From a virus, in the IMG/VR virus record IMGVR_UViG_3300033984_000205, positions 30,106-94,105 of that record: a DNA stretch of 64,000 bases. One strand, written 5' to 3'. Below, piece after piece: positions 1 to 64,000 of this stretch (the stretch's first letter is position 1; each line of letters opens with the position of its first letter). Position numbers and translations under genes: made by a program. The notes below the pieces were generated by a model that saw only the letters and a program-made list of their open reading frames with translations, had not been told where the DNA came from and did not search any database.

Positions 1-3000
1 AGAAGACTTAATATAAACAATTCTGTTTACATCTTGTTCTTTATTGATATAACTACCTGTGTGTACAGGTTTAATAGGTTGAAAGACAACATTAAGTTCT
101 TCTTTAGTTAAGTCTTCTCCTTTAGCTAATTTATCATTAATCACTTTTAACTCTTTATCAGAGAGTCTTCCCATTCTGTGAAGAATAGAAACATGTTCTG
201 CAGCTGTAGAATACTCTTGAGCATCAGTAGATTCAATATCAAAATAAGCAGAAAGATCTGAAAATTCTTTAGACAAACTTTCTCTAAGTTCTTTCATATC
301 ATTCTTAGCTTTAGCATAAAGTTCAGGAGTAATATCAACAATTCCTTGTTCATATCTATCTATTATTTTAGCAGCTACATCATGCTTTTCAAGTAAAGGA
401 GTAGCTTTAGTTAAAGCTTCTTCTCCATAGTAGTTTTTAATTAAGTACTCAGCATTTTCAGTAATATCTATAGAGTCATTTAAGAATATCTGATTATACT
501 CTTCATTTCTAGAGTTAGCTATTTTATTACCAGGAGCAATAAGTAAAGCCAACCTTTTACCTAAGTTAGTACCAATTTGTTTATTGATAGAGATATAAGA
601 CTCCTCATTAGAAAAATCCCAAGCATTGATCTTAGTTTTTTCTTGTTCATTAGTCTCTTTATTTAATCTTTGTTCTGTAAATAATTTGTCTTGACTGTAG
701 TTTGCTATATCTCCAGCAAACACTTTAAACATTTCAGCATTAAATAATAGATTGTTTAATACAAAATCATTTATAGCTAAATCATAATCAATAGAAGGGT
801 CTCTTCCTGCTTCTGTAAAATAGTTTTTATCCAACATTTTAGAAGTAGTCTTACCATTTTTAGTTTCAGTATAAGGGGCCCAAGATTCTTTTTTAAACTC
901 TACTTCTTGTTGTACTACATCTTCAATAGCATTTTGAAAAGTCTCTCTAAACTCTTCTACAGCTTCATCTATAGTATAATTTAAAGTAGGACTTGCTAAT
1001 TTTTCTATAATTCTTACTCCATCTTCAGCTTTTAAAGTATTCATTATAGGAAGTAAGTGAAACAATTGAGCACCTTTGTCATAGTTTTTAATATTAGTTA
1101 CTCCTACTTCTCTATGGAATTTTACAATTCTTTTAAGTTCAGGTAAAACTAATCTATCAAATAACATTTCTTTTAATTGTGTTTTAAATCCTGAGATAGT
1201 ACCATCTTCTTCTACTTTAAATAAAAGAGATTTATCAGCCATAAAATCAAAAACAGCAGTCTCCATAAAAAGACCTGTAGTTTTATCAGACATAGTAGGA
1301 GAAAGCATATGAGCCATTCTCATAGTTATACCATCTATTTTAGTACCTGCAGGTAGTTTATCTACTTTTCTATCTTGAAATCCTGTTAAAGCATTCATAT
1401 CAAAATCTGTATCACTTAAATCAGTTAAACTTGCTTTAGTAGGGCTATCTCCTTTTTCTTTAATAGCAGTCAAAGCAACATGATGCACTTGAAACATGCT
1501 TTTAAATGCAGGCACATTTTTTAGTAAGTCAAGAATAACAGAATCTTCTGAAAAAGATAAAGACTGTAAGTCATCTATCAAAGTATTACTTTCATCAACA
1601 GCAGACCTTTTTAAGTTCTGAACCATATCAGTTACATACTTTGTAGGTACAAGAGTAGAAATGTTTTTACCAGTATCTCTAAAAGATAAAGCAATAAGAT
1701 TAGGATTGTATTTAGTTTCAACAGCACTCAAAGCTTTTGTAACTCCTCCTAGATTAGAAAATACATTTGTATTCACATCAAATTTCATTCCTGTTGGATC
1801 ATTTTTAGCTTTAGTTAAAAAGTCTACAATAGGTACAAATAATCCTCCTGCATTGACATTATACAAGTCTTTGAAAGGTACATCTCTTTGAGCATTAAAA
1901 ATTCCTTTTTCATATATCTGAGTCCAAGCAGCATCTTGAAAACTAAAGCCTAATTTACCTAGCCAATTTCTTAAATCTGTTTGAGGAACTGTAGTATGAT
2001 CTTTATCCCAAGATTTAAACTCTTCTATTAATTTATCTGCAAAAGCAACATCTACAGTTCCATCTTTTTTATAAAGACCTGAAACCATATTATCATTTTT
2101 CCATTTGTTATTAATAATTCTAGAAGCTTCATTAGCATTAGTGTTGTACATTTTAAGTGTTACTCCATTAGGACCACTTTCATACATACCAAATTTAGAA
2201 GACAAAGTATGTCTAACAAAATTGTAAACAAATTCATTTTTAATTTGTTGATCAGCTTTGTCTAGTTTACTAAGTATATCTTTTACAAAAGCAGACTCAC
2301 TTTGTTTTAATTTTTCAATTAACTTATCATAGTCAGACTCTACTTCAGACCCCATACTAAGAACTTTACTTAGCTCATTGTAAACATCATTAAAACTCAT
2401 GTAAGATGGTAACCCTAAATATGTTGTTTGAGCAACACCTTTAGCATCATACCTATTTATTTTGTGTAAAAATCTTCTAAGTCTATATGAAGCCTTAGCT
2501 TTACCTGACTCTTCAATAGATTCTTTGTTATAATCTTTTACATTCTGAGTTTCTTCATCTATATTAGTACTTTCTGTTTCTTTTTCTTTTTCAACTAACT
2601 GAGTTTGTTTTTGAATATCAGTAAAAGCTTTATCAAATAAAGGAGTAAAGTTTGCTTTAATATCTTTTATGTTTTCAAGTGTAGTTGAATAAGCTTCTTT
2701 CAATAAAGCAACTCTTTCATCTGTAGAGTTACTATTATTTAATTCAGTAAGCAAAGTTCTTAATTGAGTTTCAAGACCTACTAGTATAGGATCTAACTCA
2801 TTCTTAATATCTTCTTTTAACTTAACTTTAGAAACATTAGATTTATATTCTATACTTACTTTTTCTCCAATATTATGTACAATAAATTGTCTGATAGCTT
2901 TTTCTTGAAGAATATTTAAGTTACCTAATGTCTTAAACAAGTTAGCTAACTTAGAAGTATTCTCAATCATATCATCTCTTAGTTCAAACTCATCTAAACT

Positions 3001-6000
3001 AATACCTAAATTATTTAATAACTCAACATGTTTATCAATGTCTAAAGGTTCAGCAACTAGTTCTTTAGCTAATTCTACATTTTCAGTTTGTTGAATTTCA
3101 ATTTGTTGAGGACCTGTTACTTCTACAACTGGAGTATAAGAGACAGTAAAAGTAGGTTGAGCTACAGTAGCATACACAGGTTTTTCTTCTGTACCTACAT
3201 TAACAGATTTAAGATTACTTTTTAAAGTATCTTTTAAATAATCTTCATAATTTTTATTACTAGAAATTACTTTACCATTTACAATAGACACTATCTTGGC
3301 TTTTTTATTTCCAAGTAATGCTAAGTTAGTGTGTTGTTTAATATTAGGATAGTTTTCTTTATCAAATAAAACTTTCTTGTAAGATTCAAGTTTATCCCCT
3401 TGAATTGAAGTTTGAAAAAAAGTTTTAATAAAAGATACTAATTCTAAGTGACTTCCAATATTAAATCCCATATTTTTATTAATATCTGATAAAATCTTTT
3501 CAGCATTTTCTTTAGTCATTTCAAATTCAGTGCCTTTAATAAGATCTGTTCTTCCTTCTAAAGTCATATAGGCTGATAAAGCCCATCTTGCAGTTTCAAT
3601 TTCATCATCAGGTACTGCTCTAAGCACAGGATAAGCTCTATACTGAGGTACTATTTCTCCTTTATCATTTTTAATAGTTCCTATTTGAGAAACCATCCAA
3701 GTATGTCCATTAGTTCCATCTTTTCCAGCCATAAATAACTGTCTGTCAATTATTTTTCCTTGAAATTTGGCACTAAAAGTTGTATGTAAATCTGTCCCTC
3801 TTTGAACTACTAAGACTGCTTGAGGATTAGATTCTCTTACACTTATTGCAGGTTGAGTTTCAGGAATTTTAATAGGAGAACCTTCAGCACTCCTAGTTAA
3901 TGTAACTTCTCTTAGACCATTATTAATATTATCTCTTAATGCTCTAGCATTGTCAACACCTTTCTGAATATGATTACTCCAAATAGGATCTTGTGCAGCT
4001 CTCTTAGGATTTTTAGAACTACCTGCTGGATTTTTAATAGTGTAAGCATTAAACTTATCTACTTCTTGTACATACCCTAATCTTTTACCTTTTGAGTCTG
4101 TATAAAACATAGGAACTTTATCTCTAAACTCTTGAGTCTCTTTAAAGTTGGGATTAGTTTTTTCTCTTTCAGCTAACCATTTGTCAAAAGTGGTCATTAT
4201 AACTTTACCTTCTGCATCTCTACCATTAGTAGCTGGGATTTGACTCCAAATAGAAGGGTCAGCAATTTCAATAGAAAGTTTAGTTCCTGTTGGATTTAAG
4301 TTTGGATTAATTAAATCTCTTGGGTCTATTAAATCTCCTTCTTTATAAGCCAAATCAGTACCTTGAACAGTAACTTGAACACCTCCTTCAGTATTTACTG
4401 TAGTAGTACTCATAGCAGAGTAACCTATTCTAGGCGTAATATTAATGTTATTTGTTATTTCTTCTTCAGTTTGAGCAGTTTGAACTATAGCCATATTTTC
4501 TTCATCATAACCAATAGTAGTTACATTGTTTTGTAAAACTTGCTCTTCAATTTTTTCAGACTGTTCTGAAAATTCAGTATAAGGACTTTTATCTTCTACA
4601 GGCACAACAGTTTCAAAAATGTTTTGCATGTTCTTCATATAATCAGTTACTGCAGTTTCATAGGGATTAAATAAATCATTAAATATAGCTTGAAAATCTG
4701 TAGACTCATAACCATTTTCTTGCCATCCTCTAACCATGTGAGGAAATAAATTTCTTAAAGCTTTTTTATCTGGTGAATATTTATAAGTCTGCTCAGCAAA
4801 TTCTTTAAAAGTTGGTCTTCTACCTAGTCTTTCAGAAATTGTATCTACAGAGTCCTTAGTAAAAGCTTTGATTGATGCTAATTGTTCAGGAGCATAACTA
4901 TTTTTAGTATCAATAGATGCATCAAATTCAGAGTCATCTACAATAATTCCAGTAGTATCTGACTTTTCATTTTCTAATAAAGGGGTTATTAACTTGTCGT
5001 ATTTATCATAGATTTTATTAAGGCTAACATGACCCTCTTCTCCAAGTCCAGGATTGTTATCATATTCTTTTTGCTCTTCAGCTCTTAAATCAGCAATTTG
5101 CTCTTTATTAGTTTTAGTTTCTTCTTTTGTAGAAGTATTAACTACAGGAGTAGGTAACTCTGCAGGTATAGGAAACACATCTAAAAGACTGTCTACACTT
5201 ACTCTCACAAAATTTTGATACTCTGCTTCAGCCACATCATCTATAATAGTTACAGTAGCATCACTAGGAACTACAATAGGACTTTCTTCTGTAAAATCAG
5301 TTTCTCCTTGATAACCAGCTTGTTCTGCTCTTTTTAATAAAAGAGATTGTAGATTAGCTGCTTCAAGTTTTTCTTTATTTCTAAGTTGATTTAATTCTAA
5401 AAGACCTTTTCTTTTATTAGCAACCTCTTCAAAAAAAGTATCTGCAACTCTGCCTTTGTATTGAGTTTTAATTCTTGCTATTGTTTCATCAACTAATTCA
5501 GGAGTCTCTTCTAATTGATTATTATAATTATATGTAGCATTTTCAGGAGTGACTATATCATTTTGATAATCTCTTAAAGTCTGCTCATAAATTTTTTCAA
5601 TTCCTTTTTTAGTTTCTAATCTTTCTTCATATTCAGGACTAGTTTCATCATTAATGTCTTTGTTTAATTGACTATTATCCATTTGGAAACCAGCTTTTTC
5701 CATAAGAAGTCCTCCAAATAAACTTACTCTTGTAAGATTTTCTTCATTTAGTCCTTGAATAAAATCATTATATTCTTGTTCTTTCTCAGGAGATTCAAAC
5801 TCTTCTTTAGTTAAAAGAGTATCAATATCATAATCAATACTTAAACCTTTTCTTTGGATAAAAGCATCAATGTCTTCTTTAGCTCCTTCTTTTTGTTTTA
5901 CTAACTCTTCATCAATAAGTTTTATAGTTTGATCATTAGCTAGTTTTCTTTCTGATAAATTAAAGATTGTAGCAAAATTATCTTTTTCAGAATGTTTATT

Positions 6001-8454
6001 ATAGATTTCCATTAAACCATCAATTCTTGCTGTAGCTAAAGCAAGATTCTGTTTAGTAGAAACACTCATATCTGGATTACTTTGTATTGCTTCTAAGTTC
6101 TTTTTAAAGTTTTCTACAGTCCCTGTTCTAATAGCCATAGCTGCCAAGTTAGTAAACTTGTTTTGTTCAAGTCTATCTGCTTTAACATTGGAGTCTGCAG
6201 TGTTTTCTCTTCTTAAAGTCATAATCTTATGATCATAATCTAAAGGACTATATATAGTACCTCCAGTATTCATAAGAATATTATTAGCAACATCATCATC
6301 AGTAACAGCAGCATCAAGAGCTTTATACATCTCTTTTAACCTAGCTTTATCATTCATGTAGTTTCTTCCTCTACCTACCATACCTATTCCTCCAAAAGCA
6401 ACTCCTTGGATTAAAGTTTGTGCAACTACATCTCTATAAAAAGAGGTATCTTTTAAACTTTCTAATTGTTGAGCATAGTCTTGTTTATAAGTAGGTACAA
6501 ATTGATTCCAAATTTCTTCTGCAACTTCTCCAGGAAGACTATGAATTAAACTTGCTCTACCTGTATGAGCAATAGCATTGCCTGATAACTTACCAAGAGA
6601 TAAGTTATTTACAATATTTCTAGCATAGTTGTATCCTTTAATAGGTGCTGATACAGTTTTACCAAAACCACTTTGTTCAAATTTTTCAACTCCTGTTGTA
6701 ATTCCTTTTGCAATTTTATTGCCAATACCTGTCTTAGCTAATTTTCTCATTAGCATATTATTGGTAATACCTGGCAAAGCACTTCCTACATATTTCTCAG
6801 AAAAGTTTTCTTTTGCATTTTCAGAAAAACCATACCATAAAGATTCTCCCCAAGTGTTAGGTTTGTAAAGAGTATCAAACTCTTCAGTAATATTTTCTAA
6901 TCCTGCCTTAAGACCTTCTAGTTTTTGTTCTTCTTTATCAGTCCTTTTGTCTTTTTTCTCAAGCTCTGCAATATCATATTTTATAAGGTCTGCTTTTTTA
7001 TTGAAGTCTTTTTTATAATAGTTATATCTTTGTTCTCCAACTATTAATTTTTGTTTACCATTTTCATCAGTAATAAATTCCATATTACCTGTCTTAGCTT
7101 TAGCAGCCATAGCATAAGTACCAGGAGCAAGTAAAGAAGATACACCAATATTAGCAGCTCCTCCAGCAGCTTTAGCCCCTAGATTAGATAATAAAAACTT
7201 ACTTCCTCCTTCTCTCCATGCTTGTTTTAATGTAGTTTTAGCTGCATCTTTTATAAGAGCATTTGCAATAGTTTCTTCTGCAGCTCCTGCAATTCCTCCT
7301 GAAAGTAAAGTTGCTTCCATAAAAACAGCAGAAGTGGCTACTCCTTGTCCCCAACTGTAACCTAACTTGTTTTCAAATAGATTTTTAGCAGCTAACTCTT
7401 GAGTGTGTCCTTCAGCTTCTAAAAGACTTTGTTCATTTTCTGAAAGTCTTTCTTTAGGTTTATAGTTAATATTTTTACTATTAAGAACTTTTTCTTTTTC
7501 AATTCTATCTGCTTTATCTTTTATCTTAGCAACAGTTAAAGCATCTCCCATACCATATAAACCTACTGTAAGAAGTTCTTTTTTCTGAGTACCAAATCCA
7601 TCCCAAAATCCTGCTTTACCTGATGTGTAATCATCAATTTGAGTAATTAAATCATTGTATTTTGCAGCAGCTCTTAAAGACATGTCCATATCTGCAGATT
7701 GCCCAGGAGCAGTATCAAAATCTGTTCTGAGTTGTCCTTTATGTTCTTGTTGCCACTTTAAATATTCAGGAGATTTAGTATGATTAAGAGTAGCTTGTTT
7801 GTGTCTTTCTTGAGCCTTTTTTGCTTCTTGTTCATATTGAACTCTAAGTTCTGTTAAAGCAGGTTGTAAATCTTTTCTTTGTTGAGCAGTAAGGTCATTA
7901 TATTGTTGTTGTTCTTTTTTATTAAGTCCTATTCTAGTGTCACTAAAAGTATCATTAAAAAGATTAGAGATTTTACCAACTACAGCCATAATAGGAACTG
8001 CAAAATTCAAATTATATGTACCTTTTGGTCCACTTTTATCAATAAAAGAAGCATCAGATCTTGAGTATGCAGTGAAAGGGTTTTTTTCTTCTAGTGCTTT
8101 TATTTTTCCAGCATTGTCTAATACAGACAAAGCTTTTTCAACTCCATTCTTTTCAGCTACTTTAGTAAGAACTCTGTCTTTTTTTACAGCTTGTTCTTTA
8201 GCAAGTTGCTTCATTTCTTTCTTAGCTTCAGAAGTCTCATATTCAATTTTATCTCTTTCTCCTTTATCCACATAGGTAGAAAGTAGTTGAGCACTAATGC
8301 TATTATTAGAAGCACTTTGAGATCTTAACTCTTCAAAACTTAATCCTACTCCTGATTCAACCCCTGTACCAGCAGAAAGACTTTCAGGTTCTTGTTGAAT
8401 TTCTTGTTTTGCTTTGGCAAAAGCTGATAAAATTTTTCTTGATGGAAATGTCAT
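1..8454 (-). CDS. Giant virion protein, N-terminal 2818 residues (cargo/RNA polymerase-type giant protein), partial
   Basis: The frame opens with ATG at 8454 and stays open to base 1, so the stop lies outside the window. It begins MTFPSRKILSAFAKAKQEIQ and is mostly charged, helical and Lys/Glu-rich. Two Gly/Ala-rich hydrophobic stretches lie near residues 368-403 and 418-451. The last third, including a segment reading YLGLPSYMSFNDVYNEL, looks globular. Crassvirales carry giant proteins at this place, downstream of the tail genes; they are packaged in the capsid and ejected, and one is the virion RNA polymerase with a DxDGD motif. No DxDGD motif is visible here, so the catalytic part may lie beyond base 1 or in another giant gene. 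It follows two probable internal proteins in the same transcriptional direction. The class is fairly sure from size and position; a polymerase role is inferred. Confidence 0.7.
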   Translation of the reverse strand, partial: MTFPSRKILSAFAKAKQEIQQEPESLSAGTGVESGVGLSFEELRSQSASNNSISAQLLSTYVDKGERDKIEYETSEAKKEMKQLAKEQAVKKDRVLTKVAEKNGVEKALSVLDNAGKIKALEEKNPFTAYSRSDASFIDKSGPKGTYNLNFAVPIMAVVGKISNLFNDTFSDTRIGLNKKEQQQYNDLTAQQRKDLQPALTELRVQYEQEAKKAQERHKQATLNHTKSPEYLKWQQEHKGQLRTDFDTAPGQSADMDMSLRAAAKYNDLITQIDDYTSGKAGFWDGFGTQKKELLTVGLYGMGDALTVAKIKDKADRIEKEKVLNSKNINYKPKERLSENEQSLLEAEGHTQELAAKNLFENKLGYSWGQGVATSAVFMEATLLSGGIAGAAEETIANALIKDAAKTTLKQAWREGGSKFLLSNLGAKAAGGAANIGVSSLLAPGTYAMAAKAKTGNMEFITDENGKQKLIVGEQRYNYYKKDFNKKADLIKYDIAELEKKDKRTDKEEQKLEGLKAGLENITEEFDTLYKPNTWGESLWYGFSENAKENFSEKYVGSALPGITNNMLMRKLAKTGIGNKIAKGITTGVEKFEQSGFGKTVSAPIKGYNYARNIVNNLSLGKLSGNAIAHTGRASLIHSLPGEVAEEIWNQFVPTYKQDYAQQLESLKDTSFYRDVVAQTLIQGVAFGGIGMVGRGRNYMNDKARLKEMYKALDAAVTDDDVANNILMNTGGTIYSPLDYDHKIMTLRRENTADSNVKADRLEQNKFTNLAAMAIRTGTVENFKKNLEAIQSNPDMSVSTKQNLALATARIDGLMEIYNKHSEKDNFATIFNLSERKLANDQTIKLIDEELVKQKEGAKEDIDAFIQRKGLSIDYDIDTLLTKEEFESPEKEQEYNDFIQGLNEENLTRVSLFGGLLMEKAGFQMDNSQLNKDINDETSPEYEERLETKKGIEKIYEQTLRDYQNDIVTPENATYNYNNQLEETPELVDETIARIKTQYKGRVADTFFEEVANKRKGLLELNQLRNKEKLEAANLQSLLLKRAEQAGYQGETDFTEESPIVVPSDATVTIIDDVAEAEYQNFVRVSVDSLLDVFPIPAELPTPVVNTSTKEETKTNKEQIADLRAEEQKEYDNNPGLGEEGHVSLNKIYDKYDKLITPLLENEKSDTTGIIVDDSEFDASIDTKNSYAPEQLASIKAFTKDSVDTISERLGRRPTFKEFAEQTYKYSPDKKALRNLFPHMVRGWQENGYESTDFQAIFNDLFNPYETAVTDYMKNMQNIFETVVPVEDKSPYTEFSEQSEKIEEQVLQNNVTTIGYDEENMAIVQTAQTEEEITNNINITPRIGYSAMSTTTVNTEGGVQVTVQGTDLAYKEGDLIDPRDLINPNLNPTGTKLSIEIADPSIWSQIPATNGRDAEGKVIMTTFDKWLAEREKTNPNFKETQEFRDKVPMFYTDSKGKRLGYVQEVDKFNAYTIKNPAGSSKNPKRAAQDPIWSNHIQKGVDNARALRDNINNGLREVTLTRSAEGSPIKIPETQPAISVRESNPQAVLVVQRGTDLHTTFSAKFQGKIIDRQLFMAGKDGTNGHTWMVSQIGTIKNDKGEIVPQYRAYPVLRAVPDDEIETARWALSAYMTLEGRTDLIKGTEFEMTKENAEKILSDINKNMGFNIGSHLELVSFIKTFFQTSIQGDKLESYKKVLFDKENYPNIKQHTNLALLGNKKAKIVSIVNGKVISSNKNYEDYLKDTLKSNLKSVNVGTEEKPVYATVAQPTFTVSYTPVVEVTGPQQIEIQQTENVELAKELVAEPLDIDKHVELLNNLGISLDEFELRDDMIENTSKLANLFKTLGNLNILQEKAIRQFIVHNIGEKVSIEYKSNVSKVKLKEDIKNELDPILVGLETQLRTLLTELNNSNSTDERVALLKEAYSTTLENIKDIKANFTPLFDKAFTDIQKQTQLVEKEKETESTNIDEETQNVKDYNKESIEESGKAKASYRLRRFLHKINRYDAKGVAQTTYLGLPSYMSFNDVYNELSKVLSMGSEVESDYDKLIEKLKQSESAFVKDILSKLDKADQQIKNEFVYNFVRHTLSSKFGMYESGPNGVTLKMYNTNANEASRIINNKWKNDNMVSGLYKKDGTVDVAFADKLIEEFKSWDKDHTTVPQTDLRNWLGKLGFSFQDAAWTQIYEKGIFNAQRDVPFKDLYNVNAGGLFVPIVDFLTKAKNDPTGMKFDVNTNVFSNLGGVTKALSAVETKYNPNLIALSFRDTGKNISTLVPTKYVTDMVQNLKRSAVDESNTLIDDLQSLSFSEDSVILDLLKNVPAFKSMFQVHHVALTAIKEKGDSPTKASLTDLSDTDFDMNALTGFQDRKVDKLPAGTKIDGITMRMAHMLSPTMSDKTTGLFMETAVFDFMADKSLLFKVEEDGTISGFKTQLKEMLFDRLVLPELKRIVKFHREVGVTNIKNYDKGAQLFHLLPIMNTLKAEDGVRIIEKLASPTLNYTIDEAVEEFRETFQNAIEDVVQQEVEFKKESWAPYTETKNGKTTSKMLDKNYFTEAGRDPSIDYDLAINDFVLNNLLFNAEMFKVFAGDIANYSQDKLFTEQRLNKETNEQEKTKINAWDFSNEESYISINKQIGTNLGKRLALLIAPGNKIANSRNEEYNQIFLNDSIDITENAEYLIKNYYGEEALTKATPLLEKHDVAAKIIDRYEQGIVDITPELYAKAKNDMKELRESLSKEFSDLSAYFDIESTDAQEYSTAAEHVSILHRMGRLSDKELKVINDKLAKGEDLTKEELNVVFQPIKPVHTGSYINKEQDVNRIVYIKSS

Positions 8455-8484
8455 TTTTAATTAGTGTTAAAATTTATAAATCTA

Positions 8485-10626
8485 TTAAAGACCCATTACA
8501 ACTTTTTTAATTGCTTTTATACTTAAAGCATCAGTTCTTTCTACTCCATTCATGTAAGCTTTTCCCTTATTCATAGTGTAAACATTTCCTGCTTTATCTT
8601 TAGTTTCTTGTTTAATCATTTTCCAGTTAGTTTTAGAATTTTGATTTTCAAAATATAATGCATCATCATTTGCAGAAAACCAATTTCTAACTTCAGGACT
8701 TGAAACTTGGTTTACTCCAAGTGTAGCTCTAAAAGTATTGTTACCCATTTGTACATGAACTCCCATATTAGCTTGTCCTTGATTATCATATCCACTTACT
8801 GCACCAAAAGTTTCTTCTGCAACATCCATTCCAATTTGTTTACCATTTTCATAGAAAACATATTTTTTCTTACCATCTTTAGTAACAGAAAGACCAGCTA
8901 CACCTAATCTTTGAAGATCTGCAAAAGAGTGTTGTCCATCAGGACTATAAGCATAAGTAACCTTTTCTCCATTTCTATTTCCTACTTTTCCGTCAAGTGC
9001 TTTCTTAGTTGTAAAAGCAATCTTATCTCCTTTTTTATCTTCTAAAACTTGTTCATTTCCTTGAAGTCCTCCAAACTTAAATCTAAATTTGTCTAAATCA
9101 TCTACTATAACTTTTTTAAATGACTCTTTAGTACCTTTAGATAAGTCCATACCATTTAAACTTGTGATTTGATTTTCTACAGTAACAGCATTAAACTTTC
9201 CTTCAGCATGAGCTTTCTTTGTATACTCTTCATAAGCTTTAGCAATTTCAGTATTTGTTTGCCATCCTGGTTTATATATAATTTTTTGAAGATTAGCAGG
9301 AAGACTTTTTGCAAATGTTGCTAAACTTGAATTAGCTAGTGTACTTTCTGCTTTAGATCTTTTATATGATTTATCTAATTGATCTACAGTACTTGAAAAC
9401 CCTTCTTGCTTTGCACCTGCTGCTCTTAGTGCTGTAAAATTACCATTTTTTATTTGATTATATGCAACAGAGTTTGGTTTTATACCTAACTGTCCTGCTA
9501 TTTGTAAAGCAGAATTTATTGTAGAAGTCACTTTAGCAGAAGAACTGGCTCTGTTTTTTGTTAAAGAATTAAGAGTTGCGTCTCTAGTTGTAATAGGAGT
9601 TTCATCTATAGTCTCAGCAGTAACATTTTGCTCAGCTTCTTTTGCATCAGCTCTTTGCCAACCAGCTTGTGTCCAATATCCTGAATTTGTAGATAAAGTA
9701 TCCTTAACCTCAGAGTTACTTACTTTATAAGTTTCTCCAGCAGCTCCCATTTTCTTAGCCCAATAATTGTTAGGATTAAGAACTTCTTTCATTTTAGGTT
9801 GTCCATTCTCTATAACAGGTTTTCCTGAAGCATCTAATACAGGAGTCTTAGTATAGACTTCATTAAGACCTACACTTTCAAAACCTGATATTCCTAAAGC
9901 ATTTCTTCTTTCTAAAGCAGCTTTAGTAGCTGGATCAGCATTAGCTTGTAACATGTAGGCACTTATAATAGTATTAGGATTTAATGTTTCTGAACTTCCT
10001 TCATGTCTATATACCCAAGGACCTCCTGGAGTGTCTTTAGTTCTTGAAATTTTTTGAGCTTTTAAATGATTTAAAAAGCTATCATCAAAATCTAATTTAT
10101 AATAAGAATCTGCAATCTCAGGAGCTCCCATAGCTTTACCTTTTTCTTGGTCCCACTCTACTCCTTTATATTTTGCTAATATTTTTTTCTTTTCTGCAGC
10201 AACATAATCTGCTTCAAATCCTTTCTCTTTAGCTAACTTATCTAAGTCATCATACTCAGCCAACACTTTCTTTTTATTAGCTTCCATAGTTCCTACCTTA
10301 CCTGAAGTACCCCAAGTATTAGTAATGTCTCTTCCAAGAGTATTTAAGTCTGGAGTATACTTTTGATAATTCATAGGGTCACTAATAATACCTTGTACAG
10401 CATTATCAATTCTAGTTTGATATCGTTGTATAGTAGCCCTTAATTCAGGAGAGTCTTGTTCTAATACATCAGCTTTTAACTTATCTAAATACCCTTGATA
10501 TTGAGTAATAGTATCATCTATAGCTTTGTCTTTTTTATCAATCACAGCTCCCATTAACTCATAAGGAGCTTTGTACATCTTGTCATCAAGAAATGTGGCT
10601 TCTGTACCTTTATAAAACTGTCCCAT
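8485..10626 (-). CDS. Candidate internal virion (cargo) protein, 713 aa
   Basis: This soluble, Lys-rich protein of 713 residues starts MGQFYKGTEATFLDDKMYKA. Its first 200 residues are strongly helical, with heptad-like stretches such as YQGYLDKLKADVLEQ, and the C-terminal third is more beta-rich and glycine-rich. No catalytic motif was recognised. It sits 2 bases after the preceding 842-aa gene and 30 bases before the giant protein gene, so all three probably share one message. Crassvirales genomes have a protein of this size and place, after the muzzle and before the giant genes, that is found inside the virion. The cargo role is inferred from position, size and composition. It could instead be a scaffold for packaging the giant proteins. 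Confidence 0.5.
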   Translation of the reverse strand: MGQFYKGTEATFLDDKMYKAPYELMGAVIDKKDKAIDDTITQYQGYLDKLKADVLEQDSPELRATIQRYQTRIDNAVQGIISDPMNYQKYTPDLNTLGRDITNTWGTSGKVGTMEANKKKVLAEYDDLDKLAKEKGFEADYVAAEKKKILAKYKGVEWDQEKGKAMGAPEIADSYYKLDFDDSFLNHLKAQKISRTKDTPGGPWVYRHEGSSETLNPNTIISAYMLQANADPATKAALERRNALGISGFESVGLNEVYTKTPVLDASGKPVIENGQPKMKEVLNPNNYWAKKMGAAGETYKVSNSEVKDTLSTNSGYWTQAGWQRADAKEAEQNVTAETIDETPITTRDATLNSLTKNRASSSAKVTSTINSALQIAGQLGIKPNSVAYNQIKNGNFTALRAAGAKQEGFSSTVDQLDKSYKRSKAESTLANSSLATFAKSLPANLQKIIYKPGWQTNTEIAKAYEEYTKKAHAEGKFNAVTVENQITSLNGMDLSKGTKESFKKVIVDDLDKFRFKFGGLQGNEQVLEDKKGDKIAFTTKKALDGKVGNRNGEKVTYAYSPDGQHSFADLQRLGVAGLSVTKDGKKKYVFYENGKQIGMDVAEETFGAVSGYDNQGQANMGVHVQMGNNTFRATLGVNQVSSPEVRNWFSANDDALYFENQNSKTNWKMIKQETKDKAGNVYTMNKGKAYMNGVERTDALSIKAIKKVVMGL

Positions 10627-10628
10627 GA

Positions 10629-13157
10629 TTATGTTGTTTGTGTAAGTTGACTCATCATTTTTTGTAATTCTTTTGCAGAAATTTTAATTGTTCCTCCTTT
10701 ACCATCAGGTATTTCTAATTGATTTTTAGTAGTTGCAACACTATTTTTATTAATCGTATTACCTTGACTATCAAGACCAAGATATTTTCCATAATCTTTC
10801 ATAAGATTTTCAATCATCTTATTTTGTTTCATAGCATTTAAGTCTTTACCTGTTTGTTGTAAAGCTAAAGACTGATCTTTAAGTCCCATTCCTTTAGCAG
10901 TATAGTAAGCATCTTTAGCAGCTTCATTAGCCATATTAGCTTGATATTGTCCTTGACCTTTTAATTGGTCTACACTTAAAGCAACATTACCTTTAGTCTT
11001 ATATATATCTGCAACTTGTCCTGCAGCTCCTGCACTAATATCCATAATGTTTTGTTGTAAAGCAGTGTCATATAACCAATCTAATCCTCTCATTTGATTA
11101 ACTCCTCTAGCAGCATTTCTAGCTGATTTTTTACTTCCTTGAGTATTAGTTGTTGCTTTTGTTATTGCTTGTGCTTTACTACCTTCAATAGAACTCATAG
11201 CTTTATCTAACTCTTTCTGAGTTTCTTTACCTGCATTTTTATAAACATTGGTGTGAGTTACATCAGTACTCCTAGATTCAGCAGCATTCTTAAGTCCTGC
11301 AGTTGCTCCAAGATAGTTTCCAAAGAGTCCAGCAAGATCACCTATACCTGGTATACCTCCTTGTTTACCTATTGCACCTAATCCTTTTTCAAGACCTCTA
11401 CTAAACATAGTTCCTTCAGGATTAACTTTAGTCATAGTTTCAGTCCCTTCAGGAACAAGGTTAGGTGTATAACCTATTGACTCTGGTATAGAATTTTTAA
11501 ACATCTCTGGATTAGATGTTTTAAAATCTTCTGCCCAATTAGAAAATATCCCTCCTGCAGTTCCATCTGGTGAAAAAGGATCTGCAGTTTTACCTACAGT
11601 ATTTTTCACTAATTGTTTTAAATTAGGTGCTTTCAAATCTATAGTAGAAGGTATATCTTGTCCTTGATTTTTAAAATAACCTTTAGGGATACCCACATCT
11701 TCTCCAGGAGTATAACCAACATAATCTTCTATCATATCAGTATAACCATTTAGATTTGCATCACCTTCTTGATATATCCAATCATTAGCAGGATTAGGAT
11801 CAGGGTCAGTAAGATAGTCAGTTCCATTAACATATTCAGTTACTCCCATAGCACCTGTACCACTACCATATCTCATAGAGTCTCCTACAGGATTACTTTG
11901 CAATCCTTCCATACTAGTACCAAATGCTTTTACCATAGTATCAGCCATAGCCTGCATATTGTTTACTTGCTCTTGAAACTGTAAATCAGATGCTTCTTCT
12001 TTTTGAATAGCCATCATCTTTCTTTGAGTAGCATTCTTAAGAGCAGCATCAATTAAAGGTTGAGAAGCAACTTTTTCAAGGTTAGCAATCTTTCTCTCTC
12101 TGGCTTCTTTTCTTTCAGCTAAAGTTTCTTTACCTACTTTAAGTCTATCAGAATATATCTTAGTTCCTTCTTCAACATCTTCTCCTACTTCTAATGGAAT
12201 ACCTCCTTGCTCATGACTAGGGCCTTCAAACTCTCCTGTTTCTCCTTGTGGAGTTTCATACATTTCTCCTCCTTCAACTTCAACATTAGACTTAACATTG
12301 TTCATACCATTAGCTGCTACAACTCCTGCACTATTACTTGCATCTATATCTGGAGTTGCACCTGGAGCTTTTTTGAAACTACCTGCTGCACTAATACCTT
12401 GTTGTAATAGTCCTCCAACTAATGAAACAATAGGGACTACAGAATTACTAGCTACTTGTTTATCAGTTTCTGCTAACATAATATTATAATCATTCAATAC
12501 TTCATTAGGAGTTTGAATATAATTATTAGGACCAACACCTTGAGTATTAGTGCCATTAGCATATTTTTTTCTAGGGTTCATTCTTTTTTTCATAATTCCT
12601 TCTTGGTTAGTTCCAAAAGCTAGTGCTTTAGGGTTATCAGTAATTTTTTCATCAACTTTATCTGTAACTTCTTCTTGAACTTTTTGACCTACACTTTCTT
12701 TTCCTAAATACTTTAAAAGCTGATTAAAAATAGGTTCTACAACAGCAGGAGCCTTCTCAAGAGCAAACCCCTTTTTTGCAGTTGCCCCTTTACCTTCAAA
12801 AGGAAAAAGAAGACTTAAAGCATCTATAGCATGATTTACAGTTTTTAATCCTTCTCTTTTTTTTAAATCTTTACTTTTATATTGATCTGCATTGTTTAAA
12901 TCCATATAAGTAGCAATGTCAGAAGCTAAATGAACAGGAGAACTTAAAACTTGTCTGATAGACCTAGTAAAAAAATTAGGGTCTTGCTCTTGATCTTTAG
13001 AAATCTTATCAAATTGTTTTTGTACAGGATTTCTTTTTTGAGCTATTCTCCAATCATTATACTTTACCCTAGAGTTATAATTTTCCTTACTCTCATTAGG
13101 TAATCTATTAGGATTTGTATCTAATTGTTGTGACCTTGATTTCTTAGGTTGTAACAT
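10629..13157 (-). CDS. Candidate internal virion protein, 842 aa, with 'SHEQGGIPLEVG' motif
   Basis: The N-terminus is basic and disordered-looking (MLQPKKSRSQQLDTNPNRLP). A short hydrophobic, glycine-rich segment (VVPIVSLVGGLLQQGISAAG) lies near residues 241-260, followed at about 310-360 by a conserved-looking block containing SHEQGGIPLEVGEDVEEGTK and then a charged helix (LAERKEARERKIANLEKV). The C-terminal half is rich in Asn, Gly and Ala. I recall SHExGGI-type blocks in uncharacterised structural or internal proteins of phages of Bacteroidota. The gene lies between the muzzle gene (28-base gap) and the 713-aa gene (2-base gap). No enzyme motif was seen. An internal or ejected virion protein is the best inference; a tail-tip protein is possible. 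Confidence 0.45.
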   Translation of the reverse strand: MLQPKKSRSQQLDTNPNRLPNESKENYNSRVKYNDWRIAQKRNPVQKQFDKISKDQEQDPNFFTRSIRQVLSSPVHLASDIATYMDLNNADQYKSKDLKKREGLKTVNHAIDALSLLFPFEGKGATAKKGFALEKAPAVVEPIFNQLLKYLGKESVGQKVQEEVTDKVDEKITDNPKALAFGTNQEGIMKKRMNPRKKYANGTNTQGVGPNNYIQTPNEVLNDYNIMLAETDKQVASNSVVPIVSLVGGLLQQGISAAGSFKKAPGATPDIDASNSAGVVAANGMNNVKSNVEVEGGEMYETPQGETGEFEGPSHEQGGIPLEVGEDVEEGTKIYSDRLKVGKETLAERKEARERKIANLEKVASQPLIDAALKNATQRKMMAIQKEEASDLQFQEQVNNMQAMADTMVKAFGTSMEGLQSNPVGDSMRYGSGTGAMGVTEYVNGTDYLTDPDPNPANDWIYQEGDANLNGYTDMIEDYVGYTPGEDVGIPKGYFKNQGQDIPSTIDLKAPNLKQLVKNTVGKTADPFSPDGTAGGIFSNWAEDFKTSNPEMFKNSIPESIGYTPNLVPEGTETMTKVNPEGTMFSRGLEKGLGAIGKQGGIPGIGDLAGLFGNYLGATAGLKNAAESRSTDVTHTNVYKNAGKETQKELDKAMSSIEGSKAQAITKATTNTQGSKKSARNAARGVNQMRGLDWLYDTALQQNIMDISAGAAGQVADIYKTKGNVALSVDQLKGQGQYQANMANEAAKDAYYTAKGMGLKDQSLALQQTGKDLNAMKQNKMIENLMKDYGKYLGLDSQGNTINKNSVATTKNQLEIPDGKGGTIKISAKELQKMMSQLTQTT

Positions 13158-13185
13158 CTTTCTTTAGTTTATTAAAGGTTAATCT

Positions 13186-16100
13186 TTATCTTTCTGATTC
13201 AGTTCTTTGAAGAGCTGAAAAATTAAAGATTAATCTTGTATCAGCAAAGTTATCAAATATCAGTCTTACAACCAAGAACTTATCTCTAAAACTTTCAAGT
13301 TGAGTCCAATCTTTATTAAAGTCAATAGCAGTAGGATTAACTATCTTATCTATATAGTAATTACTTTGAAGAGCAGAACCATTTTTTAAGAACATAGGGA
13401 CAGTATAATTGTCTCTTATATCTCTTAAATTATTCATAGTCCAATCTCTTTCATTTCTATCTATAGTAGCTTGAGTTAAGTTATTTGTTGTTTGTTGTAA
13501 CAAGTAATTTACATTACTATCTTGTTTAGGTACTAAGTTAAGAACACCACTAATCTGCTGAGTATTATACAAAAGTATCTTATTAAAAGTTACATACCTT
13601 TGATCTAAGTACTCTTCAGAAACAGTATCAAATTTCTTAGCTTCAGTTTGGAATAATAAACTATCCCACACTTTAGTTGTCATAGCACTTGGATTATCTA
13701 CATACTCTACAATAAAAGGATACCTTACATTATAGAAAGTCTGATAATGATTAGGCCTATTATGTTTAAACAAGTATCTAGAATTTTCATTCCAAGAATA
13801 AAACTTCTCTTGTACATGCATATAGAAACTAGGTATATAAGGATGCCAACTTACCCATTCTTTTTTCTTTAAAGAGTAAGACATAGTGTATCCATTATTT
13901 ACAATCTGAGGTACAAATGTTGCTCCTTGACCTTGTTCAACAACAGGTACTGGTTTTGTACTAATTATTTCTATATCAATAGGAGTTTTTATAGCAGCAA
14001 GAATAGTATTCATATCTAAAGCAAATTGACAAGGAGATATAATAAGATTACTTGCAGGACAATCTATAGTTAAAGGACTTCCTACATTACTTCTATCAGG
14101 TTTTATATACCAACCATACTGTTCTAACCCTGGTTTTCCATCTGGTCCTAGTAAAGTAGAATATGGATTGTTTAAGAGTTGACTTTTTACAGATTCCCAT
14201 TCAGCATTTGAAAAGTACCTGTTTCTAGGTATAGCATTAACTTCTGCTAAAGTATAATTTCTCCCTTTTATAGCTCCTAAAGCATGTAATATAAAAGGTT
14301 TTGACTCTGCTACTGTAGCTATAGGATAATTAATACCTATAAAAGTTTCAAAAGTAGAGTGAATTCCTCCTGTTTTTGTAAAATTAAAATAATTATTTAC
14401 ATACCCACCATAAGGTTGATTTGCAAAATTTAATGTTACATCATTACCAAAATTATGATAAATAGGGCGTGACTCATTAACAAATGAAATTAGTAATACA
14501 TTTTTTCTTCTCTCTATAGGAATTAAACTGGCAAGATTTAACCATCTTTCAGTCTCATCATAAAATTCTCTTAATTGTCCTATCCAACCTGAAGGTATTA
14601 AGTCATTTGTAATCCAAGAGTTTAAACTTTGTTGAATTTGACTTCTGTCATTATCATCAAAAGAACCTGTCTTATCATAATAAACCCAAAGGTCAAGATC
14701 ATTAGGTACAGTAGTAAATCCTTGAACAATAGTAGTAACTTCTTGATCAACAACTTTTTCAAATTGCATTTTACAATCTTTTACTCCTATATAGTTCCAA
14801 CCATCTTCAAGTCTATCTGCAATAATTTGAGCAGGGTTAATAAAGATTACAGAGTCATCTCCTTCAGTACATAATTGATGAGGTACAGAAGGAAGATTAA
14901 CAATTTGCTTATCTTTTTTTGTAATAATTAATCTTTCTTTATTGCTATCATAAGTAGAAAGAAAACCTGTTCCTATTGGATTTGAAGGGTTGTTTCTATA
15001 TGGATAAGGTACAAGATTAGTATTATAATATTGTTGATCTACTGAAAAGTCCATGTGAGTTTTAAAGTAGTTACTATTCCCATTATCACTTACAGGTTCT
15101 AATTGTTGACCATTAAATAGATACCATTTCTTTTCTTTCCAAGAAGGGAAAAATACTCCAAACTTAGTCTTAGTTCTTGCCCACTTATGAATATTTCCAG
15201 CAGAAGAATTTGCATCATCTACAATCTTTCTAGGAGGTACTGAGAAGTATTCTCCTGTACCAATAAAAGATATAATATCAGAAGTGATTCTTTCTTGGAA
15301 AGTCTGAGGACAATGCCATAACCCTTCTTCAGTGTGTATATACAAATTATTTTGTATTCTGAATATGTCTGTTATTCTTCCTGTTTCAGCTTCAAGGTCT
15401 TTATAATTATTAGGTAAAAAAGCTCTAAAATTATCTGTAAGTTCTTCTTGAAAGGCTTGTTCAGACCAATGAAATCTATGAGGAAAGGTTTCTACACAAT
15501 CTGAACAACAATCATATTCTAATCCTAAATGATTATATGCTTTTTGACGATTTCTTCTTTTATAGTCAGGGTTAAGTGCATATACTTCTGCACCTGCTAC
15601 TCCATAATAACCTCTTCCTCCTTTTCTATTAGCATCTAAATAAGTTAATTTCTTAACCATGTGAAAATCTAAAGCAGTTGTAGGTTCTATCTCTTCAGTT
15701 CTTACAGACCAAATATCAAAATACTCACGATTTCTTTCAACTACAGTAGAACCTGTTTCAATTAAACCTGGAGCATTTAAGAAGTCAGGAGTATTATCTG
15801 AAGCTCCATGTCTTAACCCTACATTAACTGCAGACTCAAACCATAAATTAGCACAATCTCCTAACCACTGAATTTCATCATCTGATGGATTTTTTTCAAA
15901 TCCTCTTTGATCTCCTGAAACTGGGTCTATATCATATTGTACATAATCATCTTTAATAGTATCTCTAAGTCCTTGATTATAAAGAACATTGTAAGCTTTA
16001 TTCCAAGCTTCTTGATTAAGTCCTGATATAGTTAAAGTAGTTGCTATACCTACTGCAGCTCCTGCTACTGCTAAACCTGCTGCTGCAACTATTAAAGGAG

Positions 16101-19047
16101 TACCTGCTCCAAGAGAAAATATAGTTAATACTACTGCACCAATTAATAATAGTCCAGCCCCAATAAATTTCCAAACAGAAGTTTTACCTGCTCTCTGTTT
16201 CATTCTAATGTCATGATAAATACTATTTACATATCTCATAGAACTTACATAAGTATCTCCATTCCAAATAGCAGTAGTCCCTGTATTTGTAAGATTATCA
16301 AATACTTCAGGATTTTTACTTTCTTTATAATATGGAGTTAACCTAAAATTAGAATAAGGTTCAAAGTTATCTCTATATAGATATACATAAGGAAGACTTG
16401 ATACAGTTTCAAAAGAATAGTTTTGAAGTAATTGTATAATACCTACTTTATTATCACATGCTAAGTTAAATACATCTACTCCTTTATTAGCACTGTCTTT
16501 AGTCAACTTATCCTCTAAAGCAGATAAATAATAAAGGTCTTTAATATTAGAAGGACTAAGAGTAAAAGAAGTAGAAGAAGCAAACTCAGTTATGTTATCT
16601 CTAGTTTTTATATGAAGACTTAGTCCATCATCATCACTTTCTCCTTTTTTATGTTTACCTGATACATATCCACTACCATCAACTATATCTCTAATTTTAG
16701 CCATACTTTTAATGACTTGAGTCTTATTAAATTGTCCTTGTTGAACAATTTTACTAAAAGTAGCATATTTTTTATCATTAAATTTATGTTCAGGATATAT
16801 TAATCCTAAAGTATCCTTTTTAATCTTAGAAGCTATTGTACCATATTGAGGAAATAAAAGTCCTTGTGCTACAAAATTCTTTTGTTGAGTTGTAGAAGTT
16901 AGTACAGCACTATCAATAACAGTTTTATCTGATTCTGTTCTTTCATTTCTTACTATGTAATATCCTGTAATTTTTAATCCATTAGTATCAATTAAAGAAG
17001 GTCTATAAATATTAGAGAAATTAAGACCAAAAACTTCAGTAGTATATAAAGGATCTGAATTTTCTCTTATTCCTACTCCTATAACAATAGTATAAGTAAC
17101 TTTTGTTACAGTAGAAGTTCCTGTATACTGATACATTCCTGAAGTAGGATTTAAAGTAGGGCCAGTTAGTACAACTGTATTAACATCAGAAGGAATAGGT
17201 GCAACTTGAGGATAAGTACCATATGCAAAGTTTTCTACAAGACTAGTTACAAGAGGAGCTGTATCACCATACAAGTTTCCTGAATTAGTAGTATAACTTA
17301 CATTTGCAGTAGTATTGTTTCCTACTTCAACAGCATAATCATAAGGATCTACTACACCAGTAAAAGTACTTTGTGTAGAATCTTCAGTATATTTTAAAGT
17401 AAAATCATAAGCTTCAAAAGTTACTGGATTTCCAAAATCAGCAAGAGTTGCTGTACAATTTTCAGGGTCAGAACATTCTGCAGGAACTTTGGCTCCTGTC
17501 CTTGTAGTAAGAACAGATATATTTTTTACAAAACTTGGTGCTTGATTATCAGGGACTTTAGTTATAAAAGGAATATTATGATCTGTTCTTAAAGGAAACC
17601 TATGATGTCTTATAGATCTACCATTTAAAGGGTCTCCTTTAGAGTCTGTCCCCCAATAATCTTCTACTCCACAAAGACTATTATCAGTGTAATTTGTCTC
17701 TTCACAACTGTTATTAGTATTACTCATAGGATAAATCTCATCACCTGTGGCAAACTTTAAATCTGAAGCATAGTTATTATTTTTTCCAGGGATATGAAAT
17801 ACAGGAGTTGTTGTATTGTCTTCAAAAATATAAACAATACCTAAAGAATATATTTCTCCTGGCATATATCCAAGGCCATTAAAATGAGCTGCAGGATCTT
17901 TAGCATTACTCTTATCAGGTTCAGAGACTATTACAGTTTTAGTAATTAAATCTGTATTGATTTTACTTGCATACTTTTGAAGTTTACAATAGTTTACTTG
18001 TTTACCTTCTACATCTCCAAGTATTAGTCTATTTTCAATCTGTTCTATACTTTGAGCTTTCTCAATAATATTATTAAACATTGTAATCTCTGCCTGAGTA
18101 CCTGTGCTTTCATAATTAGAACCTGTATAATAAAATACATTATTTCTTGTAGAAATTTCAGCAGTATATTTAGTATCACTAATTTCTCCATTACCTGCTG
18201 CAGCTTCAGTAACAGCTAATCTATAAAAAGGAAAAGTAGTATCTAAACTATTAATATCAAAAGTTATTTTGATAGCTTTATTACTAACTTCAAAGTTTAA
18301 ATAACTATCATTTCTTTCCATAGTAACTCCTCTCTTATCTCTATAAGATATAGTAGAAGGAGTGTTATAAATAGAAATAGTTTCAGTGCTTGTAACAAAC
18401 TCTGTAGGGTTAAAGTCTTCATCAAGATACTGAATAGAAAAGTTATAAGAACCTGGAGCCAAAGTCCCTGCTCCATCTACAACTGTAATATCATCTACAA
18501 TTGGAATCTTTTTGTAAGTCTTAAATAAGTTAAATTTAGAAATATCCCAATTCCCTGAAGGATCTTGAAACTCTTCTTCTTTATCAAAAATAAATATTCT
18601 AGGTTTTGGATCAACCCAATATATAACTCTTTCACATCCTCTTCTTAATCTAAAGGTTGCATCAATTTGTTGAGTAACCTTAAAACCTAATTTTTCTAAC
18701 TGGTCATGGTCACTTACAGCAACAGTAGAATTACATTCTTTATCAACAATAATTATAGCAGAGTCTCCATTAGAGTGGGCTAAGAATATTGCATTATTTT
18801 CTTCACCTATGTAACACTTACCTATAGGAATATATCCTGAAGGTAATAGTCCATCAACAGTTAAATCATAACACTCTTGGTTAGACTCTTCATTTGCAAT
18901 AAAACCATAATCTCCTTCTTTAGTTTCATTTACTCCTGTAAGAACAAATCTAGTTGTTCCTTCAGGTTGATTTACTAAAGAGGAATCTGTATTTAATCCT
19001 CCAGGAATGTTTACACTAACTCCTCCTTGTTGTTTTTCTTTAGCCAT
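13186..19047 (-). CDS. Tail muzzle / stabilisation-like protein, 1953 aa
   Basis: This very large protein starts MAKEKQQGGVSVNIPGGLNT. The GGLNTDSSLVNQPEGTTRFV segment at residues 15-34 and the stretch FRLRRGCERVIYWVDP near residue 135 resemble the opening of phage tail 'stabilisation' proteins of the P22 gp10/beta-propeller type. Most of the chain is beta-rich. Residues about 955-1007 form an unusual long hydrophobic Gly/Ala block containing two candidate membrane helices. A Cys cluster (DCCSDC) lies near residue 1175. In Crassvirales a protein of this size, following a ring protein and preceding the cargo genes, forms the muzzle at the tail tip. It starts 2 bases after the ring/adaptor gene stops. 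Confidence is good for the muzzle or stabilisation class and lower for details. Confidence 0.7.
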   Translation of the reverse strand: MAKEKQQGGVSVNIPGGLNTDSSLVNQPEGTTRFVLTGVNETKEGDYGFIANEESNQECYDLTVDGLLPSGYIPIGKCYIGEENNAIFLAHSNGDSAIIIVDKECNSTVAVSDHDQLEKLGFKVTQQIDATFRLRRGCERVIYWVDPKPRIFIFDKEEEFQDPSGNWDISKFNLFKTYKKIPIVDDITVVDGAGTLAPGSYNFSIQYLDEDFNPTEFVTSTETISIYNTPSTISYRDKRGVTMERNDSYLNFEVSNKAIKITFDINSLDTTFPFYRLAVTEAAAGNGEISDTKYTAEISTRNNVFYYTGSNYESTGTQAEITMFNNIIEKAQSIEQIENRLILGDVEGKQVNYCKLQKYASKINTDLITKTVIVSEPDKSNAKDPAAHFNGLGYMPGEIYSLGIVYIFEDNTTTPVFHIPGKNNNYASDLKFATGDEIYPMSNTNNSCEETNYTDNSLCGVEDYWGTDSKGDPLNGRSIRHHRFPLRTDHNIPFITKVPDNQAPSFVKNISVLTTRTGAKVPAECSDPENCTATLADFGNPVTFEAYDFTLKYTEDSTQSTFTGVVDPYDYAVEVGNNTTANVSYTTNSGNLYGDTAPLVTSLVENFAYGTYPQVAPIPSDVNTVVLTGPTLNPTSGMYQYTGTSTVTKVTYTIVIGVGIRENSDPLYTTEVFGLNFSNIYRPSLIDTNGLKITGYYIVRNERTESDKTVIDSAVLTSTTQQKNFVAQGLLFPQYGTIASKIKKDTLGLIYPEHKFNDKKYATFSKIVQQGQFNKTQVIKSMAKIRDIVDGSGYVSGKHKKGESDDDGLSLHIKTRDNITEFASSTSFTLSPSNIKDLYYLSALEDKLTKDSANKGVDVFNLACDNKVGIIQLLQNYSFETVSSLPYVYLYRDNFEPYSNFRLTPYYKESKNPEVFDNLTNTGTTAIWNGDTYVSSMRYVNSIYHDIRMKQRAGKTSVWKFIGAGLLLIGAVVLTIFSLGAGTPLIVAAAGLAVAGAAVGIATTLTISGLNQEAWNKAYNVLYNQGLRDTIKDDYVQYDIDPVSGDQRGFEKNPSDDEIQWLGDCANLWFESAVNVGLRHGASDNTPDFLNAPGLIETGSTVVERNREYFDIWSVRTEEIEPTTALDFHMVKKLTYLDANRKGGRGYYGVAGAEVYALNPDYKRRNRQKAYNHLGLEYDCCSDCVETFPHRFHWSEQAFQEELTDNFRAFLPNNYKDLEAETGRITDIFRIQNNLYIHTEEGLWHCPQTFQERITSDIISFIGTGEYFSVPPRKIVDDANSSAGNIHKWARTKTKFGVFFPSWKEKKWYLFNGQQLEPVSDNGNSNYFKTHMDFSVDQQYYNTNLVPYPYRNNPSNPIGTGFLSTYDSNKERLIITKKDKQIVNLPSVPHQLCTEGDDSVIFINPAQIIADRLEDGWNYIGVKDCKMQFEKVVDQEVTTIVQGFTTVPNDLDLWVYYDKTGSFDDNDRSQIQQSLNSWITNDLIPSGWIGQLREFYDETERWLNLASLIPIERRKNVLLISFVNESRPIYHNFGNDVTLNFANQPYGGYVNNYFNFTKTGGIHSTFETFIGINYPIATVAESKPFILHALGAIKGRNYTLAEVNAIPRNRYFSNAEWESVKSQLLNNPYSTLLGPDGKPGLEQYGWYIKPDRSNVGSPLTIDCPASNLIISPCQFALDMNTILAAIKTPIDIEIISTKPVPVVEQGQGATFVPQIVNNGYTMSYSLKKKEWVSWHPYIPSFYMHVQEKFYSWNENSRYLFKHNRPNHYQTFYNVRYPFIVEYVDNPSAMTTKVWDSLLFQTEAKKFDTVSEEYLDQRYVTFNKILLYNTQQISGVLNLVPKQDSNVNYLLQQTTNNLTQATIDRNERDWTMNNLRDIRDNYTVPMFLKNGSALQSNYYIDKIVNPTAIDFNKDWTQLESFRDKFLVVRLIFDNFADTRLIFNFSALQRTESER

Positions 19048-19049
19048 AA

Positions 19050-20066
19050 TTATCTCATATAAGATGAGTTACCTGATGTATATCTATATTTGTTTGTAAA
19101 GTTAGGATCATTAAAGATTCTATCTTCTGCTTGTCCAAGTTTTCCAAAGAAACCATAGTATCTTTTTCTTCTTGGTAATAAGTAGTTACTACCTTCCATA
19201 AGGTCTTCATACTCATCAGTTCCCCAAGGCATCTTGGCTTTGTTCTTAAATTGCTTAATGTATTTTAACCACCTTGCTTCAGCTACTTGAGCTATTTGCA
19301 TAGCCCCTTCTCTGTGATTCCAAGCTTCTCTTTCTTTAGTTTTCCAACCTAAGTAATAAGTAATAGCAGCCTTAGCAGATTCATCATCAGGAATCATAGG
19401 ATAACCTGTTTCTTGATCTACTCTTTGTCTTAAGTAAGCTACTGCTACATATCCTTCTTTAAAACTAAATCTAAGTTGGTCTCCAACAATAGTATATTCA
19501 TCTGAAAGACTTGAAGTATTCTCATTATACAATCCTGCATTACATTCTGTCTGACAAACTAGACTATTAAAGAAACTATGATTAGCTAATCTAACAGGAG
19601 TAAATTTAGTTCTGTAAGCTTTAGAATGAACCCAACCTAAGTATTCATATTGTAAATCAAAATAAGGTCTGTAATAACCTATTTCTTGATCTCCAATTAA
19701 TTCTCCTTGGCAATCTACAGCAACTAAATCATCTGTCCAGCCACCACAACAAGAATCTGGAGAACTAATAGGTACTAACTCTTCAGCAATAACTTGTGGT
19801 GTACAAGATACAACATCAGTAGGAGACCAAGCATTATTCTTGGCAACCTGAATAATATAATGTAATCCATTAGGTAAAGCTGCTTGATAATTTCTAACTT
19901 CAAGAAAGGCAATACCTTCTTCAGAAGCAGAAGCCATTTGCATAAATCCTAGTGCCTCTCCTATCCATTCTATAGCCTCATCTTCATTAAGTTCAACCCC
20001 TCTGAAGTCTCTCATATACTTAGATAGTATAGTGTCTACTGTAACATATTGAAATCTATCTTGCAT
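19050..20066 (-). CDS. Neck/tail ring or tail-adaptor protein, 338 aa
   Basis: The protein starts MQDRFQYVTVDTILSKYMRD. Its opening helical domain has an ELNEDEAIEWIGEALGFM segment, followed by a beta-rich middle and a C-terminal helical, basic part (KYIKQFKNKAKMPWGTDEY). This layout, helical bundle plus beta sandwich plus helical tail, fits the connector or tail-tubular family (P22 gp4-like, T7 gp11-like) that forms rings below the portal. A Cys pair (SCCGGW) and other cysteines lie near residues 115-130. It immediately precedes the muzzle gene in the transcript, as in other crAss-like phages. The ring or adaptor role is inferred from order and fold-like pattern; no single motif is diagnostic. 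Confidence 0.55.
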   Translation of the reverse strand: MQDRFQYVTVDTILSKYMRDFRGVELNEDEAIEWIGEALGFMQMASASEEGIAFLEVRNYQAALPNGLHYIIQVAKNNAWSPTDVVSCTPQVIAEELVPISSPDSCCGGWTDDLVAVDCQGELIGDQEIGYYRPYFDLQYEYLGWVHSKAYRTKFTPVRLANHSFFNSLVCQTECNAGLYNENTSSLSDEYTIVGDQLRFSFKEGYVAVAYLRQRVDQETGYPMIPDDESAKAAITYYLGWKTKEREAWNHREGAMQIAQVAEARWLKYIKQFKNKAKMPWGTDEYEDLMEGSNYLLPRRKRYYGFFGKLGQAEDRIFNDPNFTNKYRYTSGNSSYMR

Positions 20067-20080
20067 AATCTTTTATTTAT

Positions 20081-21097
20081 TTAAGGTACACAAATATAAG
20101 TACCATTTATATATATTTTACTATTAGTAGTAAATATAACTGGAGTTCCTTGAATTAGTAAACTTTCAATTAAAGGTTTGGGAGTTGCTGTAGTTTCTTT
20201 TAACCAATGCAAATCTAACACTAAAGAATTAGGCAAATGATCAGCAACCATTTGTATATGTCCATTTAATTCATCAGGAGGTAAGGCTGTATTAACCCAA
20301 GACCATGCAGAAAAATGATTTGCTGCTGTAGGTATAGGTAAAAATGGAAGTTCTGTTTTAAACTGTCCTGTCCCAAAATTAGTAACAGTAGACAAATCTA
20401 TAACAATATTAAATGAAACCATTTGTCCAAACCTTACATAATAAGAATTATAGGTAGGATATGTTCCATTACTTCCTGTAAAAGTTAAACCTGTTGCTTG
20501 AAATACAGGAGACCAACTAGTAGTAACTGGTCCAATAGTAGAAGCATCTGCCCAAGTTGTATTATAATTAGAACCATTAACTTTTACTAAGACTTGTCCA
20601 GCAGTTCCTCCTATAGCAACTCCTGGTCCAACTGCTCCTTGTATTCCTTGGTCACCTTTGTCACCAGTATTTCCTGTGTCTCCTTTTATTCCCTGAATAC
20701 CTTGTTGACCTTGTATCCCCTGTATTCCTTGAATTCCTTGTATTCCTTGCAATCCTTGAGGTCCTTGTAGATCTCCTACATCATCCCAAGTATTAGTTAT
20801 TGTATGCCATACATATAAAGAGCCATCAGAAATAAGTAACCAAGCTTCTCCAGGATTTCCAGGAGCACTTCCAGCTCCAACTTGAAATGCTGCAAGATCA
20901 GGGTAAGAACCAAGCACTGTTAAAGCTGCTCCTACTTCTCCTTGAATCCCTTGTGTACCCTGAATTCCCTGAGTTCCCTGAGGACCTTGGATTCCTTGTG
21001 GTCCTGGAGTAGTCTCTACTTCAGCCACCTTGTGATAAAGATCAACAATTCTTTGTTCAGCTTTACTTATTCTTGGTAATATCTGTCTTTCTTGCAT
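20081..21097 (-). CDS. Collagen-like tail fibre protein, 338 aa
   Basis: The N-terminus is a short heptad coiled coil (ILPRISKAEQRIVDLYHKVA). It is followed by two blocks of Gly-X-Y collagen-like repeats of the GIQGPQGTQGIQG type, near residues 30-55 and 110-155, separated by a small domain containing AWLLISDGSLYVWHTITNTW. The latter is typical of carbohydrate- or surface-binding spacers in fibres. The C-terminal 150 residues form a beta-rich tip with a final TYICVP. Gly-Ile-Gln triplets form trimeric fibre shafts in many phages. The N-terminal coil resembles those of the genes at 24316-26910 and 26922-27725, suggesting a common docking mode. It is the last fibre gene before the ring and muzzle genes. 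Confidence 0.75.
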   Translation of the reverse strand: MQERQILPRISKAEQRIVDLYHKVAEVETTPGPQGIQGPQGTQGIQGTQGIQGEVGAALTVLGSYPDLAAFQVGAGSAPGNPGEAWLLISDGSLYVWHTITNTWDDVGDLQGPQGLQGIQGIQGIQGIQGQQGIQGIKGDTGNTGDKGDQGIQGAVGPGVAIGGTAGQVLVKVNGSNYNTTWADASTIGPVTTSWSPVFQATGLTFTGSNGTYPTYNSYYVRFGQMVSFNIVIDLSTVTNFGTGQFKTELPFLPIPTAANHFSAWSWVNTALPPDELNGHIQMVADHLPNSLVLDLHWLKETTATPKPLIESLLIQGTPVIFTTNSKIYINGTYICVP

Positions 21098-21103
21098 GGT
21101 TTA

Positions 21104-24100
21104 TCATGTTATTATTGTTGTTATTCCTCCATCTGCTATTCTCCAATTATTTGGTGCTGCTTCTAGTTCTCCTCTTTTTATACTTGAGTTTGCTGTATAC
21201 CTAGCTGATCCAAAACTTATGTTTGTTGCAAGTGGCGATGATATATTTGGTTGTACACCATTTACTATCCATCCATTATATATTGCATCTAGGTTAGTTG
21301 ATGAGAATGTGGCTGGTGTTTTGCCAGTCATAAAATTAGTAAAATTAGTTACTCCAAAAACATTCCACGAACCTATATTTTGGTTAAAATTAGTAACACT
21401 ATAGGTGCTACTAGCAAACATACTAGACATATTAGTCACTTTACTCACATCCCAATTTTCAAGAGACTCATTAAAAGCAAAAGCACCCTGAAACATAGCA
21501 CTCATATTAGTAACATTACCAACATTCCAAGTTCCAATAGGTTGGTTAAAGGTACTAACTGGTGCATTGTCATTATAGAACATAAATGACATATTAGTTA
21601 CCTTACTTGTATTCCACATACTTATGTCTTGATTAAAATAACCATTTCGTAAAAACATTGAACTCATATTTATTGTTGTTACTGATGCATCTCCACCAAT
21701 GTTCAATAAGTTTAATGGTTGGTTGTATCTGCTTGCAGTAAACATACTTCCAAAATTATTAACTTTAGGCACATTCCAACCACTTATTGTCTGATTAAAT
21801 GCATTATTATATGTAAACATACTATTCATAGTAGTAACATTGCTAACATTCCAGTTACTAATATCTTGGTTAAAAGTAGTAAAACCAACATTAAAAAAGC
21901 CAGCAAACATATTACTCATATCAGTCACATTACTCACATTCCAATTTCCAATAGGTCTATTGAATAAGAAAGCTTGATGAAACATTTTGCTCATAGTGGT
22001 AACACTACTTAAACTAGAAACATTTGGTGTAATTCTTTCCCATCCAGCAAGAGGTTGATTAAATGCTCTAGCATTTTCAAACATACTTACCATATTAGTT
22101 ACCTTACTCACATTCCAAGAGTCAATAAGTCGATTAAAAGCAGAAGCACCATTAAACATATCAAACATACTAACTGATGTTGCAGTGGTATTTATGTTCC
22201 AACCATTTATTCCTATTGGTCTCGGTACTGGATTCTCTGGATTCTCTTGATTGTTGTCTCCATTATTAAAGGCAGTAGCACCAGCAAACATTTTTACAAA
22301 TGCTGTTACTTTAGATACGTTCCACTTACTAATATCTTGATTGAAATTAGGGGCAACCCAAAACATAGCAGTCATATCAACTGATGCTGCTTCAGTGTTT
22401 ATGTTCCAATCTCCAATATATTTATTAAAGTCTCTAGCACCTTGGAACATACCATAAAATGACGTCACCTTATTTACATTCCATAGATTAATATCTTGAT
22501 TAAATGCTAAACTATATTGGAACATGGTACCCATATTAGTAATATTGCCCATTGTAGATACATTACCTGGTGTACTTCTTTCCCAATTGCCAATAGGTTG
22601 ATTAAAGGCAGAAGCATAAGCAAACATACTATTAGTACTAGTCGCCTTACTTACATTCCAACTACTAATATCTCTGTTGAAAACAGATGCACTAGCAAAC
22701 ATACTATTTAAACTAACTGATGTTACACTTCCTCCTATATTCCAATTATTTATTTTAGATTTTGTAATATCATCTTCATTTCCATTATTAAATCTAGATG
22801 CTCCATTAAACATACTTGTAAAATTATTAACTTTACTAACATCCCATGGTGTAGCCCCTGTTCCTAAATTAGAGTTAAATGCAGGAGCAGGAGAAAACAT
22901 AGAATCCATATTAATTGGACCTGTTATATTACCACCTATATTCCAAGGTAATTGATTTCCTACTCCATCTCCAAGTGCAAATCCATTATTAAAAGTATTA
23001 CAACCGTAGAACATTTTATTAAAGGTTGTCACTTTAGATACATTAAATAATGATATGTTAGAGTTAAATGCAGGAGCACTTACAAACATACCAGCCATTG
23101 TAGTACAAGAAGATGTATCCCAATTTAATTGGTTTCCTGTTCCAACACCAGGAGCAAATCCATTATTAAATACTATACAGCTATCAAACATGCCTGACAT
23201 TATAGTCACGTTAGATGTATTCCAATCACCTATATATCTATTGAATTTTTTACAAAGAATAAATGGATAGTTTAATGACACTGATGATGTTGTACTAAAT
23301 CTCCAATCATTTAATGGTGTACTATTATCCCCATTGTTAAATTCCCAACAATTATAAAACATTCCTTCAAAAGTAGTAACATTAGATACATTCCAACCAC
23401 CTATACATTGATTAAATAAAACACAACCATTAAACACAGCGCCCATAATAGTAACACCACTAGTATTCCATTCATTCATTCTACCAACAGTAGTAATTTT
23501 AGAACAATTTAAAAATGCACTACTAAGACTAGTCACTCCAGTTAAATCAATCACATCAGTTATTCCAGACATGGTCATATTAGAACATCCATTAAAAGAA
23601 GCTTGAGATATTTTTAATTTACCCCAACTAGATATAGACTTTATTTTTAATCTATCATTGACACTATTAGTATTCCCAAATCCAAAATTGAAATTATCTC
23701 CAAGTATCCTTACTGTATATTCTCCTGGTGTTGTATATGTGTGTATTCTATTTGCAACAATATTAGTACTATTCATAGTACTATACTGATTATCACCCCA
23801 GTCTATCCATATTGATTTTCCAACAGGAATACTAGTTATTGGTAATTGTATTTGATTAGCAGCTGATGAACTTTGTAATATACTTAACTTTACATTTCCA
23901 ACAAAACCTACTGGTGTAATTCTGAAATTAGCTGGAAGGGTTGTTGTTGTTGTTAAATTTATTGTGGTGCTAAGATTGTTAGTAGACACTGTAACACTAG
24001 GTGCATCCCCGAAGTTAATTATAACCTCACCTGTTGAGCCTGCAGAAAATGTACATATTATTTGCCAACTCTGCCCCGCAGTCATAGCCATGCCAAATAG

Positions 24101-24313
24101 TAATGGATTTGAACCTGATGCATTATGAGTGTATCCAGCATTGTTTAGAGTTGTTCCACCCCCAGGTCCAAGTGCCCAATCAGAAGGTACTGGTGCTGAC
24201 GCTCCTCTAGCTGCTTGGTCACCTCCTCCAGTACTAGTAGTATCTGTCTTCCAAACAGATTGAAAGGGAGCTGCTTTTTTTGTTCCGTATATTTGGAATG
24301 CTAAGTTATTCAT
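21104..24313 (-). CDS. BspA-like (DUF285-type) repeat adhesin, 1069 aa
   Basis: The first roughly 190 residues form a beta-rich head with an Ig/PKD-like stretch (IDWGDN... then YTTPGEYTVRILGDN). The remainder is about 23 copies of a repeat of roughly 25-40 residues with the pattern WN(V/T)S(K/N)VTxMxxMFxxAxxFNxxI. This is the DUF285/BspA-family surface repeat that builds an LRR-like solenoid in bacterial adhesins. Such repeats are common on surfaces of Bacteroidota and Mycoplasma, so the gene is a likely borrowed host-adhesion module used as a phage receptor-binding protein. The chain ends with YNGWIVNGVQPN and a short tail. It lies between two fibre genes, with gaps of 6 and 2 bases. The repeat family is clear; the binding target is unknown. 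Confidence 0.8.
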   Translation of the reverse strand: MNNLAFQIYGTKKAAPFQSVWKTDTTSTGGGDQAARGASAPVPSDWALGPGGGTTLNNAGYTHNASGSNPLLFGMAMTAGQSWQIICTFSAGSTGEVIINFGDAPSVTVSTNNLSTTINLTTTTTLPANFRITPVGFVGNVKLSILQSSSAANQIQLPITSIPVGKSIWIDWGDNQYSTMNSTNIVANRIHTYTTPGEYTVRILGDNFNFGFGNTNSVNDRLKIKSISSWGKLKISQASFNGCSNMTMSGITDVIDLTGVTSLSSAFLNCSKITTVGRMNEWNTSGVTIMGAVFNGCVLFNQCIGGWNVSNVTTFEGMFYNCWEFNNGDNSTPLNDWRFSTTSSVSLNYPFILCKKFNRYIGDWNTSNVTIMSGMFDSCIVFNNGFAPGVGTGNQLNWDTSSCTTMAGMFVSAPAFNSNISLFNVSKVTTFNKMFYGCNTFNNGFALGDGVGNQLPWNIGGNITGPINMDSMFSPAPAFNSNLGTGATPWDVSKVNNFTSMFNGASRFNNGNEDDITKSKINNWNIGGSVTSVSLNSMFASASVFNRDISSWNVSKATSTNSMFAYASAFNQPIGNWERSTPGNVSTMGNITNMGTMFQYSLAFNQDINLWNVNKVTSFYGMFQGARDFNKYIGDWNINTEAASVDMTAMFWVAPNFNQDISKWNVSKVTAFVKMFAGATAFNNGDNNQENPENPVPRPIGINGWNINTTATSVSMFDMFNGASAFNRLIDSWNVSKVTNMVSMFENARAFNQPLAGWERITPNVSSLSSVTTMSKMFHQAFLFNRPIGNWNVSNVTDMSNMFAGFFNVGFTTFNQDISNWNVSNVTTMNSMFTYNNAFNQTISGWNVPKVNNFGSMFTASRYNQPLNLLNIGGDASVTTINMSSMFLRNGYFNQDISMWNTSKVTNMSFMFYNDNAPVSTFNQPIGTWNVGNVTNMSAMFQGAFAFNESLENWDVSKVTNMSSMFASSTYSVTNFNQNIGSWNVFGVTNFTNFMTGKTPATFSSTNLDAIYNGWIVNGVQPNISSPLATNISFGSARYTANSSIKRGELEAAPNNWRIADGGITTIIT
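21330..23620 (-). repeat. Array of about 23 in-frame BspA/DUF285-type coding repeats
   Basis: Within the 1069-aa adhesin gene the coding DNA is a degenerate tandem array. Each unit encodes a tryptophan-centred WNVSKVT-like strand followed by MF and FN positions. Units differ in sequence but keep register. Insertions encoding GNQLPWNIGG-like spacers occur in the upstream half. Limits are approximate and were set from the first and last recognisable WN/MF units. Confidence 0.75.
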
Positions 24314-24315
24314 AA

Positions 24316-26910
24316 TTATAGGTTTCCTGTTGCTATGAATGTGTTTGCAGCTATCATTCTCTTTAATGTAAAACTTAATTGTGGTGGTAGTACATTATTT
24401 CCAGTAGGGTTTGGTGCATTGTTTAATGTATTACCTGTAGAAACAACTGTTAATGTTACACCAGCCAAAGTAACAAATGTACACTCAAATCCAGCTACAA
24501 GTCCTGTTGGTATTGTTAGTGTTGCAGATGCTGTAAATATGATTACACTTCCACTATCTGCATTTACTAGTGGGTAGTTCCCTGACTTTTCTGATACTAC
24601 TCTATCATTTAATACTGTTTCAAAAAGAAAAGTTGTATAGTTGTAATTTTTAGTAACAGTATTAAAAGGACTTGCTACATTTACATTTTGATAGTATAAA
24701 GCAGAACTATAATCTGAACGTATTATCCCACCATTTGTACTTTCAGATATTCTTATTTGTTTTGTAGAAAGAATTAGATTATCTGCAGTTTGATTTTGTC
24801 CAAAGTAATTATTGTAATTTACATTTGTAAGTTTTGAACTAAATAACTTAAACTGATTGTAATCTGTCTCATTTTCAGGACCATTAGAATAAGTAAATAA
24901 TCCTCCTCCTGAAATAGTAGAATTATTTAATTGCATACTAGCTACTCCACATCCAATTAAACAGTTTTTAAGACTTGACATTTGACCATTTAAAGTCAAC
25001 CATCTAACAGGAGTATTAGCTGGAACAGAACCCATCCCACTAAATGCAGTACCATAAGGTAAAGAACCTATTATTGTATTTGAAATACTTACATCAAGGA
25101 AACTTATATATAGATAACTTAATGCATTTATATTTGATAATGATATATTGGTACCAAACATCTCTACTTTATCAAGTAAAACTACATTATTAAGATTTGT
25201 TCCTGAACATTTAATATTAGGGTATCCAAAAAAAGTACTATTAAAAAAGTTTATGTCATTACCTACCTTTAGATTTCCTTTTTGAGTAGCATCTGTGTTT
25301 ATAAATATTGTATTTTCTAAATTATCTATTATACAATTTTCTACTTCAACAGGTTCTAAAAATGAGTCTAACTCAAATATTGCATAATCTCTAAATTTTA
25401 CAATACTTTCTGTAGAATTTAATCCTCCAGTTCCATCTATTACTATTGGAAAAGAAGTTGAGGAACCTGTAATTCCAGCAGTCAAACTAGTAGTTTCAAT
25501 CTTTCTACAAATATACATATACGAAGTACTATTAACATTTAATAGTTCACTTGTATAAAGATACTTACTTTGAAATGCTAGATATGTATTTGTGTTTGGA
25601 AGATCTATATTAAGTAATTTTTTTCTGTAGTCAGAGTCAACTGTAGCTACAGGAACCATCCATCTTCTGTATCTTTGAACTCTCCAATCTTTATCAATAT
25701 CTATATTAATATCTTTATTAAATCTTCTTTTTATAAAACCATTTCTTGTTCCAATTTGTTCTTTATTATCATTATAAACAATATTAGAAGTAAAGTCATA
25801 AATTAACTCATCATTTAGATACGTTAAACTATAACAATTTTCATAAAAAGCATTTGTACTTTTTGCTTTTAACACTATACTTTCAACAGGAGCAGGGAAG
25901 TTTTCACTACCATTTAAATCTCCATATGGAGTACCATCATGCACATCAGTATTTAAGACTCCTCCTGGTTTTAGTATTACTTTATTATAAGCATCATATA
26001 CAGTTGCATTATTTAAATCTGTACGAGTAGCAAATCTTGCATATGAATAGGATATTTCTACTCCTAAAATGCTTGGATCCCAGTTCATACCATTAGCAAA
26101 TCTATAGTAATAGTTATATTGTTGTTCACTAACTGTTGTAGTATTTCCTACTACTAATCCTCCTGTATATGTTGGAGGTAAGTATTCTATAGTTACAACA
26201 GTTCCTACATTTAAGTCATAAGCATTGTCATCATCAAAAACTAAAAAATTAGCAATTTTAGATGTAACTGTTTTAAATACTTTTTTTGCAGAAGTATTAC
26301 TCTCATCTATACAATACTTGTGTTGATAGTCAGTAATAGCATAATATCTTTCAGGAAGTAGTGCATTATTATTAATTTTTTCAACATATTCTGCATAAGT
26401 TCCACTTTCAATCCTATCTACATATTGTTTTGTAGCAGCACCTAAAGCAGTGTCAGGATCTGCATTAAGTATCAAGTCTCCAAACATTGTATCACCAGCT
26501 TTGTTAATTGGTGTATATCCTAAGTCTGTCCCTCCATTACCACCTGTGCCAGCAGGACCTTGAGGTCCAGTAGGGCCCTGCTCTCCTTGTATACCTTGTG
26601 CACCTTGAGAAGCAAGTAATGCCCAATGTGTTGTATCTAAGTCTGGAGTTGTAGTTCCTGATGTAGCCAATATACAAAACCAAGAAGCTCCATCATATCC
26701 CACAGCATCATCTGCAACATAAGATGTCTCTGAAACCCAAGAACCTTGCCACTCTAATCCAGCAGGACCAACAGCACCTGCTGTTCCTGGAATACCTTGT
26801 ACTCCTTGAGGACCTATTGGGCCTTGAGGTCCTTCATTGCCCTCTGAACAACATAGACCTCTTACTTTTCTTTCTACAGATGTTACTCTTTCTTGTATTG
26901 ACTTTGCCAT
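24316..26910 (-). CDS. Collagen-like long tail fibre protein, 864 aa
   Basis: The start was placed at the internal ATG (MAKSIQERVTSVERKVRGLC), 11 bases after the upstream stop. The earlier in-frame ATG at 26964 would overlap the preceding gene by 43 bases. After the N-terminal coiled coil come collagen-like triplets (GPQGPIGPQGVQGIPG), then a domain with YVADDAVGYDGASWFC, a type found in chitin/carbohydrate-binding and fibre proteins. A second collagen block follows, and then GYTPINKAGDTMFGDLIL, a widespread phage tail-fibre hinge repeat. The rest is a long beta-rich, Asn- and Thr-rich body with the look of a beta-helix tip. It is one of several fibre genes in this block. The tail-fibre class is confident; a depolymerase activity cannot be seen. 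Confidence 0.75.
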   Translation of the reverse strand: MAKSIQERVTSVERKVRGLCCSEGNEGPQGPIGPQGVQGIPGTAGAVGPAGLEWQGSWVSETSYVADDAVGYDGASWFCILATSGTTTPDLDTTHWALLASQGAQGIQGEQGPTGPQGPAGTGGNGGTDLGYTPINKAGDTMFGDLILNADPDTALGAATKQYVDRIESGTYAEYVEKINNNALLPERYYAITDYQHKYCIDESNTSAKKVFKTVTSKIANFLVFDDDNAYDLNVGTVVTIEYLPPTYTGGLVVGNTTTVSEQQYNYYYRFANGMNWDPSILGVEISYSYARFATRTDLNNATVYDAYNKVILKPGGVLNTDVHDGTPYGDLNGSENFPAPVESIVLKAKSTNAFYENCYSLTYLNDELIYDFTSNIVYNDNKEQIGTRNGFIKRRFNKDINIDIDKDWRVQRYRRWMVPVATVDSDYRKKLLNIDLPNTNTYLAFQSKYLYTSELLNVNSTSYMYICRKIETTSLTAGITGSSTSFPIVIDGTGGLNSTESIVKFRDYAIFELDSFLEPVEVENCIIDNLENTIFINTDATQKGNLKVGNDINFFNSTFFGYPNIKCSGTNLNNVVLLDKVEMFGTNISLSNINALSYLYISFLDVSISNTIIGSLPYGTAFSGMGSVPANTPVRWLTLNGQMSSLKNCLIGCGVASMQLNNSTISGGGLFTYSNGPENETDYNQFKLFSSKLTNVNYNNYFGQNQTADNLILSTKQIRISESTNGGIIRSDYSSALYYQNVNVASPFNTVTKNYNYTTFLFETVLNDRVVSEKSGNYPLVNADSGSVIIFTASATLTIPTGLVAGFECTFVTLAGVTLTVVSTGNTLNNAPNPTGNNVLPPQLSFTLKRMIAANTFIATGNL

Positions 26911-26921
26911 CTTATTATTAT

Positions 26922-27725
26922 TTAATTGTATACTCTTATTTCTATTGATACTGGATAAACCCAATCATTTTCAGAAGCACCACTATCAGTAGTTTGGATT
27001 AAACTTACTCTTGTTGAAGATATTCTAGAAGCTGCTAGAACTACTCCAAAAGATCCAGTGGGTTGCACTTGTACAAAAACAGCAGTTTTATCTGCAGTAA
27101 ATAACCCTGATGAGTCTATATTATATATACCAATACCATCATAACTAAGTGTAATTGTACCTAGTGTATTTTCTAAAACAATTGGAGGTTCTACAGAAGC
27201 ACCTGTTCTTTTTAATAAAGCTGTATACACTTTATATGGTCTTGAATCTACAGGTACTTGCAATTCCCAAACAGCATTTTCTTCTGTATTATCAGTACAT
27301 ACATAAATATCCCCATTGTCTAATATCCATCTACTACTAGATACAAATCCTCTAGTAATATCATCATTAACTCCTGGAGTAAGTGTAAAGTTATGACTCA
27401 CTTCTCTAATAGTAAATCCGTCTTGTTGCATAACATACTGTCTTCCTGCTTCCCATTTTAATTCGTAGTCTATAGAACATACTTGAGCAATACCACCATT
27501 ACCACCAGTTTCACTATTAGTAGTTCCTTTTTGTAATCTTGAGCCATTATCAAAAAGAATTTTAGCTCCATCATTAAACTCTACATTATTTGTAGTTGTA
27601 CTACCTTGAGTTGTAACTGCTTGTAAGTCTCCTGCTGAAGATATATTTATGTTTTTTATTTTAGAATAGAGGTCTACTACTCTTTGTTCTAAATTTTTAA
27701 TTGCATAAAGAATTTGATTGTTCAT
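26922..27725 (-). CDS. Short tail fibre / adhesin protein, 267 aa
   Basis: The N-terminus is a predicted coiled coil (ILYAIKNLEQRVVDLYSKIK) very like that of the collagen-like fibre at 20081-21097, which has RIVDLYHKV at the same place. It is followed by a Thr/Gly-rich linker and a beta-rich C-terminal domain with WEAGRQYVMQQDGFTIREV and ending EIRVYN. No collagen repeats and no enzyme motif are seen. The shared N-terminal helix suggests that these fibres trimerise and attach through the same adaptor. It follows the HU/IHF-like gene at a 4-base gap. The fibre role is inferred from the N-terminus and neighbours. Confidence 0.6.
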   Translation of the reverse strand: MNNQILYAIKNLEQRVVDLYSKIKNINISSAGDLQAVTTQGSTTTNNVEFNDGAKILFDNGSRLQKGTTNSETGGNGGIAQVCSIDYELKWEAGRQYVMQQDGFTIREVSHNFTLTPGVNDDITRGFVSSSRWILDNGDIYVCTDNTEENAVWELQVPVDSRPYKVYTALLKRTGASVEPPIVLENTLGTITLSYDGIGIYNIDSSGLFTADKTAVFVQVQPTGSFGVVLAASRISSTRVSLIQTTDSGASENDWVYPVSIEIRVYN

Positions 27726-27729
27726 GATA

Positions 27730-28200
27730 TTAAGTTTTAATTATATATTCTTTTCCCTGTTTTATCTGATTGTAGATATTTCTTTTATTCTCTCTTGTTA
27801 ACCTAAAACTATAAAATAATTTATTCTCTATTGGTACTCTGTTTTTAGACCAATGTAACTTATAAACTACACCATTTGTTTCTTCATTAAGACAATAAAC
27901 TATTTTTTTTGTTGCTTTAGCATCAGGACTTCTTTCCCATAATTTCTTAGTCTCACCCCAATTAGGTGGAAGCATTGGTACACCATCTTTATTAAAAGTG
28001 AGTTTCTTTTTTACTCCTTGTATAAATAAGGTTCCAAGTTTTGCTGGCAGAGTAACTTCTTCTCCTGCAATAACTTTCTTCATTAGAAAATCCATATACC
28101 CATTAGCAATAGGAATAAAAGTATCAATCTCAATAGGTTTCTTTACTTCTTTAGAATACCTTTTAAAAGAACTTCTTATATTTAGATTTGTTTTCTCCAT
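27730..28200 (-). CDS. HU/IHF-like DNA-binding protein, 156 aa
   Basis: Residues about 25-70 follow the HU/IHF pattern. A helical segment (IPIANGYMDFLMKKVIAGEE) leads into VTLPAKLGTLFIQGVKKK, which matches the family's helix, G-E-x-V-x-L-x-G-x-G-x-F and basic beta turn. The remaining residues, rich in Lys, Asn and Trp, are not typical of HU and may form an extended arm or a separate domain. Crassvirales are reported to encode IHF-like subunits. The gene sits 11 bases after the Cys-rich structural gene and just before fibre genes, in the late block. It may bend or condense DNA during packaging, or act in late control. The fold is probable; the role is inferred. Confidence 0.55.
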   Translation of the reverse strand: MEKTNLNIRSSFKRYSKEVKKPIEIDTFIPIANGYMDFLMKKVIAGEEVTLPAKLGTLFIQGVKKKLTFNKDGVPMLPPNWGETKKLWERSPDAKATKKIVYCLNEETNGVVYKLHWSKNRVPIENKLFYSFRLTRENKRNIYNQIKQGKEYIIKT

Positions 28201-28211
28201 TATCTATTACC

Positions 28212-28898
28212 TCACTCAGACCTTTGAGTATCTTTTGATTTATTTTCTTTTTTCTGACCAAAGATAACAATAATTTCTTGAACACAGATGTCAATTAATG
28301 GTTCAATTAAATCACCATCAATATCAAAAGTGTGGTCAGGAGTTGGAATACAATCTAAACATTCTTGGCACTCTTCACACATAGAAGGATAGTAATGTGC
28401 TTTTAAAGGATCTTCAGCAAGAAGTTTAATCTTTACTATTCCTGGATTTTTCTTTAGGGGAAAGTAAAGGTAACCATTCTCAAATAAGTACTTAGGTTTA
28501 GTCCCTGTGTACTTGTTTCCTTTTAAATAAAGAACACCTTGTCTTGTTACTTCTTCTATTCTAATACTGTTTTCTATAGACATAACATATTCAATGTAGT
28601 GTCTATTAGAATCTGTTAATATTCTTGGTATTTTAAATTTAGTTCTATAAACATCACAACCTAAATCTCCAAGACAAGGGCACTCATGATTAGGTACTTT
28701 AATTAGTTCAACACAAGGAAGAACAGTATAGTTCCAATCACTAAGTCTTTGTTTCTTTTTTAATTGTTGAGAAAGTAATTGCATTCTAACAGACAATGCT
28801 TTATTATAAACATGTCTGTCAGATAGTCTAGATTCATCACTAGACACCCCTTTAGAATAAAGAGATTGAATTCTTTCTACTATTTCAGCTATTAACAT
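28212..28898 (-). CDS. Conserved structural (ring-like) protein with Cys clusters, 228 aa
   Basis: The first 60 residues are helical (MLIAEIVERIQSLYSKGVSS), followed by a mixed beta domain and an acidic C-terminal helix (LIDICVQEIIVIFGQKKE). Two cysteine clusters are visible, CPCLGDLGC near residue 74 and CEECQECLDC near residue 175. The sequence NHYIEYV-like middle and length of about 230 residues resemble the ring-type neck proteins of crAss-like phages, of which several occur in each genome. It lies between the L7/L12-like gene and the HU-like gene. The clusters could bind metal or form disulfides. A ring or neck role is an inference from the helix-beta-helix layout and the phage context. 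Confidence 0.45.
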   Translation of the reverse strand: MLIAEIVERIQSLYSKGVSSDESRLSDRHVYNKALSVRMQLLSQQLKKKQRLSDWNYTVLPCVELIKVPNHECPCLGDLGCDVYRTKFKIPRILTDSNRHYIEYVMSIENSIRIEEVTRQGVLYLKGNKYTGTKPKYLFENGYLYFPLKKNPGIVKIKLLAEDPLKAHYYPSMCEECQECLDCIPTPDHTFDIDGDLIEPLIDICVQEIIVIFGQKKENKSKDTQRSE

Positions 28899-28899
28899 A

Positions 28900-29238
28900 T
28901 TAAACTATTTCTATAATGATACCATCATCTTCTTTTATTTCAGCAGCAAAAGAAATAGCTGAACTTCTAAAAGAAGAATTAATGTTGTATATAATTACTT
29001 TAGGGTAATCCCCTTCTTTAACAAATGCTGTAGCTTTCTTTACAGTCCAATCTGTAAAAGTTCTAATGTAGTTTACAGCAGCAGTTTGTTTCCCTACAGG
29101 AACAGAAACTAAAACTAAATCATATTGTTTTCCAATACCATGTTTTTGTTCTAATCTTTTATTTTCATTAGGAAAAAAAAGTTTAAAAATACTGTTACCT
29201 ATAATCTTTTTAAATCTGTGTAATTGTAAATGTTTCAT
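28900..29238 (-). CDS. Protein resembling the C-terminal domain of ribosomal protein L7/L12, 112 aa
   Basis: The N-terminal 35 residues are basic (MKHLQLHRFKKIIGNSIFKL). Residues about 39-112 follow the L7/L12 C-terminal pattern: a first strand YDLVLVSVPVGK, then helix AVNYIRTFTDWTVKKATAFV aligning with the L12 'kvRxxTGLGLKEAKxLV' helix, a proline, a helix rich in Ser/Ala (SSAISFAAEIKED) and a closing strand GIIIEIV in place of the L12 'GAxVEI'. Known biology: phages are reported to encode bL12- and bS21-like proteins, and the L12 domain recruits translation GTPases. Here the stalk-forming N-terminal domain is absent. The gene is in the late block between the nuclease and a structural gene. 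The match is by pattern only; a similar small alpha/beta fold could mimic it. Confidence 0.5.
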   Translation of the reverse strand: MKHLQLHRFKKIIGNSIFKLFFPNENKRLEQKHGIGKQYDLVLVSVPVGKQTAAVNYIRTFTDWTVKKATAFVKEGDYPKVIIYNINSSFRSSAISFAAEIKEDDGIIIEIV

Positions 29239-29241
29239 GAC

Positions 29242-29946
29242 TTAATTGTTTAATGTTAATTTTAAAATACTTGTTACATCATCAGTTTGAATACTAGTAA
29301 ATTTACCATCTAAACCTAACCATATAATTATCCTTTTACTAACTCTTACTCCTATTTGTTCTAGCAGTAATTGATAGTAAGAAAGTTGAACTACATAATG
29401 ATTTAAAGGACAATCTAATAATGCTTCAAAAGGAGCTAACATAGTCTTGTTTTTATAATTCTTAAACAAGTCTTTATTGGTCTTGTAATCTGCAATTATA
29501 TATGATTGTGTTTTAGTGTCAAATAGGATGATGTCTGCTGTACCTGCAAACATGTACTTAAAGTGGTACATTCTAAGTTCTGCAGCTACTGGAATAATGT
29601 GTTCTGGTACACTTTCCCAAAAGGCTACAAGAGCTTCTTCTTGAGGACAGGAAGGTTTTAAACTTCTGTTAAATTGGTAGAGTTCTCCAAAGGCATGTAC
29701 TCTATGTCCTCTATCCCTAGACTCTTGGTTTATGTCAGCCCATTGTTTTAGGACTTCTTCTGTGGTAATCCCTAATTTTCTAGCAGAATAAGGGGCAATT
29801 GCTTCAGCATCAAAATGCTCATAATACTCTGAAATTAAACCTGAGACAGATGTCTTAATAGGTTTATCTTCAACAAAGTACCTATGCTTTTTTTCTTCAA
29901 AAGTCAAGGCACTAAAAGGCTTTGTTATTTTTTCTAATAAATCCAT
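29242..29946 (-). CDS. PD-(D/E)XK family nuclease, 234 aa
   Basis: The catalytic core is visible near residues 130-157. Strand GTADIILFD supplies the first acidic residue, and YIIADYKTNK supplies the D-x-K pair of the PD-(D/E)XK superfamily, in the form seen in Cas4/RecB-like nucleases. Upstream helices contain HRVHAFGELYQF, consistent with the family's H/E-bearing helix, and downstream VQLSYYQLLLEQ fits the usual Q-x-x-x-Y motif. No iron-sulfur cysteine set is evident. The gene is between the holin and the L7/L12-like gene. Crassvirales often encode a PD-(D/E)XK nuclease; likely jobs are DNA processing, packaging-related trimming or host DNA breakdown. Family assignment is confident. Confidence 0.8.
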   Translation of the reverse strand: MDLLEKITKPFSALTFEEKKHRYFVEDKPIKTSVSGLISEYYEHFDAEAIAPYSARKLGITTEEVLKQWADINQESRDRGHRVHAFGELYQFNRSLKPSCPQEEALVAFWESVPEHIIPVAAELRMYHFKYMFAGTADIILFDTKTQSYIIADYKTNKDLFKNYKNKTMLAPFEALLDCPLNHYVVQLSYYQLLLEQIGVRVSKRIIIWLGLDGKFTSIQTDDVTSILKLTLNN

Positions 29947-29968
29947 ATCACAAAGATATGGTTTTATT

Positions 29969-30553
29969 TTATTTCTCTACTTGAAAGACAATCTTTTTTA
30001 TACTGTTAACTACTTTAAGAAATCTTTTTGCAATATCAAATCCCATCTTTTTAAAATTCTCAAATACAATAGAGTAGAACTCTATTGCACAACAGAAACC
30101 AGTAAAGATTAAAGTTACAGTTAGATCTTCTGTACTTACATTATCAAACTTAAAAGTCTTTATAAAGAAGACCTTTTCAATTCCCCAAACTCCTAAGATA
30201 GCACTAGCATAAGTGAAGGCTTTTACAGCTGAGAGTTTAAGTTTATCTGAAGAAATTAAAGCTGTACCTTTAAGGGAAGGGTCTAATTTTTCTTCATCTT
30301 TTTTAATTTTCCAAGATGCTATTATACCTGTTATAAAATCTAGTATAAAAAATAATAATAAAAGTAACAAAGCTTTTTGGATTGAAGTTAAAACAGAAGC
30401 TACAACTATTGTACTTCCTGATATAACTCCTGATGGACTTGATGCCATTGCTTTTAAGTTAATTCCTAACTTAAGAAAATACTTAGTGTATAGACTTAAC
30501 CATTCCATAATGCTGCTTTTTAATATTATTATAATGTTGTATGACTTTTTCAT
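29969..30553 (-). CDS. Phage holin (holin_4-like membrane protein), 194 aa
   Basis: A central hydrophobic stretch (KALLLLLLFFILDFITGIIA) followed by SWKIKKDEEKLDPSL is the hallmark of the phage_holin_4 / toxin-secretion holin family, with the conserved D-F-x-T-G-I-I-A-S-W. Additional hydrophobic segments lie near residues 50-60 and 135-165, giving about three to four membrane spans. Lysis would follow pore formation in the inner membrane. The GH108 endolysin is far away, at 51920-52498, so the lysis genes are not adjacent. An alternative start at the ATG at 30508 (MEWLSLYTKYF) gives a more typical N-terminus; the longer form adds 15 residues. The family is confident. Confidence 0.8.
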   Translation of the reverse strand: MKKSYNIIIILKSSIMEWLSLYTKYFLKLGINLKAMASSPSGVISGSTIVVASVLTSIQKALLLLLLFFILDFITGIIASWKIKKDEEKLDPSLKGTALISSDKLKLSAVKAFTYASAILGVWGIEKVFFIKTFKFDNVSTEDLTVTLIFTGFCCAIEFYSIVFENFKKMGFDIAKRFLKVVNSIKKIVFQVEK

Positions 30554-30586
30554 AGTAATAGTCTTTACAAAAATAGTTAAAATATT

Positions 30587-30724
30587 TTACCTTCCTTGTC
30601 CTTTATAAAGTTTTTTATAGTTTTTTGAAGATTTAAGTTTAGATACTTTAGACTTTGCGTGAACTCCTGGTCTACTTACTTTAATTTTTACTTTCTTTTC
30701 TACTGTGTTAGTTTGTTTTGCCAT
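30587..30724 (-). CDS. Small basic protein, 45 aa
   Basis: This short frame runs from ATG at 30724 to TAA. The protein is MAKQTNTVEKKVKIKVSRPG followed by VHAKSKVSKLKSSKNYKKLY and KGQGR. It is extremely basic (14 Lys and 2 Arg) with no acidic patches. The gaps to the upstream gene (12 bases) and downstream holin (33 bases) fit a real gene in the run. I recall similar 'VHAKxK...SKNYKK...RGQGR' micro-proteins in other phages of Bacteroidota, but cannot verify this here. It could bind nucleic acid or a virion protein. Function unknown. Confidence 0.6.
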   Translation of the reverse strand: MAKQTNTVEKKVKIKVSRPGVHAKSKVSKLKSSKNYKKLYKGQGR

Positions 30725-30736
30725 GATTTATAGTAT

Positions 30737-30994
30737 TTATATTTGTATTGCAGCTCCTATAAGTGTGCAGTCTAAAAATGCAACTGCACTTTTTGGAACT
30801 AGTTGATTAGATGCATATGCATTAAGATTAGTTGAACCTAAATTATACTTTGCAAGTACTTGTGCTTTAGTCATACATTGATTAGCAGCAGGAAGAGTTA
30901 CAAGATGAGATTGACCTGCTAGTAGAGGAAGTCCACTAGTTGATATATCTAAATGACTAATCATTTGATTTGCTAATAAATCATTCCAAGCCAT
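30737..30994 (-). CDS. Small virion-associated protein with C-terminal 'DCTLIGAA' motif, 85 aa
   Basis: The protein starts MAWNDLLANQMISHLDISTS and is rich in Ala, Leu and Asn. It ends ...FLDCTLIGAAIQI. The same ending, in the pattern Cys-x-x-x-Gly-x-Ala near the last residues, occurs in the adhesins at 39039-39845 (DCTLVGNAVST) and 39848-40891 (PCIMIGSAQQI). The gene overlaps the S74 fibre stop by a TAATG junction, so the two are translationally coupled. It may be a small assembly or docking partner of the fibre. No known domain was recognised. Confidence 0.6.
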   Translation of the reverse strand: MAWNDLLANQMISHLDISTSGLPLLAGQSHLVTLPAANQCMTKAQVLAKYNLGSTNLNAYASNQLVPKSAVAFLDCTLIGAAIQI

Positions 30995-33900
30995 TATTTC
31001 TCTAATTGTTTTATTCTATTCTCTAATTCTTGAATCTTAGCAACAAGTACTTCTATATAATTTACAGATAACATTTTATTTTCTCCTTCAGATACTTGAT
31101 CAGGATATTTTTCTTGAATTTCTTGTGCAACATATCCTATGTGTACTTTGTCATCTCTCTTGTCTTTCCAAGTAAATTTAATAGTATCACCATCTTGTTC
31201 TATAATATCTTTTAGTCTAGCATCAGAAGAATTAAAAAATCCTAAAGCTGTTACATTTCCAACATTAGAAACTGTAAAAACAGTACCACTTTGTTTTATT
31301 ACTCCATTTAAAACTGTTTCAGTTATTTGGTCATTACCTAAAACAGCTTGGTTGTTTTTAGTTGTAAATGAATTATACCCTATAGCAATACTATTGCTAA
31401 CAGTGGTTACTTGTGGGGATATGGTATTATCATCTTGTGATCCAAGAAAAGTATTTCTAGCACCAGTTACAGTATAACCTGCTTTGTAACCAAGTCCTGT
31501 GTTTAAGCTTGAATTTATATTAGCTTTAAGTGAATCTACACCTATTGAAGTGTTATATGTACCACCAAAATTTGAATATGATGCATATCTACCAACAGCA
31601 GTGTTTTGATACCCAGCAACATTACCTTGAAGTGCACTTGAGCCAACAGCAGTGTTCCAATTTGCATCAGTATTCTGTCTAAGTGCATCTTTACCAACTG
31701 CTGTATTTTCTTCTCCACTATTGTTTGTTTTAAGTGCTTCAGATCCTATTGCAGTATTTTGAAAACCTATTGTATTAGCTGTAAGTGTTCCTATACCAAG
31801 TGCTGTATTGTTATTTCCAGTGTTAAATTTAAGAGACTCAAACCCTACTGCTGTATTATAAATGCCAACAAAAGGTATTGTAGGATCTACAGAACTAGAT
31901 TCTCCTACATTATTTAAAAGAGCATTTACTCCAATAGCTGTATTTTGAAAACCTCCAACATTATTTGCTAGAGCACTTTTACCAATTGCTGTATTATTAT
32001 TTGCAGTATTTACTTTAAGAGCATCTATTCCAATTGCTGTATTATTAACTGCGCTATTGGGTACAGTTGATCCCTTACCAACAGTTAAACCATTAACTAC
32101 TAAGTCTTCAGTAAAACTTTTTATTCCTGCAAATGTTTGTGGATCAATTGTTACTACTCCTCCAAAATTAAGTGAAGCAGGTTGTAAGTTTAAAACACTT
32201 CCTGTTATTGTAGCTCCATTTACATTAGGTGCAGAACCTATAGGATTTAATGTTATTGTTCCTCCAGTCCCAACACCAATAGCAGTTCTGAAATCTGCAG
32301 CACTTAAAAGACTTACTGTATTATTTGCATTAGCTCTTAAGAATGTTATTGCTCCAGGATTTGTTACTGTAAAAATATTTGATCCAATTGTAGTTGCTCC
32401 TAAATTGGTTCTTGCTCCTGTTGCAGTAGTTGCACCTGTTCCTCCATTTGCAATAGCTAAAGTACCAGCTAATGTAATTATTCCAGATGTGGCTGTACTT
32501 GGAGTTAATCCTGTTGTCCCTCCTGAAAATGAAGTAACTGCTGAAGTCAAGTATGTACTTGTATCATAACTAATAACACCAGCAGTAGATTTTACAAACC
32601 CTGTTCCTGATAAAGTATTTTGTTTAGATGTTGCTAAACCACTATATAAACTATTTACTGCATTATCTCCTGAGTTGTTGTTAGTTGTATTATTAAGAAC
32701 AACTAATTTTGCATCAGTAACATATCTTCTATTTGTTGAATCAGCTATATCAGCAGTAGTTGCATCTGCTCCTACTGTAACTAATCCCTTAGAGTCATAA
32801 GTAATTTTTGTTTTAGTTGCTCCTGTTATTGCAGTATTTGGAGTAAGTTTATCATTAAATGTTGTCCAATCACTAGCTGTCAATAAACCTCTTCTATTTG
32901 TTGCAGAAGATGCATTTGGAATATTAAATGTATGAGTAATATCAGTTGAATTAATATTAAAATCGTTACCTAATGCTCCTGTTGCAAATAATTGTGATGC
33001 AGATGTCAAACCATTTAATGAAGCAAGACCTGTTGTAAATGTACTTTGTATTGAACTTAAGTTAGAATTTTGTGTATATAATGTAATAGTATTTCCTGAA
33101 CTTAAATTTTTAGGGTAAAACCTAATAGCAATTCTGTCAGAAGTTGTTAATGGTGCATACTCTGGTACAGCACATGTAAATGTATATAAATCAACTGTTG
33201 TTCCATTTGTTATAACCTCAACTAAAGAGGTGGCTAAAACATAAAATGTAGATCCATTATAAACTTCAACAGTTGCATAAACTTGTAAAACATTAGAAGC
33301 AGATGCAGATAAATAACACTGAAAAAGCCAAACTCCTGCAGGTACAACTTCTTGAGTTGGTTTACCTATATCTGTAATAAAGTTTGCAAATGCAACATCA
33401 TTTACAGTTCCTGATGTAAAATTAGCACTAGTACCTAAATTTGCTCCAGTAGATAATTGATAAAAGTTATTTGCATCTATAGTTCCTTGAGATGTTCCTC
33501 CATTACAATAGTAAACTTGTCCTCCACCTCCTCCTGCTATTTCAGGAAAGGAAGCTAGCTGACCATCCCCTCTTATATATTGTGAAGCTAATCCTGCCCC
33601 TGTTACTGTAAGAGTATCACTTGATGTTACAGGACTATTAGTAACTTGAAATGCACTTGGCATACTTAGTCCTACAGATGTTACTGTTCCACTAGTAAGA
33701 GTTGGAAATGTTGCAAGTGTACCATTACCTCTTAAATATTGAGAGATAGTACCTATTGGATATGGGTAATATGCAGTAGAATCTGTTGAACCATTAGCCT
33801 TTAAAAACTGAGATGACGTGCCACCTACTACCTTATCCACTTTTAATGCATCTTGAGTGTCAACATAACTTGTTGTAGCTAATCCATTAGTAGATGGAAT

Positions 33901-34416
33901 AACAGGTTTGTTCAATATCTGTGCATCTCCACTTGTAGCATTCCAATCAGCCTTGACATTAACTTCTGCTCCTGTAGCAATCCCAGCTAATTTATTCTTT
34001 TCAGCAGTTGTATAATCATTTAAAGTAGCACCTGCTGAAGTTCCATTTCCTAATGGAATAGTTGCATCTGTTCCTGTATCACTACTAATAGTAAAATTAG
34101 TAGTTGTTTGAGTTGGAGATAAATTAGTAACACCACTAGCAGAAGGTTCTTCTACTAACAAATGTCCTGTGCCTAAGTCTGCCCAATAATTACTATTAGT
34201 AGGAGGATATTGATTATCATTTATAAGACTTTTATATACATGCCCTTCAAACCATACAAAACAATCTAAGATATAAGGATTACCTAATGCCACAGAATGA
34301 TTTGTAGACCACTCTATAGCACTTAAAGGAGAGTCTAAATCACTCTTTCTTATTAGACATTTTATTTGATCAACTAACCAATTAATGTCTTTCTTTATTT
34401 TTAATAGTTCTAACAT
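30994..34416 (-). CDS. Long tail fibre with C-terminal S74 intramolecular chaperone, 1140 aa
   Basis: The N-terminal coiled coil (MLELLKIKKDINWLVDQIKC) is followed by a domain containing YILDCFVWFEGHVYKSLIND, a beta-rich region, and long phage-fibre and YadA-head-like repeats (NTAIGIDALKVNTANNNTAI type) at about residues 780-980. The C-terminal about 100 residues begin with the S74 signature SSDARLKDII, whose Ser and Lys fit the Ser-Lys catalytic dyad, then HIGYVAQEIQEKYPD and a final trimeric coiled coil (LVAKIQELENRIKQLEK). S74 domains help the fibre trimerise and then cut themselves off. It follows the methyltransferase gene and is one of the main receptor-binding candidates. Family assignment of the C-terminus is strong. 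Confidence 0.85.
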   Translation of the reverse strand: MLELLKIKKDINWLVDQIKCLIRKSDLDSPLSAIEWSTNHSVALGNPYILDCFVWFEGHVYKSLINDNQYPPTNSNYWADLGTGHLLVEEPSASGVTNLSPTQTTTNFTISSDTGTDATIPLGNGTSAGATLNDYTTAEKNKLAGIATGAEVNVKADWNATSGDAQILNKPVIPSTNGLATTSYVDTQDALKVDKVVGGTSSQFLKANGSTDSTAYYPYPIGTISQYLRGNGTLATFPTLTSGTVTSVGLSMPSAFQVTNSPVTSSDTLTVTGAGLASQYIRGDGQLASFPEIAGGGGGQVYYCNGGTSQGTIDANNFYQLSTGANLGTSANFTSGTVNDVAFANFITDIGKPTQEVVPAGVWLFQCYLSASASNVLQVYATVEVYNGSTFYVLATSLVEVITNGTTVDLYTFTCAVPEYAPLTTSDRIAIRFYPKNLSSGNTITLYTQNSNLSSIQSTFTTGLASLNGLTSASQLFATGALGNDFNINSTDITHTFNIPNASSATNRRGLLTASDWTTFNDKLTPNTAITGATKTKITYDSKGLVTVGADATTADIADSTNRRYVTDAKLVVLNNTTNNNSGDNAVNSLYSGLATSKQNTLSGTGFVKSTAGVISYDTSTYLTSAVTSFSGGTTGLTPSTATSGIITLAGTLAIANGGTGATTATGARTNLGATTIGSNIFTVTNPGAITFLRANANNTVSLLSAADFRTAIGVGTGGTITLNPIGSAPNVNGATITGSVLNLQPASLNFGGVVTIDPQTFAGIKSFTEDLVVNGLTVGKGSTVPNSAVNNTAIGIDALKVNTANNNTAIGKSALANNVGGFQNTAIGVNALLNNVGESSSVDPTIPFVGIYNTAVGFESLKFNTGNNNTALGIGTLTANTIGFQNTAIGSEALKTNNSGEENTAVGKDALRQNTDANWNTAVGSSALQGNVAGYQNTAVGRYASYSNFGGTYNTSIGVDSLKANINSSLNTGLGYKAGYTVTGARNTFLGSQDDNTISPQVTTVSNSIAIGYNSFTTKNNQAVLGNDQITETVLNGVIKQSGTVFTVSNVGNVTALGFFNSSDARLKDIIEQDGDTIKFTWKDKRDDKVHIGYVAQEIQEKYPDQVSEGENKMLSVNYIEVLVAKIQELENRIKQLEK

Positions 34417-34427
34417 GAGATATAATA

Positions 34428-35024
34428 TTATTTTGTTAAATCAAACAGTAACATACATTTATCATTGTAATGAGGATAACCTTCTTGACAATTTTCATTA
34501 ATTAAATATACAGGATTCATATAAAAAGGAGCAATCATTAAATTAATACACTTCCAACCTCCATCTATTATATCAGGATTTTGACTCCACTTAGTAAAAC
34601 TAGTTGCTAATAGATATTTACTTCCACTTCTTTTTATATTTTCTAAAGCTTTTAATACATTTTCATTACTTAAATGTCCTAGACAATCTCTAACAAAAAC
34701 TAAATCTGCTTTAGGTAACTCATCTTCAATTAAATTTAATACAGTAAAAGATTTATTAGGATACTTAGTATTATTACTTTGTATTAATTCTTCAACTATA
34801 TCTGCTCCTAAATAATTTATTTCACTTAAATCTACTTCTTTCATCCAATTAAAATCTCCACAAGGAATGTCTAACACAGATGTGATCTCATATTTTTTAA
34901 AGAGTATAGATAACTCTTTTCTTAATACTTCTGTATTTTGTAACTCTGAGCCTGAACCACTTTTACTTTCAGCAGATGCCCAAAGGTTATCAGTATAAAT
35001 TTTTGTAAAAGTTTCTTTTATCAT
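34428..35024 (-). CDS. Class I SAM-dependent methyltransferase, 198 aa
   Basis: The SAM-binding motif I is visible as VLDIPCGDFNWM near residue 50, followed by motif II acidic NYLGADIVEELI and a motif IV-like strand KADLVFVRDCLGHL. Motif V-like KYLLATSFTKW follows, then an unusual C-terminus with NENCQEGYPHYNDK. The length (198 aa) is near the minimal Rossmann-type methyltransferase. Its substrate is unknown. The gene is 4 bases downstream of the glycosyltransferase and just upstream of the S74 fibre, in the adhesin block, so modification of a fibre, sugar or host surface molecule is possible. The fold is confident; the role is inferred. Confidence 0.8.
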   Translation of the reverse strand: MIKETFTKIYTDNLWASAESKSGSGSELQNTEVLRKELSILFKKYEITSVLDIPCGDFNWMKEVDLSEINYLGADIVEELIQSNNTKYPNKSFTVLNLIEDELPKADLVFVRDCLGHLSNENVLKALENIKRSGSKYLLATSFTKWSQNPDIIDGGWKCINLMIAPFYMNPVYLINENCQEGYPHYNDKCMLLFDLTK

Positions 35025-35028
35025 ATTT

Positions 35029-35955
35029 TTATATTAAGATTGTTTGTTTTCCTGTTTCTTGAACTTCTTTCCAATAATGTGAACTTGCTCTGTTTTCATC
35101 TATTTGAAGTGTATCATTATAAGGAAGTCTAGTCATATATTTTGCTTTATAAAAAAGATTTACATCTTTTTCAGAAACTCCTGCATTATGTAATATAAAG
35201 TATTTTTCTACAGAAGAAATAGGATCTGTACTCCAACCAAAATCTAATCTAGAATCTACTTTTGTTTCATAACCTTTTAACCAAATGTTCCAAAGCAAAG
35301 ACCACATTCCTGCTGTCCATTTCTGTATTGGATAATCATTAGGATATTTTTCAACATGAAACTGTTCTGTATTACAAAAGTAAGAATAAAGTTTGACACT
35401 ATCACTCTCTACTTTATTCCAAAATTCAAAACTTTCTCCTATAGTAACATACTGAGCTCCTCCTGAATGACTGTTTAATAATTTAGGTATTAGTCTATCT
35501 ATACCTATAATCTCACACATCTTTTTATAAATATGGTTACCTTTTTGTTGGATGTAATCATAGTTAATATAAGAGTTTGTATTACTTAAATACCATACAT
35601 TACCTGGCATTGCCCAATCTACTTCAGGAGGTCTTGTAAACACTATGTCACAATCATGTAGAAACAATCTTTGACCTATAAGATCTGGGTTTGCTTTCAT
35701 ATGACTACTCATAAGATTGAAGTAAATAGAAGGAACATAACTCTTATCTGCTCTAGTATCATTATAAAAAAAGAACCTGACTGTATTATAGTGGTTTTGT
35801 AGTTTTCTCCAAACTTCAGGGACTACATCATTATCTATAGCACAAAGGATGTCAATCTTATTAGGATTGACACCATGCTTTTTAAAATTATTTATTACTA
35901 CTTCCACCTGCCAAGTGTAAAAATTATTTGCAGGTTGTGCACAAATATATCTCAT
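35029..35955 (-). CDS. GT-A-type glycosyltransferase-like protein, 308 aa
   Basis: The sequence begins MRYICAQPANNFYTWQVEVV. It contains FLHDCDIVFTRP near residue 100, fitting the acidic DxD-like nucleotide-sugar/metal site of GT-A glycosyltransferases. Further on it has SHSGGAQYVTIGESFEFWN and HNAGVSEKDVNLFY, which resemble the peptidyl-serine/hydroxyproline glycosyltransferase type often found in phage genomes. It lies in the adhesin block, between the MTVL-family genes with Ser/Thr-rich linkers and a methyltransferase. A role in glycosylating the virion's own Ser/Thr-rich fibres is attractive but inferred. The family is likely; donor and acceptor are unknown. Confidence 0.65.
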   Translation of the reverse strand: MRYICAQPANNFYTWQVEVVINNFKKHGVNPNKIDILCAIDNDVVPEVWRKLQNHYNTVRFFFYNDTRADKSYVPSIYFNLMSSHMKANPDLIGQRLFLHDCDIVFTRPPEVDWAMPGNVWYLSNTNSYINYDYIQQKGNHIYKKMCEIIGIDRLIPKLLNSHSGGAQYVTIGESFEFWNKVESDSVKLYSYFCNTEQFHVEKYPNDYPIQKWTAGMWSLLWNIWLKGYETKVDSRLDFGWSTDPISSVEKYFILHNAGVSEKDVNLFYKAKYMTRLPYNDTLQIDENRASSHYWKEVQETGKQTILI

Positions 35956-35968
35956 ATCTTATATCTTA

Positions 35969-37126
35969 TTATTCACAGGTATTTGCAGAAGATGTTGGGA
36001 AGAAATTTCCTGGAGTGCCACCTTCACTATATGTATCATAAACAATAGTAAAATTTCCTTGTCTTACTCTAAGATTAGTGACTAAAGTTCCTCCAAATGT
36101 TACTGAATAAACAGGATTAGGATTGTTTTCTCCTTGCCATCCTACATAAGTTCCATAAGTTCCTATATTTGTAGTTTCACCTATATCTAATTGTGTAACA
36201 CCAAATACACTTGTAGCAGGTATTACAGTACCATTATTCATAGTAGAATATGAAATAAGATATATCTCTGATTGATAAACATCTACTGATTCTCCCATAA
36301 TTAAAGAACTATTAAAATCTATAGTACCGTCAAAATAACTTTCTCTGTCAAAATAATAACTACTAAAAGTTCCACAAACAGTTATAAGATCAGGTAGTTC
36401 TATTACTGTTGCAGTTATTCCACATAATGGTGGAAGAGTAGTAGTAATATTTTCAAAATTATGCTCAAAACAGTTATTAAAATACGAAGTTAATCTACTT
36501 TGATTATATGCTGGTATAGTTATTATTTGTTCTATAGTATTAGAACTTCCATTTGTAAATACTACATTAAAAGAATAAGCTAACGAAGTTATTGTGCCAC
36601 TTGCAAAGTCAATATATGCTGGAAGTAGTTTATTACTCAATGTTGCTACAGTTGAAGAAGAACTAAAAGTAAAGTTCATAGGAATTGAATAATGAAATTC
36701 TTGAAGAAACATATCTCCTGGGGCTGTAAATCTTGTCAAAGACGCTGAAGATGCAGTGGGGTTTATTGTTCTTCCAGCAGCTACAGCAGTAAAGTCTAGA
36801 ACAGCATTAATAACTATATTTATATTTCTATCATTTGTTGCTGTCCAATTTATACAGTGTTCTTGAGTGGTGAAAGATAGACCTATATAAGTACCTTCCC
36901 CAGCTTCACAATTTCCTAAAGACACAACTTCAGCATAGCCCCCAATTGTTGATGCTGGGAATGGTATATCTACCACATACCCTTCTAATAGTATAGATTT
37001 TGGCACTGGGGTTGGATTTATTTTTGATCTTTCATAACCATTATTGCTTATGTTATTATGATAGACATATACATCAAATGGTCCTGTACCTGATTGAGCT
37101 TCTGTTAATTTTATAAGTACGGTCAT
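35969..37126 (-). CDS. Modular adhesin of the MTVL family, 385 aa
   Basis: The first about 70 residues (MTVLIKLTEAQSGTGPFDVY then ...KSILLEGYVVDIP) match the N-terminal domain of the genes at 37143-37790, 37822-39018 and 39039-39845. The rest is a long, beta-rich domain with many Thr, Asn and Ser residues and 9 or so Cys, ending SSANTCE. I recognise no named family in the C-terminal part. This copy lacks the extended Ser/Thr repeat linker. As a member of the family it is probably attached to the virion through the shared N-terminus and binds the host with the C-terminus. The receptor-binding role is inferred. Confidence 0.6.
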   Translation of the reverse strand: MTVLIKLTEAQSGTGPFDVYVYHNNISNNGYERSKINPTPVPKSILLEGYVVDIPFPASTIGGYAEVVSLGNCEAGEGTYIGLSFTTQEHCINWTATNDRNINIVINAVLDFTAVAAGRTINPTASSASLTRFTAPGDMFLQEFHYSIPMNFTFSSSSTVATLSNKLLPAYIDFASGTITSLAYSFNVVFTNGSSNTIEQIITIPAYNQSRLTSYFNNCFEHNFENITTTLPPLCGITATVIELPDLITVCGTFSSYYFDRESYFDGTIDFNSSLIMGESVDVYQSEIYLISYSTMNNGTVIPATSVFGVTQLDIGETTNIGTYGTYVGWQGENNPNPVYSVTFGGTLVTNLRVRQGNFTIVYDTYSEGGTPGNFFPTSSANTCE

Positions 37127-37142
37127 CTTGTTTTATTTAAAA

Positions 37143-37790
37143 TTAGTTTCTAAAAAATTTTCTTATTGCAATAGCATTAATTCCTGTGTTCCAATTATAT
37201 AACCAAGTTCTAACACCAGTTGAAAAATTAAAACTTACAGCTTGATCTGAGTAAGCATTAAGTCCCCAAGTAGTACCTGCAGGAAGAGTCACTCCTAAAG
37301 AAGCTCTAACTCTGTACATCTCTTCTAATTGAAATATATTAGGTAGATCCCAATCACTATACCCTCCATCTACTAGTGCTCTACATGCAGCAATAGCTCC
37401 AGCATGATTATATCCTCCTAATGAAGGTAATCTTAATACTATTCCATAAGAATAATCAGGGGCTACTTCTGTAATTATTCCTCCTTCATAAGTTTGACCA
37501 ACATATAATGGAGAAAATGGACTAACAGTAGTTGTAGTAGTTGTAGGACCAGGAAGAAGTGTTACATTCACATCTACATAATCAGTGCAACCTTCTCCTC
37601 CAGTTGCTACAGATTTTACTCTAACTTTAACTGTATTATTTGGTACTATTGTTATATAACCAGCAACTAACTGTGATTTTGCAACTTCTGCTTCGTGTCC
37701 TATATAATTAGTTCCATCACTACTTATAAATAAATCATAAAAAGGACCTGATTCTACTCCTGCTGAATTTATTGTTATATTAAGTTTCAT
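37143..37790 (-). CDS. Modular adhesin with C-type-lectin-like (DUF1566-like) C-terminus, 215 aa
   Basis: Residues 1-70 are a divergent copy of the shared N-terminal domain (INSAGVESGPFYDLFISSDG ... KSQLVAGYITIV). A short Thr run (TTTTTT) near residue 85 links it to a C-terminal domain containing VGQTYEGGIITEVAPDYSYG, ACRALVDGGYSDWDLPN, and a closing WLYNWNTGINAIAIRKF. The 'GYSDWDLPN...EL' segment and following motif are characteristic of DUF1566/Lcl-type domains, which have a C-type-lectin-like fold and are found in surface proteins. It is a good receptor-binding candidate. The C-terminal fold type could host diversity-generating variation, but no reverse transcriptase is seen in this window. 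Confidence 0.65.
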   Translation of the reverse strand: MKLNITINSAGVESGPFYDLFISSDGTNYIGHEAEVAKSQLVAGYITIVPNNTVKVRVKSVATGGEGCTDYVDVNVTLLPGPTTTTTTVSPFSPLYVGQTYEGGIITEVAPDYSYGIVLRLPSLGGYNHAGAIAACRALVDGGYSDWDLPNIFQLEEMYRVRASLGVTLPAGTTWGLNAYSDQAVSFNFSTGVRTWLYNWNTGINAIAIRKFFRN

Positions 37791-37821
37791 AAGTTTATTA
37801 TTATTAATTAGTAGTTAGTAG

Positions 37822-39018
37822 TTATTCTTGTGGTTCTTCTGGTGGAACATATTCTGTTGTTGTTGTTGGATAAACATAATATCCTTCAGCTACTTCTCCT
37901 ATTCCTGTAAAGAAACAAGAATTTTCTTTTAACAGTCTTATTGAAGCTCCAGTGCCCATATGTCTATTACTTTCTATGCTTCCACCAGGGATTCCCATAT
38001 AAGGTGACCAATAACTAAGCCAATCAACAGAAGCAGTAGTAGCCCAACCTTCAATTTGAACATCATATGATTTAGCAGCCCACCATAAGCCTTCGTTTCC
38101 TAATTCATTAAAATATCCTGCACTTGCTGGATAACCTGGTTGTGCTGGATAACCCCTATAACGCACCCCTCCTGGAAGAGCTGTAAAACCAATAGTATTA
38201 GTTCCAAGAGGATTTGCTTCACCAGGGCTTGGAGTATATGCAGTCCATAGTCCTCCACTTCCAATAGTTCCTGTTGCTTTTAACATCTTTCCTGTATAGT
38301 AAGGGTAACTACTTGTTCTATTTACAGCCCAATATAATTTCTCCCAATCATGTTGATAAGGTATACGATACCCTAAAGGAGCTATATTTTTTCTTGCTGC
38401 TACTTGTTCAAGGGTTGGTGGAACTGACTCTTCTGTATGTATTCCCATAAATGCATACCAATTGTATAATTTACCATAGATAGGGCCATTTGCAGAATTA
38501 TTGTCGTAATAACACCAAGCTCCTGTTTTTAATGTGTCCCATTGTGCTTGGTCTGTTACTTGTGGAATAGGTGTTCCATCTCTATACGTTTCAACATTTA
38601 GATTACAAGGTAACCATATCATATCCTCTATATTAACATCAGGTAATGAACATAAAGAAAGAGGTGCAGTAGTGGTACTTGAAGTAGAAGTAGAAGTAGA
38701 AGATGTGCTAGTACTAGTACTAGAGGTACTAGTGCTAGTACTTGAAGTTGAAGTAGAACTACTTGAAGTACTACTTGTACTTGAACTTGTACTTGTTATA
38801 GTTAAATCTATACTAGTAGGACAGGAGACACTTGTAGAAGTTACTCTAATCTTAGTTGAACCATTTGGTACTGCTGAAGAAGAATATCCTTGCCCAACTA
38901 ATACTGATTTTTGAATACCTGAAACAAGTAATGTAAAGGTTGTTCCATTAATACTTGTGTATAAATCAAATGGGCCAGTACCTGTACCTGCTGCTGATAA
39001 TGTTGTTAAGACTGTCAT
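37822..39018 (-). CDS. Modular adhesin with FISUMP (major paralogous domain) C-terminus, 398 aa
   Basis: Residues 1-75 are the shared domain (MTVLTTLSAAGTGTGPFDLY). Next comes a Ser/Thr repeat linker (about residues 78-115, STSSTSS units), then a 270-residue domain that fits the Fibrobacter succinogenes major paralogous (FISUMP, TIGR02145) pattern: IEDMIWLPCNLNVETYRDG, IPQVTDQAQWDTLKTGAWCY, GKLYNWYAF, APLGYRIPYQHDWEKLYW and NTIGFTALPGGVRYRGY. FISUMP domains are C-type-lectin-like surface domains of Bacteroidota and are also found in their phages. This is a probable receptor-binding protein. The linker is encoded by highly repetitive DNA (see the separate repeat). Confidence 0.8.
   Translation of the reverse strand: MTVLTTLSAAGTGTGPFDLYTSINGTTFTLLVSGIQKSVLVGQGYSSSAVPNGSTKIRVTSTSVSCPTSIDLTITSTSSSTSSTSSSSTSTSSTSTSTSSTSTSTSSTSTSTSSTTTAPLSLCSLPDVNIEDMIWLPCNLNVETYRDGTPIPQVTDQAQWDTLKTGAWCYYDNNSANGPIYGKLYNWYAFMGIHTEESVPPTLEQVAARKNIAPLGYRIPYQHDWEKLYWAVNRTSSYPYYTGKMLKATGTIGSGGLWTAYTPSPGEANPLGTNTIGFTALPGGVRYRGYPAQPGYPASAGYFNELGNEGLWWAAKSYDVQIEGWATTASVDWLSYWSPYMGIPGGSIESNRHMGTGASIRLLKENSCFFTGIGEVAEGYYVYPTTTTEYVPPEEPQE
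38687..38800 (-). repeat. DNA repeat encoding a Ser/Thr-rich linker
   Basis: The gene at 37822-39018 contains repetitive hexamer-like DNA of the (AGT/ACT)(AGT/ACT)(GAA/GTA) kind, read on the minus strand as STSSTSS. It includes palindromic AGTACT and CTAGTA units. The same kind of tract is present at 39885-40118. Such tracts slip and recombine easily. Confidence 0.7.
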
Positions 39019-39038
39019 AAGTTTATTTTTTTATTATT

Positions 39039-39845
39039 TTAAGTTGAGACTGCATTTCCTACAAGAGTGCAGTCTAAAATTGTTGTTGTACTTGTTGTAC
39101 TAGTAGTTGTTGTTGCAACCTTTCTATAATCCCATATTAAATACGCATAACTTGATTGTGTAGGATTAACATCATAAAGAAAACTATCCCCTTCCCATGT
39201 AGGAGGATTTCCTGGCAGTAATTGTATATTTTGAATTTGAGTTGCATTAGCAAGTATAGTTGCAATTTGTGCAGATGTGTATTCTACTGATGAAATCAAA
39301 TACCACATTTTATTACCAAGAGTAGGATTAAATACAATATCATTAGGTAAAAAACTTTGAAAATCTTGACGTACCATAATCATGTCATTGACTTGTGGAG
39401 ATGAGAAATCGTACAATGATGTAACATTTGTTTGAAAAAGAGAAGGTTGTTGTACAGTTAGTATTACTCCACTATTATAATACCAATCTCCTGAAGGTAA
39501 ATGGCTAGTATAATTATATGATGGACTATAAGTAACTTTTCCACTATCTTCAGGGTCATTAATAATTATTCCTGTTAAAGAATTAATTTGAGGTGGTTCA
39601 GTAGTAGTACTAGTTGTAGTTAACAAACTTATAGGTATATCTATAGAATTACTACAATTATCTGTAGCAACTACTCTTATTATAGTTGCATTATTTGGAA
39701 CATTAGATAAAGAGTATCCTTGTTGTTGTTGTAATTGTAATTTTGTTATTCCTGTTACAATAGGAGTATTATAGTCTATATTAGAATAAAGACTAAAAAG
39801 TGTTGTACTTGTCCCTGCTACTGATAATTTAACTAATACTGTCAT
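39039..39845 (-). CDS. Modular adhesin of the MTVL family, 268 aa
   Basis: The start was placed at the ATG at 39845 (MTVLVKLSVAGTSTTLFSLY), which aligns with its paralogues and leaves a 2-base gap to the upstream gene. An earlier in-frame ATG at 39881 would overlap that gene. The shared N-terminal domain is followed by a short TTTSTTTEPP linker and a beta-rich C-terminal domain (about residues 90-250) with YTSHLPSGDWYYNSGVILTV and WYLISSVEYT. It ends with a Thr run and LDCTLVGNAVST. The C-terminal tail motif recurs in two other virion-region genes. The role is probably receptor binding or virion decoration; no named C-terminal family was recognised. Confidence 0.65.
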   Translation of the reverse strand: MTVLVKLSVAGTSTTLFSLYSNIDYNTPIVTGITKLQLQQQQGYSLSNVPNNATIIRVVATDNCSNSIDIPISLLTTTSTTTEPPQINSLTGIIINDPEDSGKVTYSPSYNYTSHLPSGDWYYNSGVILTVQQPSLFQTNVTSLYDFSSPQVNDMIMVRQDFQSFLPNDIVFNPTLGNKMWYLISSVEYTSAQIATILANATQIQNIQLLPGNPPTWEGDSFLYDVNPTQSSYAYLIWDYRKVATTTTSTTSTTTILDCTLVGNAVST

Positions 39846-39847
39846 AA

Positions 39848-40891
39848 TTATATTTGTTGAGCACTTCCTATCATAATACAAGGATTTGTAGTAGTACTTG
39901 TACTGCTTGTACTGCTTGTACTAGTTGAAGAAGTACTAGATGTACTTGTACTTGAAGTACTTGTGCTAGATGTGCTACTAATAGGTATAGTAGTAGTACT
40001 AGAGGTACTTGAAGTACTCGATGTACTAGAGGTACTTGAAATAGGTAATGTAGTTGTACTACTTGTGCTACTTGTAGAACTTGTACTAGAAATAGGTAGA
40101 GTAGTTGTAGGTGCAGCAGTAGTTATAGAAGAAGGGTCTGTAGGTATAATACCTATCTCTCTTATACATGTACTTACTATATCAAAATTATACTTACTTG
40201 TAATATAATCTTTTTCTTCTTGACTTACTGCCAAAGCTTTGTCTTGGTAGTAAAAACTTAAATAATAAGAACTAATAATACTTAACATAGTTCTTTCTAT
40301 TTTTGCATTTCCATATATTTTTTCATGTAATAAACTGCAAAGTACTTCTTGAGTATAAAGACAAATATTATTTTGTGTAGTTTGATTTATATAATTTTGA
40401 TATGTAGGATAATTAATTGTGTTAAAAGCTTGAGCTTTCATAAAAGCTTCTAAGTAATCTTCACATTGATTGTATCCTCCACAGTCTCCACATTTACCTC
40501 CTGACCCTGAGTGTCCTCCTGAATGTCCTCCTGAATTTGAATTTGATCCAGAGTTTGAACCCATCCCTGAACTTGAACTTGAACCTCCTCCCCCTGAACT
40601 TGTCCCACATATAGTTTGTTGTGCCATTAAGACAAAAGAACTTAATAGATTCTCGTAATATTTAATAGTAAAAGGAACACTGGTTTCTGTAGAAGAACTT
40701 AAATAAATAGAATAGTTTCCATCTGTTGCAAAAGTTAAAACTACTGTTTGATTAGGTGTAATTACTCCTGTCTTTATTTCAGTAGTTGCATCACAAGTTA
40801 CTTTACTTACATGGTAAGTAAGATCTACTGTTCCAGTATTTTTAAGTGTGTGAGTGTCTTTGTATTTTAAGTATGTGTAATTCAAAGCCAT
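39848..40891 (-). CDS. Virion protein with Gly/Ser and Ser/Thr linkers, 347 aa
   Basis: The N-terminal domain (MALNYTYLKYKDTHTLKNTG) looks like a beta-sandwich. It is followed by a Gly/Ser/His spacer (residues about 95-135) that ends in KCGDCGGYNQC. A helical domain of about 120 residues follows (YLEAFMKAQAFNTINYPTYQ then YYLSFYYQDKALAVSQEEKD). The last about 90 residues are Ser/Thr-rich repeats of the unit TTTLPISSTSSTSS, and the chain ends TNPCIMIGSAQQI. It is the first gene of the fibre region and is preceded by a strong terminator. It could be a head fibre or an adaptor that presents the adhesins. Function not recognised. Confidence 0.6.
   Translation of the reverse strand: MALNYTYLKYKDTHTLKNTGTVDLTYHVSKVTCDATTEIKTGVITPNQTVVLTFATDGNYSIYLSSSTETSVPFTIKYYENLLSSFVLMAQQTICGTSSGGGGSSSSSGMGSNSGSNSNSGGHSGGHSGSGGKCGDCGGYNQCEDYLEAFMKAQAFNTINYPTYQNYINQTTQNNICLYTQEVLCSLLHEKIYGNAKIERTMLSIISSYYLSFYYQDKALAVSQEEKDYITSKYNFDIVSTCIREIGIIPTDPSSITTAAPTTTLPISSTSSTSSTSSTTTLPISSTSSTSSTSSTSSTTTIPISSTSSTSTSSTSTSSTSSTSTSSTSSTSTTTNPCIMIGSAQQI
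39885..40118 (-). repeat. Long Ser/Thr-coding DNA repeat, about three TTTxPISSTSS units
   Basis: The 3' end of the gene at 39848-40891 is made of repeated blocks. Each encodes a TTT(L/I)PIS segment followed by several SST units. The DNA is full of AGTACT- and TAGTAC-type palindromes. Its similarity to the tract at 38687-38800 could allow recombination or replication slippage between the two genes. Confidence 0.7.
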
Positions 40892-40914
40892 GGGAAAGTG
40901 TTTTAAATGTCAAA

Positions 40915-40960
40915 TATACAAAATAAAAAAACATCTCTATAGAAATAGAGATGTTTTATT
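40915..40960. terminator. Strong bidirectional stem-loop between structural and fibre genes
   Basis: ACATCTCTAT-agaa-ATAGAGATGT forms a 10-bp perfect stem with a 4-base loop, flanked by A-rich and T-rich runs on both sides. It lies after the stop of the gene at 40990-42129 and before the fibre block at 40891, so it probably terminates or attenuates late transcription there. Immediately beyond it, the minus strand reads TATATTTG, which matches the Bacteroidota -7 element TAnnTTTG. A restart promoter for the fibre block is therefore possible, although no good -33 element is evident. Confidence 0.7.
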
Positions 40961-40989
40961 AAATAGCTTTATTTTAATAATCCTTTTGA

Positions 40990-42129
40990 TTAATCAATCA
41001 AAGGAGTATTAGTAATAAAAGCAGTCAAGAAGTTTTTTATAGAGTTTCCTAAGTTACAGTCATCACACTCATATGCAAAGATTGTACTTAATGGATTACT
41101 ATATTCTTGCCACCCTGATTCAGAACTTTGGTTATATTCCAAAATAATTTGGTCATAATTAGTATTCTTATCAGCTAAGTAAGAGATATTACCATAAGCA
41201 GTACCTGTTACTCCTGACAATTTGTAAGGACCTGAACCTGCATTTCCTGAAGCATGGTATTCTTTTTGTAAAATATTATTACCAGTACCTTCTGCATACA
41301 CAGGGTATTGATTAATAGTAGTTGCACCTGAACATCCAAAACCTTCAATTAGAGAAACAATAAGAACTGTTTCCAATAATTTGTAGTATTGTAAGTTTAC
41401 TTGGCAAAAAGAACCAATAGAAAGAGGTTGACTTACTAATTGAAAATCAGCAAATACTTGAGCAGCAGCTAAAGCAGTTTTATTGAACACAATTAAATCA
41501 TCAACATCAGCACTAGTCATTACTGCACCAGCAGCATAATTAACAGAAGTTCCATGAGTAGCAGTAGTTAAAGCTTGTCTTGCAACAGGCTGAGCAATAA
41601 CTAATCCAGACTCATCTGCATTAATATTAGCTACAAATAATTGAGTCAATACATTTGCATCTAAAGAACCACATCCTTCAGCACAATCATCACAACAAGG
41701 AGTTGTAACCATATAAGCTTTGCTAAATTGGTTATAACCTTGAATTCTGTTAATTCTTGCATTACGGAATTCTATTCTTACTCCATACTCAGTATCACAC
41801 TCAGCTTTGAAGTTACCTACAGTTACCTTCATAGGGGCTCCTGTTGAACAAAGTTTTTCAGTAAAACCTACTACACCTTGTCTTTGTATTACTTGACCTG
41901 CAGAAGTTCTGTAGTCAATACCTCCTGAAGGAGTAGTATAAGCCAAAGCAAAGAAAACTTCTTTAGGCATTGGACTTGTAAATTGATCTACAGCTAAGTT
42001 AGTAGCTGCATCAAATGCACCTAATTGACCTACAGCTAAATTCTCTATAGATACTCCTGCTCCAGGATCTAAAAGGTTACAGTTAGTTACTGGTAACACT
42101 TTAAAAACGTCATTGTTACGATTACTCAT
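40990..42129 (-). CDS. Conserved crAss-like structural protein, 379 aa
   Basis: The protein starts MSNRNNDVFKVLPVTNCNLL and is beta-rich with low charge. It has two Cys clusters, CCDDCAEGC near residue 145 and CDDCNLG near residue 357. A hydrophobic segment lies near residues 256-267 (YKLLETVLIVSL). In Crassvirales an abundant virion protein of this size lies a few genes after the major capsid protein and is described as a capsid-auxiliary or tail-related structural protein. I cannot assign the exact part of the virion. It ends the capsid cluster just before the terminator at 40915-40960. Confidence 0.55.
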   Translation of the reverse strand: MSNRNNDVFKVLPVTNCNLLDPGAGVSIENLAVGQLGAFDAATNLAVDQFTSPMPKEVFFALAYTTPSGGIDYRTSAGQVIQRQGVVGFTEKLCSTGAPMKVTVGNFKAECDTEYGVRIEFRNARINRIQGYNQFSKAYMVTTPCCDDCAEGCGSLDANVLTQLFVANINADESGLVIAQPVARQALTTATHGTSVNYAAGAVMTSADVDDLIVFNKTALAAAQVFADFQLVSQPLSIGSFCQVNLQYYKLLETVLIVSLIEGFGCSGATTINQYPVYAEGTGNNILQKEYHASGNAGSGPYKLSGVTGTAYGNISYLADKNTNYDQIILEYNQSSESGWQEYSNPLSTIFAYECDDCNLGNSIKNFLTAFITNTPLID

Positions 42130-42147
42130 AATTTCTCTTTTTTTTAA

Positions 42148-42849
42148 TTAAACAATTTGATTAAAACCTAACTTACTGATTTTACCCTGTAAGTCTGAAG
42201 TTTGCACTTCACTTGCAGCAAGCATTACTGCTATATCAACAATTTCCCTATGGGTGTGGTCTGGGAGATCACAATTCACAGCACCTGATAAGGTGACACC
42301 TGAAGGATGAGCATATGACCCTGACCCAAAATCTTGGGCATTATGTACATATGCTGGTTTGCGTATATAAGACAACTTTGCTTCATTTATTGTAAAAGTA
42401 CCATCTGTAAAAGTTTGGATACCTTGTGATTCATAAACTCCATTTACTTCTCTCCACTCAAAAGAACTATTATAAAACTCACTTTCTTCAAAAAGATCAT
42501 CATGTTCTTGTATATAAAGAACTGCTTCTTGATCTGTACAATTACCTTTTGACAACTTTACTCTGCATCTTACAAAGTATAAATAGTTAGAAGGTAAGGC
42601 AATAACATTATTTGTTACAGGAGTCCATGTTCCTCCAACAACAAGAGTTTTAATATCTTCAACTATTCTTTGAGACATTTCAAAACCAAGACCATTATCA
42701 ACTTTAGGTTGTGCAACTCTTTTAATAAAAAGTTCAACTGCTTCATTAAGAAGCCAGTCAATTTCAGGGACCAATAGTCCCTTATTTTTTTGACTGTCTA
42801 TTTTATTAAACTTCTGTTTGAAGTCATAGTGCATTTCCCTAGTTGTCAT
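42148..42849 (-). CDS. Ring-type head-tail connector protein, 233 aa
   Basis: The N-terminal helical part (MTTREMHYDFKQKFNKIDSQ then EIDWLLNEAVELFIKRV) is followed by a beta domain (VIALPSNYLYFVRCRVKLSK) and a C-terminal helix (HREIVDIAVMLAASEV). This helical-beta-helical plan and size match the ring proteins placed below the portal in crAss-like phages. The gene lies 5 bases after the capsid-associated gene at 42855-43658. It probably forms one of the connector rings. No single diagnostic motif is present, so the assignment rests on layout and order. Confidence 0.6.
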   Translation of the reverse strand: MTTREMHYDFKQKFNKIDSQKNKGLLVPEIDWLLNEAVELFIKRVAQPKVDNGLGFEMSQRIVEDIKTLVVGGTWTPVTNNVIALPSNYLYFVRCRVKLSKGNCTDQEAVLYIQEHDDLFEESEFYNSSFEWREVNGVYESQGIQTFTDGTFTINEAKLSYIRKPAYVHNAQDFGSGSYAHPSGVTLSGAVNCDLPDHTHREIVDIAVMLAASEVQTSDLQGKISKLGFNQIV

Positions 42850-42854
42850 AACTC

Positions 42855-43658
42855 TTAGTTATTAATTTTAGACAATATTAGAAGTTTAATATCCTGGTTT
42901 TCTTCTTTAGAAAGGTATTCTGCAACTTCAATTTCATCAATACCTAAAGGAGAATCCATGTGGAATATTCTTTGTCCTTCTCTTCTTAATACTGATTTTT
43001 GAAGAGCTTCTAAAACAAGAGCATGTGATGCTGTTTGTTTTTTATCCATATTCAAAAATCTTAAAAACTCTCCTGCATCTTTGGTAATGATTTTATCAAG
43101 TTCTACAGCTACAAAATCTGCAGATTGATTCTTCATATTCTTACCTCCTAATACAAGTATTAATTGTACTTTTCTATCTAATGATAATTTAGATGCTTCA
43201 ATGATGGCAGTATTCTTTTGTTCTACTTTACTTGCCATTACTGATGCTTGTTCTGCTTCATCAAAAATAACATGAGTAGCTTCTGGCCACATCCCTAGAT
43301 CATATTCTGCCATTGAATTGGCAACATACTTACTAGCTTTCATCACTCTTACTTTAATATAGTCTAGAGGATTATCATTGTCAAAGAACATTGTATTATT
43401 TTCTAACTTTATAATTGCCATTCCTGAATCCCAAAATGGATGAGGAGCTTCTGAATTATAGTGTGGAGACAAATCATAGTTTACTCCTTTTTTAGCTAAC
43501 TCTTTAATGTCAGCTTCTGATAGCCCTGTAGCATACCTCATTGTAGTAGCATCTACTAAAGCTTGAATTTTTTTTGGTCTTGTGAAAGACTCTTGACCTG
43601 TTTTGTTGTGCCATCTTTTTGACTCAATAGGTCTGATTTCAACTTTTACTGAACTCAT
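42855..43658 (-). CDS. Conserved protein following the major capsid gene, 267 aa
   Basis: The ATG at 43658 was chosen (MSSVKVEIRPIESKRWHNKT). A longer frame needs a TTG at 43667 and adds only three residues. The protein has a mixed alpha/beta composition with FTRPKKIQALVDATTMRYAT and ATHVIFDEAEQASVMASKVE, and a helical acidic C-terminus. Crassvirales genomes have a conserved uncharacterised gene at this place, directly after the major capsid gene; it may bind capsid or connector. It is separated from the capsid gene by the hairpin at 43711-43736, so its expression is probably lower. Function unknown. Confidence 0.6.
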   Translation of the reverse strand: MSSVKVEIRPIESKRWHNKTGQESFTRPKKIQALVDATTMRYATGLSEADIKELAKKGVNYDLSPHYNSEAPHPFWDSGMAIIKLENNTMFFDNDNPLDYIKVRVMKASKYVANSMAEYDLGMWPEATHVIFDEAEQASVMASKVEQKNTAIIEASKLSLDRKVQLILVLGGKNMKNQSADFVAVELDKIITKDAGEFLRFLNMDKKQTASHALVLEALQKSVLRREGQRIFHMDSPLGIDEIEVAEYLSKEENQDIKLLILSKINN

Positions 43659-43710
43659 AATTTCCAATATTTATAATGAACTTAAGGAAATCCTTTTTCC
43701 CTTTACCACC

Positions 43711-43736
43711 AAAAGCTCCTTGTTACAGGAGCTTTT
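43711..43736. terminator. Hairpin after the major capsid gene
   Basis: AAAAGCTCC-ttgttaca-GGAGCTTTT forms a 9-bp stem. On the minus strand it follows the capsid stop by about 20 bases and ends in TTTT. It probably gives partial termination or stabilises the capsid message, which would keep the capsid transcript more abundant than the genes beyond. Confidence 0.65.
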
Positions 43737-43755
43737 AATAGTTATATAAGTGATC

Positions 43756-45213
43756 TTAGTTACGAGACAAGATCAATTCTCCACATTTAGTGATGTCATG
43801 GATATGGATACCACATGATTTTTCAACATGCATTTCATAGTAAGAACCAGAGTGTGCAGAAGAACCACCATTTTTAGGACCATAAGGACCATACATACCT
43901 TCAACATAAGTAAAGGCAAAACCATCTTTTTTGTTCATGATTTTGATGTTAGAGTTTTTAGATTCTCCTGAGAAGTCTAAGAATGTAATTCTTTGAGACT
44001 CAATTGGGAAACCTGTAACTTCATCAATTTCAAAGTTAATCTCTCTATCATCATAAAGAGGATTGTGGATTAACTCAAGAGATGCACCATTTGCCATGTT
44101 GTATTTCACAAATTGGTAACCTGCTTCAAGAGAATTAGTATGTACTGAGTTAGTCACTTTGTTAGTGTAAACTTCAATATTTTTAATAAATCCTGATTTG
44201 TTTTGCCAATCTTGGATAGCTCTGTGGAATTGTAACATTCCATACTCTCCTGTGAATCCTTTAACCTGTCTTCCAGCACCTGGCTTAACACGAGAATAAA
44301 AGATGTCTTGCAAGTACTCTTCAATTAACTTAGCAGTTAAGTGAGAATATCTGTGTTGGTGAGAATCTTCCAATTGCTCTTGGATTCCAGGACCCATTCT
44401 TACTGGTCTACCATTAGCACCTAATACAGTATCTGCAGATCTTGAATACCAATATCCACGTTCTACTTCTCTGTACCATTGTTGCCAATATTCAACTTCA
44501 GCATAACGCATCCATGAATTGTGATAAGCACCTTTAGAATCAGGAATAGCTACAGCCAATACTTCAGTAGAAGCATAGTCAGTAATTCTGTATTCTTTTC
44601 TGTACTTAGACATTCTGTTTCTGAAGGCAATTGGCAAACTGAATACAGTTGAACCTGATTGCTCAGCAGCTTCCTCATATTGAGAGAAAAGTTTACCCCA
44701 TTGTTGTCCTGGTTTCAAATATTTAACAGGCATAAATGCTTGTGGGTCATCTGAATTCATTCTTACAGTGTAGACAGTACCATCTCCATGTTTTACTCCT
44801 TGATTTTGTACACGTACTTGGTATTTCTTGTTAGAAGTACCTGGCATGATAACATCTCCTGGTAAGTACCAGTTCTCATCAAGTTTAATTTTGAATGTTT
44901 TTTTGAATTTTCCTGGAGTAGTGTTACCCACTGCTTCAACATTTTCTACAACAACTAGAGGTCTAGTGTTTGCACCTTTCAACTCCCATTCCCATTCTGT
45001 GTTACCAATAGTTTCTTCTGTTTTAGAGTTACCCATCAACAAAGAAGACATTGGATTATCAGAGTAGTAGTTTTGAGCTGAGAACAATTTGTCCATTTCT
45101 CCAAGAATACGGTGTGGTTTAGCAATCAGAGCAGCACCTAAGTGAGATTGCTCAGTCATGTTGGCATTCCACTCCATCTCTTTTACGAGAAGCTTGCTTC
45201 CTAATGTAGCCAT
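43756..45213 (-). CDS. Major capsid protein (HK97 fold, crAss-like), 485 aa
   Basis: This 485-residue protein begins MATLGSKLLVKEMEWNANMT. It follows the acidic scaffold-like gene and precedes the ring genes, the usual capsid position. Size and features match crAss-like major capsid proteins, including the aromatic, charge-rich YSDNPMSSLLMGNSKTEETI near residue 50, the middle segment YWQQWYREVERGYWYSRSAD near residue 238 and the end GYWYS...KCGELILSRN. Codon use is noticeably richer in C-ending codons than neighbours, as in highly expressed genes. The hairpin just downstream fits high expression. Assignment by order and overall pattern is strong, though the HK97 fold itself is not directly visible. 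Confidence 0.85.
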   Translation of the reverse strand: MATLGSKLLVKEMEWNANMTEQSHLGAALIAKPHRILGEMDKLFSAQNYYSDNPMSSLLMGNSKTEETIGNTEWEWELKGANTRPLVVVENVEAVGNTTPGKFKKTFKIKLDENWYLPGDVIMPGTSNKKYQVRVQNQGVKHGDGTVYTVRMNSDDPQAFMPVKYLKPGQQWGKLFSQYEEAAEQSGSTVFSLPIAFRNRMSKYRKEYRITDYASTEVLAVAIPDSKGAYHNSWMRYAEVEYWQQWYREVERGYWYSRSADTVLGANGRPVRMGPGIQEQLEDSHQHRYSHLTAKLIEEYLQDIFYSRVKPGAGRQVKGFTGEYGMLQFHRAIQDWQNKSGFIKNIEVYTNKVTNSVHTNSLEAGYQFVKYNMANGASLELIHNPLYDDREINFEIDEVTGFPIESQRITFLDFSGESKNSNIKIMNKKDGFAFTYVEGMYGPYGPKNGGSSAHSGSYYEMHVEKSCGIHIHDITKCGELILSRN

Positions 45214-45247
45214 TTTGATTTAATTTTAAGTTAATAATTAATTTAGT

Positions 45248-46408
45248 TTATCCCTCTAGCATATCCCAAAGGGCCTTTTTATTGGATTTGTGACCTCCAC
45301 TTTCTGAATTTGATAATTCCTTTCTGTCAACTCTTTCAACAGCTTCTCTGACTCCTCTTGCAGCTTGAGTTTGTTTCTTTCTCTCAATAGCACTAAAGTC
45401 AAAATCTGTTTTTAGAAGTTTAGCTAAAAGAACTATTTTATCTTTGTCAGCCATCACTTTGAATAAGTCTGCTTGCATTTCACTTACAAATCTACCATCT
45501 TGTAGTTCTACATTAGGTTCTGAGATATAAGTTGGAAGACTTGTCTTATCTTGTTTAGATAAAGGTAATCCTCCAGTTTCATTCAAACTATTAATATGAC
45601 TAGTAATGTTAGTCTTATATTCTCTAGCTTGTTTCTTTCTACTTTCTGCAATATCTTTTTGTCTTTGGACTTGACCTGCAGTTTCATTTTCTTGAGCTTC
45701 AATAATCTTATCATAAGACTTTTTAGCTATTCCTTCAAGTTTGTCTTTTTCTTTTAGAAACTCTATTTGAGAATCTATATACTCTTGATCATAACCTTGG
45801 CTTTTTAAATCCATTGTTACTGCAAGAACTTGAACATCCTCATTGTCAATATCACTATCTTTAGTAATACCTGAAGTTGCATGTTGAATCATCTTACCTA
45901 ATAGTTCTCCAACATTACCTCCTTTAGATGCAAACTTTACTAAGTCTTTAATATCTTGAGGAAGGTCTTTAATTGTAGCTTCTACTTCTAACTCTAAAGC
46001 TTTCTCCCAAGAGTCTTCAAGTAAATGTTCTGCATCTTCTTCAGTAAGTTCTACACCATCTTCTAACTCATAATCTACAAGACCTTTTTCTTTTAAGAAC
46101 TCAAGAGTCTGTTTATTATTTACATTAGTTACTGGTTCTTTTTTACCTGAAGAAGTTTTATCTTCTTCCTCATCTTCAGTTTGAACTTTAGGGGCATCTT
46201 TTTCAAAAGCTTTAAACTGATCATCAATCAATTCTTGTTCTTTTTTTTCTTCCTCTTCTTTTGCAAGATCTTCTTCTGTTTTAACATCATCTTTTAATGC
46301 TACATCTACTGCATCAACTTCTAGATTAGTTTCTCCAAAAAAATCATGTTGTTGTGATGAATCATCCCATCCTGCAAATTGGTCAATGGTTTTCTCTGTT
46401 CCACTCAT
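45248..46408 (-). CDS. Probable capsid scaffolding protein, 386 aa
   Basis: The sequence is strongly acidic and charged (SSQQHDFFGETNLEVDAVDV; EDLAKEEEEKKEQELIDDQF) with long predicted coiled coils (KEKDKLEGIAKKSYDKIIEA; QRQKDIAESRKKQAREYKTN) and a basic C-terminus (RVDRKELSNSESGGHKSNKK). Acidic coiled-coil proteins with a basic tail, encoded between portal and major capsid genes, are typical scaffolds that guide capsid assembly and are then expelled. The gene starts 84 bases after the portal stop. The evidence is composition plus position; no protease gene is obvious next to it. Confidence 0.7.
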   Translation of the reverse strand: MSGTEKTIDQFAGWDDSSQQHDFFGETNLEVDAVDVALKDDVKTEEDLAKEEEEKKEQELIDDQFKAFEKDAPKVQTEDEEEDKTSSGKKEPVTNVNNKQTLEFLKEKGLVDYELEDGVELTEEDAEHLLEDSWEKALELEVEATIKDLPQDIKDLVKFASKGGNVGELLGKMIQHATSGITKDSDIDNEDVQVLAVTMDLKSQGYDQEYIDSQIEFLKEKDKLEGIAKKSYDKIIEAQENETAGQVQRQKDIAESRKKQAREYKTNITSHINSLNETGGLPLSKQDKTSLPTYISEPNVELQDGRFVSEMQADLFKVMADKDKIVLLAKLLKTDFDFSAIERKKQTQAARGVREAVERVDRKELSNSESGGHKSNKKALWDMLEG

Positions 46409-46492
46409 AATTGTGACAAATTTAAGTTTAATTATTTAATTAATTACATATTCAAAATGAAGGTTTACTATTTAAAGTATAATAGCCTTATT
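46409..46492 (-). promoter_or_regulatory. Intergenic region before scaffold and capsid genes, possible promoter
   Basis: This 84-base AT-rich gap has on the minus strand a TAAATTTG box near the scaffold start that matches the Bacteroidota -7 element TAnnTTTG. A TTTG lies upstream, but at 28 bases rather than about 20. A copy of the motif AATAGCCTTATTTT lies at 46481-46494, just past the portal stop. A capsid-cluster promoter is plausible but not demonstrated. Confidence 0.3.
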
Positions 46493-48907
46493 TTATTTTC
46501 CTGCTCCCTTTTGAGCAATTTCTTTAGCCTTTAGTTTATTTTTCTCTTTGTCATCCTGTATTTGATGATCAATTAGTTTAGCTTGATTAGCAACTTGTGC
46601 TCTCTTAATTTCAGCATCAACTCCATATTTAGCAACTTCAAGTACATCAGGAGTGCCATCATTATCTTGGTCTTTATTAATATCAAATCCCATAGAAAGA
46701 ATAGTTTGTTTCTGAATCTCAGTTTTTCTTCTTTCTTCTTCTTTAAGAGTAATCATATCAGCTTCATGTGCCCATTCTTCTTTCTTAAACTCAAGTTCTT
46801 TTTGTTGGAAGTCTGCTTTAGCTTTTTCTTGTGCTTGTGCCTGTGCTTGTTCTCTATTAGATCTAAGTTCTTCAGAAACAAGTAAAGCTTCTTCAGCTTC
46901 TTGTATAGAATCTTGTTTAATAACTTTAAGGACATCAGATAATTCAATTTTTTGATTCTGCATTGCAGCATGAGCAAGTTGTTGAATAGTCTGTTTAATT
47001 TCTTCTGACATAGAAGAGTCTTCCATAAATAAACCTAATGTACTTTCATCAAGTAAGTTTATATCCATCTGTAACATCTCTATAGACATATCATCTAAGA
47101 TATAAGTGATATTCTTTTTATCAGAGTTAGCATAAGCTACCTTAGCAATATCAAGTAATCCTTGAAGTACATTTCTTTTAATACAATTGTGTAAGTCAAA
47201 GTAAGGTTCAAGCATATGAGAAGTCTGCACTAGGTTTTGTTGATTGTTTCCAACTCTTTCAGATACAGAAGTTTGACCTAATACAGGGTCTGTAATACCC
47301 ACAGATTTACCACATTTTTGTTCTAAGTAATCTGCAAGTTGAATATATTTCTGAATATCAGAAGCCAATGAAAGGTCTAGAGTCTTAGCAATAGTATTTA
47401 CATCACTTTGATTCATTCCTTCTTCATCAGGATTGTACCACATAAAAGGAGTACTTTCAAAGAAGTATTGCCACTTCTTAAGATCTATTCCAGAGTCAGT
47501 AGGAATAGCATTGATGTTCATTAAGATTTTCTTCCCTTTATCTGAAGCCAAGAGTAACTCTAATCTGTACATTACTATGTTATAGTAGTACTGATAAACT
47601 TTCATTCTATCCATTACAGAAGTAGGTTGAGAGTTTATGTTATCATAGATTGCACCATAATAAGGTAAATTACATTTATAGATATTGTCCATATCTTTAA
47701 ACTGTCCTGGAATTGGTCTCATTTCTTTGTAAATGTCAGCACCAATTTTATATCCTTCATATACTTCAGGAATCCATTCATACTTAATTTTTACATCTCC
47801 ATTTTCTTTATCAAGTCTATAAGTTTCATCAACCATAAACTTAGTTTGGAGAATACCATCTTGATCTATATAATCTAACCAACCTATTTTTCTAAGTCCT
47901 TTAAATACACAATGCAATACCCTTACTGCATTTTTATCTTCATAAGTTAGATACTCATCAAAGTTAAATAAGTTATCATGTACTCTTTGAGTAATATGAT
48001 GATTGTAATTTCTCCAAAGAGTATCTATTTCTTTATCAGTAAGTTCAAAAGTCTGTACAATTTGTGAAGGGTGCATTCTGTATTCTGCTGCAGCCCACTC
48101 TCCTTGTTCTATGTAGTCAAGGTCTGAAGCTTTATCACAAGAAAATCTAACAGGGTTTACAACTTTCATTGCTGGTTCTCCATTGATTATTCCTAACCAA
48201 TATACTTCATAAGCTGAGATTAAACCATGTTTCCAACCATTATTAAACTTCTTTTTGACATCAAGTTTCTTAATTAAGTAATTAACAATCTGTTGTCCTT
48301 GTACTTCAGCAGGGTCTCTATGATCCCTTTTCATGTATGCTCTTACTTTATCAGGAGTTGCAGCTTCAATTTCAGCTTGCATTTTTTCTTGCATTTGTTG
48401 AGACTCTTGTTCAGTGAGTTCTCTTCCTTTCATTTGAGCCTGATACTCTTTTTCTTTTTGTTGTGTAATAGGAGCCATTATAGAGTTAACAACAAAGTCA
48501 GTTATTCTTTTAGTCTCTTCTTCTACTTTTCTATTTGATGCTTCTTTATTAGTGGCAATGACTCTATAACCAAAAGGTCTTTTCATTTCCATACCAATTA
48601 AAGCTTTTACTCTATAAGAACAAATATCTCTATTTGCCATTTGAGCTGGCATCTCTCCCTGGTCAGCCCCATAAGGACTAGCTACATAAGCAAAGTCAGA
48701 GAGGTCAATTATGTTATTAAATAAATCATAATTTACCCTCATTCTTTTATACTCATTAACCCCTCCATATCCAATAGATAAGAAGTTGGCTTTAGTATCA
48801 TACATGTCAATCTTTTCTCTATACCAAAGAAAGTTATTATCTTCCTTTTCTCTTCTGCTAAGTCTCTCAGTAGAATATGACTTGGGTTGCGTAACTGGTT
48901 GATTCAT
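46493..48907 (-). CDS. Portal protein, 804 aa
   Basis: The portal is placed right after the terminase gene, as in almost all tailed phages. It has the expected length for crAss-like portals (about 800 residues). The N-terminal part has FLWYREKIDMYDTKANFLSI and a conserved-looking ICSYRVKALIGMEMKRPFGY. The C-terminal part is long and coiled (EQAQAQAQEKAKADFQQKEL; DDKEKNKLKAKEIAQKGAGK), likely the barrel and inner crown. It forms the dodecameric ring through which DNA is packed and ejected. It starts 34 bases after the terminase stop. Assigned by position, length and helical pattern. Confidence 0.85.
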   Translation of the reverse strand: MNQPVTQPKSYSTERLSRREKEDNNFLWYREKIDMYDTKANFLSIGYGGVNEYKRMRVNYDLFNNIIDLSDFAYVASPYGADQGEMPAQMANRDICSYRVKALIGMEMKRPFGYRVIATNKEASNRKVEEETKRITDFVVNSIMAPITQQKEKEYQAQMKGRELTEQESQQMQEKMQAEIEAATPDKVRAYMKRDHRDPAEVQGQQIVNYLIKKLDVKKKFNNGWKHGLISAYEVYWLGIINGEPAMKVVNPVRFSCDKASDLDYIEQGEWAAAEYRMHPSQIVQTFELTDKEIDTLWRNYNHHITQRVHDNLFNFDEYLTYEDKNAVRVLHCVFKGLRKIGWLDYIDQDGILQTKFMVDETYRLDKENGDVKIKYEWIPEVYEGYKIGADIYKEMRPIPGQFKDMDNIYKCNLPYYGAIYDNINSQPTSVMDRMKVYQYYYNIVMYRLELLLASDKGKKILMNINAIPTDSGIDLKKWQYFFESTPFMWYNPDEEGMNQSDVNTIAKTLDLSLASDIQKYIQLADYLEQKCGKSVGITDPVLGQTSVSERVGNNQQNLVQTSHMLEPYFDLHNCIKRNVLQGLLDIAKVAYANSDKKNITYILDDMSIEMLQMDINLLDESTLGLFMEDSSMSEEIKQTIQQLAHAAMQNQKIELSDVLKVIKQDSIQEAEEALLVSEELRSNREQAQAQAQEKAKADFQQKELEFKKEEWAHEADMITLKEEERRKTEIQKQTILSMGFDINKDQDNDGTPDVLEVAKYGVDAEIKRAQVANQAKLIDHQIQDDKEKNKLKAKEIAQKGAGK

Positions 48908-48941
48908 TTGTTTAAAAGATAAGTATTCACAAAAGTAATAA

Positions 48942-51089
48942 TTATTTTAATGACTGTAGAGCATTTCTACCATTATTTTTTGAGTACATAGTTCCCATCA
49001 TATCTAAAAGTTGTTTTGCTTTAGCATTTCCTTTTGATTTTGGTTGGTATTCTTTTCCATGTAAGTCTTCTTGATCTTGAAACATAACTTGCATAAGTGC
49101 CATGACCCTATCAAAGTTTCCCTTTCTATTATAACTAATTAACTCTTCTAATAGTCCAATAGAATAAATTTGATCTAAAGCTCTAATAGGCATACCATCA
49201 TCATCAAAGTCAAGAGTCTCTAACAACCAAGATTTAATATACTTTTCTCCTGCATCTTTAAGTTGATCTATCATGTGACAACCATATAACCTATTTACTT
49301 TAGAATTCTTAACATTCTTCTTTATAACTTCATCAGGTTGATAAGCTAAATAGTGCAATTGTTTTCTTCTTCTGAAGTAATCTTTAACATGGGTTACTTC
49401 ATTCTCATGCATAATAGTAGTGTTGTATAACTCAGCAAATAATCTACAAATGTAGTTTACATCATCTGCTTCTCCAGGTCTACCTACATATTCTGCAACA
49501 ATTATTCTTTTAGTTCTATCTCCTATAATTACACTCTTATAGACATAAACAGCAGCAAGAGAAGTACCTTGTGCCTGTCTGTAAGGGTCATAACCTATTT
49601 TGTAAGCATTTCTTTGAGGTACTTCAGCAGGATATTCATAGATAACAGGACACCCTTCTAGAGAAGTATTGTCAGGTTTCATTCTATAAATTACATTAGC
49701 TGAGCCATCAAGTATAGGTTCTGCTTTAACTTTTTTAGATTCATAATCATAGAATAGTTTAACAGGAGTTCCCATAATCATATGAAGATTCTTTGCTTTA
49801 ACTATTTCTAATTGTCTCTTTAATTCAAGTACAGGAAAGTTATTTACACTGACCATACCAAAGGCTTCAAATGGGCCCAAAGGCTTCTCCTGCATTCTCT
49901 TCTGAATATCAGCAGATGTAGCACCATTATCTAATAAGATTTTTCTATTAGCAAGTTCTACTTGTTTAGCCCCTTCTCTATCAGAGTTGCCTTGTTCATC
50001 ATAGTAACCTTCCATATTCCAAGTAATAGGGTGGAAGAATCCACACTTCATATCCTCAGAATCTTCATCCCAAATATTTTGAAATGGTAGCATACCAAAT
50101 CTTAAAGGACTAGAGTGCATTTCAGAATAATCTGCAGTACCTCCTTCCATATCTCCTGATGTACCAAATACAGTAATCATACCTGTTTTAATATCTCCTG
50201 CCATAACACAATCCTGAGTAGCAGCATAAGAACTCTTAAGTAATCCAGGTGTACCAAAAGCTCCTGACTCTTCAAAGATTACATCTCTAGCATCTTTACC
50301 CCTGGCAGCATCTGCATTATCTTTAAAAGTAAGTGCCATTATCTCAGACATAAACCCAGTCTCAACCTTTACACCATTTCTGTATTCAATAGTAGAAGCT
50401 TTAACGTGGTCCATTTTATCTACAACATCCTTAGGATATACCCAAGCTGTATGAGCATTAATAAAGTTAAGGTAATTGGAAGCCATTGTATAGATACCTT
50501 TAGGGTAAAGGAATTTCTTTTCATAAGCAGCAAATATAGTAAGAGCTCTAGGATAACATAAGTAATTCTTAACAGCAATAGCTGCATTCTTATACGAGTA
50601 TCCCTTTCTTCTAGACTTACCTACAATAAGATTGTATCCTCCTGTTAGGTATTCTTCATCAATTTTAACTTCAAGTTGAAGTCCTTTATATAGTTCAGAT
50701 AAATTTTCAGACTCACTTAAAGGAATCCCTAATCCATCAACTATACCATTGAAAGCAATTTCTCTTGCCCAAAAATAATTATAATCTCCATCCCAGAAAT
50801 CTGGGAAATCTGTAACTTTAGCTGACTTCTTTGCACTCATATCCTCTACTTTAAGGATAGGACAGAAGTTTAAATAGAAATAATGATCTCCAGTAATTTT
50901 TACACCCCCTACAGAATAACCATTAATAATTCTATTTCTTTGTTCTTGCCAATAAGTATACCAATCAGGAGAACCCCAAGGATCTAGACAGTAGGTATTA
51001 TACCTCTGAAACTTTCTAGCTTCTTCTCTAAACACTTCTGTGTTTATCCAAATCCCATCTGGGTTTCTGATTGCTCCTAATTTACTCAT
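48942..51089 (-). CDS. Terminase large subunit (ATPase-nuclease), 715 aa
   Basis: The ATPase domain has a Walker-A-like GKSRRKGYSYKNAAIAVK near residue 157 in the deviant crAss form, and a Walker-B segment DVIFEESGAFG near residue 268. A coupling-type motif is visible as MITVFGTSGDMEGGTADYSE near residue 305. The RNase-H-like nuclease part begins at KIGYDPYRQAQGTSLAAVY near residue 500, carrying the first acidic residue, and has further acidic motifs in the C-terminal 150 residues. It packs genome DNA through the portal. It follows the possible small subunit gene at 51090 by a zero-base gap. Assignment is confident. Confidence 0.9.
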   Translation of the reverse strand: MSKLGAIRNPDGIWINTEVFREEARKFQRYNTYCLDPWGSPDWYTYWQEQRNRIINGYSVGGVKITGDHYFYLNFCPILKVEDMSAKKSAKVTDFPDFWDGDYNYFWAREIAFNGIVDGLGIPLSESENLSELYKGLQLEVKIDEEYLTGGYNLIVGKSRRKGYSYKNAAIAVKNYLCYPRALTIFAAYEKKFLYPKGIYTMASNYLNFINAHTAWVYPKDVVDKMDHVKASTIEYRNGVKVETGFMSEIMALTFKDNADAARGKDARDVIFEESGAFGTPGLLKSSYAATQDCVMAGDIKTGMITVFGTSGDMEGGTADYSEMHSSPLRFGMLPFQNIWDEDSEDMKCGFFHPITWNMEGYYDEQGNSDREGAKQVELANRKILLDNGATSADIQKRMQEKPLGPFEAFGMVSVNNFPVLELKRQLEIVKAKNLHMIMGTPVKLFYDYESKKVKAEPILDGSANVIYRMKPDNTSLEGCPVIYEYPAEVPQRNAYKIGYDPYRQAQGTSLAAVYVYKSVIIGDRTKRIIVAEYVGRPGEADDVNYICRLFAELYNTTIMHENEVTHVKDYFRRRKQLHYLAYQPDEVIKKNVKNSKVNRLYGCHMIDQLKDAGEKYIKSWLLETLDFDDDGMPIRALDQIYSIGLLEELISYNRKGNFDRVMALMQVMFQDQEDLHGKEYQPKSKGNAKAKQLLDMMGTMYSKNNGRNALQSLK

Positions 51090-51665
51090 TTATTTTAAAC
51101 TGTTTGGGTCTGCAAATGGACTTACTATTTTCTGTCCTTTCTTTTTAACCTCTTCAAATACCTCATTATCAACTTTTTCTCTAAGAGTATTTAAGTTTTC
51201 TAGTACTCTAGAAGTATCATTTAAAGCTGAGGTTATATCTTTAGGTTTAAAGATTGGTGCACCTGTTCTGAGATTAACATCATTCATGCTGAATCCAATA
51301 AAGAACTGTTGCATCTTTTCAGCAGCTGATTTAGCAGCCATATAGTAATTATAAGTCACAGAAGCTTCAGCTTGAAACTCTTTAAGCTTAGCAATACCTC
51401 TAAGAAGTAAAGGATCATTTTGGTCCCACTCTGTCCTTGTGATTATATCTTTTATAATCTTATCAGGTCTCTGGTCTTCAGAGTATCCTGAGTAAGGATT
51501 AGATTTCTGAATAGATGCCATGAATTCAATATAAGAGAAGTCTTCTATAGCATATCTTTTATCTGCAGATTCATCTCTTTCCCATATCTCTTTGAATGGA
51601 GGTATAAGTAAAACTTGTGTTGTAGGAGAGACTACTTTGCTCTCTACTGTAAATAGTAAACTCAT
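51090..51665 (-). CDS. Conserved protein upstream of terminase, possible small terminase subunit, 191 aa
   Basis: The protein begins MSLLFTVESKVVSPTTQVLL and has a long helical centre (LLRGIAKLKEFQAEASVTYN) and a C-terminal coiled coil (TSRVLENLNTLREKVDNEVF). It is immediately before and adjacent to the terminase gene. Small terminase subunits are helical, DNA-binding oligomers encoded at this position. I see no clear helix-turn-helix, so the identification rests on location and helical content. It overlaps the preceding gene by 4 bases (ATGA), implying coupled translation. Confidence 0.45.
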   Translation of the reverse strand: MSLLFTVESKVVSPTTQVLLIPPFKEIWERDESADKRYAIEDFSYIEFMASIQKSNPYSGYSEDQRPDKIIKDIITRTEWDQNDPLLLRGIAKLKEFQAEASVTYNYYMAAKSAAEKMQQFFIGFSMNDVNLRTGAPIFKPKDITSALNDTSRVLENLNTLREKVDNEVFEEVKKKGQKIVSPFADPNSLK

Positions 51666-51916
51666 ATAGTTTGTTGTTGAGGGTTAAGTAACTGTTTTAA
51701 CTCTTCGTAAGTAAGTACACTAGCAAAGTTATCAGCTGCTGAATAGATTATACCATACTCAAAACCATCAGGTTCTTTAGCAATACCTATGGCATCTATC
51801 TTAAAGAAAGTCATTAGTCTTGTTTCACAATTAGTTACATGAGAAGTTAACCCCATTTTTTCTAGGTTATCAGTCTCATCTGTATTGAAGTAAATTTCTA
51901 ATTCAATTGGTAGCAT
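51662..51916 (-). CDS. Small hypothetical protein, 84 aa
   Basis: The protein is MLPIELEIYFNTDETDNLEK followed by MGLTSHVTNCETRLMTFFKI, DAIGIAKEPDGFEYGIIYSA and a short tail. It is mixed alpha/beta with no recognised motif. It overlaps the following gene by ATGA and follows the endolysin by 3 bases, so it belongs to the same run. Function not recognised. Confidence 0.65.
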   Translation of the reverse strand: MLPIELEIYFNTDETDNLEKMGLTSHVTNCETRLMTFFKIDAIGIAKEPDGFEYGIIYSAADNFASVLTYEELKQLLNPQQQTI

Positions 51917-51919
51917 AGT

Positions 51920-52498
51920 TTATACTTTAAAGATTGCTATTGATCTGTTTAACCAGCCTTTTAAAAACTTTTTAAGTTTAATATTTACTCTTACAAGACT
52001 ATTATAAACTGTATTTCTAGCTAAGTATAAACACTCTTCAGTTACATGAAGCATTTTCTCCCTAGTTGCAGGTCCAATGATCCCATCTTGTGGGACTTTT
52101 GCACAACCTTGCATTATTTTGATTGCTCTAGCATTTCCCATGTTATAAGCAGTATCAAAGTACATAAGTCTTGCTTCAAGAGGAAGGATAAATGCATTTA
52201 TTGCTCTATAATACTTAGTATAAGCAATAGCTGCAGCTTCTTCATAGGTAGTATCCTTAAAATCATCAAGATTTTTAAACATTTCTTTGTTGTGATTATA
52301 AGCAATCCCCCAAAGAGTCCAACCTCCAGAATCTCCAGCAACATTGTGAAGACTTCCCCCTGCTTTAGGGTTTTTTACGCCTTCCCAAACTAAAGTTCTG
52401 TTAAAAATGTACTCTTTAAAGTACTCGAATTCCTTTTCTACTGTTGGATTAGCCTTAGCTAGCCTTAAATAGTCTGCTATAGTGAGTTTATTTGCCAT
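51920..52498 (-). CDS. Endolysin, GH108 N-acetylmuramidase type, 192 aa
   Basis: The N-terminal domain shows the GH108 pattern: a catalytic Glu in WEGVKNPKAGG, then VAGDSGGWTLWGIAYN, equivalent to the family's D-x-G-G-x-T-x-x-G-I. The C-terminal part (QDGIIGPATREKML) matches the PG_binding_3 peptidoglycan-binding domain usually found with GH108. The enzyme would cut the glycan chain of host peptidoglycan. No signal peptide is seen, so holin-dependent release is expected; the holin is at 29969-30553. The gene overlaps the DUF1573-like gene by one base (TAATG). Family assignment is strong. Confidence 0.85.
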   Translation of the reverse strand: MANKLTIADYLRLAKANPTVEKEFEYFKEYIFNRTLVWEGVKNPKAGGSLHNVAGDSGGWTLWGIAYNHNKEMFKNLDDFKDTTYEEAAAIAYTKYYRAINAFILPLEARLMYFDTAYNMGNARAIKIMQGCAKVPQDGIIGPATREKMLHVTEECLYLARNTVYNSLVRVNIKLKKFLKGWLNRSIAIFKV

Positions 52499-52791
52499 TA
52501 TCTAATCCTTGTTGCTTTAATAGTTAATATTTCTGTTATCTGATCTTCATATATAATGTCAATCCTTTTTGTAACTGATTGGGCCCCTTGAACTTGCTCA
52601 GGGATATTAGTATTACTATAAGTAATTACTAACTCTTTAGTTTGTTCATCATACTTAGTTGCAGTACATCCACAATAAGGCACTATTGCTGTTATTGTAG
52701 GTATGCTTTCTAAAGACCTGAAGATTATTTTTTTAGGAGAACCTGCTTTTATTATCCCTAAATTAATTTCTGATTTTTCCCAGTGACTCAT
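52498..52791 (-). CDS. DUF1573-like small Ig-fold protein, 97 aa
   Basis: The protein has the DUF1573 pattern: a first strand FGxIKxG-like (INLGIIKAGSPKKIIFRSL) and then IVPYCGCTATKY, matching the family's S-C-G-C-T segment. The rest is the expected beta-sandwich with YEDQITEILTIKATR at the end. DUF1573 proteins are common in Bacteroidota, usually as envelope or surface proteins, and short copies occur in their phages. No signal peptide is present, so a virion or cytosolic role is more likely. It overlaps the endolysin start by one base. Role unknown. Confidence 0.7.
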   Translation of the reverse strand: MSHWEKSEINLGIIKAGSPKKIIFRSLESIPTITAIVPYCGCTATKYDEQTKELVITYSNTNIPEQVQGAQSVTKRIDIIYEDQITEILTIKATRIR

Positions 52792-52794
52792 ATC

Positions 52795-53157
52795 TTAAAA
52801 TTTTTTATGGTGTGTTATTCTTAATTCAAAATCTCTTGACTTTCTTATATCCCAATACTTAAATTCAATATTATACTCTCTTTTGTAGATTAACCAATCA
52901 GTCTCATCTACCATTACAGGATAACATTTTGCATCACAAGTCTTGTTTGCCATTTGAAGTGCAGGAGTTGTGCAGCCACAGTGCACACATTCTCCATTAC
53001 TATAACATTCTTTATTCATAACAAACAACCTATAATTAATCTGCTCGAATATATGCAAAGGAAGTAACCAATTAAACCTTTTACTAAAGAAAAGTTTCTC
53101 TCTTAGATGTCCCTGAATATAAGCTTTGATGTTTTTATAATTAACTTTTGCTTTCAT
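52795..53157 (-). CDS. Small Cys-rich protein, possible zinc-binding, 120 aa
   Basis: The chain begins MKAKVNYKNIKAYIQGHLRE. Residues about 50-80 contain ECYSNGECVHCGCTTPALQM then TCDAKCYPVM, a set of seven cysteines (C-x5-C-x2-C-x-C and C-x3-C) suggestive of zinc or iron-sulfur binding. The C-terminus has YWDIRKSRDFELRITHHK. Similar Cys-rich small proteins are encoded near the terminase in crAss-like phages. The 5' end of this gene overlaps the HU-like gene by 17 bases. Role unknown. Confidence 0.65.
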   Translation of the reverse strand: MKAKVNYKNIKAYIQGHLREKLFFSKRFNWLLPLHIFEQINYRLFVMNKECYSNGECVHCGCTTPALQMANKTCDAKCYPVMVDETDWLIYKREYNIEFKYWDIRKSRDFELRITHHKKF

Positions 53158-53470
53158 TTTCTATTTCTTTTCGTTTAATAGCTGACTCTAGTTGTTCTTT
53201 CTTTTTAAAATAATTTAAAGGAGCTATTCTTTGTTCCTTGAACATCTTAGCATAGACCTGTAAATGATAATTTAACTTCTTTGGATAAGATACAAATGTA
53301 CCAAAAAATTGTAACCTTACATTAACAAATGTACCAGATTCAATTCCTTGCCTTACTTCAATAAAAGGAGCAGAGCAAATTTCAATACATTGTTCCTTTG
53401 TAAGATTGGGGTACTTTCCTCTTATAGACTGATAGTACTCTTCAATTAAATCGGCATTTAATAACCTCAT
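53141..53470 (-). CDS. HU/IHF-like small DNA-binding protein, 109 aa
   Basis: The chain begins MRLLNADLIEEYYQSIRGKY. The N-terminal helical region is followed by the strand-turn QFFGTFVSYPKKLNYHL, which looks like the HU/IHF G-x-F strand with a basic arm, and the C-terminus is basic. The HU/IHF match is weaker than that of the gene at 27730-28200. Crassvirales encode IHF-like subunits, so a second one is plausible. It lies in a run of short genes before the endolysin. The DNA-binding role is an inference. Confidence 0.4.
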   Translation of the reverse strand: MRLLNADLIEEYYQSIRGKYPNLTKEQCIEICSAPFIEVRQGIESGTFVNVRLQFFGTFVSYPKKLNYHLQVYAKMFKEQRIAPLNYFKKKEQLESAIKRKEIENESKS

Positions 53471-53703
53471 TACCTAAAAGTTTTTAAAAGGGCACTACCC
53501 TCTTTAGAATTTATTTCTACAATAGTTATAGGCATATCTTCAGGCAAAGTATAAACTTGAGGTCTACAATCTACTCCAGGAGTACTTCCTCTAGAGTCCC
53601 AAAATAATATTCTTTCTGTTTGATAAATTTCCATTACTTTGTCTACTGTTAAAGTAGATTCTTCTGGTAAGACATTGATGTCATAAATTAAAGTCTGTTT
53701 CAT
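53470..53703 (-). CDS. Small hypothetical protein, 77 aa
   Basis: The protein is MKQTLIYDINVLPEESTLTV followed by DKVMEIYQTERILFWDSRGS and a Val/Ile-rich tail. It is mixed alpha/beta with no recognised domain. It overlaps neighbours by 1 and 4 bases, so it is part of a tightly coupled run with the winged-helix gene at 53700 and the HU-like gene. Confidence 0.65.
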   Translation of the reverse strand: MKQTLIYDINVLPEESTLTVDKVMEIYQTERILFWDSRGSTPGVDCRPQVYTLPEDMPITIVEINSKEGSALLKTFR

Positions 53704-54056
53704 TCTTGTACTATTTTAAATTGATAAAATTGTTGTTTTTCTTCAGGGAGGAGTATACCAGCAACCTGGATAATTCCTCCTAAATCTTCTCTGATTGCAC
53801 CTTTACTCTTAAGAGAAGAAAGATGATTACTTAATCCACCATCTGACATAGAAAGTATGCTTTTTACTTCCTTTCTAAATGTAGTTCCAAACCTATCTTT
53901 CTCAGCAAGTTCCCCTTTAAATGACATAAATGTACCAAGAACTTCTCTTTCCTTTGGTGTCAATTCTATTGGTAAAAAGGGATTAATAATGCTTAAGTGA
54001 TAGATATAATATTGGGCATCTTTTAACCCAACAATTCCTTTTTGTATTATCTTCAT
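53700..54056 (-). CDS. Winged-helix (wHTH) transcription regulator-like protein, 118 aa
   Basis: Residues about 30-105 read as a winged helix-turn-helix: helix TPKEREVLGTFMSFKGELAE, recognition region KSILSMSDGGLSNHLSSLKS and a strand-wing with GAIREDLGGIIQVAGILLPE. 'GLSNHLSSLKSKGAI' fits the MarR/replication-initiator type of recognition helix followed by the wing. The position at the head of the late block makes a late-gene activator or a DNA-packaging factor plausible. No known regulator family can be named. It shares a 4-base overlap with the next gene. Confidence 0.6.
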   Translation of the reverse strand: MKIIQKGIVGLKDAQYYIYHLSIINPFLPIELTPKEREVLGTFMSFKGELAEKDRFGTTFRKEVKSILSMSDGGLSNHLSSLKSKGAIREDLGGIIQVAGILLPEEKQQFYQFKIVQE

Positions 54057-54066
54057 ATTTTATTTT

Positions 54067-54843
54067 TTATGGACAACATTGTGTGTAGAAAAAACTTAAA
54101 GCAGTCTCCTCACCATTACCCATGGCAAAAGTTAAGTCATTAATAACGCAAGGAGCACTTAAATTTGTACCTGTTAATAAATAATTTCTAACTCCAATAG
54201 TTCCTTGATTCCCAAACCCATTATCTTGAGTATTTCTCATTTGAATTAAGTTATTAATACGAAGTAAAGCGGGGTCAAACCTATAAATTACCATACCAAC
54301 TAAAGGACAAGCAAAATCAGAAGCACTAATAGTTAAAGCAGGATTTTCACTAGCTATAAATACAGAACCAACTTGAGACATAGCAGATAAATCTACTGCC
54401 CCAATATAATAACCATTCAAATAAATATCAAAGTTATCATCCGTAATACTATTCTCATTACATATCTGTAACACTACTACTCTATCAGAACAAGTGGGAG
54501 GGACAGGAATATCTTCATTTTCTACAATAAAAGCAACTTCACTTCCTACAGGTACAGGGTTACCTTCATCATCTAGTAACCTTACTGTATAATCCCCTAA
54601 TCCAGGATATACACTTTCAGATTCTGTAGTCCATCCTTGAGTCAATGTATTAAGTGTCTCAGGGGTTATAGTACTAGGATCAGTTCCACCTTCTACCCAA
54701 TCTACAACCTGACTTGCATAAGCCTTACTAATATACAAATTCCTTAATTCATTACCTGACATTACAACATAATTAGGATCAATTATATTGTCTTGAGTTA
54801 TAAAGCTTGCTTGTATATTGTAACTTCCTTGATCTTCTGCCAT
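54067..54843 (-). CDS. Hypothetical virion-type protein, 258 aa
   Basis: The protein starts MAEDQGSYNIQASFITQDNI. It has a low-charge, beta-rich composition, an EVAFIVENEDIPVPPTCSDR segment and ends TQCCP. Its Asn/Thr/Gly-rich, acidic makeup resembles virion decoration or fibre proteins of the adhesin block rather than enzymes. It is the second gene of the late block, 10 bases before the winged-helix gene. No family recognised. Confidence 0.55.
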   Translation of the reverse strand: MAEDQGSYNIQASFITQDNIIDPNYVVMSGNELRNLYISKAYASQVVDWVEGGTDPSTITPETLNTLTQGWTTESESVYPGLGDYTVRLLDDEGNPVPVGSEVAFIVENEDIPVPPTCSDRVVVLQICNENSITDDNFDIYLNGYYIGAVDLSAMSQVGSVFIASENPALTISASDFACPLVGMVIYRFDPALLRINNLIQMRNTQDNGFGNQGTIGVRNYLLTGTNLSAPCVINDLTFAMGNGEETALSFFYTQCCP

Positions 54844-54849
54844 AATATA

Positions 54850-55170
54850 TTATTTTAAATTAGTTAATCTATTTACTTCATTAATCTGATCATTGTCAAT
54901 TATATCTTGTCTGTTCAATACTCCTAACATAAGATACCTATGTACATTAGAATGAATGCCATGAATAGCTTTGGCTTCTGCAGGGTCAGCGTATTTCATA
55001 GGAATCAGATAATATTTACTATCATATCTCTTCCTAACCAAAGTGCTGAATTCAATACTACTGTCTGTGACTTCTCTCCTTACAATAGGATATAAAGGGT
55101 AACTATTCTTTAGACTTTCTGGAGTCTCTTCCTTTAATTCTTTAGCTCTTTGAGATAGAGTCTTAGCCAT
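54850..55170 (-). CDS. First gene of the late block, 106 aa
   Basis: The start is placed at the ATG at 55170 (MAKTLSQRAKELKEETPESL). A frame from a TTG at 55194 would be eight residues longer and is less likely. The protein is basic, helical at its N-terminus and contains YDSKYYLIPMKYADPAEAKA. No domain recognised. It lies next to the divergent control region and so is the first gene transcribed leftward. Confidence 0.6.
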   Translation of the reverse strand: MAKTLSQRAKELKEETPESLKNSYPLYPIVRREVTDSSIEFSTLVRKRYDSKYYLIPMKYADPAEAKAIHGIHSNVHRYLMLGVLNRQDIIDNDQINEVNRLTNLK

Positions 55171-55652
55171 AGTGTTCAGATTAATATTTAGCAAAGTTAA
55201 TAATAATATTTAATACTAGGGTATTTTGGTTATAAAAATTTTTAAAATTTTAAAGTTAGTTTAAATTTGGTAATTTATGAAAGTGTGATCCTCCCTAGAT
55301 CAAGACCCCCACCAAGATTTAGGATTACAGGGCCCCCCAAGGGCTAAATAGAACTAAAGTATTTCCTGCCCTATATTTATATAGAAAAAGGAGAGCAATC
55401 TTACTGACTTAGGTTTACCTAGTCTTGTGAGTCTACTGAGAGTTTTATGTCTTGTTGTTCTTTGTCTGTGTCCTGCTGGGCTCAGGCTTGGGTGTCTGTT
55501 GACTTGTGTTAGTATATATAATGTAATGTTATGTATCAAAACAATAGCAACTTTGACTTGGTGCTACGCACCAAAACCCTCACTGATTATGAGTATTAAT
55601 CTAATTCAACAGTCTAATTGCAAGGACATTAAATACGTGCTCAACAAACACC
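55171..55652. promoter_or_regulatory. Divergent intergenic control region between the late and early gene blocks
   Basis: This 482-base stretch has no convincing gene. Near the late side it is AT-rich (55200-55290). It then contains unusual C/G runs for this genome (GACCCCCACC near 55305-55314; GGGCCCCCC near 55331-55339), a G/T-rich stretch (55480-55505), the hairpin TTGGTGC-tac-GCACCAA at 55559-55575, and the early promoter-like element at 55572-55601. It is where divergent transcription starts and may also be a replication origin. Confidence 0.5.
55572..55601 (+). promoter_or_regulatory. 30-base promoter-like element, copy 1
   Basis: CAAAACCCTCACT, then 6 bases, then GAGTATTAATC. The same two blocks with the same 6-base spacing occur at 56100-56129, and a variant occurs at 58786-58815. 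It lies 52 bases before the start of the early gene at 55653, on the same strand. It does not match the usual Bacteroidota TTTG / TAnnTTTG promoter, so a phage-specific promoter, perhaps for the virion RNA polymerase, is inferred. Confidence 0.6.
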
Positions 55653-55928
55653 ATGGCAACAATTGCTGAGATTAAAGTAAGATTGAACTATTCAGTATTA
55701 AACCTGAACACTGCTCTTGACAAGGACAATCAACCTACAGAGTGGATGAGACATTGGGACAATGATAACAGAATAGCTGTATCATTACACAAAGACACAT
55801 TAGCCAAGATTAAGGCTAACAACATGATGTCTAATCTAGTGCTTCAAACAGAAGAGAAAGCTGGAGCTCAAGGAGCATACACAGCTATACGCATAGTTGC
55901 TGTAGCTGAGGCTGAAGCAACATTGTAG
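55653..55928 (+). CDS. Early paralogous protein A, 91 aa
   Basis: This acidic soluble protein begins MATIAEIKVRLNYSVLNLNT, contains WMRHWDNDNRIAVSLHKDTL near residue 30 and ends EAEATL. It is a close paralogue of the gene at 56148-56423; the shared frame is E-I-K-x-x-L-x-Y-x-x-L-N-L-N-T ... WDND-x-RIAV-x-x-HKDT ... A-Q-G-x-Y-T. I recall the same pattern in early genes of other crAss-like phages but no function. It is followed by a strong terminator at 55941-55986. Early position and duplication suggest a host-takeover or DNA-associated role, which is unproven. Confidence 0.75.
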   Translation: MATIAEIKVRLNYSVLNLNTALDKDNQPTEWMRHWDNDNRIAVSLHKDTLAKIKANNMMSNLVLQTEEKAGAQGAYTAIRIVAVAEAEATL

Positions 55929-55940
55929 ATCAACATTAAG

Positions 55941-55986
55941 GAACAACATTAGTAGAGCAATCTACTGGTGTTGTTCTCTTTTTTTC
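55941..55986 (+). terminator. Rho-independent terminator
   Basis: GAACAACA ... AGTAGA-gcaa-TCTACT ... TGTTGTTC forms a long stem with a GCAA loop, followed by CTCTTTTTTT. It ends the message of the early gene at 55653-55928. Confidence 0.85.
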
Positions 55987-55989
55987 TGT

Positions 55990-56062
55990 CCTTGAGGTGA
56001 AGTAGACTGAGAAATGATTTCTTTTTTCAAAACCCTAGGTGAAGTAGAGGGAGAAATGGTAG
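55990..56062 (+). repeat. Two direct copies of AGGTGAAGTAGA-nn-GAGAAATG
   Basis: Copies lie near 55994-56015 and 56037-56058, about 43 bases apart, between the terminator and the second promoter-like element. A partial copy of the promoter-like block (CAAAACCCT) lies just before the second copy, near 56027. Together they suggest a duplicated control segment. Confidence 0.5.
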
Positions 56063-56099
56063 AGTAAAGATATGTCTCTTTAAAAGAAAATCCCCTGCT

Positions 56100-56129
56100 C
56101 AAAACCCTCACTAAATTGGAGTATTAATC
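56100..56129 (+). promoter_or_regulatory. 30-base promoter-like element, copy 2
   Basis: CAAAACCCTCACT, 6 bases, GAGTATTAATC: identical in both blocks to the copy at 55572-55601. It lies 19 bases before the start of the gene at 56148. Confidence 0.6.
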
Positions 56130-56147
56130 CATTAAATTAAATAGAAT

Positions 56148-56423
56148 ATGGCAAACTTGTCAGAGATTAAAAGAACATTAGGTTATGATATGCTTAACCT
56201 AAACACAGTGGTTACAGAAAGTGGTGAACAAACTCCTTGGTTTAAACAATGGGATAATGACTCCAGAATAGCTGTGCTTGTACATAAGGATACATTTGCC
56301 AGAATTAAGGCAAATCCTGAACTAAGCTCATTAGGCTTAAATGTTCAGACTAAACAAGGTGCACAAGGTGAGTATACTGCTAAAACTATCTGTATTTATA
56401 CTGAAGCAGAGCAAACTTTGTAG
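56148..56423 (+). CDS. Early paralogous protein B, 91 aa
   Basis: This is a paralogue of the gene at 55653-55928 with the same length (MANLSEIKRTLGYDMLNLNT; WFKQWDNDSRIAVLVHKDTF; AQGEYTAKTICIYTEAEQTL). About half the residues are identical, and the differences are spread evenly, so the duplication is not recent. It has its own promoter-like element and its own terminator at 56443-56485. Function unknown. Confidence 0.75.
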   Translation: MANLSEIKRTLGYDMLNLNTVVTESGEQTPWFKQWDNDSRIAVLVHKDTFARIKANPELSSLGLNVQTKQGAQGEYTAKTICIYTEAEQTL

Positions 56424-56442
56424 GCTAACTTGCTGATTAATT

Positions 56443-56485
56443 TGCAATTAAAGATGTAGGTGAAAACCCATACACCTTTAATTGC
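56443..56485 (+). terminator. Stem-loop terminator
   Basis: GCAATTAAAG and CTTTAATTGC pair perfectly (10 bp) around a small inner stem, 20 bases after the stop of the gene at 56148-56423. The following run is only moderately T-rich. Confidence 0.7.
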
Positions 56486-56557
56486 ATCTTATTTCAAAAC
56501 TCAAATTAACTATCATACATTTTAATAGCCTTATTTTTAAAACATAGGGAGTACTTC

Positions 56558-56594
56558 ATCCTCATATATCCTGTCAATGGCTCTATATGAGGAT
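56558..56594 (+). promoter_or_regulatory. Leader hairpin with 11-bp perfect stem
   Basis: ATCCTCATATA and TATATGAGGAT pair perfectly around a 15-base loop. The hairpin sits 43 bases upstream of the gene at 56637-56849 and downstream of an AATAGCCTTATTTTT motif at 56524. It may control translation or stability of the small membrane-protein message. Confidence 0.5.
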
Positions 56595-56636
56595 TAGCTC
56601 CACACATTATTTAACCAATTTAATCCAACAATAATC

Positions 56637-56849
56637 ATGAAACAGTTTTTATCAATTTTTGGCATCCTATTACTAGGAGCACTAATAGGTGGTGTTATGG
56701 CAAGACCTAATCCTACTTATCCTCAAGAAGAATATCAAGTTGTAGTACTAGATAACAATGAAGTCATATTAAAAGACTCTCATAGACATGAAATAGTAAC
56801 TACATCAATGGACAGTCTTGCTTATTATATTAACGAAGATAATTTCTAA
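56637..56849 (+). CDS. Small exported or membrane-anchored protein, 70 aa
   Basis: The N-terminus (MKQFLSIFGILLLGALIGGV) is a signal peptide or membrane anchor. The remaining about 45 residues are a small domain (YQVVVLDNNEVILKDSHRHE) with no cysteines. No function recognised. Early expression of small exported proteins often serves superinfection exclusion or envelope change, which is only a hypothesis here. Confidence 0.6.
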   Translation: MKQFLSIFGILLLGALIGGVMARPNPTYPQEEYQVVVLDNNEVILKDSHRHEIVTTSMDSLAYYINEDNF

Positions 56850-56855
56850 TTTATT

Positions 56856-56880
56856 AGGCTCTTTAACTAGAGCCTATTAA
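56856..56880 (+). terminator. Short stem-loop terminator
   Basis: AGGCTCT-ttaact-AGAGCCT forms a 7-bp stem 7 bases after the stop of the preceding gene. It is followed by ATTAAATAGCCTTATTTTA, a motif seen elsewhere in the window. Confidence 0.65.
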
Positions 56881-56919
56881 ATAGCCTTATTTTATAAACC
56901 AATCATTTAATCCAACACA

Positions 56920-57138
56920 ATGAAAAAATCAAACAAATCTCAATTTCAAAAAGACAATGCTAAACAAACTATGTGGGAAACATGGTTCTTTGTCTCATTT
57001 ACATTATTTGGTGCTTATCTATTTGTAGGCACATTAGAAGGCAGTGAATATATATTTCCTAATTGGCCTTATTTTGCAGGACTATCTAGTATTAACTTTT
57101 TAATCTGTCTATATTATGGCCTTAAAACTAGAAACTAA
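56920..57138 (+). CDS. Small membrane protein, two membrane spans, 72 aa
   Basis: The protein begins MKKSNKSQFQKDNAKQTMWE. Two hydrophobic spans are visible, WFFVSFTLFGAYLFVGTL (about residues 23-40) and YFAGLSSINFLICLYYGL (about residues 51-68). It overlaps the start of the HNH-like gene by 23 bases. Function unknown; a small early inner-membrane protein. Confidence 0.65.
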   Translation: MKKSNKSQFQKDNAKQTMWETWFFVSFTLFGAYLFVGTLEGSEYIFPNWPYFAGLSSINFLICLYYGLKTRN

Positions 57139-57808
57139 ATTCATAGAAGGCACTAATAACCAATACTCCATCAGAAATGATGGAGTTGTTATTAGTCATT
57201 ATATTAATAAATATGATATTAACTTAAAAACAATGTCTATTTTTTACAGAGATAAGATAATTAAACCTAGGTTAACAGAAAGAGTTAATAATATCCTGGT
57301 TTCTGTACCTATTAATGGTAAGTTTAAAGAAGTAACTGTAAAAAGCTTAGTTGCAAAAGCTTTTAATATGCCTAATCCTTACATAAACAAAGGAAGTAGT
57401 ATACTGCTTTATTATAAAGATAATAATCCTTTTAACTGTTCTTATGACAATCTGTATTACAAAGCTAAAGTAGATTGTAAAGTTTACACTAATGAACAAG
57501 AAAAGAAAGAAGATCATGCACAAAGAAAAAGAAAACAAAGTTACATTAGATATAAAAACTTGTCAAAAGAACAGCAATTACATAAAATTGAAGTAACAAA
57601 GATTTGGCAAAAGAATAATCTGGAAAAAGTTTCAAAAATAAGAAAGATTAATGGTAAAAGACACACAGAAAATATAACTAGATGTTATGTTGCTGCTAAA
57701 TTACACATGTCAACAAAAAACTTATCTGAAGAGCTTTATGATTTATATAAAAATAATTTGTTATTACACCGTTTAATCAAATCTAAAAAACAATGTCAAA
57801 CACAATAA
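57116..57808 (+). CDS. Degenerate HNH/NUMOD4-like protein, 230 aa
   Basis: Residues 15-120 follow the pattern of phage HNH endonucleases with an N-terminal NUMOD4-like part: YSIRNDGVVISHY, then VSVPINGKFKEVTVKSLVAKAFNMPNP, then SILLYYKDNNPFNCSYDNLYY. In active enzymes that last segment normally reads V-N-H-x-D-G-N-x-x-N-N ... N-L-x-W. Here the catalytic His position is Tyr. The remainder is a basic helical tail (RKRKQSYIRYKNLSKEQQLH). It may still bind DNA, for example as a regulator. It overlaps neighbours on both sides by 23 and 16 bases. Confidence 0.55.
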   Translation: MALKLETKFIEGTNNQYSIRNDGVVISHYINKYDINLKTMSIFYRDKIIKPRLTERVNNILVSVPINGKFKEVTVKSLVAKAFNMPNPYINKGSSILLYYKDNNPFNCSYDNLYYKAKVDCKVYTNEQEKKEDHAQRKRKQSYIRYKNLSKEQQLHKIEVTKIWQKNNLEKVSKIRKINGKRHTENITRCYVAAKLHMSTKNLSEELYDLYKNNLLLHRLIKSKKQCQTQ

Positions 57809-58011
57809 TAATACCACCATCACCTGAAAATACTAATGAACTTATCACAGCCTTATTATATGTTTATAATGAAGTATTAAATGATAGGATGCCATTATTA
57901 AAAGCTCAAATTCTTGTAAACACAGCTAACTCTGTATGTAGATTGCAAAGAAATCACATTATACATGAATTAACTATGTCTAAAAACAAAATTAAACTTT
58001 TAGAAAACTAA
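57793..58011 (+). CDS. Small helical protein, 72 aa
   Basis: The protein is MSNTIIIPPSPENTNELITA, LLYVYNEVLNDRMPLLKAQI, then a helical tail. It overlaps the end of the HNH-like gene by 16 bases, so it is translated from the same message. No domain recognised. Confidence 0.6.
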   Translation: MSNTIIIPPSPENTNELITALLYVYNEVLNDRMPLLKAQILVNTANSVCRLQRNHIIHELTMSKNKIKLLEN

Positions 58012-58013
58012 TT

Positions 58014-58139
58014 ATGATACAAGATTCTAAACCTTACATCATTGCAATAACACTCTTCATTGTAGTATTATTATGCTCAAGCTGTTCTAGTAACCATTGC
58101 TTCCATAAAACAAGCAAATGGACCCATAATGGTAGATAA
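58014..58139 (+). CDS. Small lipoprotein, 41 aa
   Basis: The ATG at 58014, 2 bases after the upstream stop, opens MIQDSKPYIIAITLFIVVLL followed by CSSCSSNHCFHKTSKWTHNG R. The hydrophobic segment ends in LLCSSC, a lipobox-like site, so the mature peptide would be about 20 residues and lipid-anchored. It is too short for easy detection but fits the packed run. It is followed by a terminator. Possible superinfection-exclusion or envelope role; unproven. Confidence 0.55.
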   Translation: MIQDSKPYIIAITLFIVVLLCSSCSSNHCFHKTSKWTHNGR

Positions 58140-58144
58140 AACAA

Positions 58145-58180
58145 AAACCTCTAGTCTTTCCTGACCAGAGGTTTACTTTT
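58145..58180 (+). terminator. Rho-independent terminator
   Basis: AAACCTCTAGTC-tttcct-GACCAGAGGTTT: AAACCTCT pairs perfectly with AGAGGTTT (8 bp), with further inner pairing, followed by ACTTTT. It closes the message of the small genes from 56920 to 58139. Confidence 0.8.
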
Positions 58181-58194
58181 ATACCTACAAAGAA

Positions 58195-58385
58195 AAAAAG
58201 TACCAAAAAAAGAAACTCAGAACCCATTCCAAAGCCACCTGAAGGTGGTTCTGAATTTATTCCTGTGCATGCTGATGCACTGAGAAACTCAGAGAGACAA
58301 AGTTATAGGTTTTATTTTTAATAATCAAGTAAATAACTATATAAACTAATAAAGTTATTAACAATTTAATTAACAAAATAAGAAG
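58195..58385 (+). promoter_or_regulatory. Structured leader upstream of lipoprotein gene
   Basis: The 190-base gap contains a tight hairpin CCACC-tgaa-GGTGG at 58235-58248 and a competing pair CAGAACC/GGTTCTG (58218-58224 with 58247-58253). A third hairpin is GTGCAT-gctg-ATGCAC at 58265-58280. GAAACTCAGA occurs twice (near 58212 and 58284). Mutually exclusive pairing suggests an attenuator or leader that controls the gene at 58386. The last 60 bases are AT-rich. Confidence 0.4.
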
Positions 58386-58637
58386 ATGAAAAAACTAATT
58401 GTATTAATGGCTATGCCATTGTTGTTTGCATGTAGCTCAGAAGATGAGGGTAAAGATTGCAATTGTGGGTTAATAGTAAGAGATAATGTAAAAGACTATT
58501 CTGTTACTATAAGAAATGCTTGTTCAGGTAACGAACAAACATTTATATTACAACCAGGAGATTGGGTTAATGCTCATGTTGGTAGTGACTATTGTATTAC
58601 TAATGTTAGTAATTGGAAATTAGCACCAAAGAAATAA
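58386..58637 (+). CDS. Small lipoprotein, 83 aa
   Basis: MKKLIVLMAMPLLFACSSED is a typical lipoprotein signal with lipobox LLFAC and Cys at residue 16. The mature part has CNCGLIVRDNVKDYSVTIRN and WVNAHVGSDYCITNVSNWKL, a small beta domain with four further cysteines. It has its own structured leader. Small lipoproteins of this kind often block superinfection or receptor function. That role is an inference. Confidence 0.7.
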   Translation: MKKLIVLMAMPLLFACSSEDEGKDCNCGLIVRDNVKDYSVTIRNACSGNEQTFILQPGDWVNAHVGSDYCITNVSNWKLAPKK

Positions 58638-58638
58638 T

Positions 58639-58752
58639 ATGTGTACATATATAAAAGATAGTAGTACACCTTGTGAAACCTGTCCTAGACTAATAACAGC
58701 ATTATACACTTGTGAATTATTAAAAGAAACATTTAAAGAAGAAGAGGAGTAA
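58639..58752 (+). CDS. Cys-rich micro-protein, 37 aa
   Basis: ATG at 58639, one base after the lipoprotein stop, opens MCTYIKDSSTPCETCPRLIT followed by ALYTCELLKETFKEEEE. Four cysteines, one C-x-x-C pair, and an acidic helical end are visible. The stop lies inside the stem of the terminator that follows. A real gene is plausible because spacing to the lipoprotein is tight, but its length is minimal. Confidence 0.5.
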   Translation: MCTYIKDSSTPCETCPRLITALYTCELLKETFKEEEE

Positions 58753-58768
58753 TATCCTCTTTTTTTTT
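58743..58768 (+). terminator. Rho-independent terminator
   Basis: AGAGGA-gtaata-TCCTCT forms a 6-bp stem followed by nine T residues. It overlaps the stop of the micro-protein gene. Confidence 0.85.
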
Positions 58769-58785
58769 GTTTTTTAACCTCCTCT

Positions 58786-58815
58786 CAAAACCCTCACTAA
58801 TTTGTAGCATAAATG
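58786..58815 (+). promoter_or_regulatory. 30-base promoter-like element, copy 3 (variant)
   Basis: CAAAACCCTCACT is identical to the other copies. After 6 bases the second block reads TAGCATAAATG, with changes from GAGTATTAATC. It lies 70 bases before the gene at 58885. The bases CATAAATG at its end can pair with CATTTATG near 58840, giving a leader hairpin. Confidence 0.5.
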
Positions 58816-58884
58816 CAGTAAGTTCTTTTAGTACTGACATTTATGTGTTACATAACGGAAGTTTAATTTATATCCAATTCTAAA

Positions 58885-59052
58885 ATGATTCAAAAGAGAA
58901 CAAGAATCAAGTTTGCTACATTAGAGGCTTCTAGTAATCCTCATAGAAACATACTTGCTAAGAGATTAGTAATGGTAGTTAAATATGTAGCTGGATTTAG
59001 TCCAAGAGTCTTAAGCATAGAAGCTCAAGGAATAAAATCAAATCCCTATTAA
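58885..59052 (+). CDS. Small basic protein, 55 aa
   Basis: The frame from ATG at 58885 to TAA encodes MIQKRTRIKFATLEASSNPH followed by RNILAKRLVMVVKYVAGFSP and RVLSIEAQGIKSNPY. It is strongly basic, with a helical centre. It has its own promoter-like element upstream and a hairpin just after the stop. No family recognised; the composition suggests nucleic-acid binding. Confidence 0.55.
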   Translation: MIQKRTRIKFATLEASSNPHRNILAKRLVMVVKYVAGFSPRVLSIEAQGIKSNPY

Positions 59053-59075
59053 TGGGCTAGAAATAGCCCTTAATA
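59050..59075 (+). terminator. Short hairpin after the small basic gene
   Basis: GGGCTA-gaaa-TAGCCC forms a 6-bp stem with a GAAA tetraloop, then CTTAATAAATTA. The T run is weak; termination or message-end protection is likely. Confidence 0.55.
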
Positions 59076-59101
59076 AATTATCTAATCAAAAATAAAATAT
59101 T

Positions 59102-59362
59102 ATGAAGAAGTTTTTTAGTTGGCTACAAGCCACAAAGAAGTCCTATTTGGATATTGAACCTGAAGTTCAAGCTGAATATGTGTCTAAAGTTGTTTATTTG
59201 TTAAGAAGAGATTTTAAATCTGATGAACAAAATGAAATCTTATTAGCTATTGCTTATAAGTTGTCTGATTTAAGAGTAAAAGACTTAGATCAAATGGCAA
59301 AAGATTATGCTAGACTACAAGAGAATACAGAAACTCTTAGATGTAGATTAGCATTAAGTTAA
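59102..59362 (+). CDS. Small helical protein, 86 aa
   Basis: The protein begins MKKFFSWLQATKKSYLDIEP and is helical and charged (LSDLRVKDLDQMAKDYARLQ). No motif recognised. It is the last protein gene before the RNA-rich region at 59363-60388, which separates it from the replication genes. Confidence 0.6.
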   Translation: MKKFFSWLQATKKSYLDIEPEVQAEYVSKVVYLLRRDFKSDEQNEILLAIAYKLSDLRVKDLDQMAKDYARLQENTETLRCRLALS

Positions 59363-59365
59363 ATT

Positions 59366-59720
59366 TAGGTTGGATTAAATTTAACGATAAGAGTATAAGG
59401 GAATAAATCTTCTATGGAAGTGTCCCTTTACCTCTTATTTATCCAACAAACTCTTAAAGTCTTAATCAGGATAGGAGAAGCTTCAGGAATCCTCCAAAAT
59501 TATATGTTAGTCACATTCCCACATTCCTGGTCACTGAAATAAGTTTATTCGCCTATTCTTAAAGTAGTGTATAAACAAGGTTAAGACTTTATCTTTTACT
59601 CTTATTAGTTATTAGAGTTGATACTATACTCAGCAGTAAACAAAGTATCTTAGTAAGAGTTTTTATTCTTTAGAGGCATATGGTGTAGTGGATTAAGTTT
59701 CCAAGCATACTAAAGAATTT
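59366..59720 (+). ncRNA. Unidentified highly structured RNA region
   Basis: No protein gene is seen, but several long perfect helices are present. Helix A: TTGGAT (59370-59375) with ATCCAA (59441-59446), ATAAGAG (59387-59393) with CTCTTAT (59432-59438), and AAGGGA (59397-59402) with TCCCTT (59423-59428). Helix B: AAAGTCTTAA (59456-59465) with TTAAGACTTT (59581-59590), enclosing CAGGAAT (59484-59490) with ATTCCTG (59523-59529). Helix C: GATACT with AGTATC near 59620-59650. Helix D: ATTCTTTAG (59665-59673) with CTAAAGAAT (59710-59718). The nested arrangement over about 350 bases suggests a structured RNA or a long processed leader of the tmRNA. I do not recognise its class. Confidence 0.5.
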
Positions 59721-59728
59721 TATTAATT

Positions 59729-60144
59729 GGGCCTGTCATGGTATTGATTAGGTATGTTATTTATTAGAAATCAGCACAGAGAGATAACTGTATAAAACTA
59801 AGGTGAATCATTTTAAATGGAAACACACAAGAGAATACCCAAGTACAAGCTAATATGGAGAAAGTATTTTCTCTTATCTCTTCAGTAGAAGTAGAACTAG
59901 CTGTGGCAGCTTAGCCAAAGAATAAGCAGATTAATACTCCCTTTTTCTATAGTATAGGGTAAAAGACTATAGTGGTGGATGTCTTCTGTTTACAGTTGAC
60001 CCTATTTCTTGCTGGTTAAGCAGAATTAAAAGATAAACATAACCAACTTGTTTGATAAGTGCAAGTATAAAATTGTATCAAAAAGCTGTATAAATTTCTA
60101 GTATTGAAGTATTTAAGACCTGGGTTCGATTCCCAGCAGGTCCA
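59729..60144 (+). ncRNA. ssrA: Phage-encoded tmRNA (transfer-messenger RNA)
   Basis: The ends form a 7-bp acceptor stem, GGGCCTG (59729-59735) with CAGGTCC (60137-60143), and discriminator A at 60144. The third pair is G3-U70, the alanine identity element required for tmRNA charging. The T arm is CTGGG-TTCGATT-CCCAG. The 5' end continues TCATGGTATTGATTAGG, like the tmRNA D-loop consensus. Helix 2 is visible: TATTT (59758-59762) with AAGTA (60107-60111), AGAAAT (59766-59771) with ATTTCT (60094-60099), CAGC with GCTG (60085-60088). A pseudoknot-like pair is ATAGGGT/ACCCTAT (59954 and 59998 areas). The tag frame ends GTA-GAA-CTA-GCT-GTG-GCA-GCT-TAG at 59891-59914 (likely tag VEVELAVAA). Genomic CTA follows; CCA must be added. 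Role: rescue of stalled ribosomes with proteolytic tagging. Confidence 0.88.
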
Positions 60145-60388
60145 CTACAAACATTGTCAGCAAGGCTCTCATCCTGTTGTATTCAAACAATATGTGCTTT
60201 TAAAGCTCTGAATATTGTAGTAATCCAGTAATAGACAAGTGCAGTACAGAGGTTTGGGTCAGAGTAATAGAAAGTGTTGGCTTCGCCTGATCTTTAAGAA
60301 AACCTCTCTGACTTTTAATTAACTAAAGGTAAATTTAAACAAAAATCAAATCATTAATCTGAGTATGGAATAGGTTATTACCTTTACT
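60145..60388 (+). other. Intergenic stretch between tmRNA and replication genes, structured
   Basis: No gene is seen. CAATAT (near 60188) can pair with ATATTG (near 60213), and GAGC/GCTC pairs occur nearby. The end of the stretch holds the terminator described separately. The last 50 bases contain the palindrome-like AGGT-TATT-ACCT near 60372, just before the start of the gene at 60389. Confidence 0.45.
60248..60318 (+). terminator. Long stem-loop, probable tmRNA terminator
   Basis: AGAGGTTT (60248-60255) pairs perfectly with AAACCTCT (60300-60307). The enclosed loop contains the small hairpin TTGGC-TTC-GCCTGA. It is followed by CTGACTTTTAATT. It lies about 100 bases after the 3' end of the tmRNA and fits an end of the RNA transcript. 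Confidence 0.6.
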
Positions 60389-61063
60389 ATGAAGTATTTA
60401 GAAAAATTAAATCACATTACCATGAACAATGTTTCAAACACACAAGAACAAGGAGTAAGAAAACAAATGTCTAAAAGCCCTTTAGAGGTTACAAGAGTAC
60501 ATGCAACTGCTTACCAAAAAGAGGGAACTCTAACTGCAGAAATTAAACAGACTGTGACTACAAAGTCATTTTACCCATCAAAGTCTGTAAGTAACAACTT
60601 AAAAGATAATCCATTCAGTACATCTGAGTTTGGTTTTTCTGAAAGTGAATACACTTCTGAAGAAAGAAGAGTTGCTTGGGTTGAAGCACCTATTGGTTCT
60701 ACTGTAGAATCTATGGTAGCTAGACTTGCTACTCTTCCTGAAGCTACTATTTACAAGATTTTAGCTAATCACCCTATCTTATCTGATAGTCAAGAGTATG
60801 CTATTGAAGCAGGATTGACTTCTAAAGAATCTATTGCTGATAAGCAAGCAGTAAGATATGGAGAAGGACATCCTCAAGCAGGACAACTGATTTTAGACAA
60901 AGCTGGTAAACCTCAGTACAAACAAACTTTCTTTAAAAGAGAGGCTAAAGAAGATGAAGATTTGAGAACTGCAGATCCTGTAGATTTCTATTCTACTTCT
61001 GAAATGAGAGTTGAATTAGCTGGGGTATTAATCCCAACTTCTGTAGCACAAGATGTGCTATAA
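60389..61063 (+). CDS. Conserved early protein preceding the replication genes, 224 aa
   Basis: Two starts are possible: ATG at 60389 (MKYLEKLNHITMNNVSNTQE) or the internal ATG at 60422 (MNNVSNTQEQGVRKQ). No ribosome-binding site decides. The protein is acidic to neutral with VEAPIGSTVESMVARLATLP and ATIYKILANHPILSDSQEYA. A terminator-like hairpin separates it from the helicase gene, so it is probably made in excess. Position before helicase, SSB-like and polymerase genes suggests a DNA-replication accessory protein. No family recognised. Confidence 0.6.
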   Translation: MKYLEKLNHITMNNVSNTQEQGVRKQMSKSPLEVTRVHATAYQKEGTLTAEIKQTVTTKSFYPSKSVSNNLKDNPFSTSEFGFSESEYTSEERRVAWVEAPIGSTVESMVARLATLPEATIYKILANHPILSDSQEYAIEAGLTSKESIADKQAVRYGEGHPQAGQLILDKAGKPQYKQTFFKREAKEDEDLRTADPVDFYSTSEMRVELAGVLIPTSVAQDVL

Positions 61064-61076
61064 TTATTAACCAAAT

Positions 61077-61115
61077 AGAGAGAGTAAGGATATTTCCTTA
61101 CTTTCTCTTTTTTTT
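61077..61115 (+). terminator. Strong stem-loop followed by T run
   Basis: AGAGAGTAAGGA and TCCTTACTTTCTCT pair over about 11 bp with one bulge, followed by eight T residues. It lies between the early protein at 60389-61063 and the helicase, so it terminates or attenuates into the replication genes. Confidence 0.8.
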
Positions 61116-61127
61116 ATCCAAACATAA

Positions 61128-62396
61128 ATGAGTAGTTTAACAAAGCATCAACAAGAAAAGTTTAGAGAGATACTAAATTTTATTAAGCAAGGAGAAACTG
61201 TAATTCTCTTAAAAGGTTCAGCAGGGGTAGGCAAAACGTGGTTAGTGCACACTTTAATAAAAGAGTTGACTTATACAATAAAACCTTTTAAAATTATGTG
61301 TTCAGCTCCAACACACAAAGCTTTAGCTGTTATTAATAGTAAAGTAAAAATAAAATTAGTAAAGTTTAGTACAGTACACAGTGCTTTACAATATAGAAGC
61401 AGTATCAATAAAGAAACAGGTAAAAGAGTATTTAGTTCTCATCCTAATGATAAGTGGCCTCCACTTAAAGATATTAAATATTGGATAATTGATGAAGCTT
61501 CTATGATAGATACTGATATGCTTAAAACTATTCTATTTCATGCTAAATTACAAGAAACAACAGTAATATTTGTAGGAGATGATAAGCAATTAAATCCTGT
61601 AGATGAAGAAGACAGCCCTGTCTTTAATCAAAAGTATCCTGAAGTAGAACTTACTGAGATTATTAGGCAAGGAGAAGGCAATCCTATCATTACTCTTAGT
61701 AGAGATATACCTAAAATTTGGGAAAGAAAATCTAATTTGTTAGGTGGACCTGAAGGACAAGATGTAGGTTATCTTCATACTCAAAATCTAGCTAGAATTA
61801 TTGAAGAGTTAGCTAAAGTTAATGGTACTGATGAGTTTAAATATCTTGCTTGGACTAACAAAGAAGTAGATAAAATCAATAAGCTAGTAAGGCACAGAAT
61901 ATATGGAGACAATCCTGATAAAATAGAATTAGGAGAAACAATTATATTCAATGCACCTTACAAGAATTACACTACTAATGAAACTGTAGAAGTTCTAGAA
62001 TTAGAAAAAACAACTATTAATCAGCAAATAGTATTGAAAGATCAAGGTACAAAACAAAGTATATCTGTTGAATTTAATATTTATATTATTAATAAAGATA
62101 TTAAAGTCTTGAATGATAGTTCTTTAGCAATATTTAAAAAGTATAGTACACTTACAAATAAAAATTGTAAAGACAAAATGCTTTCTTATGTAGAAAGAAA
62201 TTATTTTTTAAGTATTTTTGCTGACTTCAACTATAATCATGCACTTACAATTCATAAGAGCCAAGGTAGTACCTACAAGACTACTGTCCTTAATGTTAGG
62301 GATATAAATTTCAATCAAAAAGAAAAAGAAAAACAAAGGTTATTCTATACAGGAGTAACCAGAGCAAGTGATTTATTAATTTTATACAATGTTTAG
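61128..62396 (+). CDS. SF1 DNA helicase (Dda/RecD2-like), 422 aa
   Basis: The motifs of superfamily 1B helicases are visible in order: Walker A LLKGSAGVGKTWLVHTLI near residue 30; motif Ia CSAPTHKALAVI; motif II WIIDEASMID near 120; motif III TVIFVGDDKQLNPVDEEDSP near 144; motif IV EIIRQGEGNPIITLSRD near 179; motif V ALTIHKSQGSTYKTTVLNV near 374; motif VI FYTGVTRASDLLILYNV at the end. The length (422 aa) fits T4 Dda-like phage helicases, which unwind DNA 5'-3' and help start replication. It is the first of a run with an SSB-like and a polymerase gene. Assignment is strong. Confidence 0.92.
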   Translation: MSSLTKHQQEKFREILNFIKQGETVILLKGSAGVGKTWLVHTLIKELTYTIKPFKIMCSAPTHKALAVINSKVKIKLVKFSTVHSALQYRSSINKETGKRVFSSHPNDKWPPLKDIKYWIIDEASMIDTDMLKTILFHAKLQETTVIFVGDDKQLNPVDEEDSPVFNQKYPEVELTEIIRQGEGNPIITLSRDIPKIWERKSNLLGGPEGQDVGYLHTQNLARIIEELAKVNGTDEFKYLAWTNKEVDKINKLVRHRIYGDNPDKIELGETIIFNAPYKNYTTNETVEVLELEKTTINQQIVLKDQGTKQSISVEFNIYIINKDIKVLNDSSLAIFKKYSTLTNKNCKDKMLSYVERNYFLSIFADFNYNHALTIHKSQGSTYKTTVLNVRDINFNQKEKEKQRLFYTGVTRASDLLILYNV

Positions 62397-62398
62397 CT

Positions 62399-62698
62399 AT
62401 GACTAACAGAAAACAGTTAACCCCATTTACTGGGTATTTTGAAAAAATGACCACACCTGAAACAATTGTGGCAGAGGGTAAAACCCCTAAAAAAAGAGCT
62501 TTAGTTACTATTGTAACAGATGATGGACAAAAAGCTTTCTTTGAAGTAAGAGATATAATAATTGCAAGGATTGAAAAGCTAGGTTTAAGACCTGGAGATC
62601 AGATTGAAATTGGTTTTGTATTTATAGGTTCTGAAAAGAATAACAAAGTCTATAATAATATCTTTATCAATCAAATAGATTATGTCAAATCTTACTGA
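62399..62698 (+). CDS. Single-stranded DNA-binding-like OB-fold protein (DUF3127-like), 99 aa
   Basis: This short protein has an OB-fold-like strand pattern: FTGYFEKMTTPETIVAEGKT, then RALVTIVTDDGQKAFFEVRD, LRPGDQIEIGFVFIGSEKNN and YNNIFINQI. The G-x-x-V/I-x-x-G-D-x-I-x-I-x-F step before the final strand is the pattern of DUF3127-type SSB-like proteins common in Bacteroidota and their phages. A small SSB would fit its place between helicase and polymerase. It starts 2 bases after the helicase stop. The fold is likely; ssDNA binding is inferred. Confidence 0.65.
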   Translation: MTNRKQLTPFTGYFEKMTTPETIVAEGKTPKKRALVTIVTDDGQKAFFEVRDIIIARIEKLGLRPGDQIEIGFVFIGSEKNNKVYNNIFINQIDYVKSY

Positions 62699-63089
62699 AG
62701 AAGAGTTGAAGTATAAGATTGATGATTCAAATCTTCAATTTGTGGTATTGCTACAATTAATCATAGAAAGAATAGAGTTTCTTGAAACTCAAAAATATGT
62801 CTATGGTTCAATAAAGCAGTTTCTTAAGAATTCTAAAGTTAAATATGAAAAGTTTATAGGAGATGTGTTTGCTAATCAAGAAAAAATTAATGGAGATTCA
62901 GCACAAAGAGCTACTAATAAACTATTTGTTATGCAAGAAAGAGTTGAAAAAGCTCTTGCTAATGAATATGTATTAACTGTAGATGAAAGAAGAGAAAGAA
63001 CTAAAGCTATACTTAGCACTTACATGATTAAACCTTTAGTTGAAAAGGCTTTAACAGAAATGGAATCCAAGAACCTTTTTAATTTTTAA
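62682..63089 (+). CDS. Helical protein upstream of DNA polymerase, 135 aa
   Basis: The protein is MSNLTEEELKYKIDDSNLQF, then a long, Lys/Glu-rich helical chain with FVVLLQLIIERIEFLETQKY and VMQERVEKALANEYVLTVDE. It overlaps the SSB-like gene by 17 bases and ends 2 bases before the polymerase start, so its translation is coupled to both. I recall a conserved helical gene at this position in some crAss-like phages. It may be a polymerase or primase accessory protein; function not recognised. Confidence 0.6.
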   Translation: MSNLTEEELKYKIDDSNLQFVVLLQLIIERIEFLETQKYVYGSIKQFLKNSKVKYEKFIGDVFANQEKINGDSAQRATNKLFVMQERVEKALANEYVLTVDERRERTKAILSTYMIKPLVEKALTEMESKNLFNF

Positions 63090-63091
63090 TT

Positions 63092-64000
63092 ATGAGATAC
63101 ACAATCTTTGATATAGAAACAGATGGCTTATTAGATACTCTTACTACTTTTCATTGTCTTGTAGCACATACTTATGAAGGTAATCAACTGTTAGGCGAAA
63201 CTGTTGTGACTAATACTTGGGAGCTAGTAAACTTTCTTACTACACAAGATATACTTGTAGGTCATAACATAGTGAGATATGATTTTCCTGCTATTAAAAA
63301 GCTAACAGGATATACTCATACAGGGCCTGTAATTGATACTTTGGCTCTTTCTTGGTACTTATATCCAGAAAGGAAAGAACATGGCTTAGAGTCATGGGGT
63401 GAGACTGTTGGCATAGCTAAACCTGTTATCATAGATTGGGAAAACCAAGCACCAGAAGATTATATACATAGATGTACTACAGATGTGGTAATCAATTCTA
63501 TAATCTTTGGTAATTTCATAGCTTATCTTAAAGATATTTATGCAGATGAAGATTATCATAGACTTATGGCATATCTAACTTGGAAACTAAAGTGTGCTGC
63601 AGAACAAGAAGAGTATCCTTTGAGTATTAATAGAGAATATTGTAAAGAAACTTTGGCTAAACTTAATACTCTTGTAGAAGAAAGAAAAGCTAATTTATCA
63701 GCAGCAATGCCTAAAGTAGAAAAGTGGACTTCAAAGAGTCAACCCTCTAAGATGTTTACAGTAAAAGGAGAATTGACTAAAGCAGGGATTGCTTGGTTAG
63801 AACTCTTATCTGACAATGATTTAGAAGCAGACTTTGATGGAGAGATTAAAGTTCTCAAATCTGAAGAAGAACCTAATGCTACCTCAACAAGTCAATTAAA
63901 ATCTTGGCTTTTCAGTTTGGGATGGACACCAACAGTATTTAACTATGTAAAAGAAGAAGAGTCTACAAGAGCTGTACCTCAGATTCAAGATAAAGATAAA
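63092..64000 (+). CDS. DNA polymerase family A (T7-like) with 3'-5' exonuclease, N-terminal part
   Basis: The frame opens with ATG at 63092 and is still open at base 64000 (303 codons seen). The exonuclease domain is clear: Exo I FDIETDGLLDTLTTFHCLVA, Exo II LVGHNIVRYDFPAIKKL, VIDTLALSWYLYPERKEHGL then ESWGETVG, and Exo III RCTTDVVINSIIFGNF. The order and spacing (TTFHC, GHN-x-x-x-YD, ID-T-L-x-L-S) match T7 DNA polymerase rather than family B. Polymerase motifs A-C lie beyond the window. It replicates the phage genome. It is the last gene of the visible replication run. Confidence 0.92.
   Translation, partial: MRYTIFDIETDGLLDTLTTFHCLVAHTYEGNQLLGETVVTNTWELVNFLTTQDILVGHNIVRYDFPAIKKLTGYTHTGPVIDTLALSWYLYPERKEHGLESWGETVGIAKPVIIDWENQAPEDYIHRCTTDVVINSIIFGNFIAYLKDIYADEDYHRLMAYLTWKLKCAAEQEEYPLSINREYCKETLAKLNTLVEERKANLSAAMPKVEKWTSKSQPSKMFTVKGELTKAGIAWLELLSDNDLEADFDGEIKVLKSEEEPNATSTSQLKSWLFSLGWTPTVFNYVKEEESTRAVPQIQDKDK

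Follow-up and report, generated by a model that had tools for sequence, protein, structure and literature searches.

Identity and extent of the tmRNA gene

Does the phage of IMG/VR record IMGVR_UViG_3300033984_000205 carry a tmRNA gene of its own and, if it does, how is that gene related to those of the bacterial hosts and what would its product do? The question arises from a first-pass annotation of a 64,000-nucleotide stretch of the record (positions 30,106 to 94,105; hereafter the window), in which positions 59729-60144 had been read as a tmRNA. The covariance search that had been proposed as a check bore this reading out. The Rfam model RF00023 matched 59729-60147 on the plus strand over the whole model (cmscan; 51.8 bits, E 1.7e-17), a modest score that lies above the gathering score of 47 bits, and this was the sole RF00023 match in the 94,105-base virus record. 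ARAGORN, the other program proposed, called nothing at the window locus; it calls a tmRNA in the relatives L004, L007, L008, L011 and L012. The tRNA-like domain was found to be complete, with a 7-bp acceptor stem, G3-U70, a T arm and a discriminator A, and these elements, together with the D-loop-like segment, lie where they had been placed:

59729-60147, plus strand: one-piece tmRNA gene (ssrA), RF00023 match
59729-59735, plus strand: 5' strand of the acceptor stem, GGGCCTG, pairing with 60137-60143 and including G3-U70
59739-59752, plus strand: D-loop-like segment of the tRNA-like domain, TGGTATTGATTAGG (ACTGGTTTTGACA and others in relatives)
60120-60136, plus strand: T arm, CTGGG-TTCGATT-CCCAG, with a stem of five pairs that change in relatives
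60137-60144, plus strand: 3' strand of the acceptor stem, CAGGTCC (60137-60143), and discriminator A (60144)

Positions 59729-60144 make up the 416-nt mature RNA without CCA, which is unencoded (CTA follows). A simple pattern search found no Bacteroidota-type promoter near the gene. Just upstream, at 59665-59718, there is a hairpin-forming segment with a stretch resembling a tRNA D arm (TATGGTGTAGTGGATTAAG), and this segment is kept in L003 and L007.

RNA structure and covariation

Covariation was assessed on 77 distinct sequences, chosen by at least six of seven acceptor pairs and at least four of five T-stem pairs, with neither helix 2 nor the 3-70 G-U being required. Position 3-70 was G-U in all 77, in agreement with the alanine identity that had been claimed for this phage-borne RNA. 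Compensatory changes were seen at acceptor pairs 4-6 and at all T-stem pairs, although this support is partly selected, since pairing in these two stems was used in choosing the sequences. Helix 2 (8 + 10 + 4 pairs) was paired in 74-100% of the sequences, with pair types varying on both sides. The acceptor, T stem and helix 2 thus all covary in relatives, the very point on which the first-pass annotation had said beforehand that its reading could fail. Taken together, the universal G3-U70, the compensation in the acceptor and T stem, and the pairing of helix 2 argue that the window tmRNA is not a product of chance. The remaining structural elements are as follows:

59748-59775 (approximate), plus strand: 5' strand of helix 2, closing with CAGC, from compensatory changes in the 77 sequences
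59776-59791, plus strand: short hairpin ACAG-AGAGATAA-CTGT in place of pseudoknot 1, from pairing in extended forms
59936-59972, plus strand: possible pseudoknot of CCCT/AGGG with CTATAG/CTATAG, from the alignment by eye
59974-60002, plus strand: possible hairpin GGTGGA...TTGACCC in a conserved block, paired by eye
60009-60046, plus strand: possible last pseudoknot, read from the alignment by eye; some relatives have it and others do not
60086-60116 (approximate), plus strand: 3' strand of helix 2, from compensatory changes in the 77 sequences

For the short hairpin, the 21 forms with a longer linker all allow a fourth, outer pair around CAG-AGAGATAA-CTG, which may be A-T, C-G, G-C or T-A. Its loop also matches TTATCTCT in the window's own tag over exactly eight bases, a pairing noticed by eye that was taken as chance because it is absent from relatives. 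The later pseudoknots, judged by eye without pair counts, differ from phage to phage; by the same kind of inspection the 59936-59972 element is a plain hairpin in other members, and the shortest members seem to keep just two hairpins between the tag and helix 2. Four pseudoknots are typical of tmRNA but not universal.

The tag reading frame

An internal frame with a resume codon and a stop is present, its start being less certain than its end:

59819-59914, plus strand: tag frame GNTQENTQVQANMEKVFSLISSVEVELAVAA-TAG, 31 amino acids, with proposed resume codon GGA after TAAAT
59849-59857, plus strand: GCT AAT ATG, encoding A-N-M of the tag, found in 86 of 86 distinct tags

As the first-pass annotation had it, the frame ends in LAVAA followed by a stop, the TAG at 59912-59914. 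Reassignment of TAG or TGA, which would make this TAG readable, was considered and rejected; the main open reading frames nearly all end at the same place under either code, and the standard code was therefore taken to hold. From 130 loci, 86 distinct tag frames of 24-45 amino acids were collected. Five loci were left out, namely L066 and L134, whose frame lacks A-N-M, and three that run off the end of their stretch. Within the core Q-x-x-A-N-M, the residues Q, A, N and M were invariant in 86 of 86 tags, a figure that is partly selected with respect to A-N-M, since frames were admitted if they contained A-N-M or ended like a tag. The codons of the invariant Q, A and N nevertheless vary synonymously (GCT 72, GCA 9, GCC 4 and GCG 1 for A; AAC 54 and AAT 32 for N).

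Among single-base codon differences in 32 disjoint pairs, the synonymous share was 0.515 in the tag frame, compared with 0.269 and 0.157 in the two alternative frames, both of which hold stops in all 86 tags. A rough omega was lowest from Q to M (0.17), higher in the stretch right behind M (0.22) and at the C-terminus (0.31), and highest upstream of Q (0.59). Judging from these codon patterns, the tag frame is under protein-level selection, the Q-x-x-A-N-M core included. Translation is accordingly well supported from Q onward and weakly upstream of it, which makes the N-terminal residues of the tag less certain. The proposed resume codon, GGC, GGA or GAC, follows TAAAT, TAAAC or TAATT in 84 of the 86 tags; by eye this context matches TACAC-GGC in the host gene of Flavobacterium. 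An in-frame stop three codons before the proposed resume codon in 24 of the 86 leaves little room for a start further upstream.

The same data bear on a separate reading, namely that a small protein is translated from the ATG of A-N-M and that the tmRNA serves as its carrier. Such a protein would fit the ATG, which is invariant in all 86 tags, and the coding signal, which peaks from Q-x-x-A-N-M on; however, Q, A and N, which precede the ATG, are equally invariant through synonymous codons, and changes before M are still biased towards synonymous ones (0.41 versus 0.23 expected). We consider a separate protein very unlikely and regard the frame as a tmRNA tag. Its C-terminus is x-A-A in 79 of the 86 tags, which is the kind of end recognised by ClpXP in Escherichia coli.

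The phage and its relatives

The window virus had been called a crAss-like phage, and its portal, terminase and major head protein indeed fall in families of the crAss group (PHROG 6547, 6681 and 11589, respectively). By tblastn, the nearest named phages are the Flavobacterium phages Fpv1 and FpV4 (major head protein 81% and portal 61% identical), with matches extending to Bacteroides phages and crAssphages. In the record taxonomy, Fpv1 belongs to Fipvunavirus, a genus with no order and no placement in Crassvirales, and phi14:2 to Crassvirales, Steigviridae. Given the structural-protein families and the nearest relatives, the name crAss-like is fair in a broad sense. The first 8.4 kb of the window, empty at first sight, is taken up on the minus strand (1-8454) by one frame, at least 2,818 codons long, which continues past the left edge and would be a giant protein gene. 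Such genes are common in crAss-like phages.

Relatives of the gene downstream of the tmRNA (60389-61063) were found on seven contigs, and an Rfam tmRNA lay just upstream of it in all seven; one of them (L002) has the same gene as the window. A blastn search of the phage collection at E up to 1 gave 57 records, of which 39 were Flavobacterium or Cellulophaga phages or cr130_1, mostly without a tmRNA annotation. A crAss-group portal was detected in 34 of 38 records (the window's own, 33 other contigs and four named phages). Contigs found through the portal are mostly fragments, and the genome search missed a tmRNA in G155 that cmscan finds (L005). In L004 and L005 the tmRNA is followed directly by some 90 bases that form a tRNA-like element (AGGGAAA...TTTCCCT). 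The T arm of this element is good, ARAGORN does not call it, and its putative anticodon is not preceded by U.

A tmRNA lineage specific to phages

Among the phage tmRNAs, the sequence that links helix 2 to the resume codon hardly varies, and provides a signature suited to exact-pattern scans:

59777-59807, plus strand: phage-lineage signature CAGAGAGATAACTG-N-AAACTAAGGTGAA

The exact pattern turned up in at least 119 viral contigs. The same search of 84,980 species genomes of bacteria and archaea, which could miss a diverged bacterial copy, gave no match. Host tmRNAs, in turn, were found in 142 of 150 Flavobacteriaceae genomes, scoring 117-180 bits, and the tags that ARAGORN read in them were GENNYALAA or close variants of equal length, L194 being the one exception, in which another frame was read.

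The phage RNA shares with this one-piece host ssrA its tRNA-like domain (ACTGGTTTTGACAG in many members), G3-U70, helix 2, the resume codon context, a C-terminal Ala-Ala and an unencoded CCA. It differs in having a short hairpin where the host RNA has pseudoknot 1, in its reduced or swapped later pseudoknots, and in the tag. The first-pass annotation had called the tag divergent, and rightly so in that it ends in AVAA rather than ALAA; this nonetheless understated the difference, since the window tag has 31 amino acids against nine in the host and belongs to a phage-only tag family.

These comparisons also bear on whether the gene might be a recent capture from a host, or the remnant of an att site, without function for the phage. 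tmRNA genes are common integration sites at which copies are left, and one Flavobacteriaceae genome (G131) carries a damaged second copy at 6762-7173 (L207), possibly left by an integrated element; this copy had been a candidate for the phage type, but is of the host type. The window gene, however, is complete and encodes a different tag; at about 50 bits, against 117-180 for host tmRNAs, it is distant from them, and it is retained under selection in many phages. Capture or remnant status is thus most improbable, and the evidence points to a tmRNA lineage of the phages themselves.

Named members of this lineage, recognised by signature, A-N-M tag and helix 2, are the Cellulophaga phages Calle_1, phi38:1 and phi14:2 and the Flavobacterium phages Fpv1 and FpV4, all with tags that differ from the window tag in sequence and length. 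The single tmRNA annotation here is that of Calle, and the genes in Fpv1, phi14:2 and phi38:1 are unannotated as such.

Mosaic evolution of the tags

The histories of tag and portal disagree, both in pairwise identities and in the tree. The portals of L049 and L062 are 29% identical and their tags 94% identical in DNA, while L078 is 91-95% identical to L058 and L049 in the portal and 47-49% in the tag. The rank correlation between portal and tag identity was 0.33, over pairs that are not independent. The tag of L098 looks by eye like a join of modules, its first half resembling L086 and its second half L018. Considering this disagreement and the module-like tags, tmRNA genes, whole or in part, were probably swapped between distantly related phages.

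Relation to known tmRNAs

It had been stated that no tmRNA was described for crAss-like phages. This is incorrect at the level of records, since tmRNAs are annotated in cr130_1 and in Calle_1, and the Calle paper counts the latter (PMC8776804). The cr130_1 gene (L010, NC_055901.1, 2942-3332), although also from a crAss-like phage, is a permuted, two-piece tmRNA (RF04321, 54.4 bits) with the tag DNYNVVDYTHVA, and is probably of separate origin. It may point to a host outside Bacteroidota; the portal frame of this phage has 12 in-frame TAG codons. Mycobacteriophage tmRNAs, such as that of EniyanLRS (tag AVDTDVDFAMWEAELASDLVAA), are likewise phage-borne with a longer-than-usual tag, but belong to another host phylum, and the EniyanLRS tag lacks the A-N-M core.

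tmRNAs are on record for 402 of 18,146 phage genomes (PMC9004378), and the 2025 tmRNA database, which covers the RefSeq viruses of October 2023 and may hold some of the present isolates, has 10 amino acids as its commonest tag length (PMC11915505). The same database paper records group I introns in bacterial tmRNA genes. In the human-gut crAss-like phage cr128_1 (L322, MT774392.1, 700-2018), we observed an unannotated tmRNA-like gene in which a group I intron (RF00028, 86.1 bits) containing an antisense open reading frame interrupts the T loop; its acceptor is GGGGCAT/ATGCTCC with G3-U, and its tag is short (GNTYRAAA).

A phage-only tmRNA lineage with a long conserved tag was not found described in the open-access literature searched, and a virus-only branch with a long, conserved and mosaic tag is thus seemingly undescribed. 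Compared with the first reading, the window tmRNA stands out more by its tag and its spread, but has more precedent in crAss-like phages.

Proposed function

The reading that we consider very likely, from comparison of the sequences, is a phage tmRNA that works and belongs to a lineage confined to phages. It would be charged with alanine by the host alanyl-tRNA synthetase, and host SmpB and EF-Tu would carry it to ribosomes that have stalled on broken messages in the course of infection. A search of 29 phage records, most of them contigs of at least 70 kb, gave no SmpB, so that the SmpB of the host would have to serve. Translation would then resume on a tag chosen by the phage, and the ribosome would be freed. 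Since most members end in x-Ala-Ala, the tagged fragments would, as judged from these last residues, probably go to ClpXP-type host proteases. A different protease fate for tagged proteins and rescue while host mRNA is being destroyed, both suggested in the first-pass annotation, may also apply.

The want of an SmpB in the window phage would also suit a decoy role, in which the RNA sequesters the SmpB of the host or obstructs its trans-translation. Such a role has been proposed for a tag-less, tmRNA-like RNA of mycobacteriophage DS6A, and RNA of that type inhibits tmRNA (PMC4131195). A decoy needs no tag, however, whereas the phage frame is open, long and under protein-level selection; we regard such a role as very unlikely, and a working tmRNA remains the preferred reading.

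The conserved core, Q-x-x-A-N-M..V..L, probably adds a second recognition step; a protease spacer or a contest with host factors would fit as well. The A-N-M core is apparently a helix-like stretch. It is possible, but doubtful at present, that the tag is more than a decay mark, with the core binding a specific partner from the host or the phage, and module exchange between phages reflecting a contest with host factors.

These findings show that an RNA central to bacterial quality control has a virus-only branch, which is widespread in crAss-like phages. As standard annotation misses many of its members, phage tmRNAs are undercounted. The question is raised of why phages keep a tag three to five times the host length with an invariant core, and it is testable, since the members include isolates with culturable hosts (Flavobacterium psychrophilum and Cellulophaga baltica). 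If the core does bind a partner, the tmRNA would let the phage append a functional peptide of its choice to each of the broken proteins that an infected cell makes.
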